Source of the DNA: Lachnospiraceae bacterium
GTDB lineage: Bacteria > Bacillota > Clostridia > Lachnospirales > Lachnospiraceae
DNA length: 64,000 bases
Assembly (NCBI GenBank): GCA_017615545.1
Contig: JAFZZY010000047.1
Coordinates: 62,001 to 126,000, forward strand
Direction: 5' to 3'
In this document: positions 1 through 64,000 of the stretch, piece after piece
How positions within the stretch are numbered: the stretch's first letter is position 1
How the letters are laid out: each line of letters opens with the position of its first letter
Made by a program: the position numbers and the translations under genes
The notes under the pieces: generated by a model
Database searches by the model: none
Told to the model about the DNA's origin: nothing
The model's input: only the letters and a program-made list of their open reading frames with translations

Positions 1-1803
1 GTTGATCTGCGCATCAAAACCGCAAACCAGACCTTCCTTCGCTTCCACTACCCACGGGATAGCTGCCTCAATATAGTAACCGCCGCCGGCAGTGATCGCC
101 TTACCGATAAAGCCGGTCTTCAAAGCATCATTGACCGTGTTATCGCCGATGGTGACCTTACCCTTGTAGTTCACGCGGTACTGTCCGTCGTCCTCTTCAT
201 AATAAGCGGTGCGCTTATTGTTCTGATCCAGGAACAGTTCCACGGAATCCTGCTCCCAGGCATTGCTGTTGCGGTCAGTGAGATACGAGTCCTTAACGTT
301 TACAAATACGTACAGGTAATCTTCATCCCACATCAGCTTCATGGTTCCGGTCGCTCCGTTCCAAGCGGTGAGCATCGTGTTGATCTGGAATTCTTCACAG
401 TTATCCCAAAGTGCCTCGGGAGAACCGTCGATCTTCGGGGTTCCGTAAGTTGCGGTCGCGCGTGTGCGGTTGTCGCCATAGCCTACTGCGTGGAGTTCCA
501 GATACTTATCCGGATCCAGGACTGCGTAAACAGCTTCCTTCGGAGTGTTGTCTTTATTGAACAGGCACGGGAACTTCTCTTTACGCCAGCTGAAGTTATC
601 CTGCATGCCCCAGAAGGTTACGCGGGCAATGCGGTCCGAATGCTCTTTATACAGTTTGAACAGTTTAGCATAGAATACAGCCTGCTCGATCTCCTGCTTC
701 TTCGTCAAGGCAGATTTACCATTGGCTGCTTCTACGGTAACATCGAGTTCGGTCATGGAGATCTCGATATCCGGAATGCTTTCAAACAACTCGATGGAAT
801 ACTGAACGCTACCGATGGAAGTTCCGCTCTGATAGTGCGCCTGCATACCGATACCGTCGATCGGGATACCGCGCTTCTTGAAATCGCTTACCATCGCATA
901 AACGATGTCGGCCTTATTCTTCTCGTTGAGGTTGTAATCGTTGTAGTAAAGCTTGCAGGTAGGATCTGCTTCTCTTGCGAACTGGAATGCCATCTCGAGG
1001 TAGTCCGGTCCGATGGAGTTGTACCACTGTGACTTACGAAGGCACTTCGTCCAGTCGCCGTCGGCCGGAAGCTTCGCGCCGTCAGCGATCGCCTCGTTGA
1101 CAACGTCCCAGGAAATGAGCTGACCCTTGTAGTGGCCTGCTACGTTGTAGATGTGGTTCTTCAGCTGCTCGATGGCTTCTTCACGGGTCTTCGCATAGCC
1201 GAGGAAGTTACCGGACTGCTGATGCCAGCAAAGGTTATGACCTACGACCAGGATGTTATTGTCCGCCAGTTTCTTTACCATAGCGTCGGTACCGGCGAAG
1301 TTGAACGTACCCTCGGAAGGCTGCATGTACTGCGGCTTCATGTCATTCTCGGGAGTCATAACATTGAAATGCTCTTTTGTCAGTTCAAAACCGGCGCCAT
1401 TCGATGTCGAATAAGCATAGATGGTACCGATCAGGAACATGTCTGCGTACGTATCCTTCAGGGATTTGTACTCGATAAAATCAGCCGTGTTGATCTCAGG
1501 CTCGGTGGGAGCTTCGGTCGTCGGCTCTGCCGTCGTGGGAGCCTCAGTGGTCGGAGCCGCCGTGGTCTCAGGAGCCTTCGTCGTCGGAGCCTCGGTGGAC
1601 GGAGCTGCTGTCGTAGCTTCCGTAGCCGGTGCTGCCGTCGCGTCATCGCTAGGCTTCTGCTGTCCGGACGTAGCCTCAGCAGTCGTTTCATCGGCCGGTG
1701 TGGTCTGGTCATCTTTCTTACCGCAGGCGATCAGGCTAAAGCACAGTGCCATGCAGAGAAGGAGTGACAACCAGCGTTTTACAGTTGCTTGATGTTTCTT
1801 CAT
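1..1803 (-). CDS. GH10 endo-1,4-beta-xylanase lipoprotein with CBM9 (partial, C-terminus beyond window)
   Basis: The frame stays open from the ATG at 1803 to the window edge (601 codons), so the C-terminus is missing. It starts with a lipoprotein signal (basic start, hydrophobic core, lipobox LIAC, lipidated Cys about residue 27), followed by a Thr/Pro/Glu-rich linker with repeated TTEAP units (about 35-100). The GH10 domain follows: WDVVNEA carries the acid/base Glu (about 237) and MTELDV the nucleophile Glu (about 352). From about residue 450 a CBM9-type domain begins (GTPKIDGSPEALW, then MKLMWDEDYLYVFV). The family cuts internal beta-1,4 bonds of xylan; the signal implies attachment to the outer membrane face. 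The start has an AAAGGAG ribosome site. The neighbouring esterase-GH43 fusion fits a shared role in hemicellulose use. Confidence 0.93.
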   Translation of the reverse strand, partial: MKKHQATVKRWLSLLLCMALCFSLIACGKKDDQTTPADETTAEATSGQQKPSDDATAAPATEATTAAPSTEAPTTKAPETTAAPTTEAPTTAEPTTEAPTEPEINTADFIEYKSLKDTYADMFLIGTIYAYSTSNGAGFELTKEHFNVMTPENDMKPQYMQPSEGTFNFAGTDAMVKKLADNNILVVGHNLCWHQQSGNFLGYAKTREEAIEQLKNHIYNVAGHYKGQLISWDVVNEAIADGAKLPADGDWTKCLRKSQWYNSIGPDYLEMAFQFAREADPTCKLYYNDYNLNEKNKADIVYAMVSDFKKRGIPIDGIGMQAHYQSGTSIGSVQYSIELFESIPDIEISMTELDVTVEAANGKSALTKKQEIEQAVFYAKLFKLYKEHSDRIARVTFWGMQDNFSWRKEKFPCLFNKDNTPKEAVYAVLDPDKYLELHAVGYGDNRTRATATYGTPKIDGSPEALWDNCEEFQINTMLTAWNGATGTMKLMWDEDYLYVFVNVKDSYLTDRNSNAWEQDSVELFLDQNNKRTAYYEEDDGQYRVNYKGKVTIGDNTVNDALKTGFIGKAITAGGGYYIEAAIPWVVEAKEGLVCGFDAQIN

Positions 1804-1915
1804 AACATTTCTCCTTTATACTTCAATCCCTCCTGAAGATTGAGGGACCGATTTTCGATCTTCAACTGCAAAATAGATTTATACCATTTTAACAGCGAAA
1901 CAGAACACGAAATTA

Positions 1916-1944
1916 ATTATATACATTTTCGCGAAAAAAATCTA
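1916..1944 (-). promoter_or_regulatory. Probable promoter of the GH10 gene with a palindromic spacer
   Basis: Minus-strand -10 TATAAT (1916-1921) with a weak -35 TAGATT (1939-1944) at 17 nt spacing. The spacer holds the perfect 12-bp palindrome TTTTCGCGAAAA (1926-1937), a plausible repressor operator. The leader to the ATG is about 105 nt and contains a small hairpin (TCCCTC/GAGGGA, 1827-1847). Confidence 0.45.
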
Positions 1945-1987
1945 TCCAAAACTGAGCAAACTTTTCTCAAATAATGTCATGAACAAC

Positions 1988-3118
1988 CTACCAACGTCGC
2001 TTGTCGAACTTCTCCGCCGCTTCCTTCAGAAGGGTGATGATCGGCAAATGCTGTGGGCAGACGCCTTCACATTGACCGCAACCGATGCAATCGGAAGCGC
2101 GAGCCGACTTCGATGTCAGGTTGTTGTAGTAGAATTGCGGGCGCATATCCGTCGGGAATCGACGTGCCGTGTTCACCGCACTGAAGATGTCCGGGATCGA
2201 GATGCCCATCGGGCAGCCCTCGGTACAGTAGCGGCAGGAGGTACAGCCGATCAGCGGCAGGTCATTCATCTTGCGGATGATCTTCTGCAGGGTCTCCTGC
2301 TCCGCCTCCGACAGCGGTTCGAACTCGGCAAATGTATTCAGGTTATCTTCCATCTGTTCTTCGTTCGACATGCCGCTGAGGATCGTCGCGATGCCCGGCA
2401 GGCCGCCGACAAAACGCATGGCCCACGAAGCGACCGAGCGGTCCGGAGAGGTTTCTTTCATCATTTCGACAAAATCATCATCAAGGTTTGCCAGGGTTCC
2501 GCCCTTTACCGGCTCCATGATGATCATCGGGATGTTCTTCTCTTTCAGGATCTGGTACAGTTCTCCGGAATGTACGACCTGATTATCCCAGTCAATGTAA
2601 TTCAACTGGATCTGCACGAATTCCACCTCAGGATGACGCGCCAGGATCGTACGCAACAGGTCGGGCGAACCGTGGAAGGAAAAACCGAAATGACGGATCT
2701 TCCCCTGTTTTTTCATCTCCTGACCCCATTCGAAACTGCCGAGACGCTCATGCTTCTCGTAGTTGTCGCCGTCTTCCAGGCTGTGTAGCAGATAGAAATC
2801 GATAAAATCCAGGCCCGTGCGTTCGAGCTGCTCCGCGAAGATGCGCTCGCGGTCGGCCGCGCTGTTCATGGCCCAGGCAGGAAGCTTCGTTGCAACGGTA
2901 AATGCTTCCCTCGGATAGCGTTTGGTAAGGACCTCCTTCACCGCACGCTCCGACTCACCGCCGTGATACACGTACGCAGTGTCGAAATAGTTGAATCCGC
3001 GCTCCAGATAAGCATCGACCATCTTACACAAAGTGTCGATATCGATCTTGCCATCCTTCTGCGGAAGGCGCATCAGTCCGAAGCCCAGCTTCGGCATTTT
3101 TGCCATGTCCAAACTCAT
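1988..3118 (-). CDS. Aldo/keto reductase with C-terminal 4Fe-4S ferredoxin domain
   Basis: 376 residues. The N-terminal part is an NAD(P)H-dependent aldo/keto reductase barrel (GFGLMRLP near residue 12, the FDTAYVYHGGESE active-site region near 45, and KIRHFGFSFHG). Residues about 290-376 are a ferredoxin-like module with two cysteine clusters, CTSCRYCTEGC and CIGCGQCEGVC, each able to hold a 4Fe-4S centre. Such two-part enzymes are common in anaerobes; the physiological carbonyl substrate is usually unknown. It lies between the xylanase and the esterase-GH43 fusion, so a sugar or aromatic aldehyde released from plant wall material is a reasonable but unproven substrate. Confidence 0.9.
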   Translation of the reverse strand: MSLDMAKMPKLGFGLMRLPQKDGKIDIDTLCKMVDAYLERGFNYFDTAYVYHGGESERAVKEVLTKRYPREAFTVATKLPAWAMNSAADRERIFAEQLERTGLDFIDFYLLHSLEDGDNYEKHERLGSFEWGQEMKKQGKIRHFGFSFHGSPDLLRTILARHPEVEFVQIQLNYIDWDNQVVHSGELYQILKEKNIPMIIMEPVKGGTLANLDDDFVEMMKETSPDRSVASWAMRFVGGLPGIATILSGMSNEEQMEDNLNTFAEFEPLSEAEQETLQKIIRKMNDLPLIGCTSCRYCTEGCPMGISIPDIFSAVNTARRFPTDMRPQFYYNNLTSKSARASDCIGCGQCEGVCPQHLPIITLLKEAAEKFDKRRW

Positions 3119-3158
3119 AATGTAAACCTCCTAAAACATTATTTCTCAGTGCCCGAAA

Positions 3159-3191
3159 GGTCAGAAGCGAGCTTTCGGCTCGTTTCTGACC
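3159..3191 (-). terminator. Strong hairpin between esterase-GH43 and aldo/keto reductase genes
   Basis: GGTCAGAA...TTCTGACC stem with an inner CGAGC/GCTCG stem. The run of T after it on the minus strand is short, so it may terminate only partly or act as a processing or stability hairpin. Confidence 0.5.
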
Positions 3192-3210
3192 CCGGACGCT
3201 GTATATTTAT

Positions 3211-5988
3211 TTACTTGGAAAAACGTACCCCGCTCAGGCTGGCTGTACCGGTTCCGTTGAAGGTCAGGTACAGGGCGCTCGTTCCGTTCAGCTCGATATC
3301 CGCCGTCGATTCGGTCCAGATATTGGCCGAAGATACGGGCAATGTTGCGAGCACCTCGCCATCATATTTCGTACGAACCTCAATTACGCCGTTTGCGTAA
3401 CCGCGGGTGTAGATGCTGATCTTCTTCACGTCCTCAAATGTGAAATACTTGAAGCCGACCGTAGCGTTCTTCGTCATGTTGGCTACATAGCCTTCCGATG
3501 CCGTAACGCCGACACCTTCCTGCATGATCTTCGGATAACGACGGTTCGCTCCGTCTGCCGGATTGCCGCCCACATAGATCGAATGAACGTCCGTGAACAT
3601 GTGGCAGGCAATGTATGCCGGATAATATCCGATGCCGGCCAGAGGTCCGCCGTTCAGACCGCAGGATGTGATCTCGACCTGAGGGATCTTCGTTCCGTTC
3701 TCGGTGATCCGGATCGGCTCTGCGCAGCCCTGACGCTGGAACCATGTTCCGTTGGTGTGACGATGATAGAAAATGTACCACTGCTCTCCAATCTTCACGA
3801 TACCACCGTGGTTGTTCGCACCGTAAGCCATCGGAAGATCCGCAGGCTTGTAACTGTCGATACCCAGATCGCAGTTGGAAACAACAACGCCGCCATAGGT
3901 GAAGCCGGATGTCGGCTGGTCACTCATCGCGTAGCAAAGCTCATGCATTACCTGCGAAGAATAAACGAAGCAATACTTGTCGCCGACCTTGCGGATGGAC
4001 GGAGCCTCGAAAAACGCATGGCCTTCGAAACCGCTGCCCTCGCTGTACATAGCGCCGGGAACGATGAACTTCGGCTCTTCCACGATCGTCAGCATGTCCG
4101 GTCCGAGAACGGTCGCCATCGCGCCGTGACGGCTCTTGTCGCCATGTCCGCAGAAACCGGTGTAGAGGTAGGTCTTGTCGCCCTCGGTCAGCACGCCGGG
4201 ATCGAACTGCGGCTCGTCGGTCGGACGATCGCCCAGACGCACGCCGTTCGTATCATGTACGTAACCATAGAACTGGTACTCACCTGCCGGTGTGTCGCAG
4301 ACTGCTACAGATACTACAGAAACCTTATCCAGAACGTAGTACAGATAGTAACGTCCGTCGGGACCCTGAGTCACATCCGGAGCATACAGGCACATGTGGC
4401 CATCTTCGTTCAGCGGATCCTGGGTCTTGCGGTAAATGGTGCCCTCCAGGCGCCAGTCTTTGAGATTATTGACCGGTGCGGAATAGCAGACATAGTCGCC
4501 CAGACAGAAGGTCTCGCCGCCCCATACATCATGCGAACCGTAAACATAGACACGGTCGCCGAATACATGCGGCTCGCCATCCGGAACGTACTCGTTCGAA
4601 GGCATGTAAGGGTTGTAAACCTGGATCGGACGGTGCGGCTCTTCCTTCTTAGGCGCTGCACCCTTTGCGGTAAACCACATCTCAGCGCGGTTCACGTCAT
4701 TGTACGGCTTCCACTGCGGCATGGGCTGTCCGTCGGCGTCGTTGCCGTTCGGGTCGCCTGTCTTGATGAAGTTCACCCAGTAATTCGCCATCTGGCGTGC
4801 CACATCGTAGTGACGGCCGACAAACGGACGCGAGCATTTCGCCAGGGTCTCGAAGAAGAACCACAGGTCTACGGAATGGAAGGTTCCCGGGAAATCCTTA
4901 CCCGGAATATCCACGTCAAATACATAGTAATAGTTGTCGATGCCGGGCAATGTCTTCTCGTTCATGAGGAAGGCTTCCTTTACGCCGTTCTCCATCATGT
5001 GCGTGAACTTGTTGCCGAACTCATCGTAGGTATGTCCGGCAAATACCGGAACGTTTGCGCGCTTACCCTGCTCGAACAGATCCAGGGTATCGCCGAAGAT
5101 GAACTTGTCATCCTGAATGGTCATGAAACGGATGTGATCCTTCGCATACTCAGCGTACTTGTCACGAATATAGATCGCATCGAGTGCTCTCGCCTCGTCC
5201 AACGTATTTACACCGAGGAACTTAAAGAAATCCTCGCCGCGCTTCTCAGCCTCGTCCAGTTTCGTGTTGATGCGGATCGGGAACTTCGGATCGCTCATCT
5301 TGATGATACCGGAGAAGATACATGCTCCGTGAAGCACATCAAAGTTCTTCGGGTTCTGCAACTGCGCCAGTACGCTTCCGCCGCCGGCCGACTGACCTGC
5401 GATGGTGATCTTCTCAGGATCGCCGCCGAAGTTTGCGATATTACGGTATACCCAGAACAGACCTGCCTGCTGGTCGAGATGACCGAAGTTCGCCGGAGCG
5501 TCCGGATTCTCCTTCGTGATCTCGGGATGACACAGGAAACCGAGGGATGCCAGACGATAGTTTACGCTGACAACTACGATACCACGGCGCGCCAGGCGCT
5601 CGCCGTCAAATTCCATCTCAGACGGATAGCCCCACTGCAGGCCGCCGCCGAAAAACCAAAGCAGAACGGGAAGCTTCTCGTCCGTCTTTTTCGCCGGTGT
5701 CCACACGTTCAGGTACAGACAATCCTCACTCATCGGGATCTCCGGATCCACATGCCACTCACGGCAGTAGATATCCGTTCCCAGACCGGGTGTATCCTGG
5801 ATTCCGATCGGGCCGAACTCAAACGCGTCACGGATGCCTTCCCAGTCCTCAGCGGGCTGCGGCGCTCTCCAGCGGTTTTTGCCTACGGGCGGTGCCGCAA
5901 ACGGGATACCCTTAAACGAGGTGATACGATTGTCCACCGCGGGAAGTCCGCGGACCAGACCGTTTTCTGTCTTACAAACTCTTAACAT
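3211..5988 (-). CDS. Carboxylesterase type B - GH43 glycosidase - CBM6-like fusion
   Basis: 925 residues with three modules and no signal peptide. Residues 1 to about 465 are a carboxylesterase type B: SEDCLYLNVWTP, oxyanion-hole FFGGGLQWG, nucleophile elbow GQSAGGGS near residue 200, and FHSVDLWFFF as a candidate catalytic His. About 465-785 is GH43: VPDGEPHVFGDRVYVYGSHD, LYAPDV and FFEAPSIRK (candidate general acid Glu near 661). The last 130 residues resemble a CBM6/jelly-roll domain. Expected activity is removal of ester groups (acetyl or feruloyl) and of arabinose or xylose from xylo-oligosaccharides. Lack of an export signal suggests intracellular processing of imported fragments. AAAGGAG precedes the ATG. 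The CoA-disulfide reductase gene ends 47 nt upstream, so the two may be co-transcribed. Confidence 0.9.
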   Translation of the reverse strand: MLRVCKTENGLVRGLPAVDNRITSFKGIPFAAPPVGKNRWRAPQPAEDWEGIRDAFEFGPIGIQDTPGLGTDIYCREWHVDPEIPMSEDCLYLNVWTPAKKTDEKLPVLLWFFGGGLQWGYPSEMEFDGERLARRGIVVVSVNYRLASLGFLCHPEITKENPDAPANFGHLDQQAGLFWVYRNIANFGGDPEKITIAGQSAGGGSVLAQLQNPKNFDVLHGACIFSGIIKMSDPKFPIRINTKLDEAEKRGEDFFKFLGVNTLDEARALDAIYIRDKYAEYAKDHIRFMTIQDDKFIFGDTLDLFEQGKRANVPVFAGHTYDEFGNKFTHMMENGVKEAFLMNEKTLPGIDNYYYVFDVDIPGKDFPGTFHSVDLWFFFETLAKCSRPFVGRHYDVARQMANYWVNFIKTGDPNGNDADGQPMPQWKPYNDVNRAEMWFTAKGAAPKKEEPHRPIQVYNPYMPSNEYVPDGEPHVFGDRVYVYGSHDVWGGETFCLGDYVCYSAPVNNLKDWRLEGTIYRKTQDPLNEDGHMCLYAPDVTQGPDGRYYLYYVLDKVSVVSVAVCDTPAGEYQFYGYVHDTNGVRLGDRPTDEPQFDPGVLTEGDKTYLYTGFCGHGDKSRHGAMATVLGPDMLTIVEEPKFIVPGAMYSEGSGFEGHAFFEAPSIRKVGDKYCFVYSSQVMHELCYAMSDQPTSGFTYGGVVVSNCDLGIDSYKPADLPMAYGANNHGGIVKIGEQWYIFYHRHTNGTWFQRQGCAEPIRITENGTKIPQVEITSCGLNGGPLAGIGYYPAYIACHMFTDVHSIYVGGNPADGANRRYPKIMQEGVGVTASEGYVANMTKNATVGFKYFTFEDVKKISIYTRGYANGVIEVRTKYDGEVLATLPVSSANIWTESTADIELNGTSALYLTFNGTGTASLSGVRFSK

Positions 5989-6035
5989 TCTTCTCTCCTT
6001 TTTCCCTTAAGCCTTCCGGCTCTTTATTTACATGA

Positions 6036-7709
6036 TCAAGCAGTGGTCTTCTTACCACTCTCAACAAGCTGATAATAACGGTAGCCGCCTGCGAAATTGT
6101 AGGCTTCGTATCCGTTTGCGACCAGGATCCGGTATGCGAGATAACTGCGCATGCCGCTCTGGCACATTACGTAGACGGGGCGGTCCCTCGGGATCTCATC
6201 CAGACGCTCCCGCAGTTCATCCAGCGGCAGGTTCACAAAACCGCCCACATGGCCGTGCTCATATTCCATGGGCATCCGGACATCCAGCAAAGTTGCCGTG
6301 CCTTCTGCACTCTCCAAAAGTCCCGGGATATCCTCATAAAAGAACTGCTTCAGCGTGCCTTCCTTCAAGTTCTCCAGCATAAAGCCCGCCATGTTCACCG
6401 GGTCTTTTGCCGACGAATACGGCGGCGCATAGGCCAGGTCCAGATCCTTCAGATCCGACGCCTGCATGCCTGCAAACAGCGCCGTAGCCAGCACGTCGAT
6501 CCTCTTATCGACGCCGTCGTGGCCAATGATCTGCGCACCCAGGAGTTTTCCCGTCGCGTGATCTGCCAGCACCTTCAACGTCATCATACTCGCGCCCGGA
6601 AAATACGTCGCATGGGAGGCTGCCGCCAGGATGATCTTATCCGTGGTGTAACCCAACGCCTGAGCCGTTGCTTCATTGATCCCCGTTGTAGCGACCGTCA
6701 GATCAAAGATACGGATGATCGACGAACCCAGGGTCCCCTTATATGCATGGTCCGTTTTCCCACAGATATGATCCGCGGCGATGCGGGCCTGTTTATTGGC
6801 CGGTCCTGCCAGTGCCATCAGGACATCCTTCTGCGTCAGGTGATTGCGGATCGTGACCGCATCACCGACTGCGTAGATATTCGGATCGGAAGTCTGCATG
6901 TGATCATTGACCACAATGCTGTTCTTCGCTCCGAGCTTAAGCCCTGCTTCGGCCGCCAAATGTGTTTCAGGTAAAACTCCGATCGCCAGGATGACCAGAT
7001 CGGATGCAATGCGTTCGCCTCCTGCCAGCGTCGTGACCAGACCGTTCCCGTCCGCCGCGACCGTCTCCACCATGGCGCCCGTGCGCATGTGGATCCCGCG
7101 CCGATACAATTCCGAATGCACCAGCATCGCCATATCCTCATCGAGCGGCATGAACATATGCTTCGCGCCCTGCAGGATGGTGACGTCGATGCCTTTGCGG
7201 ATCAGATTCTCCGCCATCTCCAGGCCGATGAATCCGCCGCCTGCGATCACGGCCTTCTGCGGCGCATGATCCTCGATATACTTCCTTATGGCCAATGTAT
7301 CTTCGACATTTCGCACAGTGAAAACACCCAAAGCATTCACGTCCGCGCCCTTCGGGATCACAGGTTTTGCGCCCGGTGACAAAAGCAACTTATCGTAGCC
7401 TTCCTCGTAAGTCTTCCCCGTCCGCAGATCCTTCACGACCACGGTCTTGGAGTCCGGCCGGATCTCGATCGCCTCGGACAAAACACGCGCATCGATGCGA
7501 TAACGGATGCGGAAACCTTCGGGCGTCTGAACGGTCAGATCCCCGGAATCTTCGATGGCCCCGCCAACGTAATACGGCAGGCCGCAATTGGCATACGAAA
7601 TAAACCCGGAACGTTCCAGGATCACGATCTCTGCATTTTCATCGAGTCTGCGGATACGTGCTGCCGCGGTCGCGCCGCCGGCCACTCCGCCTATGATCAC
7701 AACTTTCAT
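6036..7709 (-). CDS. CoA-disulfide reductase / persulfide reductase with rhodanese domain
   Basis: 557 residues from the ATG at 7709. The frame is open upstream to an ATG at 7781, but that one has no ribosome site and lies in a leader terminator hairpin, whereas AGGTGGG precedes 7709. The N-terminus KVVIIGGVAGGATAAARIRR binds FAD; the active-site Cys is in SYANCGLPYY (about Cys42); a second dinucleotide fold is AVIAGGGFIGLEMAENL. The last 100 residues are a rhodanese domain with its own Cys (VMCQSGMRSYL). This matches the CoADR-Rhd/Npsr class, which reduces CoA disulfide or CoA-persulfides with NAD(P)H and can serve oxidative defence or sulfur-transfer chemistry. Confidence 0.92.
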   Translation of the reverse strand: MKVVIIGGVAGGATAAARIRRLDENAEIVILERSGFISYANCGLPYYVGGAIEDSGDLTVQTPEGFRIRYRIDARVLSEAIEIRPDSKTVVVKDLRTGKTYEEGYDKLLLSPGAKPVIPKGADVNALGVFTVRNVEDTLAIRKYIEDHAPQKAVIAGGGFIGLEMAENLIRKGIDVTILQGAKHMFMPLDEDMAMLVHSELYRRGIHMRTGAMVETVAADGNGLVTTLAGGERIASDLVILAIGVLPETHLAAEAGLKLGAKNSIVVNDHMQTSDPNIYAVGDAVTIRNHLTQKDVLMALAGPANKQARIAADHICGKTDHAYKGTLGSSIIRIFDLTVATTGINEATAQALGYTTDKIILAAASHATYFPGASMMTLKVLADHATGKLLGAQIIGHDGVDKRIDVLATALFAGMQASDLKDLDLAYAPPYSSAKDPVNMAGFMLENLKEGTLKQFFYEDIPGLLESAEGTATLLDVRMPMEYEHGHVGGFVNLPLDELRERLDEIPRDRPVYVMCQSGMRSYLAYRILVANGYEAYNFAGGYRYYQLVESGKKTTA

Positions 7710-7747
7710 AAACCCACCTCGCACGTTCTGTCGTTGTATAAAAAAAC

Positions 7748-7779
7748 GCGACCCGATATCGCTAACGCTACCGAGCCGC
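7748..7779 (-). terminator. Intrinsic terminator inside the leader of the CoA-disulfide reductase gene
   Basis: Minus-strand stem GCGGCTCGGTA / TATCGGGTCGC (11 pairs counting G-U) with a 10-nt loop, followed 1 nt later by seven T (plus-strand A run 7740-7746). It lies after the promoter at 7851-7879 and before the start codon at 7709, so it can attenuate the gene. Confidence 0.65.
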
Positions 7780-7850
7780 ATGATCTATCTATAAAACAAT
7801 ACATGAACTTACTCGTTACTGTGTTTTCTCTCCGCCTTCCACTGCTATTG

Positions 7851-7879
7851 AGTATACCACAGCAGGGGCTGAAAAGCAA
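7851..7879 (-). promoter_or_regulatory. Promoter of the CoA-disulfide reductase gene
   Basis: Minus-strand -35 TTGCTT (7874-7879), 17-nt spacer, -10 TATACT (7851-7856). The predicted start near 7844 gives a leader of about 135 nt containing the attenuator hairpin. Confidence 0.65.
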
Positions 7880-7905
7880 GTAAAACACGTAAACTAACGA
7901 GAGAT

Positions 7906-8703
7906 TTAACCTAGGGTCACATCCAGGATCATCATGAGGACAAACCCCAGCATAAACAGGACCGTGGAAGCATTGGAGTGCTCTCCTTCCGACATCTCGG
8001 GGATCAGCTCCTCGACTACGACGTAGATCATGGCGCCGCCCGCGAAACTGAGGAGATACGGCAGAACAGGGACCACGATACCGGTCAACAGGATCGTGAG
8101 GATAGCCGCGATCGGCTCCACGATACCGGACATGATACCATAAAAACAAGCCTTCCGCTTCTTCATGCCATTGGCCGCAAGGGGCATGGAAATGATGGCG
8201 CCCTCAGGGAAGTTCTGGATCGCCAGACCGATGGACAGGGACAGAGCCGCTGCCAGGGAAATGCCGACATTGCCCGAGGCGAAACCGGCCAGGACGACAC
8301 CTTCCGCCATACCCTCGGGGATGTTATGCAAAACGACCGCCAAAACAAGCATGGTCGATTTATTCAGATTGCTCTCCGGACCTTCTTCGGTGTTATCCAT
8401 GTGCGTATGCGGGATCACGCTGTCCAGAAACAGCAGAAAGATCATGCCGATGCAGAAACCGACCGCCGCAGGAATGAAAGCATAGGTGCCCATTCCGTTC
8501 TCTTTCGCCTTCTCGATCGACGGGATCAACAGGCTCCAGATGCTGGCCGCGACCATGACGCCGGCAGCAAATCCCGTCAGTCCCTTACGAAGACTGTCCT
8601 TCAATTCATTTTTCAGAAACAAAACGCAAAGTGCGCCGAACGCGGTTCCCGCAAAGGGGATCACAAGTCCCAACGTCACCTGTAAAAGTGTTTCTCCGCT
8701 CAT
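7906..8703 (-). CDS. ZIP family metal transporter
   Basis: 265 residues with about eight predicted membrane helices. The two ZIP metal-site motifs are present: HNIPEGMAEG in helix IV and QNFPEGAIISMP in helix V. A short His-containing loop (PHTHMDN) lies between helices III and IV. The family moves Zn(II), Fe(II) or Mn(II) into the cytoplasm. The gene is monocistronic by context, with its own promoter at 8774-8802. No Zur or MntR operator was recognised. Confidence 0.9.
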   Translation of the reverse strand: MSGETLLQVTLGLVIPFAGTAFGALCVLFLKNELKDSLRKGLTGFAAGVMVAASIWSLLIPSIEKAKENGMGTYAFIPAAVGFCIGMIFLLFLDSVIPHTHMDNTEEGPESNLNKSTMLVLAVVLHNIPEGMAEGVVLAGFASGNVGISLAAALSLSIGLAIQNFPEGAIISMPLAANGMKKRKACFYGIMSGIVEPIAAILTILLTGIVVPVLPYLLSFAGGAMIYVVVEELIPEMSEGEHSNASTVLFMLGFVLMMILDVTLG

Positions 8704-8773
8704 TATATGACCTCTATTCTGTCGAATTTCAGTGCGTCCGGCGGCACGTTACTCGACCGCTCGAACGTTTAAT

Positions 8774-8802
8774 AAAATAGCATATATTATATTGAATTTC
8801 AA
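8774..8802 (-). promoter_or_regulatory. Promoter of the ZIP transporter gene
   Basis: Minus-strand -35 TTGAAA (8797-8802), 17-nt AT-rich spacer, -10 TATTTT (8774-8779). Confidence 0.5.
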
Positions 8803-8830
8803 GATGTTCTTATGCGATTTCATAAAAATT

Positions 8831-8856
8831 GCGGGTCGGATATGAGTCCGGCCCGC
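8831..8856 (-). terminator. Terminator of the nitroreductase gene
   Basis: Minus-strand stem GCGGGCCGGA / TCCGACCCGC with one mismatch, 6-nt loop, followed by AATTTTTAT. Confidence 0.75.
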
Positions 8857-8887
8857 TTTGGCTTCAACCTATATTACCGGGAAATGC

Positions 8888-9409
8888 TCAATCTGCCCAG
8901 TATACGTAATTCTCTTTTCTCGGGGCTGTCGGACGCTTTCCGCCGTCATCGTAACCGATGATGAGATTGCCTATGCCCTCGTAATCGCCCTCGATGCCGA
9001 GATCCTTCAGGATCTTCTTGCCGGCCTCGGAGTCGAACACTTCCTTCGCGCGGTGGATCCAGCAGGACGAAACGCCCAGAGCCTCCGCCGCGTTCATCAG
9101 GTTACCCATGACCAGGCTTCCGTCGTAAACGTAGGTCGCAACATTACGATCCGCCAAAACTACGATCACCTGCTTCGCCCCGTAGAACGGATCCATGTTT
9201 GAGCCCATAACGGCTGCATTCAGCGCAGACAGACGGTCGCGAAGCTCATCATTGTCCACCACGATCATGATCGGTGACTGACGGCCCATGCCGGTCGCCG
9301 CGTAGGTTCCTGCCTCGACGATCTGCTCGATCACATCGCGCGGAACTCTCTGGTCCGTATACTTACGGCTGCTTCTTCTGGTCTTCAAAACTTCTAATGT
9401 GTTATTCAT
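8888..9409 (-). CDS. Nitroreductase family protein
   Basis: 173 residues. The N-terminal TRRSSRKYTDQRVP is the FMN-phosphate-binding signature of the NADH oxidase/nitroreductase fold; GTYAATGMGRQSP, SSCWIHRAKEVF and the C-terminal IGNLIIGYDDGGKRP complete it. These are FMN-dependent homodimers that reduce nitro-aromatics, quinones or flavins in vitro; the physiological substrate cannot be told from sequence. A second, different nitroreductase lies at 42129-42671. Its own terminator follows. Confidence 0.9.
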   Translation of the reverse strand: MNNTLEVLKTRRSSRKYTDQRVPRDVIEQIVEAGTYAATGMGRQSPIMIVVDNDELRDRLSALNAAVMGSNMDPFYGAKQVIVVLADRNVATYVYDGSLVMGNLMNAAEALGVSSCWIHRAKEVFDSEAGKKILKDLGIEGDYEGIGNLIIGYDDGGKRPTAPRKENYVYWAD

Positions 9410-9442
9410 AGTAAACCCTCTCTTTCTTATATACTCTCCGGC

Positions 9443-11530
9443 TCACGAAAGCAAGGCTGCAAGCTTTGCAAAATCATAACTGTGGAAGCTCTCTTTTCCT
9501 TCGCAGATCGTAAGGTCATCGGAAACGACCACGTCGGCTTCCTTCGGATCGTCGACGATCTCGGTCGCTGCCCATGCGAAGAAATCATATACGGAAAATG
9601 CTTCCGTCCGGCTGAAGAAATCGGTCAGATACGCATGGTTCAGTTCACCTGCGACCGGAGTACAAATACCGGAAGCGGTATTCAGCCAGACAAACGTGCC
9701 CTCCTTCAGGTCGATACCAAACAGGTGCACGAAGGTGGTCGCACTGTTGATCGTAAAGGAAGTCTGCACGGTCTTCGGCTCGTAGATCTCGCCGGAATTC
9801 GGCTCCTCGCGAAGCATAAATCCTGCACGGCAGAATACGCCACTAAACGGAACCATAGAGAAAACATTGTCCGAAACGATCACATAGCGGACATCCGGCC
9901 ACTCCTTTTTAAATTCGGGAATGTTGATGTCGTAGTACTCCGAGCCGCCGGTGTAGCCCGACGTCTCGTCACCGGAGAACGTGATCGCAGGGGATTGACG
10001 CTCGGCCATGGTACGCCAGGAAAACTCGATACTTCCGCCTTCCTCGGTAAGTCCCATGCAGGACAGATCGATGTCATCCACACGCTCCCAATAAGTAAAC
10101 GCGCGCACGGTCTTCCGGATGTCCAGAGGGAGCTTCGAGCCCTTCGGAAGCACACCGACACCCGCCTCGCCCGCATTTTCCGAGATGGGCCATGCCACCT
10201 GCTTCATAAACGGGTCAATGTAGACCTTGCCGAAGCGGCCGTGCCACAACTGCTTCAGTCTCGCTTTAACCTTATCGAGCGCGCGGGCTGCCAGTTTTTG
10301 CGTAAGAAAACTCTTACGTGCCTTCCACTCGTCCTGCGTCTCGGTATGGGTAGCCATCAGGTTGTGCTTGATATAGCGGAACACTCTCGGTTTGATGGTG
10401 CCGTTGCGGACCATCAGGTCATAAGCGTATAAAAGTTGAACCAAAATGACCTCGTTGTTCGCCGTATCGATCTCGGAGAGGATGTGTTCGATCTCCTCCT
10501 CGCTCTTACAGCGGGAAATGAGGTAATTCAGGCTGCGGAGCACCGCGCCCGAACCCTTTCCGTGACGCAGCACCTCCAGTGCTGTCGTCGCGCCATGTTT
10601 TTTCAGCGCGTCTTCCATGGCCGAATAGGTCGAGTAATTCTTATTTCCGCGCATTGCGTTCACAAACGCACGTGCCGAAGCATTCTTCGGTTTATAGTGC
10701 AGATGATGCAAAAGTCCGCACCAGAGGTCTTTCCTCTCGAAACATTCCGTCACATTGATCGTAGGACCGCCCTGCTCAAACTTCCGGTCGATCAGCGATG
10801 TGATCCATTTACGGTCGCGGTTTCTAAGATTCAGGAGTTTCAGGGGATCCTTCTTATCTGCTTTACTCTTCAGATAAATGTGCGGATACCAGATGTAGAT
10901 CAATTCATCCACGATCTTCAGGATATCCGACAGATTAAACATGCTCAGATAGTTCGTCGTGCGGAACCGGATCATCAGGCGGATCGCCGTGTTTTTTGAA
11001 GCAACGGTCTTCGCGGGCAATCCATACTCGCAGATCGCTTCTGCAAGGACATCCAGATCCGTATCCGAAATCGGACGGGTCTGCTTTAACATCGCCGCCG
11101 CATCCTGCAAAAGGAGCTGAACGCCCTCCGACTCCGACATCACCCGGAATTTTCTCGGTCGATATTTTTCACAAAACGGTGCTCGTTCATATTCCTCTTC
11201 GAAGATCGAGTGCCCCGGCGTGGAAAAATCGCCGGTACCATAGGTCTGCGCATAGTGATACAACTGATCGAACAACAAAGCATCTACGTTTAGAGTACGA
11301 ACCGAACCGGGAAAACCTCTGTAGAACGCAGGCGGAACGTAGATCCTGAGCTGCTCCTGCGCGATCTTGATGCTTTCATTCGTAAGTTTTGTCTTATCTC
11401 CGGACACGATCCGGATACCGAACAACTGCGCTAGCGAATAGAGGGTCTCAAACCAGTTCTCGCCTTTAGAATCGTCGGGATAGGTCAGGATATTCTTCCT
11501 GAACAGCGCCTCTTGAAATACTTTATTCAT
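9443..11530 (-). CDS. Large protein with C-terminal TerD-like domain (MXAN_6230/SCO0854-like)
   Basis: 695 residues from the ATG at 11530, chosen because GGAGG lies 6 nt upstream (an ATG at 11542 is inside that site's context). The first 430 residues are mainly helical with no motif I recognise. Residues about 450-630 look like the TerD/CABP fold in the form seen in the MXAN_6230/SCO0854 group: LPKGSKLPLDIRKTVRAFTY, then DIDLSCMGL, ITFSGDETSGYTGGSEYYDI and VRYVIVSDNVFS with PFSG. TerD domains bind calcium and occur in tellurite-resistance and stress clusters; function of the long form is unknown. No other ter genes are nearby, and no signal or membrane segment is evident. The gene has a consensus promoter and a folded leader. 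Confidence 0.7.
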   Translation of the reverse strand: MNKVFQEALFRKNILTYPDDSKGENWFETLYSLAQLFGIRIVSGDKTKLTNESIKIAQEQLRIYVPPAFYRGFPGSVRTLNVDALLFDQLYHYAQTYGTGDFSTPGHSIFEEEYERAPFCEKYRPRKFRVMSESEGVQLLLQDAAAMLKQTRPISDTDLDVLAEAICEYGLPAKTVASKNTAIRLMIRFRTTNYLSMFNLSDILKIVDELIYIWYPHIYLKSKADKKDPLKLLNLRNRDRKWITSLIDRKFEQGGPTINVTECFERKDLWCGLLHHLHYKPKNASARAFVNAMRGNKNYSTYSAMEDALKKHGATTALEVLRHGKGSGAVLRSLNYLISRCKSEEEIEHILSEIDTANNEVILVQLLYAYDLMVRNGTIKPRVFRYIKHNLMATHTETQDEWKARKSFLTQKLAARALDKVKARLKQLWHGRFGKVYIDPFMKQVAWPISENAGEAGVGVLPKGSKLPLDIRKTVRAFTYWERVDDIDLSCMGLTEEGGSIEFSWRTMAERQSPAITFSGDETSGYTGGSEYYDINIPEFKKEWPDVRYVIVSDNVFSMVPFSGVFCRAGFMLREEPNSGEIYEPKTVQTSFTINSATTFVHLFGIDLKEGTFVWLNTASGICTPVAGELNHAYLTDFFSRTEAFSVYDFFAWAATEIVDDPKEADVVVSDDLTICEGKESFHSYDFAKLAALLS

Positions 11531-11547
11531 CCGTGCCTCCATAAACA

Positions 11548-11630
11548 GAAAAGCGGCGATATCATCGAATTGAACTCGGAAAAAGAAGTAAACTCGATTA
11601 GCTGCCGCTTTTCATGCAGACGTATCTGCT
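11548..11630 (-). promoter_or_regulatory. Structured leader of the TerD-like gene
   Basis: Two hairpins follow the promoter on the minus strand: GCAGA-TACG-TCTGC (11617-11630), then a perfect 10-bp stem GAAAAGCGGC / GCCGCTTTTC (arms 11605-11614 and 11548-11557) enclosing about 47 nt. The second stem ends 5 nt before the GGAGG ribosome site, so it could control translation. Confidence 0.5.
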
Positions 11631-11642
11631 TTATTTAGTTTT

Positions 11643-11671
11643 ATTATACTCTGCTTCCGATGATCTGTCAA
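11643..11671 (-). promoter_or_regulatory. Consensus sigma-A promoter of the TerD-like gene
   Basis: Minus-strand TTGACA (11666-11671), 17-nt spacer, TATAAT (11643-11648): a perfect match to consensus, giving a leader of about 105 nt. Confidence 0.85.
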
Positions 11672-11699
11672 CCAAAACGAAACGGATGAAAGCCTTCAT

Positions 11700-12458
11700 T
11701 CATATTTCGATATCCAGCTCCACCGGACAGTGGTCCGAGCCATACACATCAGTCAATATCTTCGAGTCGACGATCTTCTCCTTCGCGTCATCCGAAACCA
11801 GGTAATAGTCGATACGCCATCCTGCGTTGTTTTCCCGTGCATGGAAGCGGTACGACCACCAGGAATAGATGTCGCGCGCATCCGGATACTTATACCGGAA
11901 GCTGTCGGTAAAACCGCTCGCCAGAAGTTTCGTCATCTTCTCGCGTTCCTCATCAGTGAAGCCCGCGTTCTTACGGTTGGATTTCGGGTTCTTCAGGTCG
12001 ATCTCCAGATGCGCAACGTTCATATCGCCGCACACGATCACGCTCTTCTGCTGCGCCAGTCCGTTCAGATAGGCGCGGAAATCATCCTCCCATACCATCC
12101 GGTAATCCAGACGCTTCAGGCCGTCCTGCGAGTTCGGCACGTAGACGGTAACGTAATAAAACGTTCCCATATCCAGTGTGATCACACGCCCCTCATGGTC
12201 ATGCTCTTCAATGCCGATGCCGTAAGTCACGCTGACCGGTTCCTGCTTGGAAAATACAGCCGTGCCGGAGTAACCTTTTTTCTCCGCCGAATACCAGTAC
12301 TGATGGTATCCGGGCAGATCCAGTTCGATCTGCCCCGGCTGGCACTTCGTCTCCTGCAGCGAAAACAGATCTGCATCTGCGGCCTTAAAGAAATCCATAA
12401 ATCCTTTATCTGCCACGGCGCGGATGCCGTTGACATTCCATGAAATACACTTTATCAT
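11700..12458 (-). CDS. xthA: Exodeoxyribonuclease III
   Basis: 252 residues, full length for the ExoIII/APE1 family. Signature pieces: MIKCISWNVNGIRA, LQETKC (metal-binding Glu), GYSGTAVFS, VCGDMNVAHLEIDLKNP and the C-terminal GSDHCPVELDIEI (catalytic Asp-His). The enzyme incises at abasic sites and trims 3' ends during base excision repair in the cytoplasm. It starts 15 nt after the L-LDH stop codon and is probably co-transcribed with it. Confidence 0.95.
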   Translation of the reverse strand: MIKCISWNVNGIRAVADKGFMDFFKAADADLFSLQETKCQPGQIELDLPGYHQYWYSAEKKGYSGTAVFSKQEPVSVTYGIGIEEHDHEGRVITLDMGTFYYVTVYVPNSQDGLKRLDYRMVWEDDFRAYLNGLAQQKSVIVCGDMNVAHLEIDLKNPKSNRKNAGFTDEEREKMTKLLASGFTDSFRYKYPDARDIYSWWSYRFHARENNAGWRIDYYLVSDDAKEKIVDSKILTDVYGSDHCPVELDIEI

Positions 12459-12473
12459 ATCGTCCTCCGCGAC

Positions 12474-13463
12474 CTATTCATTGACCGTAAGATCCAGAGA
12501 ATCCGCGATCTCCTTCAGCGCACGCGCGGACGCCATGAGTTTCGTGATCTCATCCTCATCGAGTGAGATCGGGATCTTCTCTTCTACGCCGTCCGCGCCT
12601 ACGATCGCCGGCATGGACAGGCAGATATCAGTCAGGCCGTACTGGCCCTCCATCAGACTGGAGATCGACAGAATGGACTTCTCGTCGCGGGCAATAGCCT
12701 CACAGATGCGGCGGACCGCCATCGCAACGCCATAGTAGGTCGCCTTCTTGCGCTCAATGATCTCGTACGCCGAATTCTTAACCATTTCCTGGATGTGGCG
12801 CTCGGACTCGTCATGATTGAAATGTCCGCGCATCTCGCAGAATTTGGAGAGCGGAACACCGGAAACCATGGCGCCGGACCATGCCGCGAGCTCGCTGTCG
12901 CCGTGCTCACCGATGATGAACGCGTGCACCGCGCGGCTGTCGACCGAAAGATGGTTGCTCAGCATATGCTTCAGGCGCGCTGTATCCAGAACCGTACCCG
13001 AACCGATGACGCGATGTGCCGGAAAGCCGGACAGTTTCTGCGCCACGTAGGTCAGGATGTCGACCGGGTTCGACACGATAAGCAAAACGCCCTCGCATCC
13101 GCGTTTTTTGATCTCGGGAATGATGGACTTGTAGATCGCCACGTTCTTCTGCACCAGATCCAGACGTGTCTCGCCCGGCTTCTGCGCAGCGCCCGCAGTA
13201 ATGATAATGATCGAAGCATCTACGATATCGTCGTAGTCGCCTGCATAGATCTTCATCGGTTTTACAAACGGTACGCCATGACTGATGTCCATCGCCTCGC
13301 CTTCGGCGCGGCTTTTATCTACGTCGATCAGCACCAGCTCCGAAAATGTTCCGGCCTCCATCAGCGCAAATGCGGTAGAGGATCCCACGAAACCGCAGCC
13401 GATGATGGCCGCCTTTCTTATATCCACGTTCTTCTCGGGCAATGCTTTTGTCAATTTCTCCAT
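12474..13463 (-). CDS. ldh: L-lactate dehydrogenase
   Basis: 329 residues from the ATG at 13463, placed 7 nt after AAAGGAG; an ATG two codons earlier is too close to it. KAAIIGCGFVGSSTAFAL is the NAD-binding loop, IDVDKSRAEGEAMDISHG fits NADH specificity, GSGTVLDTARLK carries the substrate Arg, and IGEHGDSELAAWS holds the catalytic His. It reduces pyruvate to L-lactate, regenerating NAD in fermentation. The promoter TTGCGA-N17-TAGAAT (13548-13576) overlaps the edge of the preceding operon's terminator. Confidence 0.94.
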   Translation of the reverse strand: MEKLTKALPEKNVDIRKAAIIGCGFVGSSTAFALMEAGTFSELVLIDVDKSRAEGEAMDISHGVPFVKPMKIYAGDYDDIVDASIIIITAGAAQKPGETRLDLVQKNVAIYKSIIPEIKKRGCEGVLLIVSNPVDILTYVAQKLSGFPAHRVIGSGTVLDTARLKHMLSNHLSVDSRAVHAFIIGEHGDSELAAWSGAMVSGVPLSKFCEMRGHFNHDESERHIQEMVKNSAYEIIERKKATYYGVAMAVRRICEAIARDEKSILSISSLMEGQYGLTDICLSMPAIVGADGVEEKIPISLDEDEITKLMASARALKEIADSLDLTVNE

Positions 13464-13547
13464 ATTCATGCTCCTTTTTCTCGTTGTGTTTTCGTTCTAT
13501 TCGACAGCCCCGATAACGAGGCATTTTCGTCCCTGTGTAACACATCC

Positions 13548-13576
13548 ATTCTACCATGTTTTCCGAAAAATCGCAA
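13548..13576 (-). promoter_or_regulatory. Promoter of ldh
   Basis: Minus-strand -35 TTGCGA (13571-13576), 17-nt spacer, -10 TAGAAT (13548-13553). No clear Rex site was seen. Confidence 0.55.
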
Positions 13577-13584
13577 CGAAAAAA

Positions 13585-13608
13585 GGGGGCGCCGAAAGCG
13601 CGCCCCCC
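13585..13608 (-). terminator. Terminator of the GntR-ABC operon
   Basis: GGGGGCGC-type stem with a CGAAA-region loop, followed on the minus strand by CCTTTTTTCG. Confidence 0.85.
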
Positions 13609-13617
13609 TCTTCTATT

Positions 13618-14562
13618 TCAGTCCTCCTGACCGAGTGTCTTCTCGAAAGAATATCCGAGCAGTTCCATCTCGTAGGTAAATACTTCGTCCAACGTCAGAG
13701 GGATCACCTCCATCAGGATCGGGTTGTGCGGCCTGAGCTGGTCCATTGCGAACTCGCTGTTACCGCGCATGATGACCGTAGCTACGGAACCATGCTTTGA
13801 AAAATGCAACAAACTCAGAGCGCCCTTGCTGTTGAAGATCGTCCCATCCGACAGGTTTTTAAACAGTTCGGGACCGAAATCATGCCGAAATGCGATCTGC
13901 ATCTTAAACAGGTTCGTCTTCAGTTCGCTGACCTCACTCTGGAGCACCAGGCCGCCCTTATGCAAAAGCGCCAGCTGGTCGCAGGTATCCTCGAGTTCAC
14001 GCAGCGAATGCGAGGTGATGACCGCCGTCGTTCCGCGCTCCATGACATCATCATAGATAATGCTCTTCACGACATTTCGCATGATCGGATCCAGACCGTC
14101 AAACGTCTCATCAAAGAAGATATACTTCGTACGACATGCAAGCGCCAGGATCGTGACCGCCTGCCGCTTCATGCCTTTGGAAAATGTGTTCATGCCTTTT
14201 TTGCGTTCCAGTTTGAACCGGTCCGCCAGCTCCTCGTACCGCTCCTGCGAGAAATCCGGGTAGAAACTCCGGTAGATCTTCGCCATCCGGTCCATGGAAG
14301 CATTGCCCATGTAAAACAGTTCATCGGGCACATACACCAGTTTCCGCTTCGTTTTGATATTCTCGAACACCGGCTCGTCGTCGACCGTGATCTCGCCTTC
14401 ATCCTGACGGTACACGCCATTGATCAGGCGCAACAGGGTCGATTTGCCGGCTCCGTTGGAGCCGACCAACCCGTAGATACAATGATCGGGGATCGTACAA
14501 CTGATGTGGTCCAGCGCCGTGAAGTCTTCAAACTTCTTAACTACCTTCTCAACTTTGATCAT
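13618..14562 (-). CDS. ABC transporter ATP-binding protein
   Basis: 314 residues. Walker A is GLVGSNGAGKSTLLRL; the signature-like region is TFSKGMKRQ and Walker B is KYIFFDETFDGLDP, followed by the switch His in VITSHS. The C-terminal 90 residues form the extra domain usual in exporter ATPases of the YtrB/CcmA type. It overlaps the GntR gene by 14 nt and ends the operon of permease, regulator and ATPase. The LSGGQ motif is degenerate (FSKGM), as in many members of this subgroup. Confidence 0.92.
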   Translation of the reverse strand: MIKVEKVVKKFEDFTALDHISCTIPDHCIYGLVGSNGAGKSTLLRLINGVYRQDEGEITVDDEPVFENIKTKRKLVYVPDELFYMGNASMDRMAKIYRSFYPDFSQERYEELADRFKLERKKGMNTFSKGMKRQAVTILALACRTKYIFFDETFDGLDPIMRNVVKSIIYDDVMERGTTAVITSHSLRELEDTCDQLALLHKGGLVLQSEVSELKTNLFKMQIAFRHDFGPELFKNLSDGTIFNSKGALSLLHFSKHGSVATVIMRGNSEFAMDQLRPHNPILMEVIPLTLDEVFTYEMELLGYSFEKTLGQED

Positions 14563-14938
14563 ACGCTTCCCTCCCCTCGTATTCCTCGTTGATCAGTTCG
14601 ATCAATTCTTCTTTCGTCACGCCCGCGAGGATCAGACTGCGAACGATTTCCTTTATCTCTTTCATTTTATCCCTGTGTTCCCTTCTTACGATATCTTTAG
14701 CATCCGGTGTTACAAAGCAACCCTTACCGGGCACGGAGGTGATATACCCCCGCAGGTCCATTTCCGAATACGCCTTCTGTATGGTGTTCGGGTTCACGGA
14801 CAGTTGCACGGAAAGTTGTCGCACGCTGATCATCTTATCTCCCGGCTGAAGGATATCCATCATCACGAACTGCTCAAACTGTTCAATGATCTGCTCGTAG
14901 GGAGGAGTACGCGACATAACATCAATTTGAAACACTGA
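14549..14938 (-). CDS. GntR family regulator, YtrA/YhcF type
   Basis: 129 residues from a GTG at 14938; GGGAGG lies 8 nt upstream and the product then begins FQIDVMSRTPPYEQI, as expected for the family. The ATG at 14953 has no ribosome site. A winged helix-turn-helix (ISVRQLSVQLSVNPNTIQKA) is followed by the short helical tail typical of YtrA-like repressors, which sense no bulky ligand in a separate domain and usually control adjacent ABC genes. It overlaps the permease gene by 17 nt and the ATPase gene by 14 nt. The palindrome at 16899-16925 is the likely operator. Confidence 0.92.
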   Translation of the reverse strand, partial: SVFQIDVMSRTPPYEQIIEQFEQFVMMDILQPGDKMISVRQLSVQLSVNPNTIQKAYSEMDLRGYITSVPGKGCFVTPDAKDIVRREHRDKMKEIKEIVRSLILAGVTKEELIELINEEYEGREAYDQS

Positions 14939-16880
14939 CGTCACCTCCCTCATACGTTCCGTCGATTAGTTTTTGTCGTATATTTACCTGTATCACTACA
15001 GCTTCAGCATAAGGGTAAAACGACGGGCAGATCTCCGGGGATATAACAAACGGAATTTTATATTGACTCTCATATTCATAATCGGAGCATAATTCTACGT
15101 AGATCCATTCATCATAATAGCCTACCACTTCCCCTTTTGGGAACATGATCGTCGAATGAAACAAGAAATCTCTTTTCTGCTTGGCATCCATGGCTTTGAT
15201 ATCAGCTTCTAACGCATTGATCTTTTTCCATTGGTCGAAATCCCCAGTTCCTCCACCGAGGAAGTAAGAAAAATGAAATGTTGAGAATTCCTTATATCCT
15301 TCTATCATTTTCAGCAGATCGATCTGCTCAACCCTTTCCAAAAATTCCGGCGTCTCGATTATTTCCGCAAACGTTTCCGCAGGAAGAGTCAGGCGACGAT
15401 AAATGGTTTTTCCGTTTTTCAAGGTGATCTTCAATCCGGTTCTATAACTCGGCTCGAAGAGTTGATATACGCTGTCATTCACGAGAACATCCGTTCCTGA
15501 CACACGAGCGTTATACTTTTTGTTTATTTGTAGATTTTCGGTTCTTAAATAGCCGTTATGATAGGTATAATCATTTCCTTCAGTGATCGCTTTTTTCAGT
15601 TCTTCAGACACGGCCTTTCTCATGTTTTCGGACGTCAGCGGGATATCAAAGATCAATTCCTGATAAGCGTCCCCGTTTTTCTTATCCGGGGACAGTTTGG
15701 GATGATCGAAGCCCACATCTTCCTTCCAATTGGCGTCAGCTTCGTCTCTCAAATCCATGATCGATACACTGACAATATCATCCGGAGCGGGTTGCTTATT
15801 GATCACAGATTTATGAAGAATGATCACACCGACAATAATGATGACGTTGAACAGGGCTACCCACCCCAAACCTTTCCAATGTTTGAAAGAATTCTTGATC
15901 TTTTTTGTTTGCAAGATCTCGTACAGAAAATATACAATGACCGCCAGCGAGTAAAAGATGATCGCAAGCAACATAAATTCCGTATATGAAGTATCGGTAT
16001 ATGAGCCGTAACCGCCAGAGATAAAATAGATCATCAACATGCCGAGGATCGCAGGCAAACTTAAGGCGCATGCCAGAAGCACTCGTACCGAAGTCTCCAT
16101 CCGCGAGGTCCATGTCGGATGCCCGGCGCTTTCACTGGGTCTTTTCTTGATCAACCACAGCGCAAGAGCATAATAGATGATCGATAACAGTAAAGTATAG
16201 ACGACAGATGTAACACTCGCTCCAGTTGTGCTCATACTGCTCAATACGTAATTGTATTTTTGTGGAGCAAACAAAAAGTCAAACCTGCGTAAAATCAAAT
16301 AAGGCATCGTATTTTCAATGATAAGTCCGACCACATATAGCAGCGCTCTGGGGCCGGCTAAGATCAATATCGTTACCGCAATGTGTGACATTCGGGTTCC
16401 GGTCAATGCATGTGCCAGCCACAACGCGCCGTTCAAATAAAAGGACACGATCAGCCCGAAGAAAAAAACATCCATAAATCGGCCCAAGTCTAAAGTGTTC
16501 AGCATAAACACAAACTTGAGAATACTTTGGATCAATACGGGCAAAACCATATACACTACTCCCCAGCACATGACCGCAAAAGTTGCTGAAAGAACTACGC
16601 TGCGTCTGGAAACAGGAAGTGAATGATAAAAATCGCTTCCGTTACGAGTACGATAATCATGGATCAGAATGCCTGACAAGATCATGGCCACTACCGGAGT
16701 TACATACACCTGCCATACAGAAGGAATGATCCAATCCGGATCCTTTCCATATCCCATCAATACGACAATGATCAACTCCATAATGATGCCAAATGTAGCC
16801 AAAAAGGTCAGCACCAAAGCAGGAAGTCTTAACTTGCGCAGATGCTCCTTAAACATCGAAATACTAAATAACTCCTTCAT
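14922..16880 (-). CDS. ABC-2 type permease with large extracytoplasmic region
   Basis: 652 residues from the ATG at 16880, 7 nt after AGGAGGG; an ATG two codons upstream abuts that site. About ten membrane helices occupy residues 20-350, with an SDFYHSLPVSRRSVVLSAT segment like that of YtrC/YtrD permeases. Residues after about 360 form a soluble domain after a last helix, rich in charged residues. With the GntR regulator and ATPase it makes a three-gene exporter operon similar in arrangement to cell-envelope-stress ytr operons. Substrate unknown. It is more AT-rich than its neighbours. Confidence 0.85.
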   Translation of the reverse strand: MKELFSISMFKEHLRKLRLPALVLTFLATFGIIMELIIVVLMGYGKDPDWIIPSVWQVYVTPVVAMILSGILIHDYRTRNGSDFYHSLPVSRRSVVLSATFAVMCWGVVYMVLPVLIQSILKFVFMLNTLDLGRFMDVFFFGLIVSFYLNGALWLAHALTGTRMSHIAVTILILAGPRALLYVVGLIIENTMPYLILRRFDFLFAPQKYNYVLSSMSTTGASVTSVVYTLLLSIIYYALALWLIKKRPSESAGHPTWTSRMETSVRVLLACALSLPAILGMLMIYFISGGYGSYTDTSYTEFMLLAIIFYSLAVIVYFLYEILQTKKIKNSFKHWKGLGWVALFNVIIIVGVIILHKSVINKQPAPDDIVSVSIMDLRDEADANWKEDVGFDHPKLSPDKKNGDAYQELIFDIPLTSENMRKAVSEELKKAITEGNDYTYHNGYLRTENLQINKKYNARVSGTDVLVNDSVYQLFEPSYRTGLKITLKNGKTIYRRLTLPAETFAEIIETPEFLERVEQIDLLKMIEGYKEFSTFHFSYFLGGGTGDFDQWKKINALEADIKAMDAKQKRDFLFHSTIMFPKGEVVGYYDEWIYVELCSDYEYESQYKIPFVISPEICPSFYPYAEAVVIQVNIRQKLIDGTYEGGDVSVSN

Positions 16881-16898
16881 AAACATGCCCTCCTACAT

Positions 16899-16925
16899 AA
16901 CTGTATTAGTCTGCCTAGTACAGTT
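16899..16925. promoter_or_regulatory. Probable GntR operator in the ABC operon promoter
   Basis: AACTGTATTAG-TCTGC-CTAGTACAGTT is an inverted repeat with 11-bp arms and one mismatch. It starts inside the -10 element and covers the transcription start of the ABC-GntR operon, the position expected for an autorepressed YtrA-type system. Confidence 0.7.
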
Positions 16926-16951
16926 ATAGCATGTAATAATTGCCATGTCAA
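16923..16951 (-). promoter_or_regulatory. Promoter of the ABC-GntR operon
   Basis: Minus-strand TTGACA (16946-16951), 17-nt spacer, TATAAC (16923-16928). Confidence 0.75.
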
Positions 16952-16969
16952 TAGCTTTTTTCGATTCTC

Positions 16970-16998
16970 TTGTAATTTTTTTTCGAAACCACTATACT
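16970..16998 (+). promoter_or_regulatory. Promoter of the GNAT gene
   Basis: TTGTAA (16970-16975), 17-nt spacer, TATACT (16993-16998), divergent from the ABC operon promoter 19 nt away. Confidence 0.65.
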
Positions 16999-17049
16999 AG
17001 GTGCAGAACCACATCGATTCAAGTTGCATCTGCAGGATAAGGAGCCCCC

Positions 17050-17865
17050 ATGATACATAAGACTAGAAAACCCAACCGCGAACTGCTCCGTTCATTCCAT
17101 GAATTCTGGAATGCCATGGCTTCGGAATACCGGCTCCAACCGATCTCCGAATGGATCGACGATGAGGTCCCGATGCTCTATCTCTACGAGACCGATTCTG
17201 ACGGGAGGTGCATCGGCCTTTGCCTGGTCCAGTGTCCGGACGATGAGCCTTGGATCTACATCCTGGTCGATAAAGCGCACCTGCGCCAAAACATAGCTAC
17301 CCGCCTCCTGGCCTCCGCCAAAAAGGCGATCGGTGCTCCCGAGATCTTCCATCTCTCTGGCTCCCTGCAAAATCCCGGTGCCCGCGAGTTCCTCGAAGCC
17401 TCAGGCTTCGAAGTATACTCCCGCGAATGCATCATGGAGCTTAACGCTGAAGATGCCGAAAAGCATGGTTCAACCGGTACGGCTTCCCTTATATCGCTGT
17501 CGGCATGCTCCCCCGAGGACTTCTGTCCTGTCTACGAAACCTGCTTTGGCATGGAATTTCAGCCGGATGAGGGCAATTACTACAAGATCCTCTCATCCGA
17601 CCAAACCCTCGTCGGAGGCGTCGCATTGACCCCCTATCAAAACGGATGGTTCCTGTTCGACCTCTGCGTCCTGCCCGAACACCGCAAACACGGTTACGCC
17701 GCAGCCGCCATCGCAGCAGCCCTCCGCCAGCCCCACCCTACCGGCCAAAAAACCGACCGCATCCTCCTCCACGTATCCACCGCCAACCAACCTGCTTACA
17801 CCCTATACCAAAAAACAGGCTTCACAACCATAGAAGAAAACACACTCTACACCCTATCCAAATAA
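17050..17865 (+). CDS. Tandem GNAT-fold N-acetyltransferase
   Basis: 271 residues after AAGGAG at good spacing. Two GNAT-like halves are visible: residues about 20-140 (YILVDKAHLRQNIATRLLAS, a degenerate acetyl-CoA loop) and about 145-271 (LFDLCVLPEHRKHGYAAAAI, with the classical R/Q-x-x-G-x-A pattern in altered form, and LHVSTANQPAYTLYQKTGF). The family moves an acetyl group from acetyl-CoA to an amine; the acceptor cannot be predicted. One of the few plus-strand genes here; a 14-bp perfect hairpin follows at 17873. Confidence 0.85.
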   Translation: MIHKTRKPNRELLRSFHEFWNAMASEYRLQPISEWIDDEVPMLYLYETDSDGRCIGLCLVQCPDDEPWIYILVDKAHLRQNIATRLLASAKKAIGAPEIFHLSGSLQNPGAREFLEASGFEVYSRECIMELNAEDAEKHGSTGTASLISLSACSPEDFCPVYETCFGMEFQPDEGNYYKILSSDQTLVGGVALTPYQNGWFLFDLCVLPEHRKHGYAAAAIAAALRQPHPTGQKTDRILLHVSTANQPAYTLYQKTGFTTIEENTLYTLSK

Positions 17866-17872
17866 AACCCAA

Positions 17873-17904
17873 AGGCCCATGATATCCACCGATATCATGG
17901 GCCT
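17873..17904. terminator. Bidirectional terminator hairpin after the GNAT gene
   Basis: Perfect 14-bp stem AGGCCCATGATATC / GATATCATGGGCCT with a 4-nt loop. T-rich sequence follows only on the minus strand, so plus-strand termination rests on the stem alone. Confidence 0.55.
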
Positions 17905-17959
17905 CACTCATCCCCCGTCAAACTCATCACCTTATCAAACTAGGACGTCCCTAAACCCC

Positions 17960-18415
17960 GGCTAATACATTTTGCCGCCTCTCACTTACGGGGCCGCCTT
18001 CTCCACCAGCCTCGTTTTTCGAAGCCTCGGAGATTCGGCGTGAAGTGTATTGCTACACTATCGTAAGGTGAACATGAGAACGAGCTGATGATGATCCCGC
18101 GAATGAGATGACGCATCCGGGTCAAAAACCGAATATCCGCATTCGGTTTTTGCGCGTCGCCGAGGGCGTTTTCGCGCCAGGCCGAGCCTGGCGCTATCAA
18201 GAAAACGGCCGACATCGACGCGGTGCCCGAGATTCGGCTTCGACATGAGCGGTCGTTGCAGATTAATATAATCTGCAACGCGATCATCACAGCGCAGCGA
18301 ACCGTTCACCGTCGATCGTGTAGCTGCACGCACACCGCCGAAAGTTTTGAGTGGATCAAAAAACGAGGCTGCCAAACAGACAGCCCCGTAATATATCTTG
18401 CAAAATGTATTAGCC
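17960..18415. repeat. 456-bp imperfect foldback element (MITE-like or structured RNA) abutting dnaJ
   Basis: Left and right arms (about 17960-18100 and 18281-18415) are imperfect inverted copies. Paired blocks in order: GGCTAATACATTTTGC (17960-17975) with 18400-18415; TTACGGGGC (17986) with 18383; AGCCTCGTTTTT (18008) with 18359; TTCGGCG (18034) with 18336; GCTACAC (18052) with 18318; GGTGAAC (18067) with 18304; TGATGATC (18089) with 18282. The centre holds three perfect or near-perfect hairpins: 18123-18152, 18174-18194 and 18254-18280. The right end contains the dnaJ stop codon and terminator. No coding frame of quality is present. It could be a non-autonomous mobile element or a large folded RNA. 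Confidence 0.75.
18365..18387 (-). terminator. Terminator of the hrcA-grpE-dnaK-dnaJ operon
   Basis: Minus-strand stem GGGGCTG / CAGCCTC (one G-U pair) followed by GTTTTTT. A related copy of the same sequence, pointing rightwards, lies at 17990-18019 in the left arm of the foldback element. Confidence 0.75.
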
Positions 18416-19528
18416 AAACAGGCCTTTCTTCTTTTTTCCGCCACCTTTGAATGTGTCGGCGTATTTCCTCAGTGCATCCTTCTGCTCTTCGGTCAACTTC
18501 GTGGGAACGGTAACGACGAGCGTTACGTAGTGATCGCCACGCGTTGTCTTGTTGCGAAGGAAAGGTACACCGCGGCTTCTGAGACGGACCTTCGTATCCG
18601 GCTGTGTTCCGGGCTTCACCTCATACTCTACCTCACCGTCGACGGTCTGGATGCGGATCGTGCCGCCCAGCGCTGCCTCAGGGAAGGAGATCTCCTGCGT
18701 AGAGTAGATGTTCTCGCCCTGTCTGCGGAACAAAGGATGTGCTCCGATCTGAACTTCAACGAGCAGATCGCCTCTCTCGCCTCCGTTGGATCCGGGCTCG
18801 CCCTTACCGCGAATACGGATGCTCTGTCCCGAATCGATACCGGCAGGAACCGATACCATGATCTTCTTACGGGAAGTGATATATCCGTTGCCGTAGCACT
18901 TCGGACATTTGTCAACGATCTTCTTACCTGTACCGTTACAATCCGGACACGTTGTGACATTTCTCGTGGTCACACCGAAAATGGACTGCTGGGTATATGT
19001 AATGCGGCCGGTACCCTTACAACGCGCACATGTCTGCGGTGTGGTTCCGGGCTTAGCGCCGCTGCCGTGGCAGTAGGTACATTCATCTTTGATATTGATC
19101 TCCAGCGGCTTCTCAACGCCGAAGACAGCCTCTTCAAACGTGATCTTCAGGGTCGTATGCAGGTTCTGGCCTTTCACCGGAGCGTTCGGATCGGCACGAC
19201 GTCTGGAACCTCCGAAGAAGTCACCGAAGATATCGCCGAAGATATCGCCCATATCCATGTTCGTGAAATCGAAACCATTTGCCCCTGCTCCCGCAGAACC
19301 GTCAAACGCGGCCATACCGAACTGATCGTACTGCTGACGTTTTTGGGGATCACTTAACACACTGTATGCCTCAGAGGCCTCTTTAAACTTCTCAGCCGCT
19401 GCTTCATCACCGGGATTACTGTCGGGGTGGTATTTCTTAGCCAGGGTACGATACGCACGTTTTAACGCTGCATCGTCCGCGTTCTTCGGAACACCCAGAA
19501 CTTCATAATAATCTCTTTTCTCAGCCAT
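18410..19528 (-). CDS. dnaJ: Chaperone protein DnaJ
   Basis: 372 residues. J domain with YHPDSNPG, then a Gly/Phe region ([13 protein letters not shown]), four zinc-binding repeats ([32 protein letters not shown]) and the C-terminal client-binding domain. It delivers clients to DnaK and stimulates its ATPase. It ends with a Lys-rich tail, and its last Gly and stop codon lie within the outer repeat of the foldback element. A promoter in the dnaK-dnaJ gap (19577-19605) suggests dnaJ can be expressed apart from the CIRCE promoter. Confidence 0.97.
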
Positions 19529-19576
19529 AATGCTCCCTCTCCGTTACCTAAATCCGTTCGGAATTTCTCCGTTTGT

Positions 19577-19605
19577 ATTATATACGAATTCCAACGATTT
19601 CTCAA
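19577..19605 (-). promoter_or_regulatory. Internal promoter for dnaJ
   Basis: Minus-strand TTGAGA (19600-19605), 17-nt spacer, TATAAT (19577-19582), in the 163-nt gap after dnaK. Confidence 0.65.
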
Positions 19606-19691
19606 GATATTTTTACAAAAATCGCAGATTCGGGTTCAAGGTCGGAACGTCTGTGACTCCACATCCGTCCCGGCCTTTTCATCCGAAAATA

Positions 19692-21611
<1,920 letters not shown>

Positions 21612-22421
21612 TTAATTGGCTACCTGCACCATGGAGTGACGCAAAACGCTGTCCCGGTACATATAACCCTTTTGAAACTCTTGTGCTACAACGTTCTCAC
21701 CGAGGTTTTCATCCTCCACATGCATCACTGCGTTGTGGAAGTTCGGATCGAACGGCTGTCCGACCGCTTCGATCGGCTTCACACCTACGTCCTCAAGCAT
21801 CTTCAACAACTGCTTGTAGACCAGATCCATGCCGTTTGCGAAACCGCTCTGCTTCTCCTCTTCGGAAATGGATGCCAGTCCGCGTTCGAAGTTGTCAACG
21901 ATCGGAAGGATCTTCTCGAGAATACTCTTCGCTCCGATCTCGTACATCGAGGATTTCTCCTTCTCCGTACGTTTGCGGAAGTTGTCGAATTCAGCCATCA
22001 GTCGCTTCTGCTGATCCTGAAGTTCGGCGATCTGTTCATCCTTTTTGGACAATGCTTCGTCTGCCTCATCATCGTCTCCGAACAGCCCGCGCTTCTTCTC
22101 TTTTCCTTCGGAAGCACCTGCCTGAGCCTCGCCTTCGACCTCGCCGCTGACCGCCTCGACCTCAGCCTCGCTCTTCGCTGCCTCAGCTTCGACCGCCTCT
22201 GCTGCGGAAGCCTGCGCCTCTTCGGCCGCCTTCGTTTTTTCGTCCATCGCCTCGAAGGCATCTTCCTTCTTCGGCTCGACTACGAAAGGCTTTTCCTTTT
22301 CTTTCGACGCATTCGGTTTTTTGTTTCCGGAGGATTGTTTCTTCTTCTCTTCCGCATCCAGATCGGTGATCTTAATGGTCCGATTTATGTTTCTGGATCG
22401 TTTTTTGTAATCCTTCTTCAT
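21612..22421 (-). CDS. grpE: Nucleotide exchange factor GrpE with long acidic N-terminal extension
   Basis: 269 residues against about 190-210 for common GrpE. Residues 1-120 are low-complexity: Lys-rich to about 55, then Ala/Glu-rich with a GLFGDDDEADEAL segment. The long coiled coil (LMAEFDNFRKRTEKEK) and C-terminal beta-wing (FDPNFHNAVMHVED, GYMYRDSVLRHSMV) are conserved. GrpE releases ADP from DnaK. It starts 5 nt after hrcA within the CIRCE operon. Confidence 0.97.
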   Translation of the reverse strand: MKKDYKKRSRNINRTIKITDLDAEEKKKQSSGNKKPNASKEKEKPFVVEPKKEDAFEAMDEKTKAAEEAQASAAEAVEAEAAKSEAEVEAVSGEVEGEAQAGASEGKEKKRGLFGDDDEADEALSKKDEQIAELQDQQKRLMAEFDNFRKRTEKEKSSMYEIGAKSILEKILPIVDNFERGLASISEEEKQSGFANGMDLVYKQLLKMLEDVGVKPIEAVGQPFDPNFHNAVMHVEDENLGENVVAQEFQKGYMYRDSVLRHSMVQVAN

Positions 22422-22426
22422 CCCGT

Positions 22427-23497
22427 CTATTCATCCTTTCCGATGCCGGAGCCGGAAATCTTTTTGGTTCCCATCTCCTTGTAAATCGCATCCAATTGGT
22501 TTTTCAGTCCGTGCAGGGTTCCGACCACACGTTCGTAATCCATTCGCTTCGGACCTACGATCCCGACGATACCGTGCAACCCGTCGCCCAGATCATAATT
22601 GGCCGTGACCACGGAACAGTCTTTCAGGTTTTCGAACGGTGACTCCTCACCGATGTATACCTGAATGCCCTCCTTATTCATGGAGGAAAGCACCAGTTCG
22701 TTCAGCGGCTGCTTCTCCTCGAACGCTCCGATCAACTCGGTCGCGCTACTGGACTGCGACAGCTCCGGATATTTGAAGATATTCGTCGTACCGCTGGTGT
22801 AGATCTGCGGCTCGTCCTTATCGCTTGCGACTGCCTGGGCGATCGCGGTCAATATAGGCTCGACAGCCACGGACAGTTCTTTTGCCTCTGCCTTCAGACT
22901 GCTGATCACGTTGATGTTGATCTCGTCTACGGAGAGGCCGTTCAGCGACGCATTCAAAAGCACGTTCATTTTCAGAACGTCATCCTCTGAAATATCTTCG
23001 TTCAGGTCCACCAACGTGCTCTTGACGATATTTCCCTGGGTCATGATGACTGCCAGGATCTTCGCTTCGTCCACGCGGGACAGCTGAATGAACTTCAATT
23101 TGTTCTGTGTGTACGTCGGCGCCGAAACCAGCGTCGCGTAGTTCGTGTTTGCAGCGAGCACCTTCGCCAGCTGCTTCAGGGCCGCCTCCATGCGGTCCAC
23201 TCTCTGCAGGAGCAACTTCTTCTCATCATCGAACTCGTGCTTACGCGCTTCCATCATCTGGTCTACGTAAAAACGATAACCCTTATCCGTCGGGATACGT
23301 CCCGCCGAAGTATGCGGCTGAATGATGAGGCCCATCTCCTCCAGGTCCGCCATCTCATTTCGAATGGTGGCGGATGAAAGCTGCAGATCAGTGAACTTTG
23401 ATATCGTTCGCGATCCAACCGGCTCCCCCGTCTCCAGATAGTTCCGTATAATGGCGGTTAAAATTTTCGATTTTCTATCTTCCAGCTCCAAATACAT
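22427..23497 (-). CDS. hrcA: Heat-inducible transcription repressor HrcA
   Basis: About 356 residues. The winged helix (YLETGEPVGSRTISKFTDLQ, LSSATIRNEMADLEEMGLI) and QPHTSAGRIPTDKGYR are diagnostic. HrcA binds CIRCE and represses the operon until GroEL is titrated by unfolded protein. The ATG at 23497 is only 2 nt after GAGG; a TTG at 23491 (ELEDRKSKIL...) has better spacing and matches usual HrcA starts, so the true start may be there. Confidence 0.97.
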   Translation of the reverse strand: MYLELEDRKSKILTAIIRNYLETGEPVGSRTISKFTDLQLSSATIRNEMADLEEMGLIIQPHTSAGRIPTDKGYRFYVDQMMEARKHEFDDEKKLLLQRVDRMEAALKQLAKVLAANTNYATLVSAPTYTQNKLKFIQLSRVDEAKILAVIMTQGNIVKSTLVDLNEDISEDDVLKMNVLLNASLNGLSVDEININVISSLKAEAKELSVAVEPILTAIAQAVASDKDEPQIYTSGTTNIFKYPELSQSSSATELIGAFEEKQPLNELVLSSMNKEGIQVYIGEESPFENLKDCSVVTANYDLGDGLHGIVGIVGPKRMDYERVVGTLHGLKNQLDAIYKEMGTKKISGSGIGKDE

Positions 23498-23518
23498 CAC
23501 CTCTGAGATCTTGGTTTA

Positions 23519-23545
23519 TTAGCACTCATTTTCTGCGAGTGCTAA
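23519..23545. promoter_or_regulatory. CIRCE operator
   Basis: Perfect CIRCE: TTAGCACTC, 9-nt spacer, GAGTGCTAA. It lies just downstream of the predicted transcription start and upstream of hrcA; HrcA binding here controls hrcA-grpE-dnaK-dnaJ. Confidence 0.97.
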
Positions 23546-23556
23546 CATCTGCATTA

Positions 23557-23585
23557 AATGTATCACTTTTCCGCCCCAATGTCAA
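23557..23585 (-). promoter_or_regulatory. Promoter of the heat-shock operon
   Basis: Minus-strand TTGACA (23580-23585), 17-nt spacer, TACATT (23557-23562), immediately upstream of CIRCE. Confidence 0.75.
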
Positions 23586-23800
23586 CGGTTTTTCCCTTCA
23601 ATTTTCTTAAAATTTTTTAAATTTTTCGCTTCCCTCGGAAAAATGAGATCCTCCCTTTCACTATTCGCCTTGGCGACTGTTTCTCCGCCTGCACTTCGCC
23701 TTCTCGGATATTGTCTCCATGCTACGGCAGCCTAATAAATTATTGAAATTGCTAACGGAAATATCGTTTTTGGCTTTTCTGTCAGCATCCGAGGATAAAA
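23586..23800. other. Gene-free stretch between hrcA promoter and purA terminator
   Basis: About 215 nt, AT-rich at the hrcA end. No coding frame, RNA or repeat is evident. Confidence 0.5.
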
Positions 23801-23803
23801 AAG

Positions 23804-23842
23804 CGGAAACCTGCCCGGATGATTGGCATCCGGTGGTTTCCG
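23804..23842 (-). terminator. Terminator of purA
   Basis: Nested stem GGAAACC...GGTTTCC with inner CCGGATG / CATCCGG, followed on the minus strand by GCTTTTTTATCC. Confidence 0.85.
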
Positions 23843-23913
23843 TATGTAGCAATATTGAATTCTGAAGATTTCGAAGCCGACCTCACGATGTTGAGAACGA
23901 CTCAAAAATCGCT

Positions 23914-25191
23914 TTACTTGCGAATGATGATCTCGTTTCTTCCGGGTCCGTTGGAAACCATGGTGATCGGTACTCCGATCTCCTGCTCGATGGCCTCGAT
24001 GTAGTCACGGCATTCCTGCGGAAGTTCATCATAGTTCTTGATACCGCGGATGTCGGACTTCCAGCCCTTGAATACCTTCCAAACGGGCTTAGCCTGAGCC
24101 AGCTTAACGGTTGCAGGGAAGTCTTTCTCGATCTTTCCGTCGATCTCGTAGCCTACGCACATCGGGATCTCATCGAGGTAGCCCAGTGCGTCCAAAACGG
24201 TCAATGCAACCTCAGTCGCGCCCTGGATGCGGCAGCCGTAACGGGTAGCAACTGCATCGAACCAGCCCATACGACGCGGACGTCCGGTCGTAGCGCCATA
24301 TTCGCCGTGGTCACCGCCACGCTTACGAAGCTCATCAGCCTCGTCACCGAAGATCTCGCTGACGAACTCACCTGCGCCGACAGCGCTCGAATATGCTTTA
24401 ACAACAGCCGTGATGTTCTTGATCTCGTACGGCGGGATGCCTGCGCCGATCGCGCCATAAGCAGCCAGTGTCGAAGAAGAAGTAACCATCGGGTAGATAC
24501 CATGATCCGGATCCTTCAGCGAACCGAGCTGACCCTCGAGCAGGATGCTCTTGCCATCCTGGATCGCGCGGTACAGATATGCGGAAACATCGCATACATA
24601 AGGACGAACCATTTCCCGATAAGAGATCAAAGTCTGGAACAACTCCTCGGGATCGATCGGATCCTTGTGGTACAAGTGAACGAGGGATACGTTTTTGATC
24701 TCGCATACACGTGCGGCCTTCTCACGCAGCGTCTTCTCGTCGAAAAGCTCGCTGACCTGGAAACCGATCTTCGCGTATTTATCCGAATAAAACGGTGCGA
24801 TACCTGACTTCGTCGAACCGAAGGACGCCTTACCCAGACGCTCCTCCTCGTACTGATCAAATAAAATATGGTACGGCATCAGGATCTGCGCACGATCGGA
24901 AACCAGGATCTTCGGCTCCGGAACGCCCTGTGCCTCTATATCGGAAATCTCTTTAAACAACGCCGGAATGTTCAGTGCAACACCGTTACCGATGATGCAT
25001 GTGGTATTCGGGGAAAATACACCGCTGGGCAGCAGATGCAATGCAAAACGACCATATTCGTTGATGATCGTGTGACCCGCGTTATTACCGCCCTGAAAAC
25101 GAATGACGATATCCGCTTCCTGAGCCAGCATATCCGTGATCTTACCCTTGCCTTCATCGCCCCAGTTGGCACCTACGATAGCTCTTACCAT
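23914..25191 (-). CDS. purA: Adenylosuccinate synthetase
   Basis: 425 residues from the ATG at 25191 (GGAGG 6 nt upstream); a start 15 codons earlier lacks a site. VGANWGDEGKGKITD is the P-loop, NAGHTI and TTGRPRRMGW are substrate motifs. It joins IMP and aspartate with GTP, the first step from IMP to AMP. Together with purB upstream it completes AMP synthesis. Between them lies a LysR gene. The leader contains an inverted repeat at 25211-25243. Confidence 0.97.
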   Translation of the reverse strand: MVRAIVGANWGDEGKGKITDMLAQEADIVIRFQGGNNAGHTIINEYGRFALHLLPSGVFSPNTTCIIGNGVALNIPALFKEISDIEAQGVPEPKILVSDRAQILMPYHILFDQYEEERLGKASFGSTKSGIAPFYSDKYAKIGFQVSELFDEKTLREKAARVCEIKNVSLVHLYHKDPIDPEELFQTLISYREMVRPYVCDVSAYLYRAIQDGKSILLEGQLGSLKDPDHGIYPMVTSSSTLAAYGAIGAGIPPYEIKNITAVVKAYSSAVGAGEFVSEIFGDEADELRKRGGDHGEYGATTGRPRRMGWFDAVATRYGCRIQGATEVALTVLDALGYLDEIPMCVGYEIDGKIEKDFPATVKLAQAKPVWKVFKGWKSDIRGIKNYDELPQECRDYIEAIEQEIGVPITMVSNGPGRNEIIIRK

Positions 25192-25210
25192 AACCAACCT
25201 CCGAAAAATA

Positions 25211-25243
25211 ATATCGCGCACGTATCTCTTACGCACGCGATAT
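25211..25243 (-). promoter_or_regulatory. Inverted repeat in the purA leader
   Basis: ATATCGCG (25211-25218) and CGCGATAT (25236-25243), 17-nt loop, about 20 nt before the purA start codon. Could be an operator or leader hairpin. A good -35/-10 pair was not identified. Confidence 0.4.
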
Positions 25244-25332
25244 AACTATAACACATATGATAGTATTAATAAAATCACAATTTATTATGCGGATTATAAT
25301 TCAGGATTATACTCGGTCAATGTACTCCTGCC

Positions 25333-26223
25333 TCAGCTCTTTACATTCATCATCGCGAGGAAATTCTTCGTCGCGGTGGAACCGAGGTAATTCTTCCGCA
25401 CTGCCAGGCACATGCTGCGCTCCGGCGGCTTTTTGTCGAACATCAGTTCGAACAACATGCCGTTTTTCAGATACGGTTCGGCAAAGGATTCCATAACCAG
25501 ACCGATACCCAGATTCCGTAGCGCGAACTGCACGATCATATCGGACGTCGCCAACTCGAATTCCGGCTTGATCTCGATCTTCTGGTCTTCGAAATACGCA
25601 TCCCAGAAGCGACGTGTACTGGTGTTTTTCTCCAAACATACCAACGGATACCGGGTCAATTCGTCGAACGTCAGCACGTGGTGCTTTAGCTCCAGGAACG
25701 CCGTTCCTGCCACGAAAACGTCGCGGATATTATGCACCGGCACGATCTCGATACCCTCGCGCGGCTCCACCGGCGTAGAGATCACACCGAAATCGATCGT
25801 CCCCGCGTCCAGAGCTTCCATCGTCTCCGGCGTCGGCGCATTCGTTACCTGGATCTTGATATGTGGATATTTGATGTGGAACTGCTCCAGGATCGGCAGC
25901 AGATAAAACTGCAGCGTCATGTCGCTCGCTCCGATACAGATCTCTCCCTGCTCCATATCGCACATCTGCGCAACCAAATGCTCCCCGCGTTCAATCTCGC
26001 CGAACGCGCGGTCAATGTGGTTATACAGGATGGCTCCTTCCGCCGTAAGCTGGGCGCCTTTGCTGGTACGTACGAACAACGTACAGGAGAGCTGCTCCTC
26101 CAGCAGTTTCACGGCCTGGCTCACCGCCGGCTGCGAAACACATAATTCTTTAGCCGCCGCGGAAAACTGCTTACACCGGGCCACCGTGCGAAAGATACGA
26201 TACAGTTCGATATTATTGATCAT
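25333..26223 (-). CDS. LysR family transcriptional regulator
   Basis: 296 residues. N-terminal winged helix-turn-helix: YRIFRTVARCKQFSAAAKEL and SQPAVSQAVKLLEEQLSC, then a periplasmic-binding-like effector domain. It starts 3 nt after the purB stop, so it is translated from the purB transcript, and lies directly before purA. A role in purine control is suggested only by position. Effector unknown. Confidence 0.92.
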   Translation of the reverse strand: MINNIELYRIFRTVARCKQFSAAAKELCVSQPAVSQAVKLLEEQLSCTLFVRTSKGAQLTAEGAILYNHIDRAFGEIERGEHLVAQMCDMEQGEICIGASDMTLQFYLLPILEQFHIKYPHIKIQVTNAPTPETMEALDAGTIDFGVISTPVEPREGIEIVPVHNIRDVFVAGTAFLELKHHVLTFDELTRYPLVCLEKNTSTRRFWDAYFEDQKIEIKPEFELATSDMIVQFALRNLGIGLVMESFAEPYLKNGMLFELMFDKKPPERSMCLAVRKNYLGSTATKNFLAMMNVKS

Positions 26224-26226
26224 AGA

Positions 26227-27657
26227 TTATACATTGATCTCCGCCGAAAGGCCGAGCAGTTCTTTATGCGCCTCGAGAAGCGGGCGTACCTCCTGGTTCA
26301 AAAACTCGGTGACCTGTGAAGGCGCGCGGCCGACATACTTCGCCGGATCCATAGCCTTCTCCAGTTCTTCGAGAGACAGGTTGAAACTTTCATCTGCCGC
26401 GATCAGCTCGAGCAGGTTGTTATCCAGTCCGAGAGCCTTGACATTCTTACCGGCCTCCATGGACAGGGTGCGGATCTTCTCATGCAATTCCTGACGGTCG
26501 CCACCGGCTTTAACCGCATCCATCATGATGTTCTCGGTCGCCATGAACGGCAGCTCGCTGCGCAGACGCTTTTCGATAACCTTGGGATATACGACCAGAC
26601 CGTCAACAACGTTCATGTACAGGTCCAGGATACCATCGACTGCGAGGAAGCCCTCCGTCATACTGATTCTCTTATTTGCTGAATCATCCAATGTACGCTC
26701 AAACCACTGGGTCGCAGCGGTAAGCATCGGGTTGAACGTATCGGAGATCACATAGTTTGCGAGGGACGCGATACGCTCGCTGCGCATCGGGTTACGCTTA
26801 TATGCCATCGCAGAGGAACCGATCTGGTTCTTCTCAAACGGCTCTTCCACTTCCTTCAGGTGCTGAAGCAGGCGGATATCATTCGAGAATTTGTGAGCGC
26901 TGATCGCAATGCCGCACAGAACGTTCAAAATACGGCTGTCCACCTTACGTGTGTAAGTCTGGCCGGAAACTGCAAAACATCCGGCAAAGCCCATCTTATC
27001 AGCGATGATCTTCTCGAGCTTTTTGATCTTCTCTTCGTCGCGGTCGAACAGTTCCATGAAGCTGGCCTGTGTACCGGTCGTACCTTTCGAACCCAGAAGC
27101 TTCATGGTGGAGATCAGGTAATCCAGATCCTGATAGTCCATCACGAGATCCTGCAGCCACAGGGACGCACGCTTTCCGACGGTCGTCGGCTGCGCGGGCT
27201 GGAAATGTGTGAACGCCAGCGTCGGCAGATCCTTATACTGATCCGCGAAATCGGCAAGTTTGGCGATCACATTGATCAGCTTCTTCTGAACCAGGCGCAG
27301 AGCCTCGGTCATTACGATGATATCGGTGTTGTCACCTACGTAGCAGGAAGTCGCTCCGAGATGGATGATTCCCTTCGCCTTCGGGCACTGAACACCATAA
27401 GCATACACGTGCGACATTACATCGTGACGAACGAGCTTTTCGCGCTCTTTTGCCACATCGTAATTGATATCGTCAGCATGCTCCTTAAGCTCCGCGATCT
27501 GCTCATCGGTGATCGGAATGCCGAGCTCCTGCTCTGCCTCCGCCAGCGCGATCCACAGCTTACGCCAGGTCTTGAACTTCATGTCCGCGGAAAAGATATA
27601 TTGCATCTGAGCGCTTGCATAACGCTCGGAAAACGGGCTTTGATAACGATCGGTCAT
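26227..27657 (-). CDS. purB: Adenylosuccinate lyase
   Basis: 476 residues from the ATG at 27657, 9 nt after AAGGAG; upstream in-frame ATGs have no ribosome site. HLGATSCYVGDNTD, THFQPAQPTTVGKRA and the signature GSSAMAYKRNPMRSER are typical. It acts twice in purine synthesis (SAICAR to AICAR, adenylosuccinate to AMP). The variant fits the larger clostridial form of the ASL superfamily. Its promoter overlaps the galK stop codon. Confidence 0.96.
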   Translation of the reverse strand: MTDRYQSPFSERYASAQMQYIFSADMKFKTWRKLWIALAEAEQELGIPITDEQIAELKEHADDINYDVAKEREKLVRHDVMSHVYAYGVQCPKAKGIIHLGATSCYVGDNTDIIVMTEALRLVQKKLINVIAKLADFADQYKDLPTLAFTHFQPAQPTTVGKRASLWLQDLVMDYQDLDYLISTMKLLGSKGTTGTQASFMELFDRDEEKIKKLEKIIADKMGFAGCFAVSGQTYTRKVDSRILNVLCGIAISAHKFSNDIRLLQHLKEVEEPFEKNQIGSSAMAYKRNPMRSERIASLANYVISDTFNPMLTAATQWFERTLDDSANKRISMTEGFLAVDGILDLYMNVVDGLVVYPKVIEKRLRSELPFMATENIMMDAVKAGGDRQELHEKIRTLSMEAGKNVKALGLDNNLLELIAADESFNLSLEELEKAMDPAKYVGRAPSQVTEFLNQEVRPLLEAHKELLGLSAEINV

Positions 27658-27716
27658 AGATACACACTCCTTAATCTGCAAATTACGTGCCATTGGGCAC
27701 ATCCTTACTCATTATA

Positions 27717-27745
27717 ATTATAAAGCATGAAATAGTGCAAATCAA
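27717..27745 (-). promoter_or_regulatory. Promoter of purB-lysR
   Basis: Minus-strand TTGATT (27740-27745), 17-nt spacer, TATAAT (27717-27722). A second TATAAT follows directly (27711-27716). The -35 element overlaps the stop codon of galK. Confidence 0.65.
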
Positions 27746-28929
27746 GCAAAACTTGCGATTTTTGCAGGTCCGTCACCGACGCTCACCACATAGAACGAAG
27801 CGTCGTAGCCGATCGTCTTTCTATAGGCCTCTCCAACGCTCTTTACGAAAGCTTCAACACTATCATCGCGGACAATGCTGACCGTGCAGCCGCCGAAGCC
27901 GGCTCCGGTCATGCGCGTGCCGATCACGCCATCTACGGCGCAAGCAGCCTCATACAAGGCGTCGAGCTCCGGTCCCGTCACTTCAAAATCGTAACGCAGC
28001 GAATCATGTGAAGCTTTCATCAACTCTCCGAAGGCTGCCAGATCGCCGGCATTCAGTGCCTCGACTGCTCGCAGGGTGCGATCATTTTCCGTAACGGCAT
28101 GACGCGCACGCTTCAGAAGCGCCGGCTCTGTCAACGCACCGGAAATCTCCTCAAACTGCGCAGGTGTCAGGTCGCAAAGCGCCTTCACGGGGCGCGCCGC
28201 ATTCAAAACGGCCAGGGCCGCCTCGCACTCTCCGCGGCGCTTATTATACTCGCTGTCCGCCAGCCCGCGCTTCTTATTGCTGCACGCGATGACGATCTTC
28301 GCTTCAGGCAAAACAAAGGGCACATACGTATAGTCCAGCGTCGCCGTATCCAGGAAGATCGCCTTATCCTGCGATCCCATGGCGATGGCAAACTGGTCCA
28401 TAATTCCGCAGTTCACACCGTTGAACAAATTCTCGGATTCCTTGCACAAGCGGGCAATGAACACGCCGTCCAGGTCAAATCCGAAGGTATCCGAAAGGAA
28501 CTTCGCGGTCAATACTTCGATCGACGCCGAGGATGACAGGCCGGAACCGTTCGGGATATTGCCATAGTAAACGACATCCAGGCCACCGTCCGCGGGGATG
28601 GCGAACCCATGACGCGCCAGCGCCCACATCACGCCCTTCGGATAATCCGTCCAACGTTTCTGGCGCTCCTCCAGCTCACTGAGACTAAACGAACCGATCC
28701 CATTCTGCGGAAAATTCGCCGAGTACAGGCGCATAGTGTCTGTGCCGTTTTTGCGCACTGCGGCATAGGTGCCGATCGTCAGCGCGCATGGGAACACGTG
28801 GCCGCCGTTATAATCGATATGTTCGCCAATGAGGTTGACCCGGCCCGGCGCGAAGAACACATCCGCTCCTGCCGCCGTCCCGAAGACTTCCTCCATTGAT
28901 TCTTTTACTGTTTTCAATACTTCATCCAT
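27742..28929 (-). CDS. galK: Galactokinase
   Basis: 395 residues from the ATG at 28929 (GGAGG 8 nt upstream). FAPGRVNLIGEHIDYNGG is the galactokinase signature, YYGNIPNGSGLSSSASIEV the ATP-binding GHMP motif and GARMTGAGFGG appears as GTRMTGAGFGGCTVSIV. It phosphorylates galactose at C1 (Leloir pathway). Its start codon overlaps the stop of the upstream helicase gene by one base (TGATG), implying translational coupling; other gal genes are not in the window. Confidence 0.95.
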   Translation of the reverse strand: MDEVLKTVKESMEEVFGTAAGADVFFAPGRVNLIGEHIDYNGGHVFPCALTIGTYAAVRKNGTDTMRLYSANFPQNGIGSFSLSELEERQKRWTDYPKGVMWALARHGFAIPADGGLDVVYYGNIPNGSGLSSSASIEVLTAKFLSDTFGFDLDGVFIARLCKESENLFNGVNCGIMDQFAIAMGSQDKAIFLDTATLDYTYVPFVLPEAKIVIACSNKKRGLADSEYNKRRGECEAALAVLNAARPVKALCDLTPAQFEEISGALTEPALLKRARHAVTENDRTLRAVEALNAGDLAAFGELMKASHDSLRYDFEVTGPELDALYEAACAVDGVIGTRMTGAGFGGCTVSIVRDDSVEAFVKSVGEAYRKTIGYDASFYVVSVGDGPAKIASFA

Positions 28930-31325
28930 CACTTTTCCTCCATCCGCGTCCAATAGTCGCGTAGATCTTTTATCATGGTCGCGTCGTCATTCCAGACCTT
29001 TCCGTTCGACCATTCTCTCGGGAACTGCTCCCGGTATTCTTGTCTCAAAAAGCGTTCGTCCATCAGAGCGATGACACCGTAATCGTCGGCCGTGCGAACG
29101 AGTCTTCCGGCCGCCTGCAGCACCTTCGTGATCCCCGGGAATAGGTAGGCATATTCGAAGCCTTTACCCATGGTCGCCTCGAAGTAATCCCGCAGGATCT
29201 CGCGCTCCATGCAGACCTGAGGCAGCCCGGTCCCGACGATCAGTACACCGATCAGGCTTTCCCGCACCAGATCGATGCCTTCGGAAAAAATGCCGCCCAT
29301 GATCGCCATACCGATGCGCGTCACGCCGTCTTCATTTTCCGCAAACTCGCTGAGATAGTCCTCGCGGTCGCGTTCGCTCATATCCTGCTGCTGGTACATG
29401 AACTCGATCTTCCGTCCCTGGTGGAACGCCATCGTCTCGACGACCTCGCCGACATCCCACATCATGCGGTACGACGGGAAGAACGCCATGTAATTGCCCG
29501 CATGCTCTTTCACGATATTCAGTATGTTTCGGGCAATGGTCTCGTACAGCCGCGGTCCTCGCCTCGTATATACCGTGGAAATGCCGTTAACGACGCCCAG
29601 CAGGCGTTTTTCGGGGTCAAACGGAGAAGGTACCGTGATCGCGTAATCCTCCTCTTCTGCGCCCAGGAGCTCCTTATAATAGCGGATGGGCAGCAGGGTC
29701 GCCGAAAACAGGATCGTGCTTCGTCCCTGGTGCATGCATTCCAGCAGGCGTGAGGCCGGGTGAACGCAGAACAGATGCACGAGCAGGTCGTCGTCCGTCG
29801 GCTCCACATAGGAAACGTACGATTCGTCCATCGCCTCGAAGGTCAGCAGAAAGGATCGCAGTTCAAAATAGAAATCCAGCAGATCCTGGTCTTTGAACTC
29901 GGGATGCTCCTCGTAAAACTTCTCCATCTCGGAGAACACGGTGTAGGCGTTATCATACAGGATCGGCAATTCCGCCGCATCTAGGATCTCTTTTTCCGCC
30001 TGCTCTGCCACGCAGGTCTTCTTCATGGCCGAAAGCTGCCGTTGCAGGCGGTCCATCTTAGGAGCCACCGTCGGCATCGATTCCTTCGCCATGGCCTTGG
30101 CTTCCTTCACGTGCTTATGCGACAGCACGGCGCTGTACATTTCCCGCGCACGCTCAACCAGGTTGTGCGCCTCGTCGATCAGGAAGATATAGTCTCCGCG
30201 CTCGTCGCCCGCAAAAAACCGCGCCAGGCGAACGTCGGGATCAAACACATAGTTGTAGTCGCAGATGATCGCATCCATCCAGTAAGTCGCGTCGAGCGAC
30301 AGTTCGAACGGGCAGACTTGGTATTCCTCCGCCACCTTCAGGATGTCTTCACGGGTAATGCGATCGTAATGCGTTACCAGGTGAAAAACGGCGTCATTGA
30401 TCCGGTCGAAGAAGCCGCGCGCGTAGGGGCAGGCCTCCGGGTTACAGTCTGGGCTCTCGAGAATGCAAAGTTTCTCTTTCGCCGTCAGGATCATGCTTTT
30501 GAACACCAGTCCATTCCGGCGCAGGATGTCAAAAGCTTCCTGGGCAACGGTCCGCGTGATCGTCTTCGCCGTCAGGTAGAAGATCTTATCCGCCAGCCCC
30601 TGTCCCATCGCGCTGACCGAAGGAAAGACCGCCGACATTGTCTTGCCGATCCCGGTCGGCGCCTCGATATAGAGTTTCTTTCCGGCTGCGATGGTCTTAT
30701 ACGTTGAAACGACCAGCTGCTTCTGCCCGTTCCGGTATTCGAAGGGAAAACCGATCGAAGGAATGGACGCATTGCGCTCCTTCCGATGTTCCATCAGGAA
30801 ATCAAACCACTTCGTCAGTTTCAGCAAAACATCGGAGAACCAGTCCTCCAACTGCTCAAAGGTCAGCGTTTCATCGAAATACCGCACCTTCATGGTCTTG
30901 ATGTTGCAGTAGGTCATACGCACGCCCATCTCCCGGCGGTCGTTTTGAAGGGCAAAAATATAAGCATAACACAGAGCCTGTGCGCGATGGACGGCAACAG
31001 GCTCCGTGAAATGCTCCACGTCTGCATACATGCTTTTTATTTCATCGATGGCGGTCACGCCGTCCTTACGGGTGAATATCCCGTCGGCGCGTCCCTCCAG
31101 TAAGATCGTATATTCCGGGCAGGCGATCTCATGCTTCAAAGGCACTTCGGCGCGGTACTCCCCGCCTACGCGATCCTGCAAAGTCTTGTGGATCTTCGCC
31201 CCTTTGAGCATCGCCTTTTTATCCCGGTAGGAGCCGCTGCGATTATCCAGATCGCCGCTCTGCATCACGAATTCCACGAGTGTACGTACGGAAATACGTA
31301 TTTGCCCGTCAACGATCCGATACAT
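28929..31325 (-). CDS. PD-(D/E)XK nuclease - XPD/DinG-type helicase fusion
   Basis: 798 residues. The first 200 residues contain a Cas4/RecB-like nuclease pattern (GRADGI...AIDEIKSM, about 79-97; QALCYAYIFA). Then a superfamily 2 helicase: Walker A EAPTGIGKT near 225, DEAH box LIDEAHNL near 383, and a 4Fe-4S cysteine set (KLCILESPDC, EAC near 287-303, VCPFE near 337) as in XPD and DinG. Late motifs include LFSATLLP and KVLQAAGRLVRT. It is expected to unwind 5'-tailed DNA; the added nuclease domain is standard in a clostridial subgroup. Role is probably repair. Confidence 0.88.
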   Translation of the reverse strand: MYRIVDGQIRISVRTLVEFVMQSGDLDNRSGSYRDKKAMLKGAKIHKTLQDRVGGEYRAEVPLKHEIACPEYTILLEGRADGIFTRKDGVTAIDEIKSMYADVEHFTEPVAVHRAQALCYAYIFALQNDRREMGVRMTYCNIKTMKVRYFDETLTFEQLEDWFSDVLLKLTKWFDFLMEHRKERNASIPSIGFPFEYRNGQKQLVVSTYKTIAAGKKLYIEAPTGIGKTMSAVFPSVSAMGQGLADKIFYLTAKTITRTVAQEAFDILRRNGLVFKSMILTAKEKLCILESPDCNPEACPYARGFFDRINDAVFHLVTHYDRITREDILKVAEEYQVCPFELSLDATYWMDAIICDYNYVFDPDVRLARFFAGDERGDYIFLIDEAHNLVERAREMYSAVLSHKHVKEAKAMAKESMPTVAPKMDRLQRQLSAMKKTCVAEQAEKEILDAAELPILYDNAYTVFSEMEKFYEEHPEFKDQDLLDFYFELRSFLLTFEAMDESYVSYVEPTDDDLLVHLFCVHPASRLLECMHQGRSTILFSATLLPIRYYKELLGAEEEDYAITVPSPFDPEKRLLGVVNGISTVYTRRGPRLYETIARNILNIVKEHAGNYMAFFPSYRMMWDVGEVVETMAFHQGRKIEFMYQQQDMSERDREDYLSEFAENEDGVTRIGMAIMGGIFSEGIDLVRESLIGVLIVGTGLPQVCMEREILRDYFEATMGKGFEYAYLFPGITKVLQAAGRLVRTADDYGVIALMDERFLRQEYREQFPREWSNGKVWNDDATMIKDLRDYWTRMEEK

Positions 31326-31333
31326 GGCCCCTC

Positions 31334-33265
31334 CTAACGCTTACTTTTCTTCGACTGCTCATTCAAAAGTTTGATAAATTCCTTCTCAGGAAGCGGCTTC
31401 GAAAAATAGAAGCCCTGGAAGTAGTCACAAGACAACTCCTTCAGTTTCTCGACATGCCGAGCCTCTTCTACGCCTTCGGCCACGATCTTCAGGCCCAGCT
31501 GGTGCGCCAGGGAAATGGTGCTCTCGAGCACGATCATCGCGGTCGACTCGCGGAACGCATCCCACAGGATGTTCTTATCGATCTTAAGAACATTGAACGG
31601 CAGATGCAACAGATAGTTCAGGTTCGAGTTACCGGAACCATAGTCATCGATCGCGAACGAGAAACCATTCTTCGACAGGCTGTCGATATTGTCCGAGAAT
31701 GTCTTATTAAATACGGCACGTGCCGTTTCGGTGATCTCCAACGAGATATACTGCGGCAGGATCTGGGTCTCCTTAATGATCGACATCAGTCGCTCACTCA
31801 GGTTAGACTGCATACACTGCACGGTCGAGAGGTTGATCTCAATATATTCGACGCCCTTCTTGTAGAGGTTATTGGACGAGATCATACGGCAGACCGAACG
31901 GAATACATGCTCGCCGATCCAGATGATATTGCCCTGCTCCTCTGCGATGGGGATAAATTCCTCAGGGGAAATGTCACCCAGTTCTTCACTCTGCAGACGC
32001 ACCAGCGCCTCAGCGGAAATGATGCGCTCCGTCTTCGCGTCGATGATGGGCTGATAGTAGACTTGGAACTTATCGGTACCGATCGCATCCTTAACGATAC
32101 GCTCGATATTACGTTTACGGATGATCCAGTCCATGTCGACCTGGTCCGGCGCCAGCAACGTCTTATCCTCTCCACGTACGGAAAGGCGCAGCACGTTGAT
32201 GAAGTCGTCTACATCCGCGATCGTATGCAGTTCCTTCGGGCACAGCGCATAGCCGACCGTCGCCGTCAGGTGGGTAATGCTCTCGCCGACCGCCCATTCT
32301 CCGTTGAACTCACGTTCCAGTTCGATCGCGATCTTCATGAATTCGGATTCTTCATAGTCTGTCATCACGATGGCAAACGTACTCTGCGAATAGTGGAACA
32401 CATGAAGTTTCTTGTAATTCTGATTGATGAAGCGCATGATCTGCTGGTACAGGTCGCGCAGGTACTCCTCGCCGAAGGTCTCACGGATCATGCGGATGCT
32501 GTGAAATTTGATGACGATGAGCGCAAACGGCTCCTTCATCGTGTACAGGCTCTCCAGCACCATACGCAGACCGCCGGCATTCATGACGCCGAGCTCTGTC
32601 TCGATAAACTCACCCGGGCGCTCCAGCGTGATGTAGATGATCAGCAATACCAGCGCTGCTGCGAAGCTCTCGATGAGCAGTTCCGGAAAGATATACTGCA
32701 CAAATACACTCGCGATCATCATCAACAGGAAAGCGAATGTACAATACTTCAGTTTTTTATTGATACCGCTCTTCGCGAACTGAATACAACTCAGGCACAG
32801 GATCGTGTAGAACACGGCCGATGCATAGAACACAAACGTCAGCGGTCCGCGATGATAGATGTAGTCGGCATCGATCGTGAACAGCAGTTCGTGCACCGGA
32901 TTCGTAAGCGAGATCAATGAAGTTATAGCGAACGGGATCGACAGCAGGATACGTGTCTCCACTGCCTGAGAACGTTCATGTTTGGAAAATGTGTTGCAGT
33001 ACAGGTAAAACAACCATAGGCAAGCCGGATGCGCTATGAAGTAGACTTGATGAAAGACCGTCTGGATCAGCAGGTTTCCCGGATAGGAAGGGTCCTGTGT
33101 GATCGTTGCGATCAGGTCACTGATCGCAGTGATGAGGTTCATCCAGAACAGCCGGATCAACCGGTCATTCTGATAAGTCTGCAGATATCGCCCCAAGAAA
33201 AACGCTATGATAAGCACCATCATAACCGCTATGGCTGCGATGTCAAAATATATGATGTATTCCAT
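31334..33265 (-). CDS. Membrane EAL-domain cyclic-di-GMP phosphodiesterase with degenerate GGDEF
   Basis: 643 residues from the ATG at 33265 (AAGGGGA upstream). Seven or so membrane helices (residues 5-225) precede a GGDEF-fold domain lacking the GGDEF signature and an intact EAL domain: SAEALVRL near 420, EINLS, LEITET, IDDYGSGNSNL, KIDK, AEGVEE near 605 and QGFYFSKPLP. The catalytic residues are present, so hydrolysis of c-di-GMP is predicted, with the degenerate domain probably regulatory. The helicase gene starts 8 nt after it. Confidence 0.9.
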   Translation of the reverse strand: MEYIIYFDIAAIAVMMVLIIAFFLGRYLQTYQNDRLIRLFWMNLITAISDLIATITQDPSYPGNLLIQTVFHQVYFIAHPACLWLFYLYCNTFSKHERSQAVETRILLSIPFAITSLISLTNPVHELLFTIDADYIYHRGPLTFVFYASAVFYTILCLSCIQFAKSGINKKLKYCTFAFLLMMIASVFVQYIFPELLIESFAAALVLLIIYITLERPGEFIETELGVMNAGGLRMVLESLYTMKEPFALIVIKFHSIRMIRETFGEEYLRDLYQQIMRFINQNYKKLHVFHYSQSTFAIVMTDYEESEFMKIAIELEREFNGEWAVGESITHLTATVGYALCPKELHTIADVDDFINVLRLSVRGEDKTLLAPDQVDMDWIIRKRNIERIVKDAIGTDKFQVYYQPIIDAKTERIISAEALVRLQSEELGDISPEEFIPIAEEQGNIIWIGEHVFRSVCRMISSNNLYKKGVEYIEINLSTVQCMQSNLSERLMSIIKETQILPQYISLEITETARAVFNKTFSDNIDSLSKNGFSFAIDDYGSGNSNLNYLLHLPFNVLKIDKNILWDAFRESTAMIVLESTISLAHQLGLKIVAEGVEEARHVEKLKELSCDYFQGFYFSKPLPEKEFIKLLNEQSKKSKR

Positions 33266-33368
33266 AAAAATCCCCTTTTGCGGCCTAAGCCACCTAATAT
33301 TATAACACACTCAAATGATTATATCTAGATGCTCAGCGTATTTTCGGAGAGAATTTTCCCATAAAAAA

Positions 33369-33391
33369 TCCGCCTCTCCTTGAGAGGCGGA
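33369..33391 (-). terminator. Terminator of the CAP-domain gene
   Basis: TCCGCCTCTC / GAGAGGCGGA 10-bp stem with a 3-nt loop, followed by TTTTTTAT on the minus strand. Confidence 0.9.
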
Positions 33392-33411
33392 CTGTATAAG
33401 CTGTTTACGTT

Positions 33412-34917
33412 TTACTCACACGGAATGTAAGCTCCCTTGGTATCTCTTATAAAATTGATGGCATCTGCCAAACGGCTGTCCCAGCCTGAGGTTTCGAATA
33501 CCGAATAGGAAACTCCGTAATATGTGCTCACAGCACCATATTCATAGTCAGCCTTCAAAATGGTCTTTTTGTGCGACTTGCTGTTGGTGTAAGCATTGAT
33601 CTTATAAGCCGCCGAATAAGGACATCCGTAGAACGGACCCGAGAAACAGTTCTCGCCGGTCGTCAACTTCCCGTTGTGGGAAATGGCTCCGTTTTCCTGT
33701 ACTGCCCAAGTAGCTCTGCTACTTGCGATGAGGTACAGTTCTTCGCTCCAAAGTAAAGGCTTGCGTCCTGCGGCGATGCGCATCTCGTTCTGCAAACGGA
33801 ATACTTCTACCGCGTCTTCACGGTCAAATCCCTCGGAACAGATCCCGTAAGGATTGGCCTGCTGAGCGATCACGTTCAACGTATAAACCTGACCGTTCAG
33901 GGTCACCGTCAGAGGATTATTTCCCGGAAGGAAAACGTCGCTCTGTGCGGTCATGGTGTAGGTCCCAGCGTAATACCGGTCAATGCCTGCCTCTACATAG
34001 CAGATCAACAGCTGCGGATCGATGGGGGTTCCTACGGTCGTGGGGCCGGTATACTCGATCTTGATCTCGTTTGATACCGACAGTTTGGTGGTGCGCTGCG
34101 CTACGATGGGCGCCGGCGCTGCCGTGATCTTAAGTACAGGTCTTTCGGGTGCTGCAAAGGTGATCACACACGCTACGTCTCCATAGCTGACGGTCACGTT
34201 ATTCTCTGCTGCCAAATTCAAAGGAGATGCGATAAACCCTACGGGATTTGTGATCACACTGCCATCGGACAGTGTAACTGCTACGACGAGGTCACTGGCC
34301 GTCATAGTTTCTCCCGCATACTTGGAGCCGATGTAGCTTGCACTGATGCCGATCGGATACGGCACTTCCACTACCGCTCCGGGGTGTTCAACTGCTGCTT
34401 CCACTTCTGTTTCGGTCTCATCGATCGTTTCCGTCTCGGCGGCTGCATCGTTTTGCAGGGCTTCCTCAACGATATCGATTTCTTCAGCGGTTTCCGTAAG
34501 CTCTTCGATCACTTCGATCGCTTCGGTCTCAATGATCTCTGCGATCTCGGTAACTTCTTCGGTTTCCTCAGCTACTGCAGTCGCCTCGGTCTCCGAAATT
34601 GCTTCGGTCTCCTCGGCCGGTTCGATATCGGAAGAAACGATCGTCTCCTCTTCTTCCTGATAAAAAACATCTTCCAGAACCGGGATCATGTCATCCATGG
34701 GATCTTCAACAATTGTCTCAAGGTTTGCTTCTGCCATCGCTGCAAGAGCCATCATATCATCTTCATCCGGCAGATCAACCTTCAGCACCATGTTGTTATT
34801 CGTTTCGGGATCGCTATAGAAAGGCTTCAATACCGCAAAAGCAACGGAAGGCACAAGATAAACGATCAAACAAAGCGACATCAAGATCGCTGTAATACGG
34901 CTGAGTCTCTTCAACAT
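33412..34917 (-). CDS. Secreted CAP (SCP/PR1) protein with acidic repeat region
   Basis: 501 residues from the ATG at 34917 (AAAGGAGGT 8 nt upstream). A signal peptide covers about residues 1-28 (CLIVYLVPSVAFA). Residues 30-170 are Glu/Thr-rich low-complexity. Two Ig-like beta domains follow (YPIGISASYIGSKYAGETMT; IKIEYTGPTTVGTPID), then a CAP domain: AVEVFRLQNEMRIAAGRKPL, ASSRATWAVQENGAISHNGK. CAP domains occur in many secreted clostridial proteins; role unclear. No sortase motif or lipobox, so the protein is probably released or held by charge. The acidic segment is unusual. Confidence 0.85.
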   Translation of the reverse strand: MLKRLSRITAILMSLCLIVYLVPSVAFAVLKPFYSDPETNNNMVLKVDLPDEDDMMALAAMAEANLETIVEDPMDDMIPVLEDVFYQEEEETIVSSDIEPAEETEAISETEATAVAEETEEVTEIAEIIETEAIEVIEELTETAEEIDIVEEALQNDAAAETETIDETETEVEAAVEHPGAVVEVPYPIGISASYIGSKYAGETMTASDLVVAVTLSDGSVITNPVGFIASPLNLAAENNVTVSYGDVACVITFAAPERPVLKITAAPAPIVAQRTTKLSVSNEIKIEYTGPTTVGTPIDPQLLICYVEAGIDRYYAGTYTMTAQSDVFLPGNNPLTVTLNGQVYTLNVIAQQANPYGICSEGFDREDAVEVFRLQNEMRIAAGRKPLLWSEELYLIASSRATWAVQENGAISHNGKLTTGENCFSGPFYGCPYSAAYKINAYTNSKSHKKTILKADYEYGAVSTYYGVSYSVFETSGWDSRLADAINFIRDTKGAYIPCE

Positions 34918-35011
34918 GATCGCTACCTCCTTTCGCATATTCTTTCAACGATATCTCGCCTTTCCTGTTTTCTTATCAGGCTTCTTTCCTAACCTGTCTT
35001 CTATATGTTTT

Positions 35012-35040
35012 ATGCTATCATATTTGTTCTAAAAAGTCAA
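35012..35040 (-). promoter_or_regulatory. Promoter of the CAP-domain gene
   Basis: Minus-strand TTGACT (35035-35040), 17-nt spacer, TAGCAT (35012-35017); the leader is about 90 nt. Confidence 0.6.
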
Positions 35041-35287
35041 CTGTTTTTTCTTGATTTTTCTGTTTTCTTTGGACAAAGTGTCCTCTTTCTTGGAGGATTT
35101 GCCGTACAAATCGTCAAATTATTAAATTTTTCTAAATAGTTTCGAAATTATTATCGGGATTCCGCTAGCAAAACGGCCTTGGAACTGATGTATTGTGCTG
35201 TTTGAGGCTATTTTCTCACTCAATTCGGTCAATAATCTTCAGAATACTTTTCGAAGATCTGCCGGGCCGAAAAATAAAAAGCAAACG
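35041..35287. other. Gene-free AT-rich stretch
   Basis: About 250 nt between the CAP gene promoter and the tRNA-Trp terminator. I see no coding frame, hairpin or repeat worth naming. Confidence 0.5.
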
Positions 35288-35290
35288 AAA

Positions 35291-35315
35291 AACGCCCCCG
35301 GAAACCGGAGGCGTT
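35291..35315 (-). terminator. Terminator of tRNA-Trp
   Basis: AACGCCTCCGG / CCGGGGGCGTT stem with TTT loop, then TTTTTCG on the minus strand. Confidence 0.88.
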
Positions 35316-35325
35316 TCATCAAGCG

Positions 35326-35396
35326 CAGGGGAAGAGGGATTCGAACCCCCGTGAACGGTTTTGGAGACCGCAATACTGCCGCTGTATGATTCCCCT
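35326..35396 (-). tRNA. tRNA-Trp (anticodon CCA)
   Basis: Minus-strand cloverleaf with acceptor AGGGGAA / TTCCCCT, anticodon loop CTCCAAA (CCA), T-arm GGGGGTTCGAATCCC and discriminator G. The CCA end is not encoded. 71 nt. Confidence 0.95.
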
Positions 35397-35446
35397 ATTC
35401 TGCTGTCTGCCGCAGGCATTCGTTTCGTTTGCCACGCGACTTTACA

Positions 35447-35477
35447 ATAATAGCACAGCCCCTCGGATTTGTCAACT
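35447..35477 (-). promoter_or_regulatory. Promoter of tRNA-Trp
   Basis: Minus-strand TTGACA (35472-35477) and TATTAT (35447-35452) spaced 19 nt, with an extended TG before the -10. A 10-bp inverted repeat GCACAGCCCC (35453-35462) / GGGGCTGTGC (35500-35509) flanks the -35. Confidence 0.5.
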
Positions 35478-35542
35478 AAAAAAATGACATTTTCTTTGGG
35501 GCTGTGCCGATATATTTTTTGCCGAATTATACGGCCGGTATT

Positions 35543-36721
35543 TTAGTGATGGAACAGACGCAGGCCGGTAAAGCACATAGCGATTCCGTACTTGTCGCAC
35601 ATCTCGATGACGTTGTCGTCACGGATGGATCCGCCAGGCTGAGCGATCACGGTAACGCCGCTGCGATGCGCACGCTCGATGTTGTCGCCGAACGGGAAGA
35701 ACGCGTCGGAACCGAGAGCTACATCGGTAAGTGTATCCAGCCATGCACGCTTCTCTTCTCTCGTAAACACCTCAGGCTTAACCTTGAAGATGTTCTCCCA
35801 GATACCGTCTGCCAGAACGTCCATATAGTCGTCGCTGATATATACGTCGATCGCATTATCACGATCTGCGCGGCCCAGTTTATCAACAAACTGGAGGTTC
35901 AGAACCTTCGGATTCTGACGAAGATACCAGTTGTCGGCCTTATTGCCCGCCAGACGTGTGCAGTGGATACGGGACTGCTGGCCTGCACCGATACCGATGG
36001 CCTGTCCGCCCTTAACGTAGCATACAGAGTTGGACTGTGTATATTTCAAAGTGATGAGCGCGATCATAAGGTCGATCTTCGCCTGCTTCGAGAATACGGT
36101 GTTCTTCGTTACCATATTGTCCAGGAAAGCCTCGTCGATCTTCAGCTCGTTACGTCCCTGCTCGAAGGAAACGCCGAATACCTGCTTACGCTCGATCGGA
36201 TCGGGAACGTAGTTCGGGTCGATCTCGATCACGTTGTAGCCACCCTTCTTCTTCGCCTTCAGGATCTCCAGTGCCTCGGGCTCGTAACCGGGAGCGATCA
36301 CGCCGTCAGAAACCTCACGTTTGATCAGAAGCGCTGTGGAAACATCACAGACATCCGAAAGGGAAATGAAATCGCCGAAGGAAGACATACGGTCAGCGCC
36401 GCGGGCACGTGCATATGCAGATGCAAGCGGTGACAGGTCGCCCATGTCGGCAACCCAGTAGATCTTCTTCTCGATCTCCGTAAGCGGAAGGCCTACCGCC
36501 GCTCCGGCCGGAGAAACATGCTTAAAGGAAGTAGCCGCAGGGAGGCCGGTCGCCTGCTTCAGCTCACGTACGAGCTGCCAGCCGTTGAAGGCATCCAGGA
36601 AATTGATATAACCGGGTCTGCCGTTCAATACTTTGATCGGAAGATCCGCGCCATTCTCCATAAAAATACGGGAAGGCTTCTGATTCGGGTTACAACCATA
36701 CTTCAGTTCAAGTTCTTTCAT
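35543..36721 (-). CDS. purH: AICAR transformylase (PurH domain without cyclohydrolase)
   Basis: 392 residues, corresponding only to the C-terminal half of standard bifunctional PurH. Features: KYGCNPNQKPS, ATSFKHVSPAGAAVGL (the Lys-His pair of the active site), SDGVIAPGYEPEAL, GIGAGQQSRIHCTRLAG and the C-terminal AFFPFGDNIERAHRSGV. It formylates AICAR to FAICAR using 10-formyl-THF. The missing cyclohydrolase activity is supplied by the gene 12 nt upstream. Confidence 0.95.
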   Translation of the reverse strand: MKELELKYGCNPNQKPSRIFMENGADLPIKVLNGRPGYINFLDAFNGWQLVRELKQATGLPAATSFKHVSPAGAAVGLPLTEIEKKIYWVADMGDLSPLASAYARARGADRMSSFGDFISLSDVCDVSTALLIKREVSDGVIAPGYEPEALEILKAKKKGGYNVIEIDPNYVPDPIERKQVFGVSFEQGRNELKIDEAFLDNMVTKNTVFSKQAKIDLMIALITLKYTQSNSVCYVKGGQAIGIGAGQQSRIHCTRLAGNKADNWYLRQNPKVLNLQFVDKLGRADRDNAIDVYISDDYMDVLADGIWENIFKVKPEVFTREEKRAWLDTLTDVALGSDAFFPFGDNIERAHRSGVTVIAQPGGSIRDDNVIEMCDKYGIAMCFTGLRLFHH

Positions 36722-36733
36722 TGTGCTACCACC

Positions 36734-37447
36734 TTATTTATTCTTATTGATGATGCGCGTCTGATATGCGCCGGTCTGAATGTCGATATAACGTACAAAC
36801 AGGGAAACCTTGTGTTCCGCGTTCAGGTTCGTCCATACCATCTCGGTGAACTCATCGATGTCGCCGTCGATGTCGACCAATGTCGGCTCGCCTTCGAAGC
36901 TCGGAAGCGGGTTGCCATCTTCCATATAGGTATGGATGAAACGTCCCTCACCGGAGCGCGGTACATCTACGGAAAATGTATTGCGCAGGCAGCAGGTCGG
37001 ATCGCCGTTGTCGCTCTTCAGGATCGACATCGTGTAATCATAAAAGCCGTTCTGCACGTTCAGGATCGCGGAGATACGAGGTGTATAATTCGGGCCGTCC
37101 GGCTCGAATTCGCGGGTCTTCAGCGCCTCTTCAAAGGTCTTGCCGTCACGCATCATCTCGTAGATCGTATCGGTCTGGTCGCCGTTGGTCACGATCGTCG
37201 TATTACCGAATACACGTACCGGCGAATAGATGATCAGACTCGGATCGGACAGTTTGGAAGGGTCGAATGCCTGTGTACGGATGCCTGCGTTCTCCTCAAC
37301 GAATACACGGTTGCGGCTGTTCACGCTGCGTCCCATAATAAAATATGCGCAAACCGCATACTTTCCGTCTTTGCTCTTTCCGACAACGATGCCTCTGCCG
37401 GGATAGGTTGTCTCTGCCAGTTCATTTGCCAATGAGATAATCTTCAT
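36734..37447 (-). CDS. IMP cyclohydrolase, archaeal (PurO) type
   Basis: 237 residues from the ATG at 37447 (GGAGGAG upstream). TYPGRGIVVGKS, AVCAYFIMGRSVNSRNRVF and NTTIVTNGDQTD match the PurO-type IMP cyclohydrolase fold, unrelated to the PurH N-terminal domain. It closes FAICAR to IMP, the last step of purine synthesis. It lies 12 nt upstream of the lone transformylase; the two proteins replace bifunctional PurH. Split arrangements of this kind are known in some Clostridia. Confidence 0.9.
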   Translation of the reverse strand: MKIISLANELAETTYPGRGIVVGKSKDGKYAVCAYFIMGRSVNSRNRVFVEENAGIRTQAFDPSKLSDPSLIIYSPVRVFGNTTIVTNGDQTDTIYEMMRDGKTFEEALKTREFEPDGPNYTPRISAILNVQNGFYDYTMSILKSDNGDPTCCLRNTFSVDVPRSGEGRFIHTYMEDGNPLPSFEGEPTLVDIDGDIDEFTEMVWTNLNAEHKVSLFVRYIDIQTGAYQTRIINKNK

Positions 37448-37513
37448 CTTCTCCTCCATTTCTCTTCTCGACCGAACCAAAGCCGGTACATACTGTTGGG
37501 TTTCAATGCAACT

Positions 37514-37544
37514 GTATCATAACATGATACACACTTGTTGTAAA
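37514..37544 (-). promoter_or_regulatory. Promoter of the purO-purH pair with palindrome
   Basis: Minus-strand TTTACA (37539-37544), 17-nt spacer, TATGAT (37516-37521). The palindrome GTATCAT-AAC-ATGATAC (37514-37530) covers the -10 and part of the spacer and may be an operator. Confidence 0.6.
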
Positions 37545-37556
37545 GAATAAGAATTA

Positions 37557-38036
37557 CTATTTGTGGTACGGTTCGCCCGAGATGATGCGAAACGCGCGGT
37601 AGATCTGCTCGCACAGGACGACCCGCATCATCTGATGGGGAAATGTCATCGCTGAGAAGCTCAGTTTGAAGTCGGCGCGCTTCGACACGCGTGGATCCAA
37701 GCCCAGCGAGCCACCGATCACAAAGCAGATATGTGACACGCCAGCTACGGTCAGTTTGCTGATCTTTTCGGAAAATGCAACCGAATCGAGAGACATTCCT
37801 TTGATCTCTAACGTGACCACGTAGGCGTCGTCCGGAAGTTTCTCCAGCAGGCGGTCGCCCTCCTTCTCCAGGATCTGCTTATTCATATTCTCCGACGCGT
37901 CATCGGGCGTCTTCTCATCTGCCACCTGGATGATCTCCGGCTTGCAGTAGCGTGTCAGCCGCTTCATATATTCGGCGATCGCATCCTCCCAGTAGGACTC
38001 GCGGATCTTTCCGACGCAAAGGATCGTGATCTTCAT
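37557..38036 (-). CDS. rlmH: 23S rRNA (pseudouridine1915-N3)-methyltransferase
   Basis: 159 residues from the ATG at 38036, full length for RlmH. MKITILCVGKIRESYW, the SAM-binding knot CFVIGGSLGLDP and the C-terminal LSFSAMTFPHQMMRVVLCEQ with YRAFRIISGEPYHK are all diagnostic. It methylates pseudouridine 1915 in helix 69 of 23S rRNA in assembled ribosomes. Confidence 0.97.
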   Translation of the reverse strand: MKITILCVGKIRESYWEDAIAEYMKRLTRYCKPEIIQVADEKTPDDASENMNKQILEKEGDRLLEKLPDDAYVVTLEIKGMSLDSVAFSEKISKLTVAGVSHICFVIGGSLGLDPRVSKRADFKLSFSAMTFPHQMMRVVLCEQIYRAFRIISGEPYHK

Positions 38037-38066
38037 AGGCCTCCCGTCCGTTTCCGACAATATGAG

Positions 38067-38087
38067 CGATGAGATAGCCTCATCGCC
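38067..38087. terminator. Hairpin between nfnB and rlmH
   Basis: GCGATGAG / CTCATCGC 8-bp perfect stem, 5-nt loop. No T run on either side, so termination is uncertain. Confidence 0.4.
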
Positions 38088-38111
38088 CATATCCGAACTT
38101 CTATTTCTTTA

Positions 38112-39494
38112 TTACTTATTCTGCAGATATTCGTGGATACCTCGTGCGCCTGCGCGTCCGGCTTCCATAGCCAGGATAACGGTCGCTGCGCCGGTTACGG
38201 CATCACCGCCGGCAAATACGCCGGGCTTCGATGTCTGTCCGTTCTCCTCGGAAGCGATGATGCACTTCCATTTGCTGGTCTCCAGACCTTCGGTCGTAGA
38301 AGAGATCAGCGGGTTCGGAGAGGTACCGAGGGACATGATGACGGTATCGACATCGAGTACGAACTCGGAATTCGGCTTAACGACGGGGCGTCTTCTTCCG
38401 GACTCATCCGGCTCGCCGAGCTCCATCTCCACACACTTCATGCCGGCAACCCAGCCCTTATCATCCACGAGGATCTCGGTCGGGTTCGTGAGGAGCTTAA
38501 AGATGATGCCCTCTTCCTTAGCATGATGTACTTCCTCGACACGGGCAGGAAGTTCTTCCTCACCGCGGCGATATACGATATATACTTCTGCGCCCAGACG
38601 AAGAGCGGTTCTCGCAGCATCCATCGCTACGTTTCCGCCGCCTACGACGGCTACCTTCTTACCGGCAGCGATCGGGGTCGCATAATCTTCTTTGAAAGCC
38701 TTCATCAGGTTGCTGCGGGTCAGGTACTCATTGGCCGAAAATACGCCGTTCGCCTGCTCACCGGGGATACCCATGAACTTCGGAAGGCCTGCGCCGGAAC
38801 CGATGAATACAGCCTCATAACCATCCGCCATCAATTCGTCGATGGTGATGGACTTGCCGATGATCGCGTTGCAAACGATTTCGACACCGAGTGCTCTTAC
38901 GTTGTCGATCTCCTTCTGAACGACAGCGCTCTTCGGAAGACGGAACTCCGGGATACCGTAGGTCAAAACGCCTCCCGGCTCGTGGAGTGCTTCGAAGATC
39001 GTTACGGAATAACCGAGCTTCGCCAAGTCGCCTGCGCAGGACAGACCTGCAGGGCCGGAACCGATCACGGCTACCTTATGTCCGTTCATCTTCTCTGCCT
39101 TCTTCGGAACGATGCCATGCTCACGTGCCCAGTCAGCTACGAAACGCTCGAGCTTACCGATCGCAACGGGCTCACCCTTCACGCCACGGACACATTTGCC
39201 CTCACACTGGCACTCCTGCGGGCATACACGACCGCAGACTGCGGGCAATGAACTTGCCTCGCTGATCACATAGTAAGCGCCCTCGAAATCTCCCTCTTTG
39301 ATCTTCGCGATGAATTCGGGGATGTTGATCGCTACGGGGCAACCCTGCATACAACGAGCATTCTTACATCCGAGGCAGCGCTGTGCCTCTTCTACGGCTT
39401 CCTCGGCATTGTAGCCGTAGCAAACCTCTTCAAAGTTATGCGCACGGACCTTCGGATCCTGCTCGCGCACCGGTACTTTATGTAAAACGTCCAT
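38112..39494 (-). CDS. NfnB-like subunit of NADH-dependent ferredoxin:NADP+ oxidoreductase (glutamate synthase small-subunit family)
   Basis: 460 residues. N-terminal 4Fe-4S cysteines (CLGCKNARCMQGCP; CGRVCPQECQCEGKC), an FAD fold (VAVIGSGPAGLSCAGDLAKL) and an NAD(P)H fold (VAVVGGGNVAMDAARTALRL). This family is often labelled gltD, but the partner overlapping by one base (TAATG) is an NfnA-like flavoprotein, which points to NfnAB: coupling of NADH and reduced ferredoxin to NADP+ reduction by flavin bifurcation. No glutamate synthase large subunit is present. Confidence 0.85.
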   Translation of the reverse strand: MDVLHKVPVREQDPKVRAHNFEEVCYGYNAEEAVEEAQRCLGCKNARCMQGCPVAINIPEFIAKIKEGDFEGAYYVISEASSLPAVCGRVCPQECQCEGKCVRGVKGEPVAIGKLERFVADWAREHGIVPKKAEKMNGHKVAVIGSGPAGLSCAGDLAKLGYSVTIFEALHEPGGVLTYGIPEFRLPKSAVVQKEIDNVRALGVEIVCNAIIGKSITIDELMADGYEAVFIGSGAGLPKFMGIPGEQANGVFSANEYLTRSNLMKAFKEDYATPIAAGKKVAVVGGGNVAMDAARTALRLGAEVYIVYRRGEEELPARVEEVHHAKEEGIIFKLLTNPTEILVDDKGWVAGMKCVEMELGEPDESGRRRPVVKPNSEFVLDVDTVIMSLGTSPNPLISSTTEGLETSKWKCIIASEENGQTSKPGVFAGGDAVTGAATVILAMEAGRAGARGIHEYLQNK

Positions 39495-40381
39495 TATTTG
39501 TCACCTCCGCAATTTCCGCATCCGCCGTGATGTGTGTCACCCTCTTTTGCAGCGAGGAACGCACGTCCCTCTTCGGTCTTATACATCGCGGAACGCTTCA
39601 TGGCTTCATCAAAATCGACCTTATGTCCGTCAAATTCCGGTCCGTCTACGCAGGCGAACTTCACCTGACCGTCAACCGTCAGACGACATGCGCCGCACAT
39701 ACCGGTTCCGTCGACCATGATCGGGTTCATGCTGACGATGGTCGGAATGCCGAGTTCCTTTGTAAGCTTACAAACGAACTTCATCATGATCATCGGTCCG
39801 ATCGCTACGCAGGCATCGTACTGCTTGCCTTCTGCTACCAGATCGGAAATGACCTGGGTAACCATGCCGTGACGGCCGTAAGTTCCGTCATCCGTAGTGA
39901 TGTAGAGATTCTCGGCAACTTCCGACATCTCCTTCTCCATGATCACGAGATCTTTCGTCTTCGCTCCGACGATGGCATCTGCGTGGAAGCCGTTCTCATG
40001 GAACCACTTCACCTGCGGATATACAGGCGCCGTTCCGAGACCGCCGGCCACGAATAATACCTTCTTTTTGGACAATGTTTCCGGATCCTCGCTGATGAAC
40101 TCGGATGCACGTCCGAGAGGTCCGACGATATCGGCAAATGCCTCGCCGGTCTTCAACTGCGCCATACGGAAAGAGGACGCTCCGACGACCTGAACGACCA
40201 GGGTAACGGTCTCTTTTTCTCTGTCATAATCACAGATGGTCAGCGGAATACGCTCGGACTTCTCATCGGTCTTAACGATAACGAACTGTCCGGGCAGGCA
40301 CTTTCTGGATACCAGAGGCGCCTTTACGTCAAATAGGTAAATGTTTTCTGCCAGCTTTTCGGCCCGCAAAATGTCATACAT
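39494..40381 (-). CDS. NfnA-like subunit (FAD/NADH-binding, 2Fe-2S)
   Basis: 295 residues from ATG 40381 (a TTG precedes it). A ferredoxin-reductase-type FAD domain (SERIPLTICDYD), an NAD domain (VLFVAGGLGTAPVYPQ) and a C-terminal 2Fe-2S loop (GTGMCGACRLTVDG, KFACVDGPEFDGHKVD) match NfnA and the related SudB. It forms the NADH-side subunit of the bifurcating transhydrogenase with the downstream gene. A palindromic hairpin (about 40405-40431) lies in its leader. Confidence 0.87.
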   Translation of the reverse strand: MYDILRAEKLAENIYLFDVKAPLVSRKCLPGQFVIVKTDEKSERIPLTICDYDREKETVTLVVQVVGASSFRMAQLKTGEAFADIVGPLGRASEFISEDPETLSKKKVLFVAGGLGTAPVYPQVKWFHENGFHADAIVGAKTKDLVIMEKEMSEVAENLYITTDDGTYGRHGMVTQVISDLVAEGKQYDACVAIGPMIMMKFVCKLTKELGIPTIVSMNPIMVDGTGMCGACRLTVDGQVKFACVDGPEFDGHKVDFDEAMKRSAMYKTEEGRAFLAAKEGDTHHGGCGNCGGDK

Positions 40382-40455
40382 CAATTTTTCCTCCGTCTTT
40401 CATCGTGACAGACCGGGATGTCCCGGCCTGTCCGTCATGAATTATTATCTTTATC

Positions 40456-41925
40456 TTATGCGATCTCAGGGAACAAAGCCTTTACCGCAGGGTAGATCTT
40501 CTTAAACTTCTGATAACGCTCTTCATACTTAGCAACAAGCTCAGGAGTCGGCTCAACAGTGTCGATCACCTTAACCAGCTTCGCTGCTGCATCCTCAACA
40601 GATGCGAACTCGCCGTTAGCAACTGCTGCCAACATGGCGCCGCCGTATGCAGGGCCCTCTTCGGATGCGATAACATCGACCTTGAGGTTCATGATGTTCG
40701 CGATCATCTTCTTCCACAGCGGGCTCTTTGCGCCGCCGCCGCAGATCTTGGTGCGCTCGATCTTGATGCCGAGGCTGCGTGCTACTTCGAGAGAATCACG
40801 AAGTGCGAAAGCAACGCCTTCCAGAACTGCCTGTGTCATATCTGCACGGGAGGTATCCATGGTCATACCGATGAAGCAACCTCTTGCGTTCGGATCGTTG
40901 TGAGGAGAACGCTCACCCATCAGGTACGGCAGGAAGTATACATGGTTCTCGCCGAGTTTTGTGATGTTCTTCTGCTCTTCAGCGTATGCGTCGGTTCCGA
41001 TGATGTCGTCCATCCACCACTTGTTGCAAGATGCAGCGGAAAGCATGCAGCCCATCAGGTGGTAAGCGCCGTCTGCATGTGCGAATGCGTGCAGAGCGTT
41101 GTTCTCATCCACGCCGAACTTCTTGCTGGAAATGAAGATGGTACCGCTCGTACCGAGGGAAATGTTGCAGTTTCCGTCGCCAACGGTTCCGGTTCCTACA
41201 GCTGCCGCAGCGTTGTCGCCTGCGCCTGCCACGATCTTAACGCTCGTGGAGAGGCCGAGCTCTGCAGCTACATCTGCCTTCAGGGTACCAACCGTCTCGT
41301 AACTCTCGAAGATCTTCGCCATCTGGGACTCTTTGATACCGCAGATGTCGAGCATCTCCTTCGACCAGCACTTATTCTTTACATCGAACAGAAGCATACC
41401 GGAAGCATCGGAAACGTCCGTGCAATGTACGCCGCTGAGCATGTAAGCGATATAATCCTTCGGAAGCATGATCTTTTCGATCTTTGCGAAATTCTCCGGC
41501 TCGTTGTTCTTCACCCAAAGTACCTTCGGTGCGGTGAAACCGGTGAAAGAGATATTAGCCGTGTACTCGGAAAGCTTATCCTTACCGATCACGTTGTTCA
41601 GGTAATCGCACTCCTTATAGGTACGACCGTCGTTCCACAGGATCGCAGGACGGATGACTTGGTCCTCCTTATCCAGGATTACCAGACCATGCATCTGACC
41701 GCCGAAGCTGATGCCTGCAACCTGGGACTTATCACACTCGCTGGTGAGTTCCTTGATACCTGCGATGGTCTCGCGATACCAATCCTCAGGATTCTGCTGT
41801 GACCAGCCTGCCTGCGGGAAATAGATAGGATATTCACGGGAAACGATCTTTTCGATTCCGCCTTTTTCATTCATAAGCAGCAGCTTGACTGCTGATGTTC
41901 CTAAATCGACACCGATATATAACAT
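40456..41925 (-). CDS. xylB: Xylulokinase
   Basis: 489 residues, FGGY family. IGVDLGTSAVKLLLM is the phosphate 1 loop; ISFGGQMHGLVILD is the xylulokinase-specific QMHG motif; catalytic Asp lies in LWNDGRT or AGAGDNAAAAVG; GGGAKSPLW closes the ATP site. It phosphorylates D-xylulose from xylose, which links to the xylan enzymes at the left end, though far away. Transcribed from its own promoter at 41976-42004. Confidence 0.95.
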   Translation of the reverse strand: MLYIGVDLGTSAVKLLLMNEKGGIEKIVSREYPIYFPQAGWSQQNPEDWYRETIAGIKELTSECDKSQVAGISFGGQMHGLVILDKEDQVIRPAILWNDGRTYKECDYLNNVIGKDKLSEYTANISFTGFTAPKVLWVKNNEPENFAKIEKIMLPKDYIAYMLSGVHCTDVSDASGMLLFDVKNKCWSKEMLDICGIKESQMAKIFESYETVGTLKADVAAELGLSTSVKIVAGAGDNAAAAVGTGTVGDGNCNISLGTSGTIFISSKKFGVDENNALHAFAHADGAYHLMGCMLSAASCNKWWMDDIIGTDAYAEEQKNITKLGENHVYFLPYLMGERSPHNDPNARGCFIGMTMDTSRADMTQAVLEGVAFALRDSLEVARSLGIKIERTKICGGGAKSPLWKKMIANIMNLKVDVIASEEGPAYGGAMLAAVANGEFASVEDAAAKLVKVIDTVEPTPELVAKYEERYQKFKKIYPAVKALFPEIA

Positions 41926-41975
41926 CTCATACCTCCGTTTTTTGTTCTCATTTTTGAGCGCAGTGCTCCTCTAAT

Positions 41976-42004
41976 ATCCTACACGATAAAGTATCAAAAA
42001 TCAA
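41976..42004 (-). promoter_or_regulatory. Promoter of xylB
   Basis: Minus-strand TTGATT (41999-42004), 17-nt spacer, TAGGAT (41976-41981). Divergent from the nitroreductase promoter 43 nt away. Confidence 0.6.
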
Positions 42005-42047
42005 GAAGAAATTTGAACGCGGATATGTGTACAACACCATTTTTTTC

Positions 42048-42076
42048 TTTACTATTTGCCGCTTTTATATTATACT
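42048..42076 (+). promoter_or_regulatory. Promoter of nitroreductase-pyrB
   Basis: TTTACT (42048-42053), 17-nt spacer, TATACT (42071-42076). Confidence 0.65.
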
Positions 42077-42128
42077 GTCAATGATAGTTCGATTGAAAAC
42101 GGACCATAAACAAGAAAGGAGCATATCT

Positions 42129-42671
42129 ATGAATACCCTGGAATGTATCAAAACACGTAGAAGTATTCGCGAGTACAACGGCAAGCCGGTCGACCGCAAA
42201 CTGATCGAGCAGGCGATCGAGGCCGCCTCTTACGCTCCCTCCTGGAAGAACACGCAGGTAACACGTTACATCGTGATCGACGACGAAGCGGTGAAGAACC
42301 GTATTGCCGATGAGTGCTGCTCTTCCAATCACAACGGAGGCATCATCAAGCAGGCTCCCGTACTCGTTGTCACAACGATGATCAAAGCACGCTCCGGCTA
42401 CGAGCGCGACGGTTCCTTCTCTACACCGAAGGGAAGCGGCTGGCAGATGTTCGACTGCGGTATCGCGACCCAGAGTTTCTGCCTCGCGGCGCACGAACTG
42501 GGCCTTTCCACTTTGATCATGGGCATATATGATACCGATAAGATCACCGAGATCCTTCAGATCCCGGAAACGCAGGAGGTTGCAGCGCTGATCAGCGTCG
42601 GCTACACCGACCTCACCGACGTGGAAGCACCGAAGCGTAAGACTTTGGAAGACCTGATCAAATACGTATAA
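42129..42671 (+). CDS. Nitroreductase family protein
   Basis: 180 residues from the ATG at 42129 (AAGGAG upstream). [20 protein letters not shown] and [17 protein letters not shown] are the FMN-site signatures; the C-terminus has [11 protein letters not shown]-dependent NAD(P)H oxidoreductase of unknown substrate. It shares only family-level similarity with the gene at 8888. pyrB begins 32 nt downstream, so the two are co-transcribed, perhaps linking flavin redox to pyrimidine synthesis only by position. Confidence 0.92.
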
Positions 42672-42703
42672 AACTTCAAACAACTTCTATTAAGGAGTAT
42701 TCC

Positions 42704-43639
42704 ATGCAAATTCGACATTTTTTAAGTCCTTCGGATCTGTCGGAGGCAGAACTGGGCCGTCTGCTCACGTTAGCGGGCGAGATCATGGCTAACCCGGACG
42801 CTTACGCTCACCTCTGTGACCGCAAGAAGCTGGCTACCCTCTTCTACGAGCCGAGCACGCGCACCCGCCTCAGCTTCGAGGCAGCGATGCACAACCTCGG
42901 CGGCAGCGTCATCGGTTTCTCCGATGCATCGCAGAGTTCTGCAACGAAAGGCGAAAGCGTTTCCGACACCATCCGAATCATCAGCTGCTACGCCGACATT
43001 TGCGCCATGCGTCATCCGAAGGAAGGCGCGCCCATGGTCGCAGCCGGTAAATCCGGAATTCCCGTGATCAATGCAGGCGACGGCGGACACCAGCACCCGA
43101 CCCAGACATTGACCGATCTGCTCACGATCCGTGAGTTGAAGGGCCGTCTGGATCACCTGACCATCGGTATGTGCGGCGACCTGAAATTCGGCCGTACCGT
43201 TCATTCCCTGATCAACGCGATGATCGTCTACCCGAACGTATCCTTCGTCCTCATCTCGCCGAAGGAACTGCGCGTTCCGGACTACATTCGTAAGAACGTC
43301 CTCCAGGACAACAACATCCCGTTCGAGGAGGTCACCAACCTGGAAGAAGCTCTTCCGAAGCTCGACCTTCTGTACATGACCCGCGTTCAGCGTGAGCGTT
43401 TCTTCAACGAGGAAGAATACATCCGAATGAAGGACTCTTACATCCTGGACCGCAAGAAGATGGAACTGGCGCCGCAGGATATGCTCGTCATGCACCCTCT
43501 TCCCAGGGTCAATGAGATCTCCGTCGATGTCGACGACGATCCCCGTGCCGTTTACTTCAAGCAGGTTCAGTACGGCGTGTACGCACGCATGGCGCTGATC
43601 CTGATCCTTCTGGGACTCGACCCGGGTAAACCGCTGTAA
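42704..43639 (+). CDS. pyrB: Aspartate carbamoyltransferase catalytic subunit
   Basis: 311 residues. [20 protein letters not shown] is the carbamoyl-phosphate site; [23 protein letters not shown] and [12 protein letters not shown] follow, and the aspartate loop contains [11 protein letters not shown]. It condenses carbamoyl phosphate and aspartate, the committed step of UMP synthesis. The regulatory subunit pyrI is encoded 3.9 kb downstream rather than adjacent, so this is a class B (PyrI-associated) enzyme with separated genes. Confidence 0.97.
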
Positions 43640-43659
43640 AAAAATTGCTATGATACAAA

Positions 43660-43699
43660 AACAGGCTCCGTTGATGCTATGCGCATCCCGGAGCCTGTT
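43660..43699 (+). terminator. Terminator of pyrB
   Basis: AACAGGCTCCG / CGGAGCCTGTT 11-bp stem, followed by ATTTTCT. Confidence 0.88.
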
Positions 43700-43744
43700 A
43701 TTTTCTACTCTTCATCTCGATTTCGAAACTTTTTTCGAAGGAAC

Positions 43745-43773
43745 TTGCCAAACTACCCCTTCCGTGCTATAAT
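43745..43773 (+). promoter_or_regulatory. Promoter of the C39-like peptidase leader RNA
   Basis: TTGCCA (43745-43750), 17-nt spacer, TATAAT (43768-43773). The predicted start near 43780 coincides with the first base of the P1 stem of the leader RNA. Confidence 0.8.
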
Positions 43774-43779
43774 TTATTG

Positions 43780-43943
43780 CGTGTGCAGCATGATCGAAAA
43801 ACAGCATATCCTACAAATCCATCTAGCTTAGCGTTTCCTTGATTCAACTGCTAAGCATATAATATGCTGTCGTGACGACCAAAATCACGAATAGGAGGGA
43901 ATAATTAAATGCACACGATTTAGCTACTCCCATGGCAGCTAAA
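43780..43943 (+). ncRNA. Structured leader RNA of unknown class (riboswitch-like or stand-alone ncRNA)
   Basis: All stems are perfect: P1 CGTGTGCA (43780-43787) with TGCACACG (43910-43917) closes a multi-branch region; P2 ACAGCATAT (43801) with ATATGCTGT (43862-43870) encloses P3 GCTTAGC (43826) with GCTAAGC (43850); P4 CGTGA / TCACG is 43871-43889; P5 TTTAGCT / AGCTAAA is 43919-43943. The P5 loop ACTCCC can pair with GGAGGG (43894-43899) as a pseudoknot. A tiny frame with a strong ribosome site (ATG at 43909, four codons) lies across P1. The C39 gene starts 64 nt after P5. I could not match it to a named riboswitch. Confidence 0.6.
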
Positions 43944-44006
43944 ACTCTAATATGAAAAGGGATCATTGATTCCCGATCAAAACAAGAAAAGAAAGGAAGT
44001 AAGAAA

Positions 44007-45302
44007 ATGTATCAAAAAACAAGAGGAAAAATGTTCACCCGCCTTAAGAAGGCTCTCGTCTTCGTTCTGGTCCTGGCTCTCATTCTGCCGACCATGCCCG
44101 TTTCCGTTCAGGCCGCAGAAGCAGTCTCAATTCCTGTGCCCTATATCAACCAGGGAAACTACAACACAAGTTTCTATAATAAAAACGGTAAATTAGTATA
44201 CAACAAAGACAAAACGCCAAAACCTGCCACAGTTAAGATCAGCGGCTGCGGAGCTGCAAGTAGTGCCATGGTCATCAGCTACTACTTAAATCTCAAAGGC
44301 TCGGTATTCAGCCCTGATATCCTATTTCAAAGAGCTATTGACCACGGAGACTATCAAGGTAATGGTCTCAATCATGCGGGTGTTTCTTACATCTGTTCTA
44401 CGGTCTCCGTTAATGTAACTTGGACTTCTTCCGTAAAAGAAGCGATCAGTGCTCTTAAGGAAAACCGCCCCGTTATAGCCAACGTTGGAGAGAGCGTATT
44501 CACTACTTGGAAGCATTATATTGTTCTGACCGGCTACAAGAAAGACAATAACGGAAATGAATATTTCCAGGTAAATGATCCTAATCATACCAAGTATAAC
44601 AGAACTTGGGTTTCCAAAAGCACAGTAACTAAAGCGATATTAAGCAGTGGCTACGGCATTACAAAATACTCTCCGATCAAAAGCGTGACAGCAGGCGCCT
44701 TCATGGCAAATCGAAAGCTGACTACCGGAAGTGCATGCAATATCTTCGGTTATGCTTATTCCAATACCAAACTCAAGGAAGTGACGGGCCAGATCCTGAA
44801 TTCTTCCGGCACTGAAGTTCAGGCTTATACAGTTTACCCCAATGCGAACTACTGTGATCTGAAGTCTTCCGATATCAATAAGTATTTGACATTCGGAAGT
44901 CTTGCTGCAGGAAGTTACAAGCTCAAGATCACTGCAAAAGACAGTAATGGCACCGTTACGAAGACCGTCGATTTCACGGTCACTGCTGCTGCCAAGTTGA
45001 CCGGTAGTGTCTCTATGGCTACCACATCGATCAAAAAAGGAAAAGCATGCAATATTTCAGGCACCATCAAATCTGGAAGTAAGATCACAAACGTAACAGG
45101 TAAGATCATCAACTCTTCCGGAAAGGCTGTACAAACTAAGAGCATTTCTCCGAACGCCACTTCGGTTAATCTGAAAACATCAGCGATCAACAAGAACCTG
45201 AAATTCGGAAAACTAGCAAAGGGAAAATATAAGCTTCAGATCACCGCAAAAGATGCGGCCGGAAACAACTTTAGCAAAACCATAAGTTTTACGGTAAAGT
45301 GA
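44007..45302 (+). CDS. Secreted C39-like cysteine peptidase with two repeats
   Basis: 431 residues with a signal peptide (basic start, hydrophobic LVLALILPTMP, cleavage near VQAAEA). The peptidase domain (about 38-220) has Cys in SGCGAASSAMVIS, His in WKHYIVLTGY and Asn/Asp in FQVNDPN, the C39_2 pattern. Two C-terminal repeats of about 100 residues (225-325, 330-431) share GSACNIFG/GKACNISG, VTGQILNSSG/VTGKIINSSG and SYKLKITAKD/KYKLQITAKD, like repeats found on secreted clostridial proteins. Target is unknown. Lower G+C than its neighbours and insertion between pyrB and pyrI hint at acquisition. Confidence 0.85.
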   Translation: MYQKTRGKMFTRLKKALVFVLVLALILPTMPVSVQAAEAVSIPVPYINQGNYNTSFYNKNGKLVYNKDKTPKPATVKISGCGAASSAMVISYYLNLKGSVFSPDILFQRAIDHGDYQGNGLNHAGVSYICSTVSVNVTWTSSVKEAISALKENRPVIANVGESVFTTWKHYIVLTGYKKDNNGNEYFQVNDPNHTKYNRTWVSKSTVTKAILSSGYGITKYSPIKSVTAGAFMANRKLTTGSACNIFGYAYSNTKLKEVTGQILNSSGTEVQAYTVYPNANYCDLKSSDINKYLTFGSLAAGSYKLKITAKDSNGTVTKTVDFTVTAAAKLTGSVSMATTSIKKGKACNISGTIKSGSKITNVTGKIINSSGKAVQTKSISPNATSVNLKTSAINKNLKFGKLAKGKYKLQITAKDAAGNNFSKTISFTVK

Positions 45303-45338
45303 CGCCATAGATCATCCGTATCATAACTAACAAAAAAA

Positions 45339-45370
45339 CACCCGATCTCGACATCTGCAGAGACCGGGTG
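45339..45370 (+). terminator. Terminator of the C39-like peptidase gene
   Basis: CACCCG-ATCTC / GAGAC-CGGGTG stem followed by CTTTTTG; the preceding A run makes it potentially bidirectional. Confidence 0.8.
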
Positions 45371-45378
45371 CTTTTTGA

Positions 45379-45555
45379 TCAGCAACTATAATACATCTTC
45401 TTATAGGCTGATTTTGCAATTATTCCTGATGTCATAAATAAGAAGCCTGAAAGCAACAACGTATAAAAGTCGGCTTCCGGAGTAATAATATTACCTGTTC
45501 CACTGATATTCAGTTTTTCCTGTATCTCAAAGTACTTGATTATCAGTTCAGCCTT
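45379..45555 (-). pseudogene. Possible C-terminal gene remnant or unstarted small membrane peptide
   Basis: An open minus-strand frame of 58 codons without a good start encodes KAELIIKYFEIQEKL..., then a hydrophobic helix FYTLLLSGFLFMTSGIIA and basic end KSAYKKMYYSC. It looks like the membrane anchor tail of a longer surface protein. No upstream part is present; the aquaporin gene ends 43 nt upstream. Confidence 0.3.
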
Positions 45556-45598
45556 TTACAGCTCTATATCTCAACTCTAAACTTATCTTCTTATCTTC

Positions 45599-46282
45599 TT
45601 ACTTCTTCTTACTCGTACTCTTATTCTCCGAAGGCGCTCCAAGGAACATCCAGCAAAGAGCGGCCAATGCACCGCCGACCAGCGGAGCTACGATAAATAC
45701 CCATACATCTGCCAAAGCGTCGCCGCCAACAAACAAAGCGGGACCGAAGCTTCTCGCAGGGTTAACGCTCGTTCCGGTAAATCCGATACCAAGAAGGTGT
45801 ACCATGGTAAGGGAAAGGCCGATCACGACGCCGGCTACCGATGAATTTTCGGTCTTGGAAGTAACTCCAAGGATTGCAAGTACAAATACAAATGTAAGGA
45901 TGATCTCAATGATCAGGGACTTAACAACATCCGCATCGTAAAGAGCGTTCTGTCCCAATGCTTTATTGCTTCCAAGCATGAAATACAAAATGCCTGCTCC
46001 GATGATCGCGCCTACGAACTGGGCTACGATATAGCCGCAGAAATCCTTAACGTCCATCTTCTTGGAGATCAACATCGCGAAAGAAACTGCCGGGTTGATA
46101 TGACAGCCGGAAACATTACCGATGGAGTAAGCCATCGCAACGATTACAAGTCCGAACGAGATCGCCGTTGCAAGATAGCCCGCAGAGGTGCCGCATCCGA
46201 CTACTGCCGCGGTTCCACAGGCAAACAAAACCAAAACAAAAGTGCCAATACATTCTGCTACATACTTCTTCATTGCTTCCAT
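45599..46282 (-). CDS. Aquaporin Z-like MIP channel
   Basis: 227 residues, six membrane helices and two half-helices. The NPA motifs are HINPAVSFA and SVNPARSFGPAL. Residues GTFVLVLFACGTAAV open the first helix. Selectivity residues suggest a water-type rather than glycerol channel. C-terminus is Ser/Lys-rich (ENKSTSKKK). Equilibrates water across the membrane. Monocistronic. Confidence 0.93.
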   Translation of the reverse strand: MEAMKKYVAECIGTFVLVLFACGTAAVVGCGTSAGYLATAISFGLVIVAMAYSIGNVSGCHINPAVSFAMLISKKMDVKDFCGYIVAQFVGAIIGAGILYFMLGSNKALGQNALYDADVVKSLIIEIILTFVFVLAILGVTSKTENSSVAGVVIGLSLTMVHLLGIGFTGTSVNPARSFGPALFVGGDALADVWVFIVAPLVGGALAALCWMFLGAPSENKSTSKKK

Positions 46283-46379
46283 AGTATTCCTCCTAACCTT
46301 AGAAAGCTTTTCGCATTTTTTAACCGATCACGGGCATAGCCCAACTACACCTGAATCATAGCACAAATCACATCGGAAA

Positions 46380-47435
46380 TCAAGATTTCAGTTTCTGGGA
46401 AATAGTCAGTTTCTCACCCTTAAGTTCGAAACTTCCCACGGCTCCGCAGACCATCGGGATCCGCGGCGGCTGGTGGCCGATATCGGCCTCAAATACGACC
46501 GGAACGTGTAAGGGGGCCAATGCATCCAGGACCGCCGTTTCATAGTCTGTGTCGTACTGCATGTTGAATATGGCGGGGCGTCCGAACACGAAACCTTTCG
46601 CATTCTCGAAGGCTCCCGACTCACGCATTTGCCACAAGGCACGTGTCAACATCGGCGAGCTCAGTTCAAAGCTCTCCAGGAACCACAAGACGCCATCGTC
46701 CTTATATCGGCGGGCGAAACCCGCACCATCCTCATACGGAGTACCGATAAGGCAGACAATGCTGTCCAGGCAGCCGCCGATCCAGCGGCCGGACGCGCCC
46801 AACTGCTCTGCCCTCTTACCGTTGGCGTCGACACCGAAGATCTTCACGTCGCTGTTGAACTCATAAGGCTCCAGCCCGGTCTCGCGCTGCAGCCAGCCGT
46901 GCTGGTAACGCTCGTAGCTATCATGCGCAAACGTCTGGTCATTGCCCGCAAACAGTTTCCCCTGCCACAGGTCGACATTTTCCGTGATGCTCTGATGCCA
47001 GGGCACCATGCCGAAATCGCCGAGATTATGGCTATAGATCGACGCGATATCGAGGCAAGTCGTGACCGAATAGGTCAGGTTTGTCGTGTCGGAATATCCC
47101 TGCACCCACTTCGGGTCAGCGCGAAGAATGTCCGCCGAGTCTTTCAGATAGGGCAATGCTTCGCAGAGGTAATCTCCGCCCGATTCCGCCACGATCGCCC
47201 GAACCTTCGGATCGATAATAAGACTCTTCAGTGCGTTCGCGCGCACATCCGCAGCAGCGCTCCTGCCCCGCTCACTCTGGAATATTTCACCCGCTTCCTT
47301 TACGCCGAAACCGGCCTGTTTCAGTTGCGCTACAGCGCTTTTATGGCGGATGATGTCGACTTCTGCGGTGCGGCCGTCGGAGGGCGCGCAGATACCGATA
47401 CAATCACCGGTTTTCATAAATCTGGGATAGATCAT
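46380..47435 (-). CDS. S66 family LD-carboxypeptidase-like protein
   Basis: 351 residues. IGICAPSDGRT starts the fold, the nucleophile Ser is in WVQGYSDTTNLTY, the charge-relay Glu in LWFLESFELS and His in EADIGHQPPRIPM. The family removes terminal D-Ala from muropeptide tetrapeptides or hydrolyses microcin C7. No signal peptide, so it acts in the cytoplasm, probably on recycled murein peptides or self-immunity substrates. Divergent from pyrI. Confidence 0.9.
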   Translation of the reverse strand: MIYPRFMKTGDCIGICAPSDGRTAEVDIIRHKSAVAQLKQAGFGVKEAGEIFQSERGRSAAADVRANALKSLIIDPKVRAIVAESGGDYLCEALPYLKDSADILRADPKWVQGYSDTTNLTYSVTTCLDIASIYSHNLGDFGMVPWHQSITENVDLWQGKLFAGNDQTFAHDSYERYQHGWLQRETGLEPYEFNSDVKIFGVDANGKRAEQLGASGRWIGGCLDSIVCLIGTPYEDGAGFARRYKDDGVLWFLESFELSSPMLTRALWQMRESGAFENAKGFVFGRPAIFNMQYDTDYETAVLDALAPLHVPVVFEADIGHQPPRIPMVCGAVGSFELKGEKLTISQKLKS

Positions 47436-47507
47436 GTTCTCACCTCGTTGTTGATTTTTTTTCGTATTTCGTGTATGATAGTTACAGCATTTGTCAGGAG
47501 GTATTTT

Positions 47508-47933
47508 ATGTTAAATATCAGCGGTCTGGAAGAAGGTATCGTACTCGATCATATCAAAGCAGGCATGTCCACTTTGGTTTTCGAATCCCTGAACCTGGAA
47601 AAACTGAACACGGAAGTTGCGATCATCCGCAACGCGAAGAGCCAAAAGATGGGCCGTAAGGACATCATTAAGATCGCCGGAGGCTTGGATCAGGTCGACC
47701 TCGACATCCTCGGCTACCTGGATCACAACATCACGGTCAATATCATCAAAGACTCTGTGATCGTCGAGAAGCGTCGTCTGAAACTCCCCGCCCGCATCTA
47801 CAACGTGATCAAATGTAAAAATCCCCGTTGCATCACTTCCATCGAACGCGGCATCCCGCAGGTGTTCGAGCTGGCCGACGAGGAAACAGCGACCTATCGT
47901 TGCATCTACTGCGAAGAAAAATACGATCGTTGA
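47508..47933 (+). CDS. pyrI: Aspartate carbamoyltransferase regulatory subunit
   Basis: 141 residues from the ATG at 47508 (AGGAGGT upstream). LEEGIVLDHIKAGMS matches the effector-domain start of PyrI; zinc ligands are CKNPRC and CIYC. It binds CTP/ATP and controls PyrB allosterically in the dodecamer. In most genomes it sits directly after pyrB; here it is separated by four genes or more. Confidence 0.95.
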   Translation: MLNISGLEEGIVLDHIKAGMSTLVFESLNLEKLNTEVAIIRNAKSQKMGRKDIIKIAGGLDQVDLDILGYLDHNITVNIIKDSVIVEKRRLKLPARIYNVIKCKNPRCITSIERGIPQVFELADEETATYRCIYCEEKYDR

Positions 47934-47951
47934 TCGATGAAAGATTTATAG

Positions 47952-47984
47952 ATAAGCCTGCTCCGAACTTCGGGGCAGGCTTAT
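47952..47984 (+). terminator. Terminator of pyrI
   Basis: ATAAGCCTGC / GCAGGCTTAT stem followed by TTTTTG. Confidence 0.88.
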
Positions 47985-48011
47985 TTTTGTGGGGCATTCG
48001 CCCCGATATCA

Positions 48012-49688
48012 TTACAGGTCGTGATCAAATACCACGATCACAAAACCATTTACATTCTGGTAGATCTCGAGCATGTTATCCAATACGGCAGCACCGCTCT
48101 CGGAATTCTTCCAGGTCTTGTACTCACTCGGGCTCATCAGCACAAAGTAACGATCCACGCCCTCCTGCGGGCCGAACCAGGTCGTACTGGTCTGATAGTA
48201 TTCATGGTGAATACCGTTGTTATCGAAGCTTACGTTGCGGGCGCGAACGGCTTCTCCGGTATAGACCGTGAGTAGCTGACTGTTCCAGAACGTTGCATAA
48301 CCATAGGTCAGATCGTGCTCTTCCAGGAAATCTGCCACCTGGTAGATCGCCTTATCACGATTGTAGTAAAAGCCTTTACCGAGGATCACACCGGCGTTCA
48401 GGAAGGCCGTCAGGACGAGCGGCACCGTCGCAAGCAGAACCAGGCGCTGCGCTATCCCGCGATTTTTGATCTCATAACCGAGGGCCATGAGCAAAAGCAC
48501 CAGGCCAGAAGCAATGATCGGCGCCAGACGCCAATTGGCCGTATATAAGAGGCCGAAAATAAAGGCAAATACGATGGCCGCCGAAAGGATCAGATGCGAC
48601 CACAGGAAGATCTTCAGCGGACGGTCTTTGATCTGCTTGTAGCGGATCAGCAGACCGATCGGAAGAAGCGCGACTACAAATGCCGTCACCAGACGAAGCA
48701 GATATCCGACCGATTCAATGCTGAACATCGGGATCCGTTCATAGATCTCGATCCCGAACAAACGGAACCAGGCATTCGGCAGATCCAGCAGATGCTGGGA
48801 CCAGTCATTCATATTCGACCATACGGAGTATGCATTTGCATAACCCGCTTCCTGCGCCTTCAGGAAGACTTTCAGCCAGATCAGGCCGAGCAGGCTCGCG
48901 ACCATCAGGAAGATGGCGATCAGGCCGAACGCTTTATTTTCGCGGCAATTATACTTACACTCCGTGTCGAAGAAACGCTCCAGGAAGAAACCTCCCAACA
49001 CCGGCAGGGTGACCAGGATCATCATCTGCCCGCCGTCCAGCGTGACACACATGAAATAAAATCCGGCCAATGCCAGCGTATACCATGTCAGTTTCTTCTC
49101 GCGGTACCGTCTCTCGATCGAGATCAGGATCGCAAATCCGAAGAAGAGGAACATGGCCCCGAGGCTGTAATAGATCACGTGGCCCCAAAAGATCTCCCAC
49201 ATCTTCTCGGACGAAGAGATGACCAAAAGGGTCAGGCCAATGCAGTCCAGACGATATGCTAAAGACAGATCGGCAGCCCGGCAGACCAGGAAGATCGAAG
49301 CCACAAACAGGAACATGAAAAGCATCATGCCGAGGTTGTGCGTCACCACGGAAACGCCGAAGAACGGGATCAGCGGAAGCATCAAAAGGTTTCCGCCGAA
49401 GGGAAGCTGCGCCGCATAGTAGAAATACGGCGAGATCCATTTGCCGGAGTCATAGGATGCCTGCGCCCACAGGATCGTGTCGGTACAGTCCGAATGCATG
49501 TAGCCGACGCCCGGTCCGAAGATATAATAGAGGACCGTGAAAACGCCGAGAAAAGCAAAGACCATAGATACACAGAGGTGAGCATCTTGCGCAGTAACCG
49601 TTTTACGCTTCGGCGCGGTACGCTCTAACTCCACGTCTGTCTCCGCCTCCGCCGCAGAAGCCTGTGCGCTCTCTATCTGTTCACTCAT
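48012..49688 (-). CDS. Polytopic membrane protein, GT-C glycosyltransferase-like
   Basis: 558 residues. After a 40-residue charged cytoplasmic tail there are about ten to twelve membrane helices; the first external loop has HSDCTDTILWAQASYDSGKW, reminiscent of the acidic first loop of GT-C glycosyltransferases that use polyprenyl-linked sugars. The last 130 residues form an external soluble domain (YATFWNSQLLTVYTGEAVRA). It lies 9 nt after the FAD oxidoreductase gene and just before uppP in order of transcription reversed, suggesting a surface glycan role. Assignment is tentative. Confidence 0.55.
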   Translation of the reverse strand: MSEQIESAQASAAEAETDVELERTAPKRKTVTAQDAHLCVSMVFAFLGVFTVLYYIFGPGVGYMHSDCTDTILWAQASYDSGKWISPYFYYAAQLPFGGNLLMLPLIPFFGVSVVTHNLGMMLFMFLFVASIFLVCRAADLSLAYRLDCIGLTLLVISSSEKMWEIFWGHVIYYSLGAMFLFFGFAILISIERRYREKKLTWYTLALAGFYFMCVTLDGGQMMILVTLPVLGGFFLERFFDTECKYNCRENKAFGLIAIFLMVASLLGLIWLKVFLKAQEAGYANAYSVWSNMNDWSQHLLDLPNAWFRLFGIEIYERIPMFSIESVGYLLRLVTAFVVALLPIGLLIRYKQIKDRPLKIFLWSHLILSAAIVFAFIFGLLYTANWRLAPIIASGLVLLLMALGYEIKNRGIAQRLVLLATVPLVLTAFLNAGVILGKGFYYNRDKAIYQVADFLEEHDLTYGYATFWNSQLLTVYTGEAVRARNVSFDNNGIHHEYYQTSTTWFGPQEGVDRYFVLMSPSEYKTWKNSESGAAVLDNMLEIYQNVNGFVIVVFDHDL

Positions 49689-49697
49689 AGTTACGAT

Positions 49698-51302
49698 TTA
49701 CTCCTCTTCCTGTGACGATGCCTCGTCCTCAGCCTCCACGCGGGCTTCCTCGTGGTACTCCTGCTCCGTATTTACATTCCATACATTGGACTTATCGGTG
49801 CGTCCGCTGATGATGTTGTCGACCGCCTCGAACGCCGTAGCCATCGAGTGATCCATGTTGTTATAGCGGTGCTGACCGTTTCGGCCAATGCAGTACAGAT
49901 TGTCATATTCATTCAGATACTCGATCACGCGGTCCATCAGCGCGTAAGTATCAAAGTATGCGGGATACGCCTTCTTAACACGCTCACGATGCGCGTCCAT
50001 GACCTTTACGCCCTTCTCGAGCACGCCCATCTGACGCAGCTCCTTATAGGCGAACTTCACGGTATCCTTTGCGGACATGGTCCAGAAATCATCGCCCTCG
50101 TTACAGAAGTACTCGAGGCCGATCCAAACGGTGTGCTCGGGATCCTGAACGAGATACGGCGACCAGTTGTTGAAGATCTGGATACGTCCCAGCTTCACGC
50201 CGACATCCTGAACATAGATCCAGCAGTCAGGCACGATATTGCCCAAAGTAGCGATCTTCGTCTCGTTCTTCAGACTCAGGCGGTCTACGAGCAGACCAAC
50301 CGTTACAAAATCACGGTACGGAAGGCCGTGCGCGATCGCTGCAACATCTTCCGGTGCCTCAGGCATACCTGCGATCAGATCCTTCACGGGCATGGAGGAA
50401 AGAACGACATCGGCCGCCTCTACCATTTCCTTACCGTCAGCTTCATATACAACGCCGGTAACCTTCTTCTGACCATCGATGACAGCGGTCTTCAGACCGG
50501 TCACGCGGCAGCCCTTCTGGATGAAACCGCCCATGCGAACGACTTCATCGGCTACGACCTCCCACAACTGACCGGGACCATACTTCGGATACTGGAACTC
50601 CTCGATCAAAGAAGTCTCGACCTTACGGTTCTTCTTACCGGGGATCGCCTTACCCGCCATATCCTTCAGAACGGCTACGATGGAAAGGCCCTTAACGCGC
50701 TGAGCGCCCCAGTCTGCGGAGATCTCGCTCGGGTGACGTCCCCACAGTTTCTCGGTGTAACCCTCGAAAAACATGGAGTACAGTTTCTTACCGAAACGGT
50801 TGATATAGAAATTCTCCAGATTGTCTTCCTTCTTCTTCGCTACCACGCTCTTCATGTAGCTGCAGCCCGACTTCATGGTCGTTCCGATGCCCATGTTTTT
50901 GATGGTGCTCATCTTCAGCGAGATCGGATAATCGAAGAACTTTTTCTTGTAGTAGATGCGGGATACTCTCTGGCGGAGCAGCATCACGCGATCTTCTTTC
51001 TCGGGATCCGGGCCGCCTTCCGCCAGCGCCTTCTCACGTCCGAGTTTGATGTCGTCAAACGACGGCGCGCCCTGCATCGGCATCATCTCCTGCCACCACT
51101 TGCGCACTCTCTCATCCTTCGAGAAGAAGCGGTGACCGCCGATATCCATGCGGTGACCATTGTGAACGACGGTACGGGAAATGCCTCCCACCGTCTGTGA
51201 TTCCTCGAGGACCACGACCTGCGTCGACGGCTCCCTCTTTAACAATTCATACGCGGCGGTAAGGCCTGCAGGACCTGCGCCGATGATTACAGCTTTACTC
51301 AT
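49698..51302 (-). CDS. FAD-dependent amine-oxidase-like / UDP-galactopyranose mutase-like oxidoreductase
   Basis: 534 residues from ATG 51302 (a GTG three codons upstream is also possible). [18 protein letters not shown] binds [23 protein letters not shown] and the C-terminal [20 protein letters not shown] are typical of the UGM/protoporphyrinogen-oxidase-like group. Substrate unknown; association with the membrane protein downstream and uppP upstream suggests a nucleotide- or lipid-linked sugar. The C-terminus is Glu-rich. Confidence 0.8.
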
Positions 51303-51329
51303 TTTCTCCACTATTCCTTTACTCTATTA

Positions 51330-52250
51330 TCAGAAGCCTACTGCAAAGGCTACGATCAATACTATAACGCCCAGAGCGATACGATACCAACCGAAAAACG
51401 TAAACGTATGACGCTTTACGTAATCCATCAGGAAGCGGATCGCGATCATGGAAACCAAATATGCAACGATCATTGCAACGATCAACAGGAACCAGTTGTA
51501 TGCGCCGACCGGAGCCATCTCACCCTTGGAGATGTGCTTCAGTGTGCTGAGCAGTTTCAGGCCGCTCGCACCGAACATGGCCGGAATACCCAGGAAGAAG
51601 GTGAACTCGGCGGATACGCGGCGGGTGCAACCCAAAAGCATGGCGCCCAGGATCGTTACGCCGGAACGGGAAGTTCCGGGGATCAAAGACAGCACCTGGA
51701 TCATACCGATGAAGAATGCAGTCTCAAGCGACAACTTGAAAAACTTATTGACCGGCTGACGATCCGGGATGAAGTAATTCTCGATCACGATAAATGCGAT
51801 ACCATACACGATCAATGTGATCGCGATGACGATCGGCTGGATCTTCGGGTCGTGGAAAAAATCATGGACAGCATCGACCTTCTCATAGATCAAGCCGAAG
51901 ATCACGACCGGAATACTCGCAATACATACCTTCGCCCAAAGGATCCACGTCTGGCGCTTCTGCCCCGGCGTCTTACCCTTCGACCAAGGGTTCAATTTAT
52001 GAAAATAGATCGTACAAACAGCCAAGATGGCTCCCAACTGCACTAAGACCTCAAACAGTTCCGCAAACGAAAGATTACCGCCAAACGGATTGATAACCTT
52101 TTCTGCAAGCATCAAATGGCCGGTCGAACTGATCGGAAGCCATTCCGTGATACCCTCGATGATACCCAGGATAACAGCCTCTATAAACCTCCAGACTCCA
52201 TCAAAAAAATCTGATATACCGGACGCAGCAAGCATAGGAATACCTTGCAT
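51330..52250 (-). CDS. uppP: Undecaprenyl-diphosphatase
   Basis: 306 residues, seven or eight membrane helices. GIIEGITEWLPISSTGHLML and PGTSRSGVTILGAMLLGCTR are the two catalytic loops (Glu, Ser and Arg residues conserved). It dephosphorylates undecaprenyl pyrophosphate to recycle the lipid carrier for wall and glycan synthesis and gives bacitracin tolerance. It heads a run with the FAD enzyme and the GT-C-like protein. Confidence 0.96.
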   Translation of the reverse strand: MQGIPMLAASGISDFFDGVWRFIEAVILGIIEGITEWLPISSTGHLMLAEKVINPFGGNLSFAELFEVLVQLGAILAVCTIYFHKLNPWSKGKTPGQKRQTWILWAKVCIASIPVVIFGLIYEKVDAVHDFFHDPKIQPIVIAITLIVYGIAFIVIENYFIPDRQPVNKFFKLSLETAFFIGMIQVLSLIPGTSRSGVTILGAMLLGCTRRVSAEFTFFLGIPAMFGASGLKLLSTLKHISKGEMAPVGAYNWFLLIVAMIVAYLVSMIAIRFLMDYVKRHTFTFFGWYRIALGVIVLIVAFAVGF

Positions 52251-52274
52251 AATCTCTTCCTCCGAACATAAGGT

Positions 52275-52331
52275 CTATGTCATTTATGACATAGTTGGTA
52301 TAATTGTACCACAATTCGAAAAAAAATACAA
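52275..52331 (-). promoter_or_regulatory. Promoter of uppP with perfect palindrome
   Basis: Minus-strand TTGTAT (52326-52331), 17-nt spacer, TACAAT (52303-52308). CTATGTCAT-TT-ATGACATAG (52275-52294) begins 8 nt after the -10 and covers the early transcribed region, a good operator position. Confidence 0.6.
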
Positions 52332-52414
52332 GTTCACAGCCATGCGGGGTTTCTTACAATTATTGACCGTAATCCAAAGCCTGCAGCCTTCGATCAAAGC
52401 CTGTTTATCGCATC

Positions 52415-52441
52415 AAAAAAACTGCCGCATCGCGACAGTTT
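52415..52441 (-). terminator. Terminator of the tRNA operon
   Basis: AACTGTCGC / GCGGCAGTT stem with a GAT loop, followed by TTTTTT on the minus strand. Confidence 0.88.
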
Positions 52442-52450
52442 CAACGTTCG

Positions 52451-52522
52451 TAGCTCGTAGGGGAATCGAACCCCTGTTTCCGCCGTGAGAGGGCGGCGTC
52501 TTAGCCCCTTGACCAACGAGCC
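52451..52522 (-). tRNA. tRNA-Glu (anticodon CTC), second copy in order of transcription
   Basis: Acceptor GGCTCGT / ACGAGCT with G-U at position 1-72, anticodon loop CTCTCAC (CTC), T-arm AGGGGTTCGATTCCCCT. Identical over its length to the copy at 52586-52657. No encoded CCA. Confidence 0.93.
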
Positions 52523-52585
52523 ATAGAAATAAATATGCCGAAATACTTCGCATAGCGGAATATTTCGACAGCGTCTTCTGTTTCG

Positions 52586-52657
52586 TAGCTCGTAGGGGAA
52601 TCGAACCCCTGTTTCCGCCGTGAGAGGGCGGCGTCTTAGCCCCTTGACCAACGAGCC
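52586..52657 (-). tRNA. tRNA-Glu (anticodon CTC), first copy
   Basis: Same sequence as the downstream copy; the 63-nt spacer between them carries a CGAAATA / TATTTCG hairpin. Confidence 0.93.
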
Positions 52658-52673
52658 ATAATAAACAGAAAAA

Positions 52674-52747
52674 TCGAGGCGACGGGATTCGAACCCACGA
52701 CCTCTGCGTCCCGAACGCAGCGCTCTACCAAGCTGAGCCACACCTCG
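52674..52747 (-). tRNA. tRNA-Pro (anticodon CGG)
   Basis: Acceptor CGAGGTG / CGCCTCG, D-arm GCTCAGCTTGGTAGAGC, anticodon loop TTCGGGA (CGG), T-arm GTGGGTTCGAATCCC. First gene of the three-tRNA operon. Confidence 0.94.
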
Positions 52748-52758
52748 ACGCAAGTGGT

Positions 52759-52787
52759 AGTATACTACATATATACGTCCATGTCAA
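52759..52787 (-). promoter_or_regulatory. Promoter of the tRNA operon
   Basis: Minus-strand TTGACA (52782-52787), 17-nt spacer, TATACT (52759-52764). Confidence 0.88.
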
Positions 52788-52818
52788 GCACTTTTTTTCA
52801 AAAAAATGAGGTCGCGTT

Positions 52819-53295
52819 TTATTCGTCTGCTCCCCCTCGACGGAAGGGCTCACGCGGCTCATACCAGATGCGCTCATGCTTCTGCCGCAGATACTCCTGG
52901 TAAGCCTTCTCCAGGATCTGCTTCTCGTTCGGATACGAAAGCAGGTGGATCGCCTCGTGGTATTTATAATAGCCGGAATCCTCAAAAAACTCCTTCTGCC
53001 TGGGATGGCTGTAGAAGTTTTTGCTCTGCATCAGAAACCAGTGAACATCCTTATTGATGACCTGGTCATGAACGCGAAATGAGTAAGAATAAGAGCCGAT
53101 GTATCCCATGATGGTGCCTTTGGCGCCGGACTCTTCGAAGACTTCGCGAAGCGCAGTCTCTTCGTATGTCTCGCCCTCTTCCACCGTGCCTTTGGGAAAT
53201 ACCCAGCCGTCACTGCGGTTACCGATCTTCTTATACAACAACAATATCTTTCCGCGGTATATTACAATGCCGCCGCAGCTTACATTCTTCTCCAT
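52819..53295 (-). CDS. Nudix hydrolase
   Basis: 158 residues. The Nudix box is GTVEEGETYEETALREVFEESG, read as G-x5-E-x7-REV-x-EE-x-G, near residues 41-62 after VFPK. Start has AAGGAG. The overall layout (SCGGIVIYRGKILLLYKK, GWVFPKG) is like that of diadenosine or nucleoside-diphosphate-derivative hydrolases of the MutT/Ap4A type. Substrate not determinable. Confidence 0.92.
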   Translation of the reverse strand: MEKNVSCGGIVIYRGKILLLYKKIGNRSDGWVFPKGTVEEGETYEETALREVFEESGAKGTIMGYIGSYSYSFRVHDQVINKDVHWFLMQSKNFYSHPRQKEFFEDSGYYKYHEAIHLLSYPNEKQILEKAYQEYLRQKHERIWYEPREPFRRGGADE

Positions 53296-53395
53296 CTCAA
53301 CGCTCCTTACCGTATATCATTTTCGCGGAACGGGCCCCACGCGGTCCGTTCCCTTTCTTTCATTCTAACACATGCATAAAGCAGATGTAAAGGAC

Positions 53396-56300
53396 TTATT
53401 CTCCCGTCACTCCGAAACATGCATCGAGCACCTTCTTTGCGACCGGAGCGGCCTCCTGTCCGCCGGAACCGCCGTTCTCGATGAAGACCGAAACAGCGAT
53501 CGTGCGTCCGTCCTTCTCGCCGAAGCCGGTATAGATGGCGTGCGTTGCAGGATTGCCCGAGATGAACTGGGCCGAACCGGTCTTGCCGCCGCTGAGATAG
53601 TCGGTCGTTTTCGCCTCGTAACCGGTACCCTCCGCAACTACATAACACAGGGCCTCCTTCAGGACCTTTGCTTCCTCTTCGCTCATGCAATGCTCGTTCA
53701 GGATTTCCGTCGGAAGGTTCTCTACCACTTTACCGTTCTCATTCAATACCGACTGCAGGTAACGCGGCTTCACTAACTTACCACCGTTTGCGATCGCCGC
53801 GGTCAGCATGGCGCTGTGCATCGGGCTGATCTGGACGCCCGCCTGGCCGATACCGGTCATCGCGATCTGCGCATCCGTCATTTTCTCAGTGATCTTCGCT
53901 GCGGAAACCGCCATGGGCAGGGACGCAACCTTCGGTGCGCTGCCGTCGGACTCGTGCTCCTTAAACAGTCTCACATTGAAGCCAAGGCCGTTCATGACTT
54001 CGTTGAATTTCGCCGCTTCCACACGCAGAGCCAGGTCTGCGAAGAAACCGTTGCAGGACTCGGCCAATGCTTTCTTATAATCCACCAAACCGTGGATCTT
54101 GCCATCCGAACAATGCAGCTCGTAAAGGTCTTCGGTCTCACTCATGATCGAATAAACGTTGTTACAATCGTAAACAAGGGCGGAATACTGCTCCGGGAAA
54201 TCGCGCATGTAGGCGAGTAAAACCAAAGGTTTGAAGGAAGATCCCGGAGGATACAGGCCCGAAACCGCACGGTTCATGAAGAAACTCTCCCGGGCCAATG
54301 CTGCCTCATCGTAAGTCGCGTAGATATTCGCCACCTCATTTGGATCGTAATCCGGCAGGGATACCATGCAAAGCACGTCGCCGGTCTTCGCGTCCATGGC
54401 GACCACTGCTCCCTGTCTTCCGTTCATCGCTTCATATGCTGCCTTTTGGACCTCCGGCACCACGGTCGTCTGCACGGAATAGCCCTTCGGCTTCGTCCCC
54501 GCGATGTCGTTTTGGATCTGGTCGAAAAGGCTCTCATCCGCCTGCAGAAGATAATAATCCGCCAGGTTTTCCACGCCGGTCTTTCCCTGTTCGATCTGGC
54601 CGACCAGGTGGGCATACAGTTTCCTCTCCGGATACAGGCGGACATCCTTCCGCGTCGCCGCCAGAACGGTGCCGTCCGCCGCCAGGATATCCCCGCGGAC
54701 CACACGCTCCGCGCGCAAAGCCATACGGGAACTGTTGTAGGTATTATTCAAAGTGTCCGCATCGGCGCTCTGGATCACATAGGCCAGATACATGCCGAGC
54801 ATCAAAAATGCCACACAATGTGTCGTAAATACAGCGATAAAAGCCACGCGTCCCTTCGGACGTTTCTCTTGTTTTTCGGGCTTCTGTTTCTTCTTCCCTT
54901 CTTTTTGTTTTGCCTTCGGAGCCACCTCATCGGCCGCTTCATGAACGTCATATTTCTCGTTGAGGTAGGCCTCCATGTTCGCGTCGTACTCTTCCATATC
55001 GGCGAACCCGGCTACCTCCTCCGGCTCCACGTCTTCCATTTCGGCCAATGCTGCCTGGGTCTCGAGGATCTCGTCCTTCAGGTCACGCAGTTTCATCTCC
55101 TCACGCTCACGTTTCCGCGACAGGATGGTGATGCCCTGGACGATGGCCAGCAGGAAAAATGTCGATGAGATCGACGAACCACCATAGCTGATAAACGGCA
55201 GGGTCACGCCGGTGTGCGGGATCATCTTGATAACGCCGCCGATCGTGAGGAAGACCTGCACGCCGTACATGGACGCGAGGCCGACCGCCATCAACTTGTA
55301 AAAACGGTTTTTCATGGTGACCGAAGTCGCCAGGATGGACAAAAGCAGGCACAGGCAGATCAGGATCACGCAGATACCAAAGATGCCACCCATCTCCTCA
55401 CACAGTGCAGAGAACGGGAAATCCTTCTCCACGACCGGGATCTTCGTAGGATTGCCCAAGCCCAGACCGGTGCCCAGAAAGCCGCCCGTCATGATCGCAA
55501 ACAGTGACTGAGTGATCTGGTAGCCGTCGGTGTCGATCACCGACCAGGGATCGCGCCAGTTGACGATACGCACCTGGACGTGCGAGAACAGTTTCACGAT
55601 ATATTTCGCCAGGCCGCCCGTCGCGCCGCTCTCCGACACCTTCAGGAAGATCAGGTACACGGGGATCATGACGGCGACCGCGCACGCCAGAATGATCAGC
55701 GACGGCTTCACACTGCGCGTCGCAAAACATAACAGGAAGAGGTAGGCGATGAAAAAGATCACCGCGCAGCCAATGTCCTTCGACAAGATCAGGATGCCGA
55801 CGTGCGCCATCACGACCGCCAGCGAAAGCAGGATCCTGCGTTTTGTGACATTATGACGAAGCATGAGCGCCAGCAACAGGATAAAACTCAATTTGACGAA
55901 TTCAGAGGGCTGGATATCGATGCCGAAGATCCGCAGGGACAGATTGGCCCCATAAACGATACTTCCGCGGATGAAAACCAGGCCGAGGGCGCCGAGGCCC
56001 GCGATACCCAGCACCAGCGCGAGCACGCGGGTAATGCGCATCTTCGAGATGATATACGGGATGATCAGAGAGACCAGAGCCGCCAGACACGCGTAGAAGA
56101 ACTGCTTCTGCGCCTTATCGTAAGACAGGCGCGTCAGCATGGCCAGGCCGATGACCAGAAGCATAGTCATGTGGCCCAGGACCGCCAGGTTGCTGTCTTT
56201 GTACAGCAGGCGGTGCAGGACCAGGAACAGCAACAGGAAGCCGACCTGCTCCAGGTAAAAGAACAGATAGGACGTGTCCTGAACACGGACCAGGATAGCC

Positions 56301-56473
56301 ATGTTCATCAGGAAATGCAGGACGAAGATCAGGATGTTGTGGAACCAGAACCGCAACTCCTGGCGGCGCCGGCTGCGCACGGACAGCAATTCAAAGCTGC
56401 TGATCGTGTAGATCACCAGCAAAAGGATACTCAGGTATTTACAAAGCTGAATGCTCCCCTGAATCGTTGTCAT
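53396..56473 (-). CDS. Fused SEDS glycosyltransferase (FtsW/RodA) - class B penicillin-binding protein
   Basis: 1025 residues. About residues 1-465 are a SEDS polymerase with ten or more helices: IQPSEFVKLSF near 190, VNWRDPW, LGLGNPTKIP with DFPFSALCEEMGG, and TGVTLPFISYGGSS. A Glu/Lys-rich cytoplasmic linker (about 470-565) leads to one membrane helix and a class B PBP: SXXK in YPPGSSFKPL near 744, SXN in AESCNGFF near 806, KTG in GGKTGSAQF near 961. Both catalytic sets look intact, so one chain should polymerise and cross-link glycan. The topology works: SEDS ends inside and the PBP helix exits. It overlaps the upstream U32 gene by 4 nt (ATGA). Cannot tell division from elongation. Confidence 0.92.
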   Translation of the reverse strand: MTTIQGSIQLCKYLSILLLVIYTISSFELLSVRSRRRQELRFWFHNILIFVLHFLMNMAILVRVQDTSYLFFYLEQVGFLLLFLVLHRLLYKDSNLAVLGHMTMLLVIGLAMLTRLSYDKAQKQFFYACLAALVSLIIPYIISKMRITRVLALVLGIAGLGALGLVFIRGSIVYGANLSLRIFGIDIQPSEFVKLSFILLLALMLRHNVTKRRILLSLAVVMAHVGILILSKDIGCAVIFFIAYLFLLCFATRSVKPSLIILACAVAVMIPVYLIFLKVSESGATGGLAKYIVKLFSHVQVRIVNWRDPWSVIDTDGYQITQSLFAIMTGGFLGTGLGLGNPTKIPVVEKDFPFSALCEEMGGIFGICVILICLCLLLSILATSVTMKNRFYKLMAVGLASMYGVQVFLTIGGVIKMIPHTGVTLPFISYGGSSISSTFFLLAIVQGITILSRKREREEMKLRDLKDEILETQAALAEMEDVEPEEVAGFADMEEYDANMEAYLNEKYDVHEAADEVAPKAKQKEGKKKQKPEKQEKRPKGRVAFIAVFTTHCVAFLMLGMYLAYVIQSADADTLNNTYNSSRMALRAERVVRGDILAADGTVLAATRKDVRLYPERKLYAHLVGQIEQGKTGVENLADYYLLQADESLFDQIQNDIAGTKPKGYSVQTTVVPEVQKAAYEAMNGRQGAVVAMDAKTGDVLCMVSLPDYDPNEVANIYATYDEAALARESFFMNRAVSGLYPPGSSFKPLVLLAYMRDFPEQYSALVYDCNNVYSIMSETEDLYELHCSDGKIHGLVDYKKALAESCNGFFADLALRVEAAKFNEVMNGLGFNVRLFKEHESDGSAPKVASLPMAVSAAKITEKMTDAQIAMTGIGQAGVQISPMHSAMLTAAIANGGKLVKPRYLQSVLNENGKVVENLPTEILNEHCMSEEEAKVLKEALCYVVAEGTGYEAKTTDYLSGGKTGSAQFISGNPATHAIYTGFGEKDGRTIAVSVFIENGGSGGQEAAPVAKKVLDACFGVTGE

Positions 56474-58674
56474 AAGACTCCTCTCTTAAAATGCCCCCGT
56501 GTGAATTCATATTCCGGTGATGGGGTCGCGTCGGCGTCCTCCGTCAGTCCGAACCGCGCGAGGACCTGCCGCGTCTGCGCGCCGTCCTCCACGGAAAAAT
56601 ACAGCCGAAGTTCCGACAGGCTTCCCTCGTTCCGATATCTCTCCTGCTCCTCGTGCATCGAGATTGGAAGGCTGTTGTAGATGATGTTGTAACAATAGGT
56701 GCATACGCACCTCGTCGGGAAGATCATTCCCATCCGGTCCTTCAGATAGACGACCGGAAGCTTCTTGCAACCATGCGTGGACTTCTGCAGGCAGTTCGCC
56801 GAAACCATCATCGGTACGCGCCCGTAGATCATCCAGGCGCTTCCGCTCAGGCCGCGGTCGCGCATCTGTGCCTCGTTCAGTTCCAAAGGCACCGTGTCGC
56901 CCGCGCAGCCCATGGCCGCGAGTTCCTCCCGCGCTTCCTTCTGGAAGGTGTAGAGGCTGTGATCCGCAAACACGTGTGCATCCGCGCACGCTTCCTTCGC
57001 GCGGATGAAGCCTTCGTAATTCCGCGCCAATATGCCGTTTCGGCCAATGTCCCGCACTGCCTCGACGTTCCACAATGCGTCGAGGAGTCTCTGCTCCTCA
57101 CGCATCATGTGTGGCAGAGCCAGGCGCACTTCCTTGTTGTGGGAGCGGGCATCCGCCAAAAAGGCGGCGGCGTTCTGAGCATTGACCAGGAAGGATTCGA
57201 GATAGACGGTCGAAAGCTCCGGTCCGCTCTGCATCACGGCATCCCACTGTTCCTGCGTCGAGACCACGGCAGCATAATGCATGGTTTGCTGAGGTGCTTC
57301 GAGATCCTCAGCAGATGTTTTTACAGATGCCTGATCCGCTCCCTCGTATCTGCAGTGGAAACGCTCCAGGATCGCTTCTTTCAACTTACCGAGGACCTGC
57401 CTGCGAAGTTCATTGACCGCGCCCATCGGGTAAAACAGGTCGGGGGCGATCTCGCAGGAAGCCTCTGTGATTTCTATGTCAAACGGGAAATCTCCCGCCT
57501 TTTTGACGTTTTCCAAAATACGGTCAGCCGAGGTCGGTGCCTTCTGTGCAGGCTCGCACACCTGACCATATGCGGTGACCTCGATGTCTCCGGCGCGCGC
57601 AGTAAGCGCAGCAGGCTCGCCGACCACAAAACGGGCCGTCATCTCGATCTTCCGCTTCGCCTGCTCCTTGATATAGTGCTCACGAATGAAGGCCAACCAG
57701 GGTTCATTTTCCGCACGGAGCGGCGGCGCCTGCAACGTGATCATGCTGCGGTCGTTATGACGGTTCGCATAGCCGTCCGTGAAACCGCTGCGTGAGAAGA
57801 GATCCGCCAGTTTCTTGCGATCCTCGGGATCCACGCGGTAGCCCGCCCTGCCCTCTTGCAGGTACAGGTCCATGTATTTACGGTAAATGGCCGTCACGCC
57901 GGCAACGTATTCCGGCTTCTTCATGCGGCCTTCGATCTTAAACGAATGCACACCTGCATCGATATAGTCCGGCAACAGGTCGATCGTGCACAGGTCCTTC
58001 GGACTCAGAACGTAGCCGTCCTGCTGTCCCGGAAGTTCCCTCTTCCCCTGCGGATCCTCGCAGACCCGGTAGGCGAGACGGCACGGCTGTGCGCACCTTC
58101 CGCGATTGCCGCTGCGGCCACCCAGCATGCTCGATAAAAGGCATGCGCCCGAGTAGCAATAACAAAGCGCGCCGTGGATGAAACATTCAACATCCATGTC
58201 CGGGATCGCACAGATCTTGCGGATCTCGTCGAGCGACATTTCCCGCGCAAGAACGACGCGCGACGCGCCACGGTCCTGCATGAGGCGCGCGCTCGCGACT
58301 CCGGTGATTCCGGCCTGTGTGCTTATATGCAAAGAAAGACCCGGAAAGTGTTCCCGCAGATAGCGAAACACCCCCGGATCCTGAACGATCACACCGTCCA
58401 GGCCATGCTCGTAATAAGGGCGCAAAAACGCATCCAGGTCGCGTGTCAGCTCCCTCTGGGTAAGCAATGTATTAACGGTCAGATATAGTTTTTTTCCAAG
58501 CAGATGCGCCAGGTCGATCGCCTCGACCAGCTGCGCGGTTTCCGGATTCTCCGCGTATGCGCGCGCACCGAACCGCGTGCCGCCTGCATATACCGCATCC
58601 GCGCCGGCAGCAAATGCCGCCTTCATGGCATCGATCGAACCCGCCGGTGCCAAAAGTTCCGTTGAAATATTCAT
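56470..58674 (-). CDS. U32 family protein (RlhA-like rRNA C2501 hydroxylation or peptidase)
   Basis: 734 residues. Peptidase U32 core: LLAPAGSIDAMKAAFAAGAD, LYLTVNTLLTQRE, ECFIHGALCYCYSGACLLSS with GNRGRCAQPCRLAYR, and HSFKIEGRMKKPEYV; the C-terminal half resembles DUF3656 and later U32 pieces with Cys pairs (CVCTYC). RlhA and related long members make 5-hydroxycytidine in 23S rRNA, and the Cys set can hold an iron-sulfur cluster; older label is collagenase-like peptidase. Its 3' end overlaps the SEDS-PBP gene by 4 nt, indicating coupling. Confidence 0.85.
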   Translation of the reverse strand: MNISTELLAPAGSIDAMKAAFAAGADAVYAGGTRFGARAYAENPETAQLVEAIDLAHLLGKKLYLTVNTLLTQRELTRDLDAFLRPYYEHGLDGVIVQDPGVFRYLREHFPGLSLHISTQAGITGVASARLMQDRGASRVVLAREMSLDEIRKICAIPDMDVECFIHGALCYCYSGACLLSSMLGGRSGNRGRCAQPCRLAYRVCEDPQGKRELPGQQDGYVLSPKDLCTIDLLPDYIDAGVHSFKIEGRMKKPEYVAGVTAIYRKYMDLYLQEGRAGYRVDPEDRKKLADLFSRSGFTDGYANRHNDRSMITLQAPPLRAENEPWLAFIREHYIKEQAKRKIEMTARFVVGEPAALTARAGDIEVTAYGQVCEPAQKAPTSADRILENVKKAGDFPFDIEITEASCEIAPDLFYPMGAVNELRRQVLGKLKEAILERFHCRYEGADQASVKTSAEDLEAPQQTMHYAAVVSTQEQWDAVMQSGPELSTVYLESFLVNAQNAAAFLADARSHNKEVRLALPHMMREEQRLLDALWNVEAVRDIGRNGILARNYEGFIRAKEACADAHVFADHSLYTFQKEAREELAAMGCAGDTVPLELNEAQMRDRGLSGSAWMIYGRVPMMVSANCLQKSTHGCKKLPVVYLKDRMGMIFPTRCVCTYCYNIIYNSLPISMHEEQERYRNEGSLSELRLYFSVEDGAQTRQVLARFGLTEDADATPSPEYEFTRGHFKRGVL

Positions 58675-58688
58675 AGGCGATATGCGGT

Positions 58689-59027
58689 TTAGATTCCGCC
58701 GGCCAGTTTCTTTTCCAGCTCTTCGATCTTCAGTTTCTTCTCTACGACCTCATGCTTCAAAGCGTAGAGATCCTTATCCTGTCGTATCATCGTCTCCTGC
58801 ATTTCATGATACTTATCACGCAATTTAAAATAGTCATCCGCAATGTTCAGCTGGAGCATGACATTCTGCATGTCAGGACTCTGTCTGAGAAATCCCGGCT
58901 GGTCCTTCAGCTCCTGCAAACGTCCGTTGATGTAGGCTGCGACCTTCTGCAGATAGTCCGCCTCTTCAAACCCGGTCAATGAGTATACCTTGCTGTTAAT
59001 GATAACGTCAACCGTCTTTTTTTCCAT
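58689..59027 (-). CDS. zapA: Cell division protein ZapA
   Basis: 112 residues from the ATG at 59027 (AAGGA 8 nt upstream). VDVIINSKVYSLTGFEEADYLQKVA is the ZapA beta-hairpin head, followed by MLQLNIADDYFKLRDK and a long coiled coil to the end (EVVEKKLKIEELEKKLAGG). ZapA bundles FtsZ filaments at the septum. It heads the run zapA-U32-SEDS/PBP and has a consensus promoter with a terminator-like leader hairpin. Confidence 0.9.
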   Translation of the reverse strand: MEKKTVDVIINSKVYSLTGFEEADYLQKVAAYINGRLQELKDQPGFLRQSPDMQNVMLQLNIADDYFKLRDKYHEMQETMIRQDKDLYALKHEVVEKKLKIEELEKKLAGGI

Positions 59028-59068
59028 GATATGATCCTTTCGCGCACTTGAAACGATATATAAAAATG

Positions 59069-59124
59069 CGGGTGTCGAAGTTGCCTTTCTGCGTTGTTTT
59101 CGCGCAATGCAACTCCTCCACCCG
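59069..59124 (-). terminator. Terminator-like hairpin in the zapA leader
   Basis: Minus-strand stem CGGGTGGAGGAGTTGC / GCAACTTCGACACCCG (three mismatched positions), inner TGCG / CGCA hairpin, followed by CATTTTTATAT. It begins at or next to the predicted transcription start. Confidence 0.55.
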
Positions 59125-59126
59125 TT

Positions 59127-59155
59127 ATTATACCATATATGGTGCTTTTTGTCAA
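59127..59155 (-). promoter_or_regulatory. Consensus promoter of zapA
   Basis: Minus-strand TTGACA (59150-59155), 17-nt spacer, TATAAT (59127-59132): perfect consensus. Confidence 0.88.
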
Positions 59156-59180
59156 TCCTATGTGCGATTTCCCACAAAAT

Positions 59181-59259
59181 GTGACAGTGGGGACGGTTCT
59201 TTCTGTCACGTGTCACGCGACATGTGACACGTGACAGAAAGAACCGTCCCCGTTGTCAC
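59181..59259. repeat. Palindromic repeat element (REP-like)
   Basis: Inverted repeat with 36-nt arms (59181-59216, 59224-59259), 34 of 36 positions complementary, 7-nt centre. The arm core GGGGACGGTTCTTTCTGTCA is a sequence I know from many genomes as part of palindromes linked to Y1/RAYT transposases; no transposase gene is here. The ruvB stop codon lies 4 nt to the right. Confidence 0.8.
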
Positions 59260-59263
59260 ATTG

Positions 59264-60277
59264 TCACGTTTCCTCTAAGCCGTCAGGGATCGCATATCCC
59301 ATGTGGCCGAAAGCCCGATGGGTCGCGATGCGTCCGCGCGGGGTACGCTTCAACAGGCCGTTCTGGATCAGGTAAGGCTCATAAACATCCTCAAGTGTAC
59401 CGATATCCTCGCCGAGGGCGGCGCCCAGTGTCTCCAGGCCGACCGGACCTCCGTCAAACTTCGTGATGATGCATTCCAGGATGCGGCGGTCTTCCACGTC
59501 CAGACCCAGTTTATCGACATTCAACAGATCGAGGGCGTGGTTCGCAACCTCGGTCGTGATCTTGCCGTCGTATTTGATCTGCGCGAAGTCGCGGACGCGC
59601 TTTAACAGGCGGTTTGCCAAACGCGGCGTTCCGCGGGAACGGCGGGCCAATTCTTCGGCTCCGTCCTCAGACAGTTCACAATCAAACACACGTGCGGAAC
59701 GCATCAGAATGCTCTTCAGCTCGCTCTGTGTATAATACTCCATACGATGGGTGATACCGAAACGGTCACGCAGCGGCGCGGTCAGCAGACCTGCACGGGT
59801 CGTGGCCCCGATCAGTGTGAACTTCGGCAGGTCCAGACGAATGCTGCGCGCCGAGGGTCCTTTGCCGATCATGATATCGATAGCATAATCCTCCATCGCA
59901 GGATACAGGACCTCCTCGACCTGACGCGGCAGGCGGTGGATCTCATCGACAAACAGGACATCTCCCTGCTCCAGTCCGTTCAAGACCGATGCCAGATCGC
60001 CGGGCTTCTCGATCGCGGGTCCCGAGGTGATCTTTAGTTTCGAACCCATCTCGTTCGCGATCACGCCGGCCAGCGTCGTCTTTCCCAGTCCGGGCGGACC
60101 ATAAAGCAGCACATGATCCAGTGGATCATGGCGCATCTTCGCGGCCTTGATATAGACAGAAAGCATTTCCTTCAGCTTTTCCTGTCCCATGTATTCATCC
60201 AGCGTTCGTGGACGAAGGTAGCTTTCTACCTTCTCATCTTCTTCCGTGAAGCCGGTGGTGGTTATTCTTCTTCCCAT
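59264..60277 (-). CDS. ruvB: Holliday junction branch migration ATPase RuvB
   Basis: 337 residues. [20 protein letters not shown], Walker [16 protein letters not shown], Walker [12 protein letters not shown], sensor [10 protein letters not shown] and C-terminal HLMFPRTPRGR-like region seen as [20 protein letters not shown] are all present. With RuvA it drives branch migration of Holliday junctions. Starts 9 nt after ruvA. Confidence 0.98.
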
Positions 60278-60286
60278 GGTCTACCT

Positions 60287-60901
60287 CTATCGGATATTCT
60301 TTAATGCTGCCTTCAGCATGGTCGACTCGTCCTTTGCGTCCTCTTCGGAGACTGCGCTCACCGCAGCGAGTGCCTGTGAGTTTGTGTAACCGAGGCTGAC
60401 CAGGGCCTGCATGACATCGGCCGCAACGCCCGAAAGCGTACCTGCCGTTCCGCCTCCCGCGGAAAATGCGGGCGAGTCGCCGAGATCGATCATATCTTCA
60501 ATGTTCACCTTATCCGAGAGCTCCAGGATGATCTTCTGCGCCGTTTTAGCTCCGATGCCCGGCGATTTCGCGATGACCTTCGCATCATTGGCCACGATCG
60601 CCATACGCAGCTGCTCCGGCGTCATCGAACCCAGGATCGACAGCGCGCCCTTCGGGCCGATGCCGCTGACATTGATCAGAAGTTTAAACAACTCCAGATC
60701 CTTCCTCGAGGCAAAGCCGTACAACTGCATCGCGTCCTCGCGCACATGCAGATAGGTGTGGATCTTCACACGCGTGCCGACCTGCGGCAACGCTCCGATC
60801 AATGAAACCGGCACACCGATAAAATACCCCACGCCGCCGCAACTCACGACGATCCCGTCCGGGTATTTTTCCGCCAGTTCTCCCTCGATAAATGCGATCA
60901 T
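60287..60901 (-). CDS. ruvA: Holliday junction DNA helicase subunit RuvA
   Basis: 204 residues from the ATG at 60901 (GGGAGG 8 nt upstream); an earlier in-frame start has no site. MIAFIEGELAEKYPDGIVVS, the helix-hairpin-helix LLINVSGIGPKGALSIL and AKSPGIGAKTAQKIILELSDK, and a C-terminal domain binding RuvB. It holds the junction in a square-planar form. Confidence 0.97.
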   Translation of the reverse strand: MIAFIEGELAEKYPDGIVVSCGGVGYFIGVPVSLIGALPQVGTRVKIHTYLHVREDAMQLYGFASRKDLELFKLLINVSGIGPKGALSILGSMTPEQLRMAIVANDAKVIAKSPGIGAKTAQKIILELSDKVNIEDMIDLGDSPAFSAGGGTAGTLSGVAADVMQALVSLGYTNSQALAAVSAVSEEDAKDESTMLKAALKNIR

Positions 60902-61028
60902 ACTGATACCTCCCGTATGGAGCCGAAGGCTCCGGATAAACAGGTTCAAACCTTCTGTAATTTTACCATATGTGCACCTGAATATGCAAGTCATAATAGA
61001 AAAGATCGCCGTTTATGACGCTTTTTGT

Positions 61029-61057
61029 TTGAAACTTCAGGGCATCTGTGCTAGAAT
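61029..61057 (+). promoter_or_regulatory. Promoter of the YprB-type exonuclease gene
   Basis: TTGAAA (61029-61034), 17-nt spacer, TAGAAT (61052-61057). Confidence 0.65.
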
Positions 61058-61083
61058 TATCTCATCACAGGGAGGACTCTTTC

Positions 61084-62205
61084 ATGAAGTATATTTGCCG
61101 GCCGCTGTCGCAGGATGCTGCGCTTACGGCCATATTTCCGGACGCCGCTCCGGATGTTTTTTTCCTGGATATCGAAACCACCGGACTGCGTGCGGACGAA
61201 AGCTATCTGTACCTGATCGGCGCGACCTGCTATGAGGTCGGCGCGGAGGGCACGGGATGCTGGATGTACCATGCCTGGTTCGGGCGGGAAATGCTGGACG
61301 AGCAGAAGATCCTGCGCGCCTTTTTACGTTTTGCATCCGAATACAAAACGTGCATCACATTTTCCGGAAAACGCTTTGATGTGACCTATCTGGCCCGCTG
61401 CATGCAGGAATACTACCTGGACAGCGCGGCGTTTGATCAACTGATATTTGAAGACTACCTCACCCTCCTGCGACCCTTGCAAAATCTGTTATCGGTTTCG
61501 CGTTCGCGTCTTTGCGAGTGGGAAGACCGGACCGGTCGCGTACGTGAAGATTCGGAGTGCTTCCTGACCGGCGCCGAGATGTCGTCACTCTTCCAGAATG
61601 CGCCGGATCCCTTTCCCGACGAACTCATGGAGACCCTTCTTTTGCACAATCGGTGCGACCTCCAGAGCCTGGTGCTGTTGCAACGTCTGCTCTCCTATCA
61701 GGATATGGCGGAGCGGCCGGTCGCATTTGCCGCGGAGGTTTCCGAGGGCATCGTGACGCTTACAGCAGAGCTCGCGTCGCCCGTGCCTCTTCCCGTATTT
61801 CGTTTTAACGTGGACTATGAATGCAAGATCGCAGACCGCAGTGTCACGATCACCGTATATGAAAGCGATCAGGACTGCCGGTTGTACTATCCGGACTATC
61901 GCAATTACTTCGTCGTTGCCGGCGAAAGCGGCGTCATCCATAAGGATCTCGCCGATTTCATCCCGAAGGAACTGCGCAAAAAAGCAACGCCCGAAACCTG
62001 CTATCAAACAGTTTCCGGACGTTTTCTTCCGATGCCTCTGCCTGCGCCGGGCAGCCGTGCTTCGCTCGAAGAGGACTGCCCCCTCACCATTTTAAAGCGG
62101 AACTTTGACGCCGCATGCGGCTATGTACGCGCAGAAGACGCATATTCTGACCTTTCGGCCTACGGACGGGAATTTCTCCGCCGGCTCCTGCAAAGCGCGG
62201 AATAG
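61084..62205 (+). CDS. YprB-type RNase H-like 3'-5' exonuclease
   Basis: 373 residues from the ATG at 61084 (GGGAGGA upstream). An RNase H-like DEDD exonuclease core (VFFLDIETTGLRADESYLYL near 25-45; ITFSGKRFDVTYLARCM; LLHNRCDLQSLVLLQRL) occupies the first 220 residues, giving the D-E-D-D set. The rest is a beta-rich domain of unknown role found in YprB homologues. Likely a nucleic-acid exonuclease of unproven target. Isolated plus-strand gene between ruvA and luxS. Confidence 0.8.
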   Translation: MKYICRPLSQDAALTAIFPDAAPDVFFLDIETTGLRADESYLYLIGATCYEVGAEGTGCWMYHAWFGREMLDEQKILRAFLRFASEYKTCITFSGKRFDVTYLARCMQEYYLDSAAFDQLIFEDYLTLLRPLQNLLSVSRSRLCEWEDRTGRVREDSECFLTGAEMSSLFQNAPDPFPDELMETLLLHNRCDLQSLVLLQRLLSYQDMAERPVAFAAEVSEGIVTLTAELASPVPLPVFRFNVDYECKIADRSVTITVYESDQDCRLYYPDYRNYFVVAGESGVIHKDLADFIPKELRKKATPETCYQTVSGRFLPMPLPAPGSRASLEEDCPLTILKRNFDAACGYVRAEDAYSDLSAYGREFLRRLLQSAE

Positions 62206-62217
62206 GGGCTCTGAGCG

Positions 62218-62703
62218 CTATTTCGCGTAAACCATGCGCTCCGGGTGGTCTTCGATCCCCGTCAGGACCTCATCCAGGTAACGCTTCGCCCAAAAACGAG
62301 CCATGGGCAGGTTCATGTCCAGATAGTTGCCGCAATCCCGCGGCGCCTGTCCGGGCACATCGCCCTCAAAGGTCGACATAAACGTATACATTTCCCGGAG
62401 GAGCGGCGCGATCTGCGCAGGCTCATTCTCTCCGGCTAAAACCAGATAAAAACCCGTTCTGCATCCCATCGGTCCGAAATAGATGACCCGGGATGCATAT
62501 TCTTTATGGTTGCGTAAAAAGGTCGCGCCCAGATGCTCCATGCAGTGGACTTCGGCCGTGTTCATGACCGGTTCGAAGTTCGGCCGTGTCATGCGCAGGT
62601 CATACGTGGTGATAGTCTCCACGCCTACGTGGTCGATGCGGGACACATATACGCCCGGGATCAATGTCAGATGGTTCACTTCAAAACTGGGTATCTTTTT
62701 CAT
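62218..62703 (-). CDS. luxS: S-ribosylhomocysteine lyase
   Basis: 161 residues, full length. The metal-binding HCMEH (family HxxEH), YFGPMGCRTGFYL, and RDCGNYLDMNLPMAR with the third ligand Cys are present. It cleaves S-ribosylhomocysteine to homocysteine and DPD, the AI-2 precursor, in the activated methyl cycle. Overlaps the ABC permease gene by 4 nt (ATGA), an unusual partner. Confidence 0.96.
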   Translation of the reverse strand: MKKIPSFEVNHLTLIPGVYVSRIDHVGVETITTYDLRMTRPNFEPVMNTAEVHCMEHLGATFLRNHKEYASRVIYFGPMGCRTGFYLVLAGENEPAQIAPLLREMYTFMSTFEGDVPGQAPRDCGNYLDMNLPMARFWAKRYLDEVLTGIEDHPERMVYAK

Positions 62704-63686
62704 TTGGACTCCTCTTTCTCTTCGGCCTCATGATCGTCGGCCAGTCTCTCTTTCAGTGCGCCGTTCATTTCCCGACGGCGGTACTGGGGCTGCAGATATT
62801 TGGTCGCCAGCAGTACCAGCAGATACGCGACCACCAGCTGCAACAGCAGGCTCGTGATAAGCCAGTGACGTACGATCGGCGTTTCTGCAGCCATATTCGT
62901 CGTGTTTTCCAGGTAGGATACGAACGAACTCTCGGCTCCGAAACGGATCTTCAGAAGACATACGATGGACATCAGCGGGTTTAACAGTAAGGCCAATGTA
63001 TGGAAAAACGATGCGGGACGGCTGCCGCCGGGGCCGACCATATCCGGCACGAGCCGCGCGATCACGAGCGGCAGGATGCACATTCCCAAAAGCACGATGT
63101 AAGTGCACAGCGTCGCGGACACGGAACGTTTGATCCACGCCGAGAACAACAGGCCGATGCTGCCGATGAAGAACGAAAGCACCAGCATGACGCCGAAACT
63201 CGCGAACATATCAAACAGGGAAAAACTGCCGAACACATATACCAGCGACAAGATGGGCAGGGTCGAGATGAGGATCATCAGGATGGTCTTCATCATGGCC
63301 AGCAGTTTTCCGAACACGATGGTCTTCGGCGACAGCTGCGTGGTCAGCATCAGATCCAGCGTCTGGTGCTCCCTCTCGCCTGCGATCATGCTGCCGGTCA
63401 ATGTCGGGATGATGAAGAACAACAGCACAAATTCCAGCAAAATGAGCAGGCAGTACAAAAGTCGTATGGAGTTGTAGGCGAGTTCATTGGCCGTCATCGA
63501 ACGGGCCGCGTCCTCGCGAAAGAACAGTTCCAGGAACAGTCGCTCCAGCGGCTCCGCCTCCTCGAAAAACGCCAGGAAGATAAAGCCGGTGAGCGCGAGA
63601 ACCAGGTTGAAACCGATGATGCTAAGGATCAGTTTCGGGGAGCGCATGTTCGCGCGCACTTCCCTCTTAAGTACGGGATTTTTCAT
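62700..63686 (-). CDS. ABC-2 type transporter permease
   Basis: 328 residues with six or so helices; the motif MIAGEREHQTLDLMLTTQLS, found in NosY/GldF-type permeases, lies between helices. Its start overlaps the stop of the ATPase gene (TGATG), and its end overlaps luxS by 4 nt. Exporter of unknown substrate; a charged tail (DDHEAEEKEES) ends the protein. Confidence 0.88.
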   Translation of the reverse strand: MKNPVLKREVRANMRSPKLILSIIGFNLVLALTGFIFLAFFEEAEPLERLFLELFFREDAARSMTANELAYNSIRLLYCLLILLEFVLLFFIIPTLTGSMIAGEREHQTLDLMLTTQLSPKTIVFGKLLAMMKTILMILISTLPILSLVYVFGSFSLFDMFASFGVMLVLSFFIGSIGLLFSAWIKRSVSATLCTYIVLLGMCILPLVIARLVPDMVGPGGSRPASFFHTLALLLNPLMSIVCLLKIRFGAESSFVSYLENTTNMAAETPIVRHWLITSLLLQLVVAYLLVLLATKYLQPQYRRREMNGALKERLADDHEAEEKEESK

Positions 63687-64000
63687 CAGACATCGCCTCC
63701 CGTCTTACGTTTTATGAAGGCTTCGAAATTCTCGTCCTCACGCAGGAAGGATACCACGGGGATGCCCTCGCGGACCAGTTCGGACAGGATCTTCGTCTCG
63801 GCCTCGGTGGTATTGTCCGCGATCACGCGGAGCTGGTTTCTATCCACGGTCACGGCGTGCACGGGCTCAAGTCGGTCCAGAACGGCGACTGCCTGATCTG
63901 CCATGCCGGAGACCCGGATCTTCAGCGGCCGGTTCAACCGCGACTGCTTCAGAAAATGCTCCATGCTGCCCTGCTCCTTCATCGTGCCGCCGGCCATGAT
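63686..64000 (-). CDS. ABC transporter ATP-binding protein, C-terminal part
   Basis: The frame runs off the right edge; only the last 104 residues are seen. They contain EQGSMEHFLKQSR and the beta-rich C-terminal domain (VHAVTVDRNQLRVIA, EAETKILSELVREGIPVVSF) usual at the end of ABC-2 exporter ATPases. The nucleotide-binding core is outside the window. Pairs with the permease, which starts on the overlapping TGATG. Confidence 0.75.
   Translation of the reverse strand: MMAGGTMKEQGSMEHFLKQSRLNRPLKIRVSGMADQAVAVLDRLEPVHAVTVDRNQLRVIADNTTEAETKILSELVREGIPVVSFLREDENFEAFIKRKTGGDV

Follow-up and report, generated by a model that had tools for sequence, protein, structure and literature searches.

The best explanation for the region studied here is that it forms the untranslated 5′ leader of a gene that is transcribed on its own and encodes a secreted C39-like/Ig-like protein. 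By analogy with known systems, this leader most likely acts as a 5′ mRNA stabiliser of the aprE/STAB-SD kind, a reading to which we assign a probability of roughly 0.4. The window, the 64,000-nucleotide stretch of DNA that was analysed, lies on contig C18 of a 2.47-Mb Lachnospiraceae genome (G000) whose nearest relatives are metagenome-assembled genomes from the rumen or omasum; its organism presumably also comes from the rumen. A pyrB-like gene (PF02729/PF00185) lies upstream of the leader; its end is at 43639, with a visible hairpin (ACAGGCTCCG...CGGAGCCTGT) behind it, which makes a transcription unit of its own likely for the leader.

An earlier note, made from the sequence alone, had proposed a folded 5′ leader before a secreted C39-like peptidase, had found no match to known RNA classes by eye and had called for an Rfam scan. 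That scan (4227 covariance models, including riboswitches and large clostridial RNAs) matched only tRNAs at the gathering threshold, and a permissive scan gave a best weak match of 15.3 bits against a threshold of 47. Scans of the orthologous and related leaders likewise returned no family. Together with the Peptidase_C39_2 match of the downstream protein, these results bear out a folded leader outside Rfam in front of a secreted protein.

Transcription is predicted to start from a near-consensus promoter, the only strong one of the stretch (Table 1). Its quality (11 of 12 consensus positions) agrees with the earlier note, which had also placed the RNA start exactly at the 5′ strand of the closing stem P1; this second point is a prediction from the promoter position, which puts the first base of P1 near +1 or +2 and would make it a 5′-terminal stem. 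All of the elements named in the note are present at their coordinates: four perfect stems, the downstream hairpin P5, the GGAGGG and a four-codon frame behind it. The GGAGGG lies 107 nt before the ATG at 44007, and so is a Shine-Dalgarno-like (SD-like) leader sequence that does not serve the main start codon, as in a STAB-SD.

Table 1. Features of the leader and its gene in the window.
Feature	Position	Strand	Remark
Sigma-A-type promoter: -35 TTGCCA (43745-43750), 17-nt spacer, extended -10 TGCTATAAT (TATAAT, 43768-43773)	43745..43773	+	11/12 consensus; conserved at 5 orthologous loci
5′ leader, 228 nt	43779..44006	+	predicted start ~43779-43780, from -10 position
Genus-wide 5′-terminal element CGTGTGCA-N4-GATCGAAA	43780..43799	+	first 8 nt = P1 5′ strand
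P1 5′ strand CGTGTGCA	43780-43787	+	pairs with TGCACACG; also first 8 nt of 5′-terminal element
P2 ACAGCATAT/ATATGCTGT	43801-43809 with 43862-43870	+	directly after GATCGAAA; p = 0.003
P3 GCTTAGC/GCTAAGC	43826-43832 with 43850-43856	+	not found in orthologues
P4 TCGTGA/TCACGA	43870-43875 with 43885-43890	+	in G299 and G300 another hairpin, with GGAGGG in its loop
GGAGGG, SD-like, candidate ribosome-binding stabiliser	43894..43899	+	AGGAGGG in window, G299 and G300; AGGTGG in G302
Mini-ORF ATG CAC ACG ATT TAG (M-H-T-I-stop)	43909..43923	+	orthologues lack an ATG here
P1 3′ strand TGCACACG	43910..43917	+	6-8 nt complement kept in 4/4 complete orthologous leaders, +60 to +134
P5 hairpin TTTAGCT/AGCTAAA, loop with ACTCCC	43919-43925 with 43937-43943	+	directly 3′ of P1; same place, other letters in G299 and G300
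Hairpin GGGATC/GATTCCC before RBS	43959..43974	+	stronger in G299 (GGGGATC/GATCCCC)
RBS AAAGGAAG of C39-like gene	43992..43999	+	unpaired in predicted fold
Secreted protein, 431 aa: signal peptide, Peptidase_C39_2, Ig-like repeats	44007..45302	+	PF13529, E = 9.3e-14

The statement that the leader holds far more structure than expected by chance proved too strong. A 142-nt fold has a predicted energy of -33.3 kcal/mol, a value equalled by 5 of 200 shuffles (z -2.2), and the 228-nt fold is likewise only modestly better than its shuffles (z -1.7; 12 of 200 as good). Individual stems are rarer than chance, with p values of 0.0035 for P1, 0.003 for P2 and 0.0096 for P5. A contact between the P3 loop (TTTCCTT, 43834-43840) and the RBS AAAGGAAG is possible in the window only; it was not seen in relatives and we set it aside.

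Three sister species, G302, G299 and G300, have orthologues of the C39-like protein with about 50% protein identity, and G073 carries a truncated copy; all genomes compared are draft assemblies of tens to hundreds of contigs each. Across the four complete leaders, including that of the window, the promoter and the first ~25 nt (GCGTGTGCA-N4-GA(T/G)CGA) are nearly invariant, while the sequence from +25 to the gene is mostly unalignable. Each leader nevertheless carries a perfect complement to its own 5′ end: 8 nt at +132 in the window (shuffle p = 0.0035), 8 nt at +60 in G302 (p = 0.0025), 7 nt at +128 in G299 (p = 0.010) and 6 nt at +134 in G300 (p = 0.18), values that cannot simply be multiplied since the four leaders are related by descent. 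P5 follows P1 in three of the four leaders as a hairpin of 6-7 bp (from the outer pair, TTAGCT/AGCTAA, GTTGTT/AACAAC and GCTGCT/AGCAGC), and in a hand alignment of the three, four of six pairs are changed on both sides. AGGAGGG is likewise found in three of the four leaders, either unpaired or in a hairpin loop, the latter formed by AATGTGT/ACACATT and AATATGAA/TTCATATT in G299 and G300.

Covariation, named in the earlier note as a check, thus gives a divided answer: P5 shows compensatory change in three leaders, P1 persists over widely varying distances with the sequence of its pairing strands invariant, and the internal stems P2-P4 could not be aligned between the sister-species orthologues and are not conserved. 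The G302 leader is only 105 nt long and keeps little besides P1, lacking both GGAGGG and P5. The proposed pseudoknot between GGAGGG and the P5 loop can form in the window but is lost in the orthologues, where the loops (ACTCCC in the window) read CCTGC and CGTAC and the hairpin is absent from G302; we therefore rejected it as a conserved feature. The four-codon frame met the same fate: it is present in the window, but the relatives have no ATG there, and it does not qualify as a conserved leader peptide. A whole-leader DNA similarity search of 299 family genomes gave only short chance matches, and a search of viral contigs for a relative of the secreted C39-like protein found none. Wider relatives of the protein are too distant for a shared leader to be expected. 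In G073, the C39 gene on contig C74 seems to have been reduced through internal deletion: the promoter and ~30 nt of leader run straight into the last Ig-like repeat, and an open frame of 92 aa is left.

The 5′-terminal element is found well beyond the C39 genes. Across six genomes of the genus, the exact pattern TAAT-N2-7-CGTGTGCA occurs at 17 sites, against 6 for the reversed pattern, and 12 of the 17 look like promoters with a gene behind them. Five of these precede C39 genes, four precede other secreted-protein genes (G300 C7, G300 C33, G073 C44 and G299 C26), two precede ECF sigma genes (G000 C29 and G073 C4) and one a secreted protein of G301; most of the 12 carry GNNCGA 3-4 nt beyond CGTGTGCA. 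This list was compiled iteratively by matching to the C39 leaders and is therefore biased toward the element. A sequence model built from 13 sites (R2) matched strongly in the genus only, and an earlier model (R1) run on 348 family genomes gave no convincing match outside it; the extra-genus matches to promoter models that were inspected (L133-L138, G008 and G001), some of them in coding sequence, look like chance or like ordinary promoters of other genes and were rejected. Outside the C39 leaders, leaders with the 5′ element mostly lack a P1 partner, so conservation of the P1 5′ strand is no evidence for P1. On contig C28 of G299, the leader of a related secreted-protein gene lacks CGTGTGCA but has the exact complement TGCACACG, some 20 nt from the leader's start.

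In several leaders a stem stands directly behind GNNCGNAA, at the same place as P2 (ACAGCATAT/ATATGCTGT) in the window; in the C39 leader of G300 it reads TAGCCTGTT/AACAGGCTA, and before other secreted-protein genes (class B) it is built around ATAGTATATACA/TGTATATTCTAT. Pairing holds for 83% of cells across seven class-B leaders in the true register, compared to 24-62% with the strands slid, and four pairs show changes on both sides. The shuffle control was only partly passed (12 of 500 shuffles for the pairs, 52 of 500 reaching the covariation score). The set is small, at seven sequences, and the structure was selected on that very set, so this evidence for the class-B stem is suggestive only.

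How might such a leader act? Under the stabiliser reading, the transcript would begin with the conserved initiating sequence folded back into P1, making the 5′ end poorly accessible to 5′-end-dependent RNases. Behind P1, the hairpins P2, P4 and P5 together with GGAGGG would block RNase J-type movement; GGAGGG could bind the 30S subunit, and in this species the mini-ORF behind it may help hold ribosomes. The real 5′ end, 30S binding and a longer mRNA half-life are inferred parts of this model. In B. subtilis, long downstream mRNA is stabilised when a 5′ hairpin, an RBS or a bound protein lies close to its 5′ end (PMC3997798). A STAB-SD blocks RNase J1 (PMC4113751). Among the reports cited in PMC3997798, one concerns the aprE leader and another a mini-ORF whose RBS protects an mRNA. 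The B. subtilis aprE mRNA reportedly likewise starts with a 5′ stem-loop and encodes a secreted protease, and its stability determinant is the stem-loop plus ribosome binding, not translation. The window leader differs from aprE in being longer and multi-stem, of unrelated sequence, and in having an internal SD-like site apart from the gene's own RBS. The STAB-SD of Bacillus thuringiensis cry3A is likewise an SD-like purine run that is not used for the main gene start, and is a proposed 30S-bound block to RNase J1; the GGAGGG of the window, by comparison, has stems ahead of it, sits ~115 nt into the leader and is followed in this species by a four-codon frame; it is lost in G302.

Several observations fit the stabiliser reading: stems persist while sequences drift, no terminator is present, the main RBS is free, and relatives retain the promoter with the first 25 nt, P1, P5 and, in three of four, GGAGGG. 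A terminal stem, an SD-like site and drifting hairpins are as expected of a 5′ stabiliser. Against it stand the loss of GGAGGG and P5 in G302, the weak 6-bp P1 of G300, a fold only modestly better than chance and the conservation of the 5′ element in leaders without a P1 partner; something besides P1 selects for this element.

That the element recurs before unrelated genes makes two other explanations serious rivals. It may be a genus-specific cis-regulatory RNA, in which CGUGUGCA-N3/4-GAUCGAAA and the following stem are recognised by a protein or small RNA and co-regulate surface-protein genes and an ECF sigma operon, with P1 able to mask the element in C39 leaders. We consider this possible, though on balance unlikely. 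It would account for the 12 promoter sites before such different genes and for the stem and pairing register behind the element. Moreover, both the distance to the -10 (5-6) and that separating the two blocks (3-4) can differ by a single base, and such play is easier to reconcile with RNA than with a rigid DNA site. On the other hand, there is no other conserved core, members are few per genome, one ECF leader (G000) is only ~40 nt long and has no stem, and the shuffle control for the covariation score is weak. CsrA binds GGA in hairpin loops and would be a natural candidate regulator, but its family (PF02599) is missing from all six genus genomes, while control genomes gave matches; we rejected a CsrA-regulated leader. 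Alternatively, -35 to +25 could be conserved at the DNA level, for initiation or for a DNA-binding regulator over +1 to +25, with the stems incidental. GCGTG at the start after TATAAT, seen across the genus at many unrelated promoters (43 sites versus 9 in the reversed control), points this way, and part of the conservation of the element may reflect start-site preference; the G299 site is also a perfect dyad (ATATTGC-GTGT-GCAATAT). Because this dyad is lost in most members, and the retained P1 3′ strand, the changes in P5 and GGAGGG are left unexplained, we regard a purely DNA-level feature as improbable.

That the leader is a new kind of metabolite riboswitch, a possibility raised in the earlier note, is highly improbable. 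A multi-stem leader without an Rfam match before a secreted protein might recall c-di-GMP riboswitches, which are known in a secreted-protein setting in C. difficile (PMC6366702). As in the Clostridioides difficile cases, the leader is folded and the protein that it precedes is secreted or surface-related, but the leader lacks both a covariance-model match to any riboswitch and a conserved aptamer. No terminator was found in a scan of the leader, no masked RBS in the predicted fold and no conserved aptamer core across homologous leaders. P2-P4 are unalignable even between sister species, the short G302 leader holds little besides P1, the upstream frame and pseudoknot are lost in relatives, and no convincing match exists outside the genus among the 348 family genomes. 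Without an Rfam family, terminator, masked RBS or conserved core, this reading is not supported.

The recurrence of the element turns one odd leader into a testable group, in which the same first 20 nt open unrelated surface-protein and ECF sigma mRNAs, within one rumen genus for which metagenome-assembled relatives are the only ones known here. If the stabiliser reading holds, it would extend the aprE/STAB-SD principle to Lachnospiraceae; if the element is regulatory, it would mark an unknown post-transcriptional regulon. A rather doubtful proposal of the latter kind is an undescribed leader-RNA family of this one rumen Lachnospiraceae genus, in which CGUGUGCA-N3/4-GAUCGAAA and the stem would co-regulate secreted Ig-like proteins, the C39-like peptidase and an ECF sigma factor, and the P1 3′ strand could switch the element off in C39 leaders.

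Other leaders of the genus showed features of their own. The ECF sigma factors (L211-L240) form a large paralogous family with 4-12 matches per genome, and a recurring ECF-type promoter of the form TGTAAGGTTT ... TATAGGTGAAAGGC stands before many of their genes, a hint of autoregulation. A different leader hairpin, TTCCGGCGTGGGACGGAA, lies ~50 nt or less from the start of four secreted/Ig-like genes of G300 (C99, C22, C64 and C106); it has no Rfam match, and within the genus exact copies occur only in G300. Finally, a leader on contig C75 of G073 starts with GCGTGTACC and carries a 16-bp perfect hairpin (ATGAACATGTTTATGC/GCATAAACATGTTCAT) before a 1,938-aa open frame (z -5.5).
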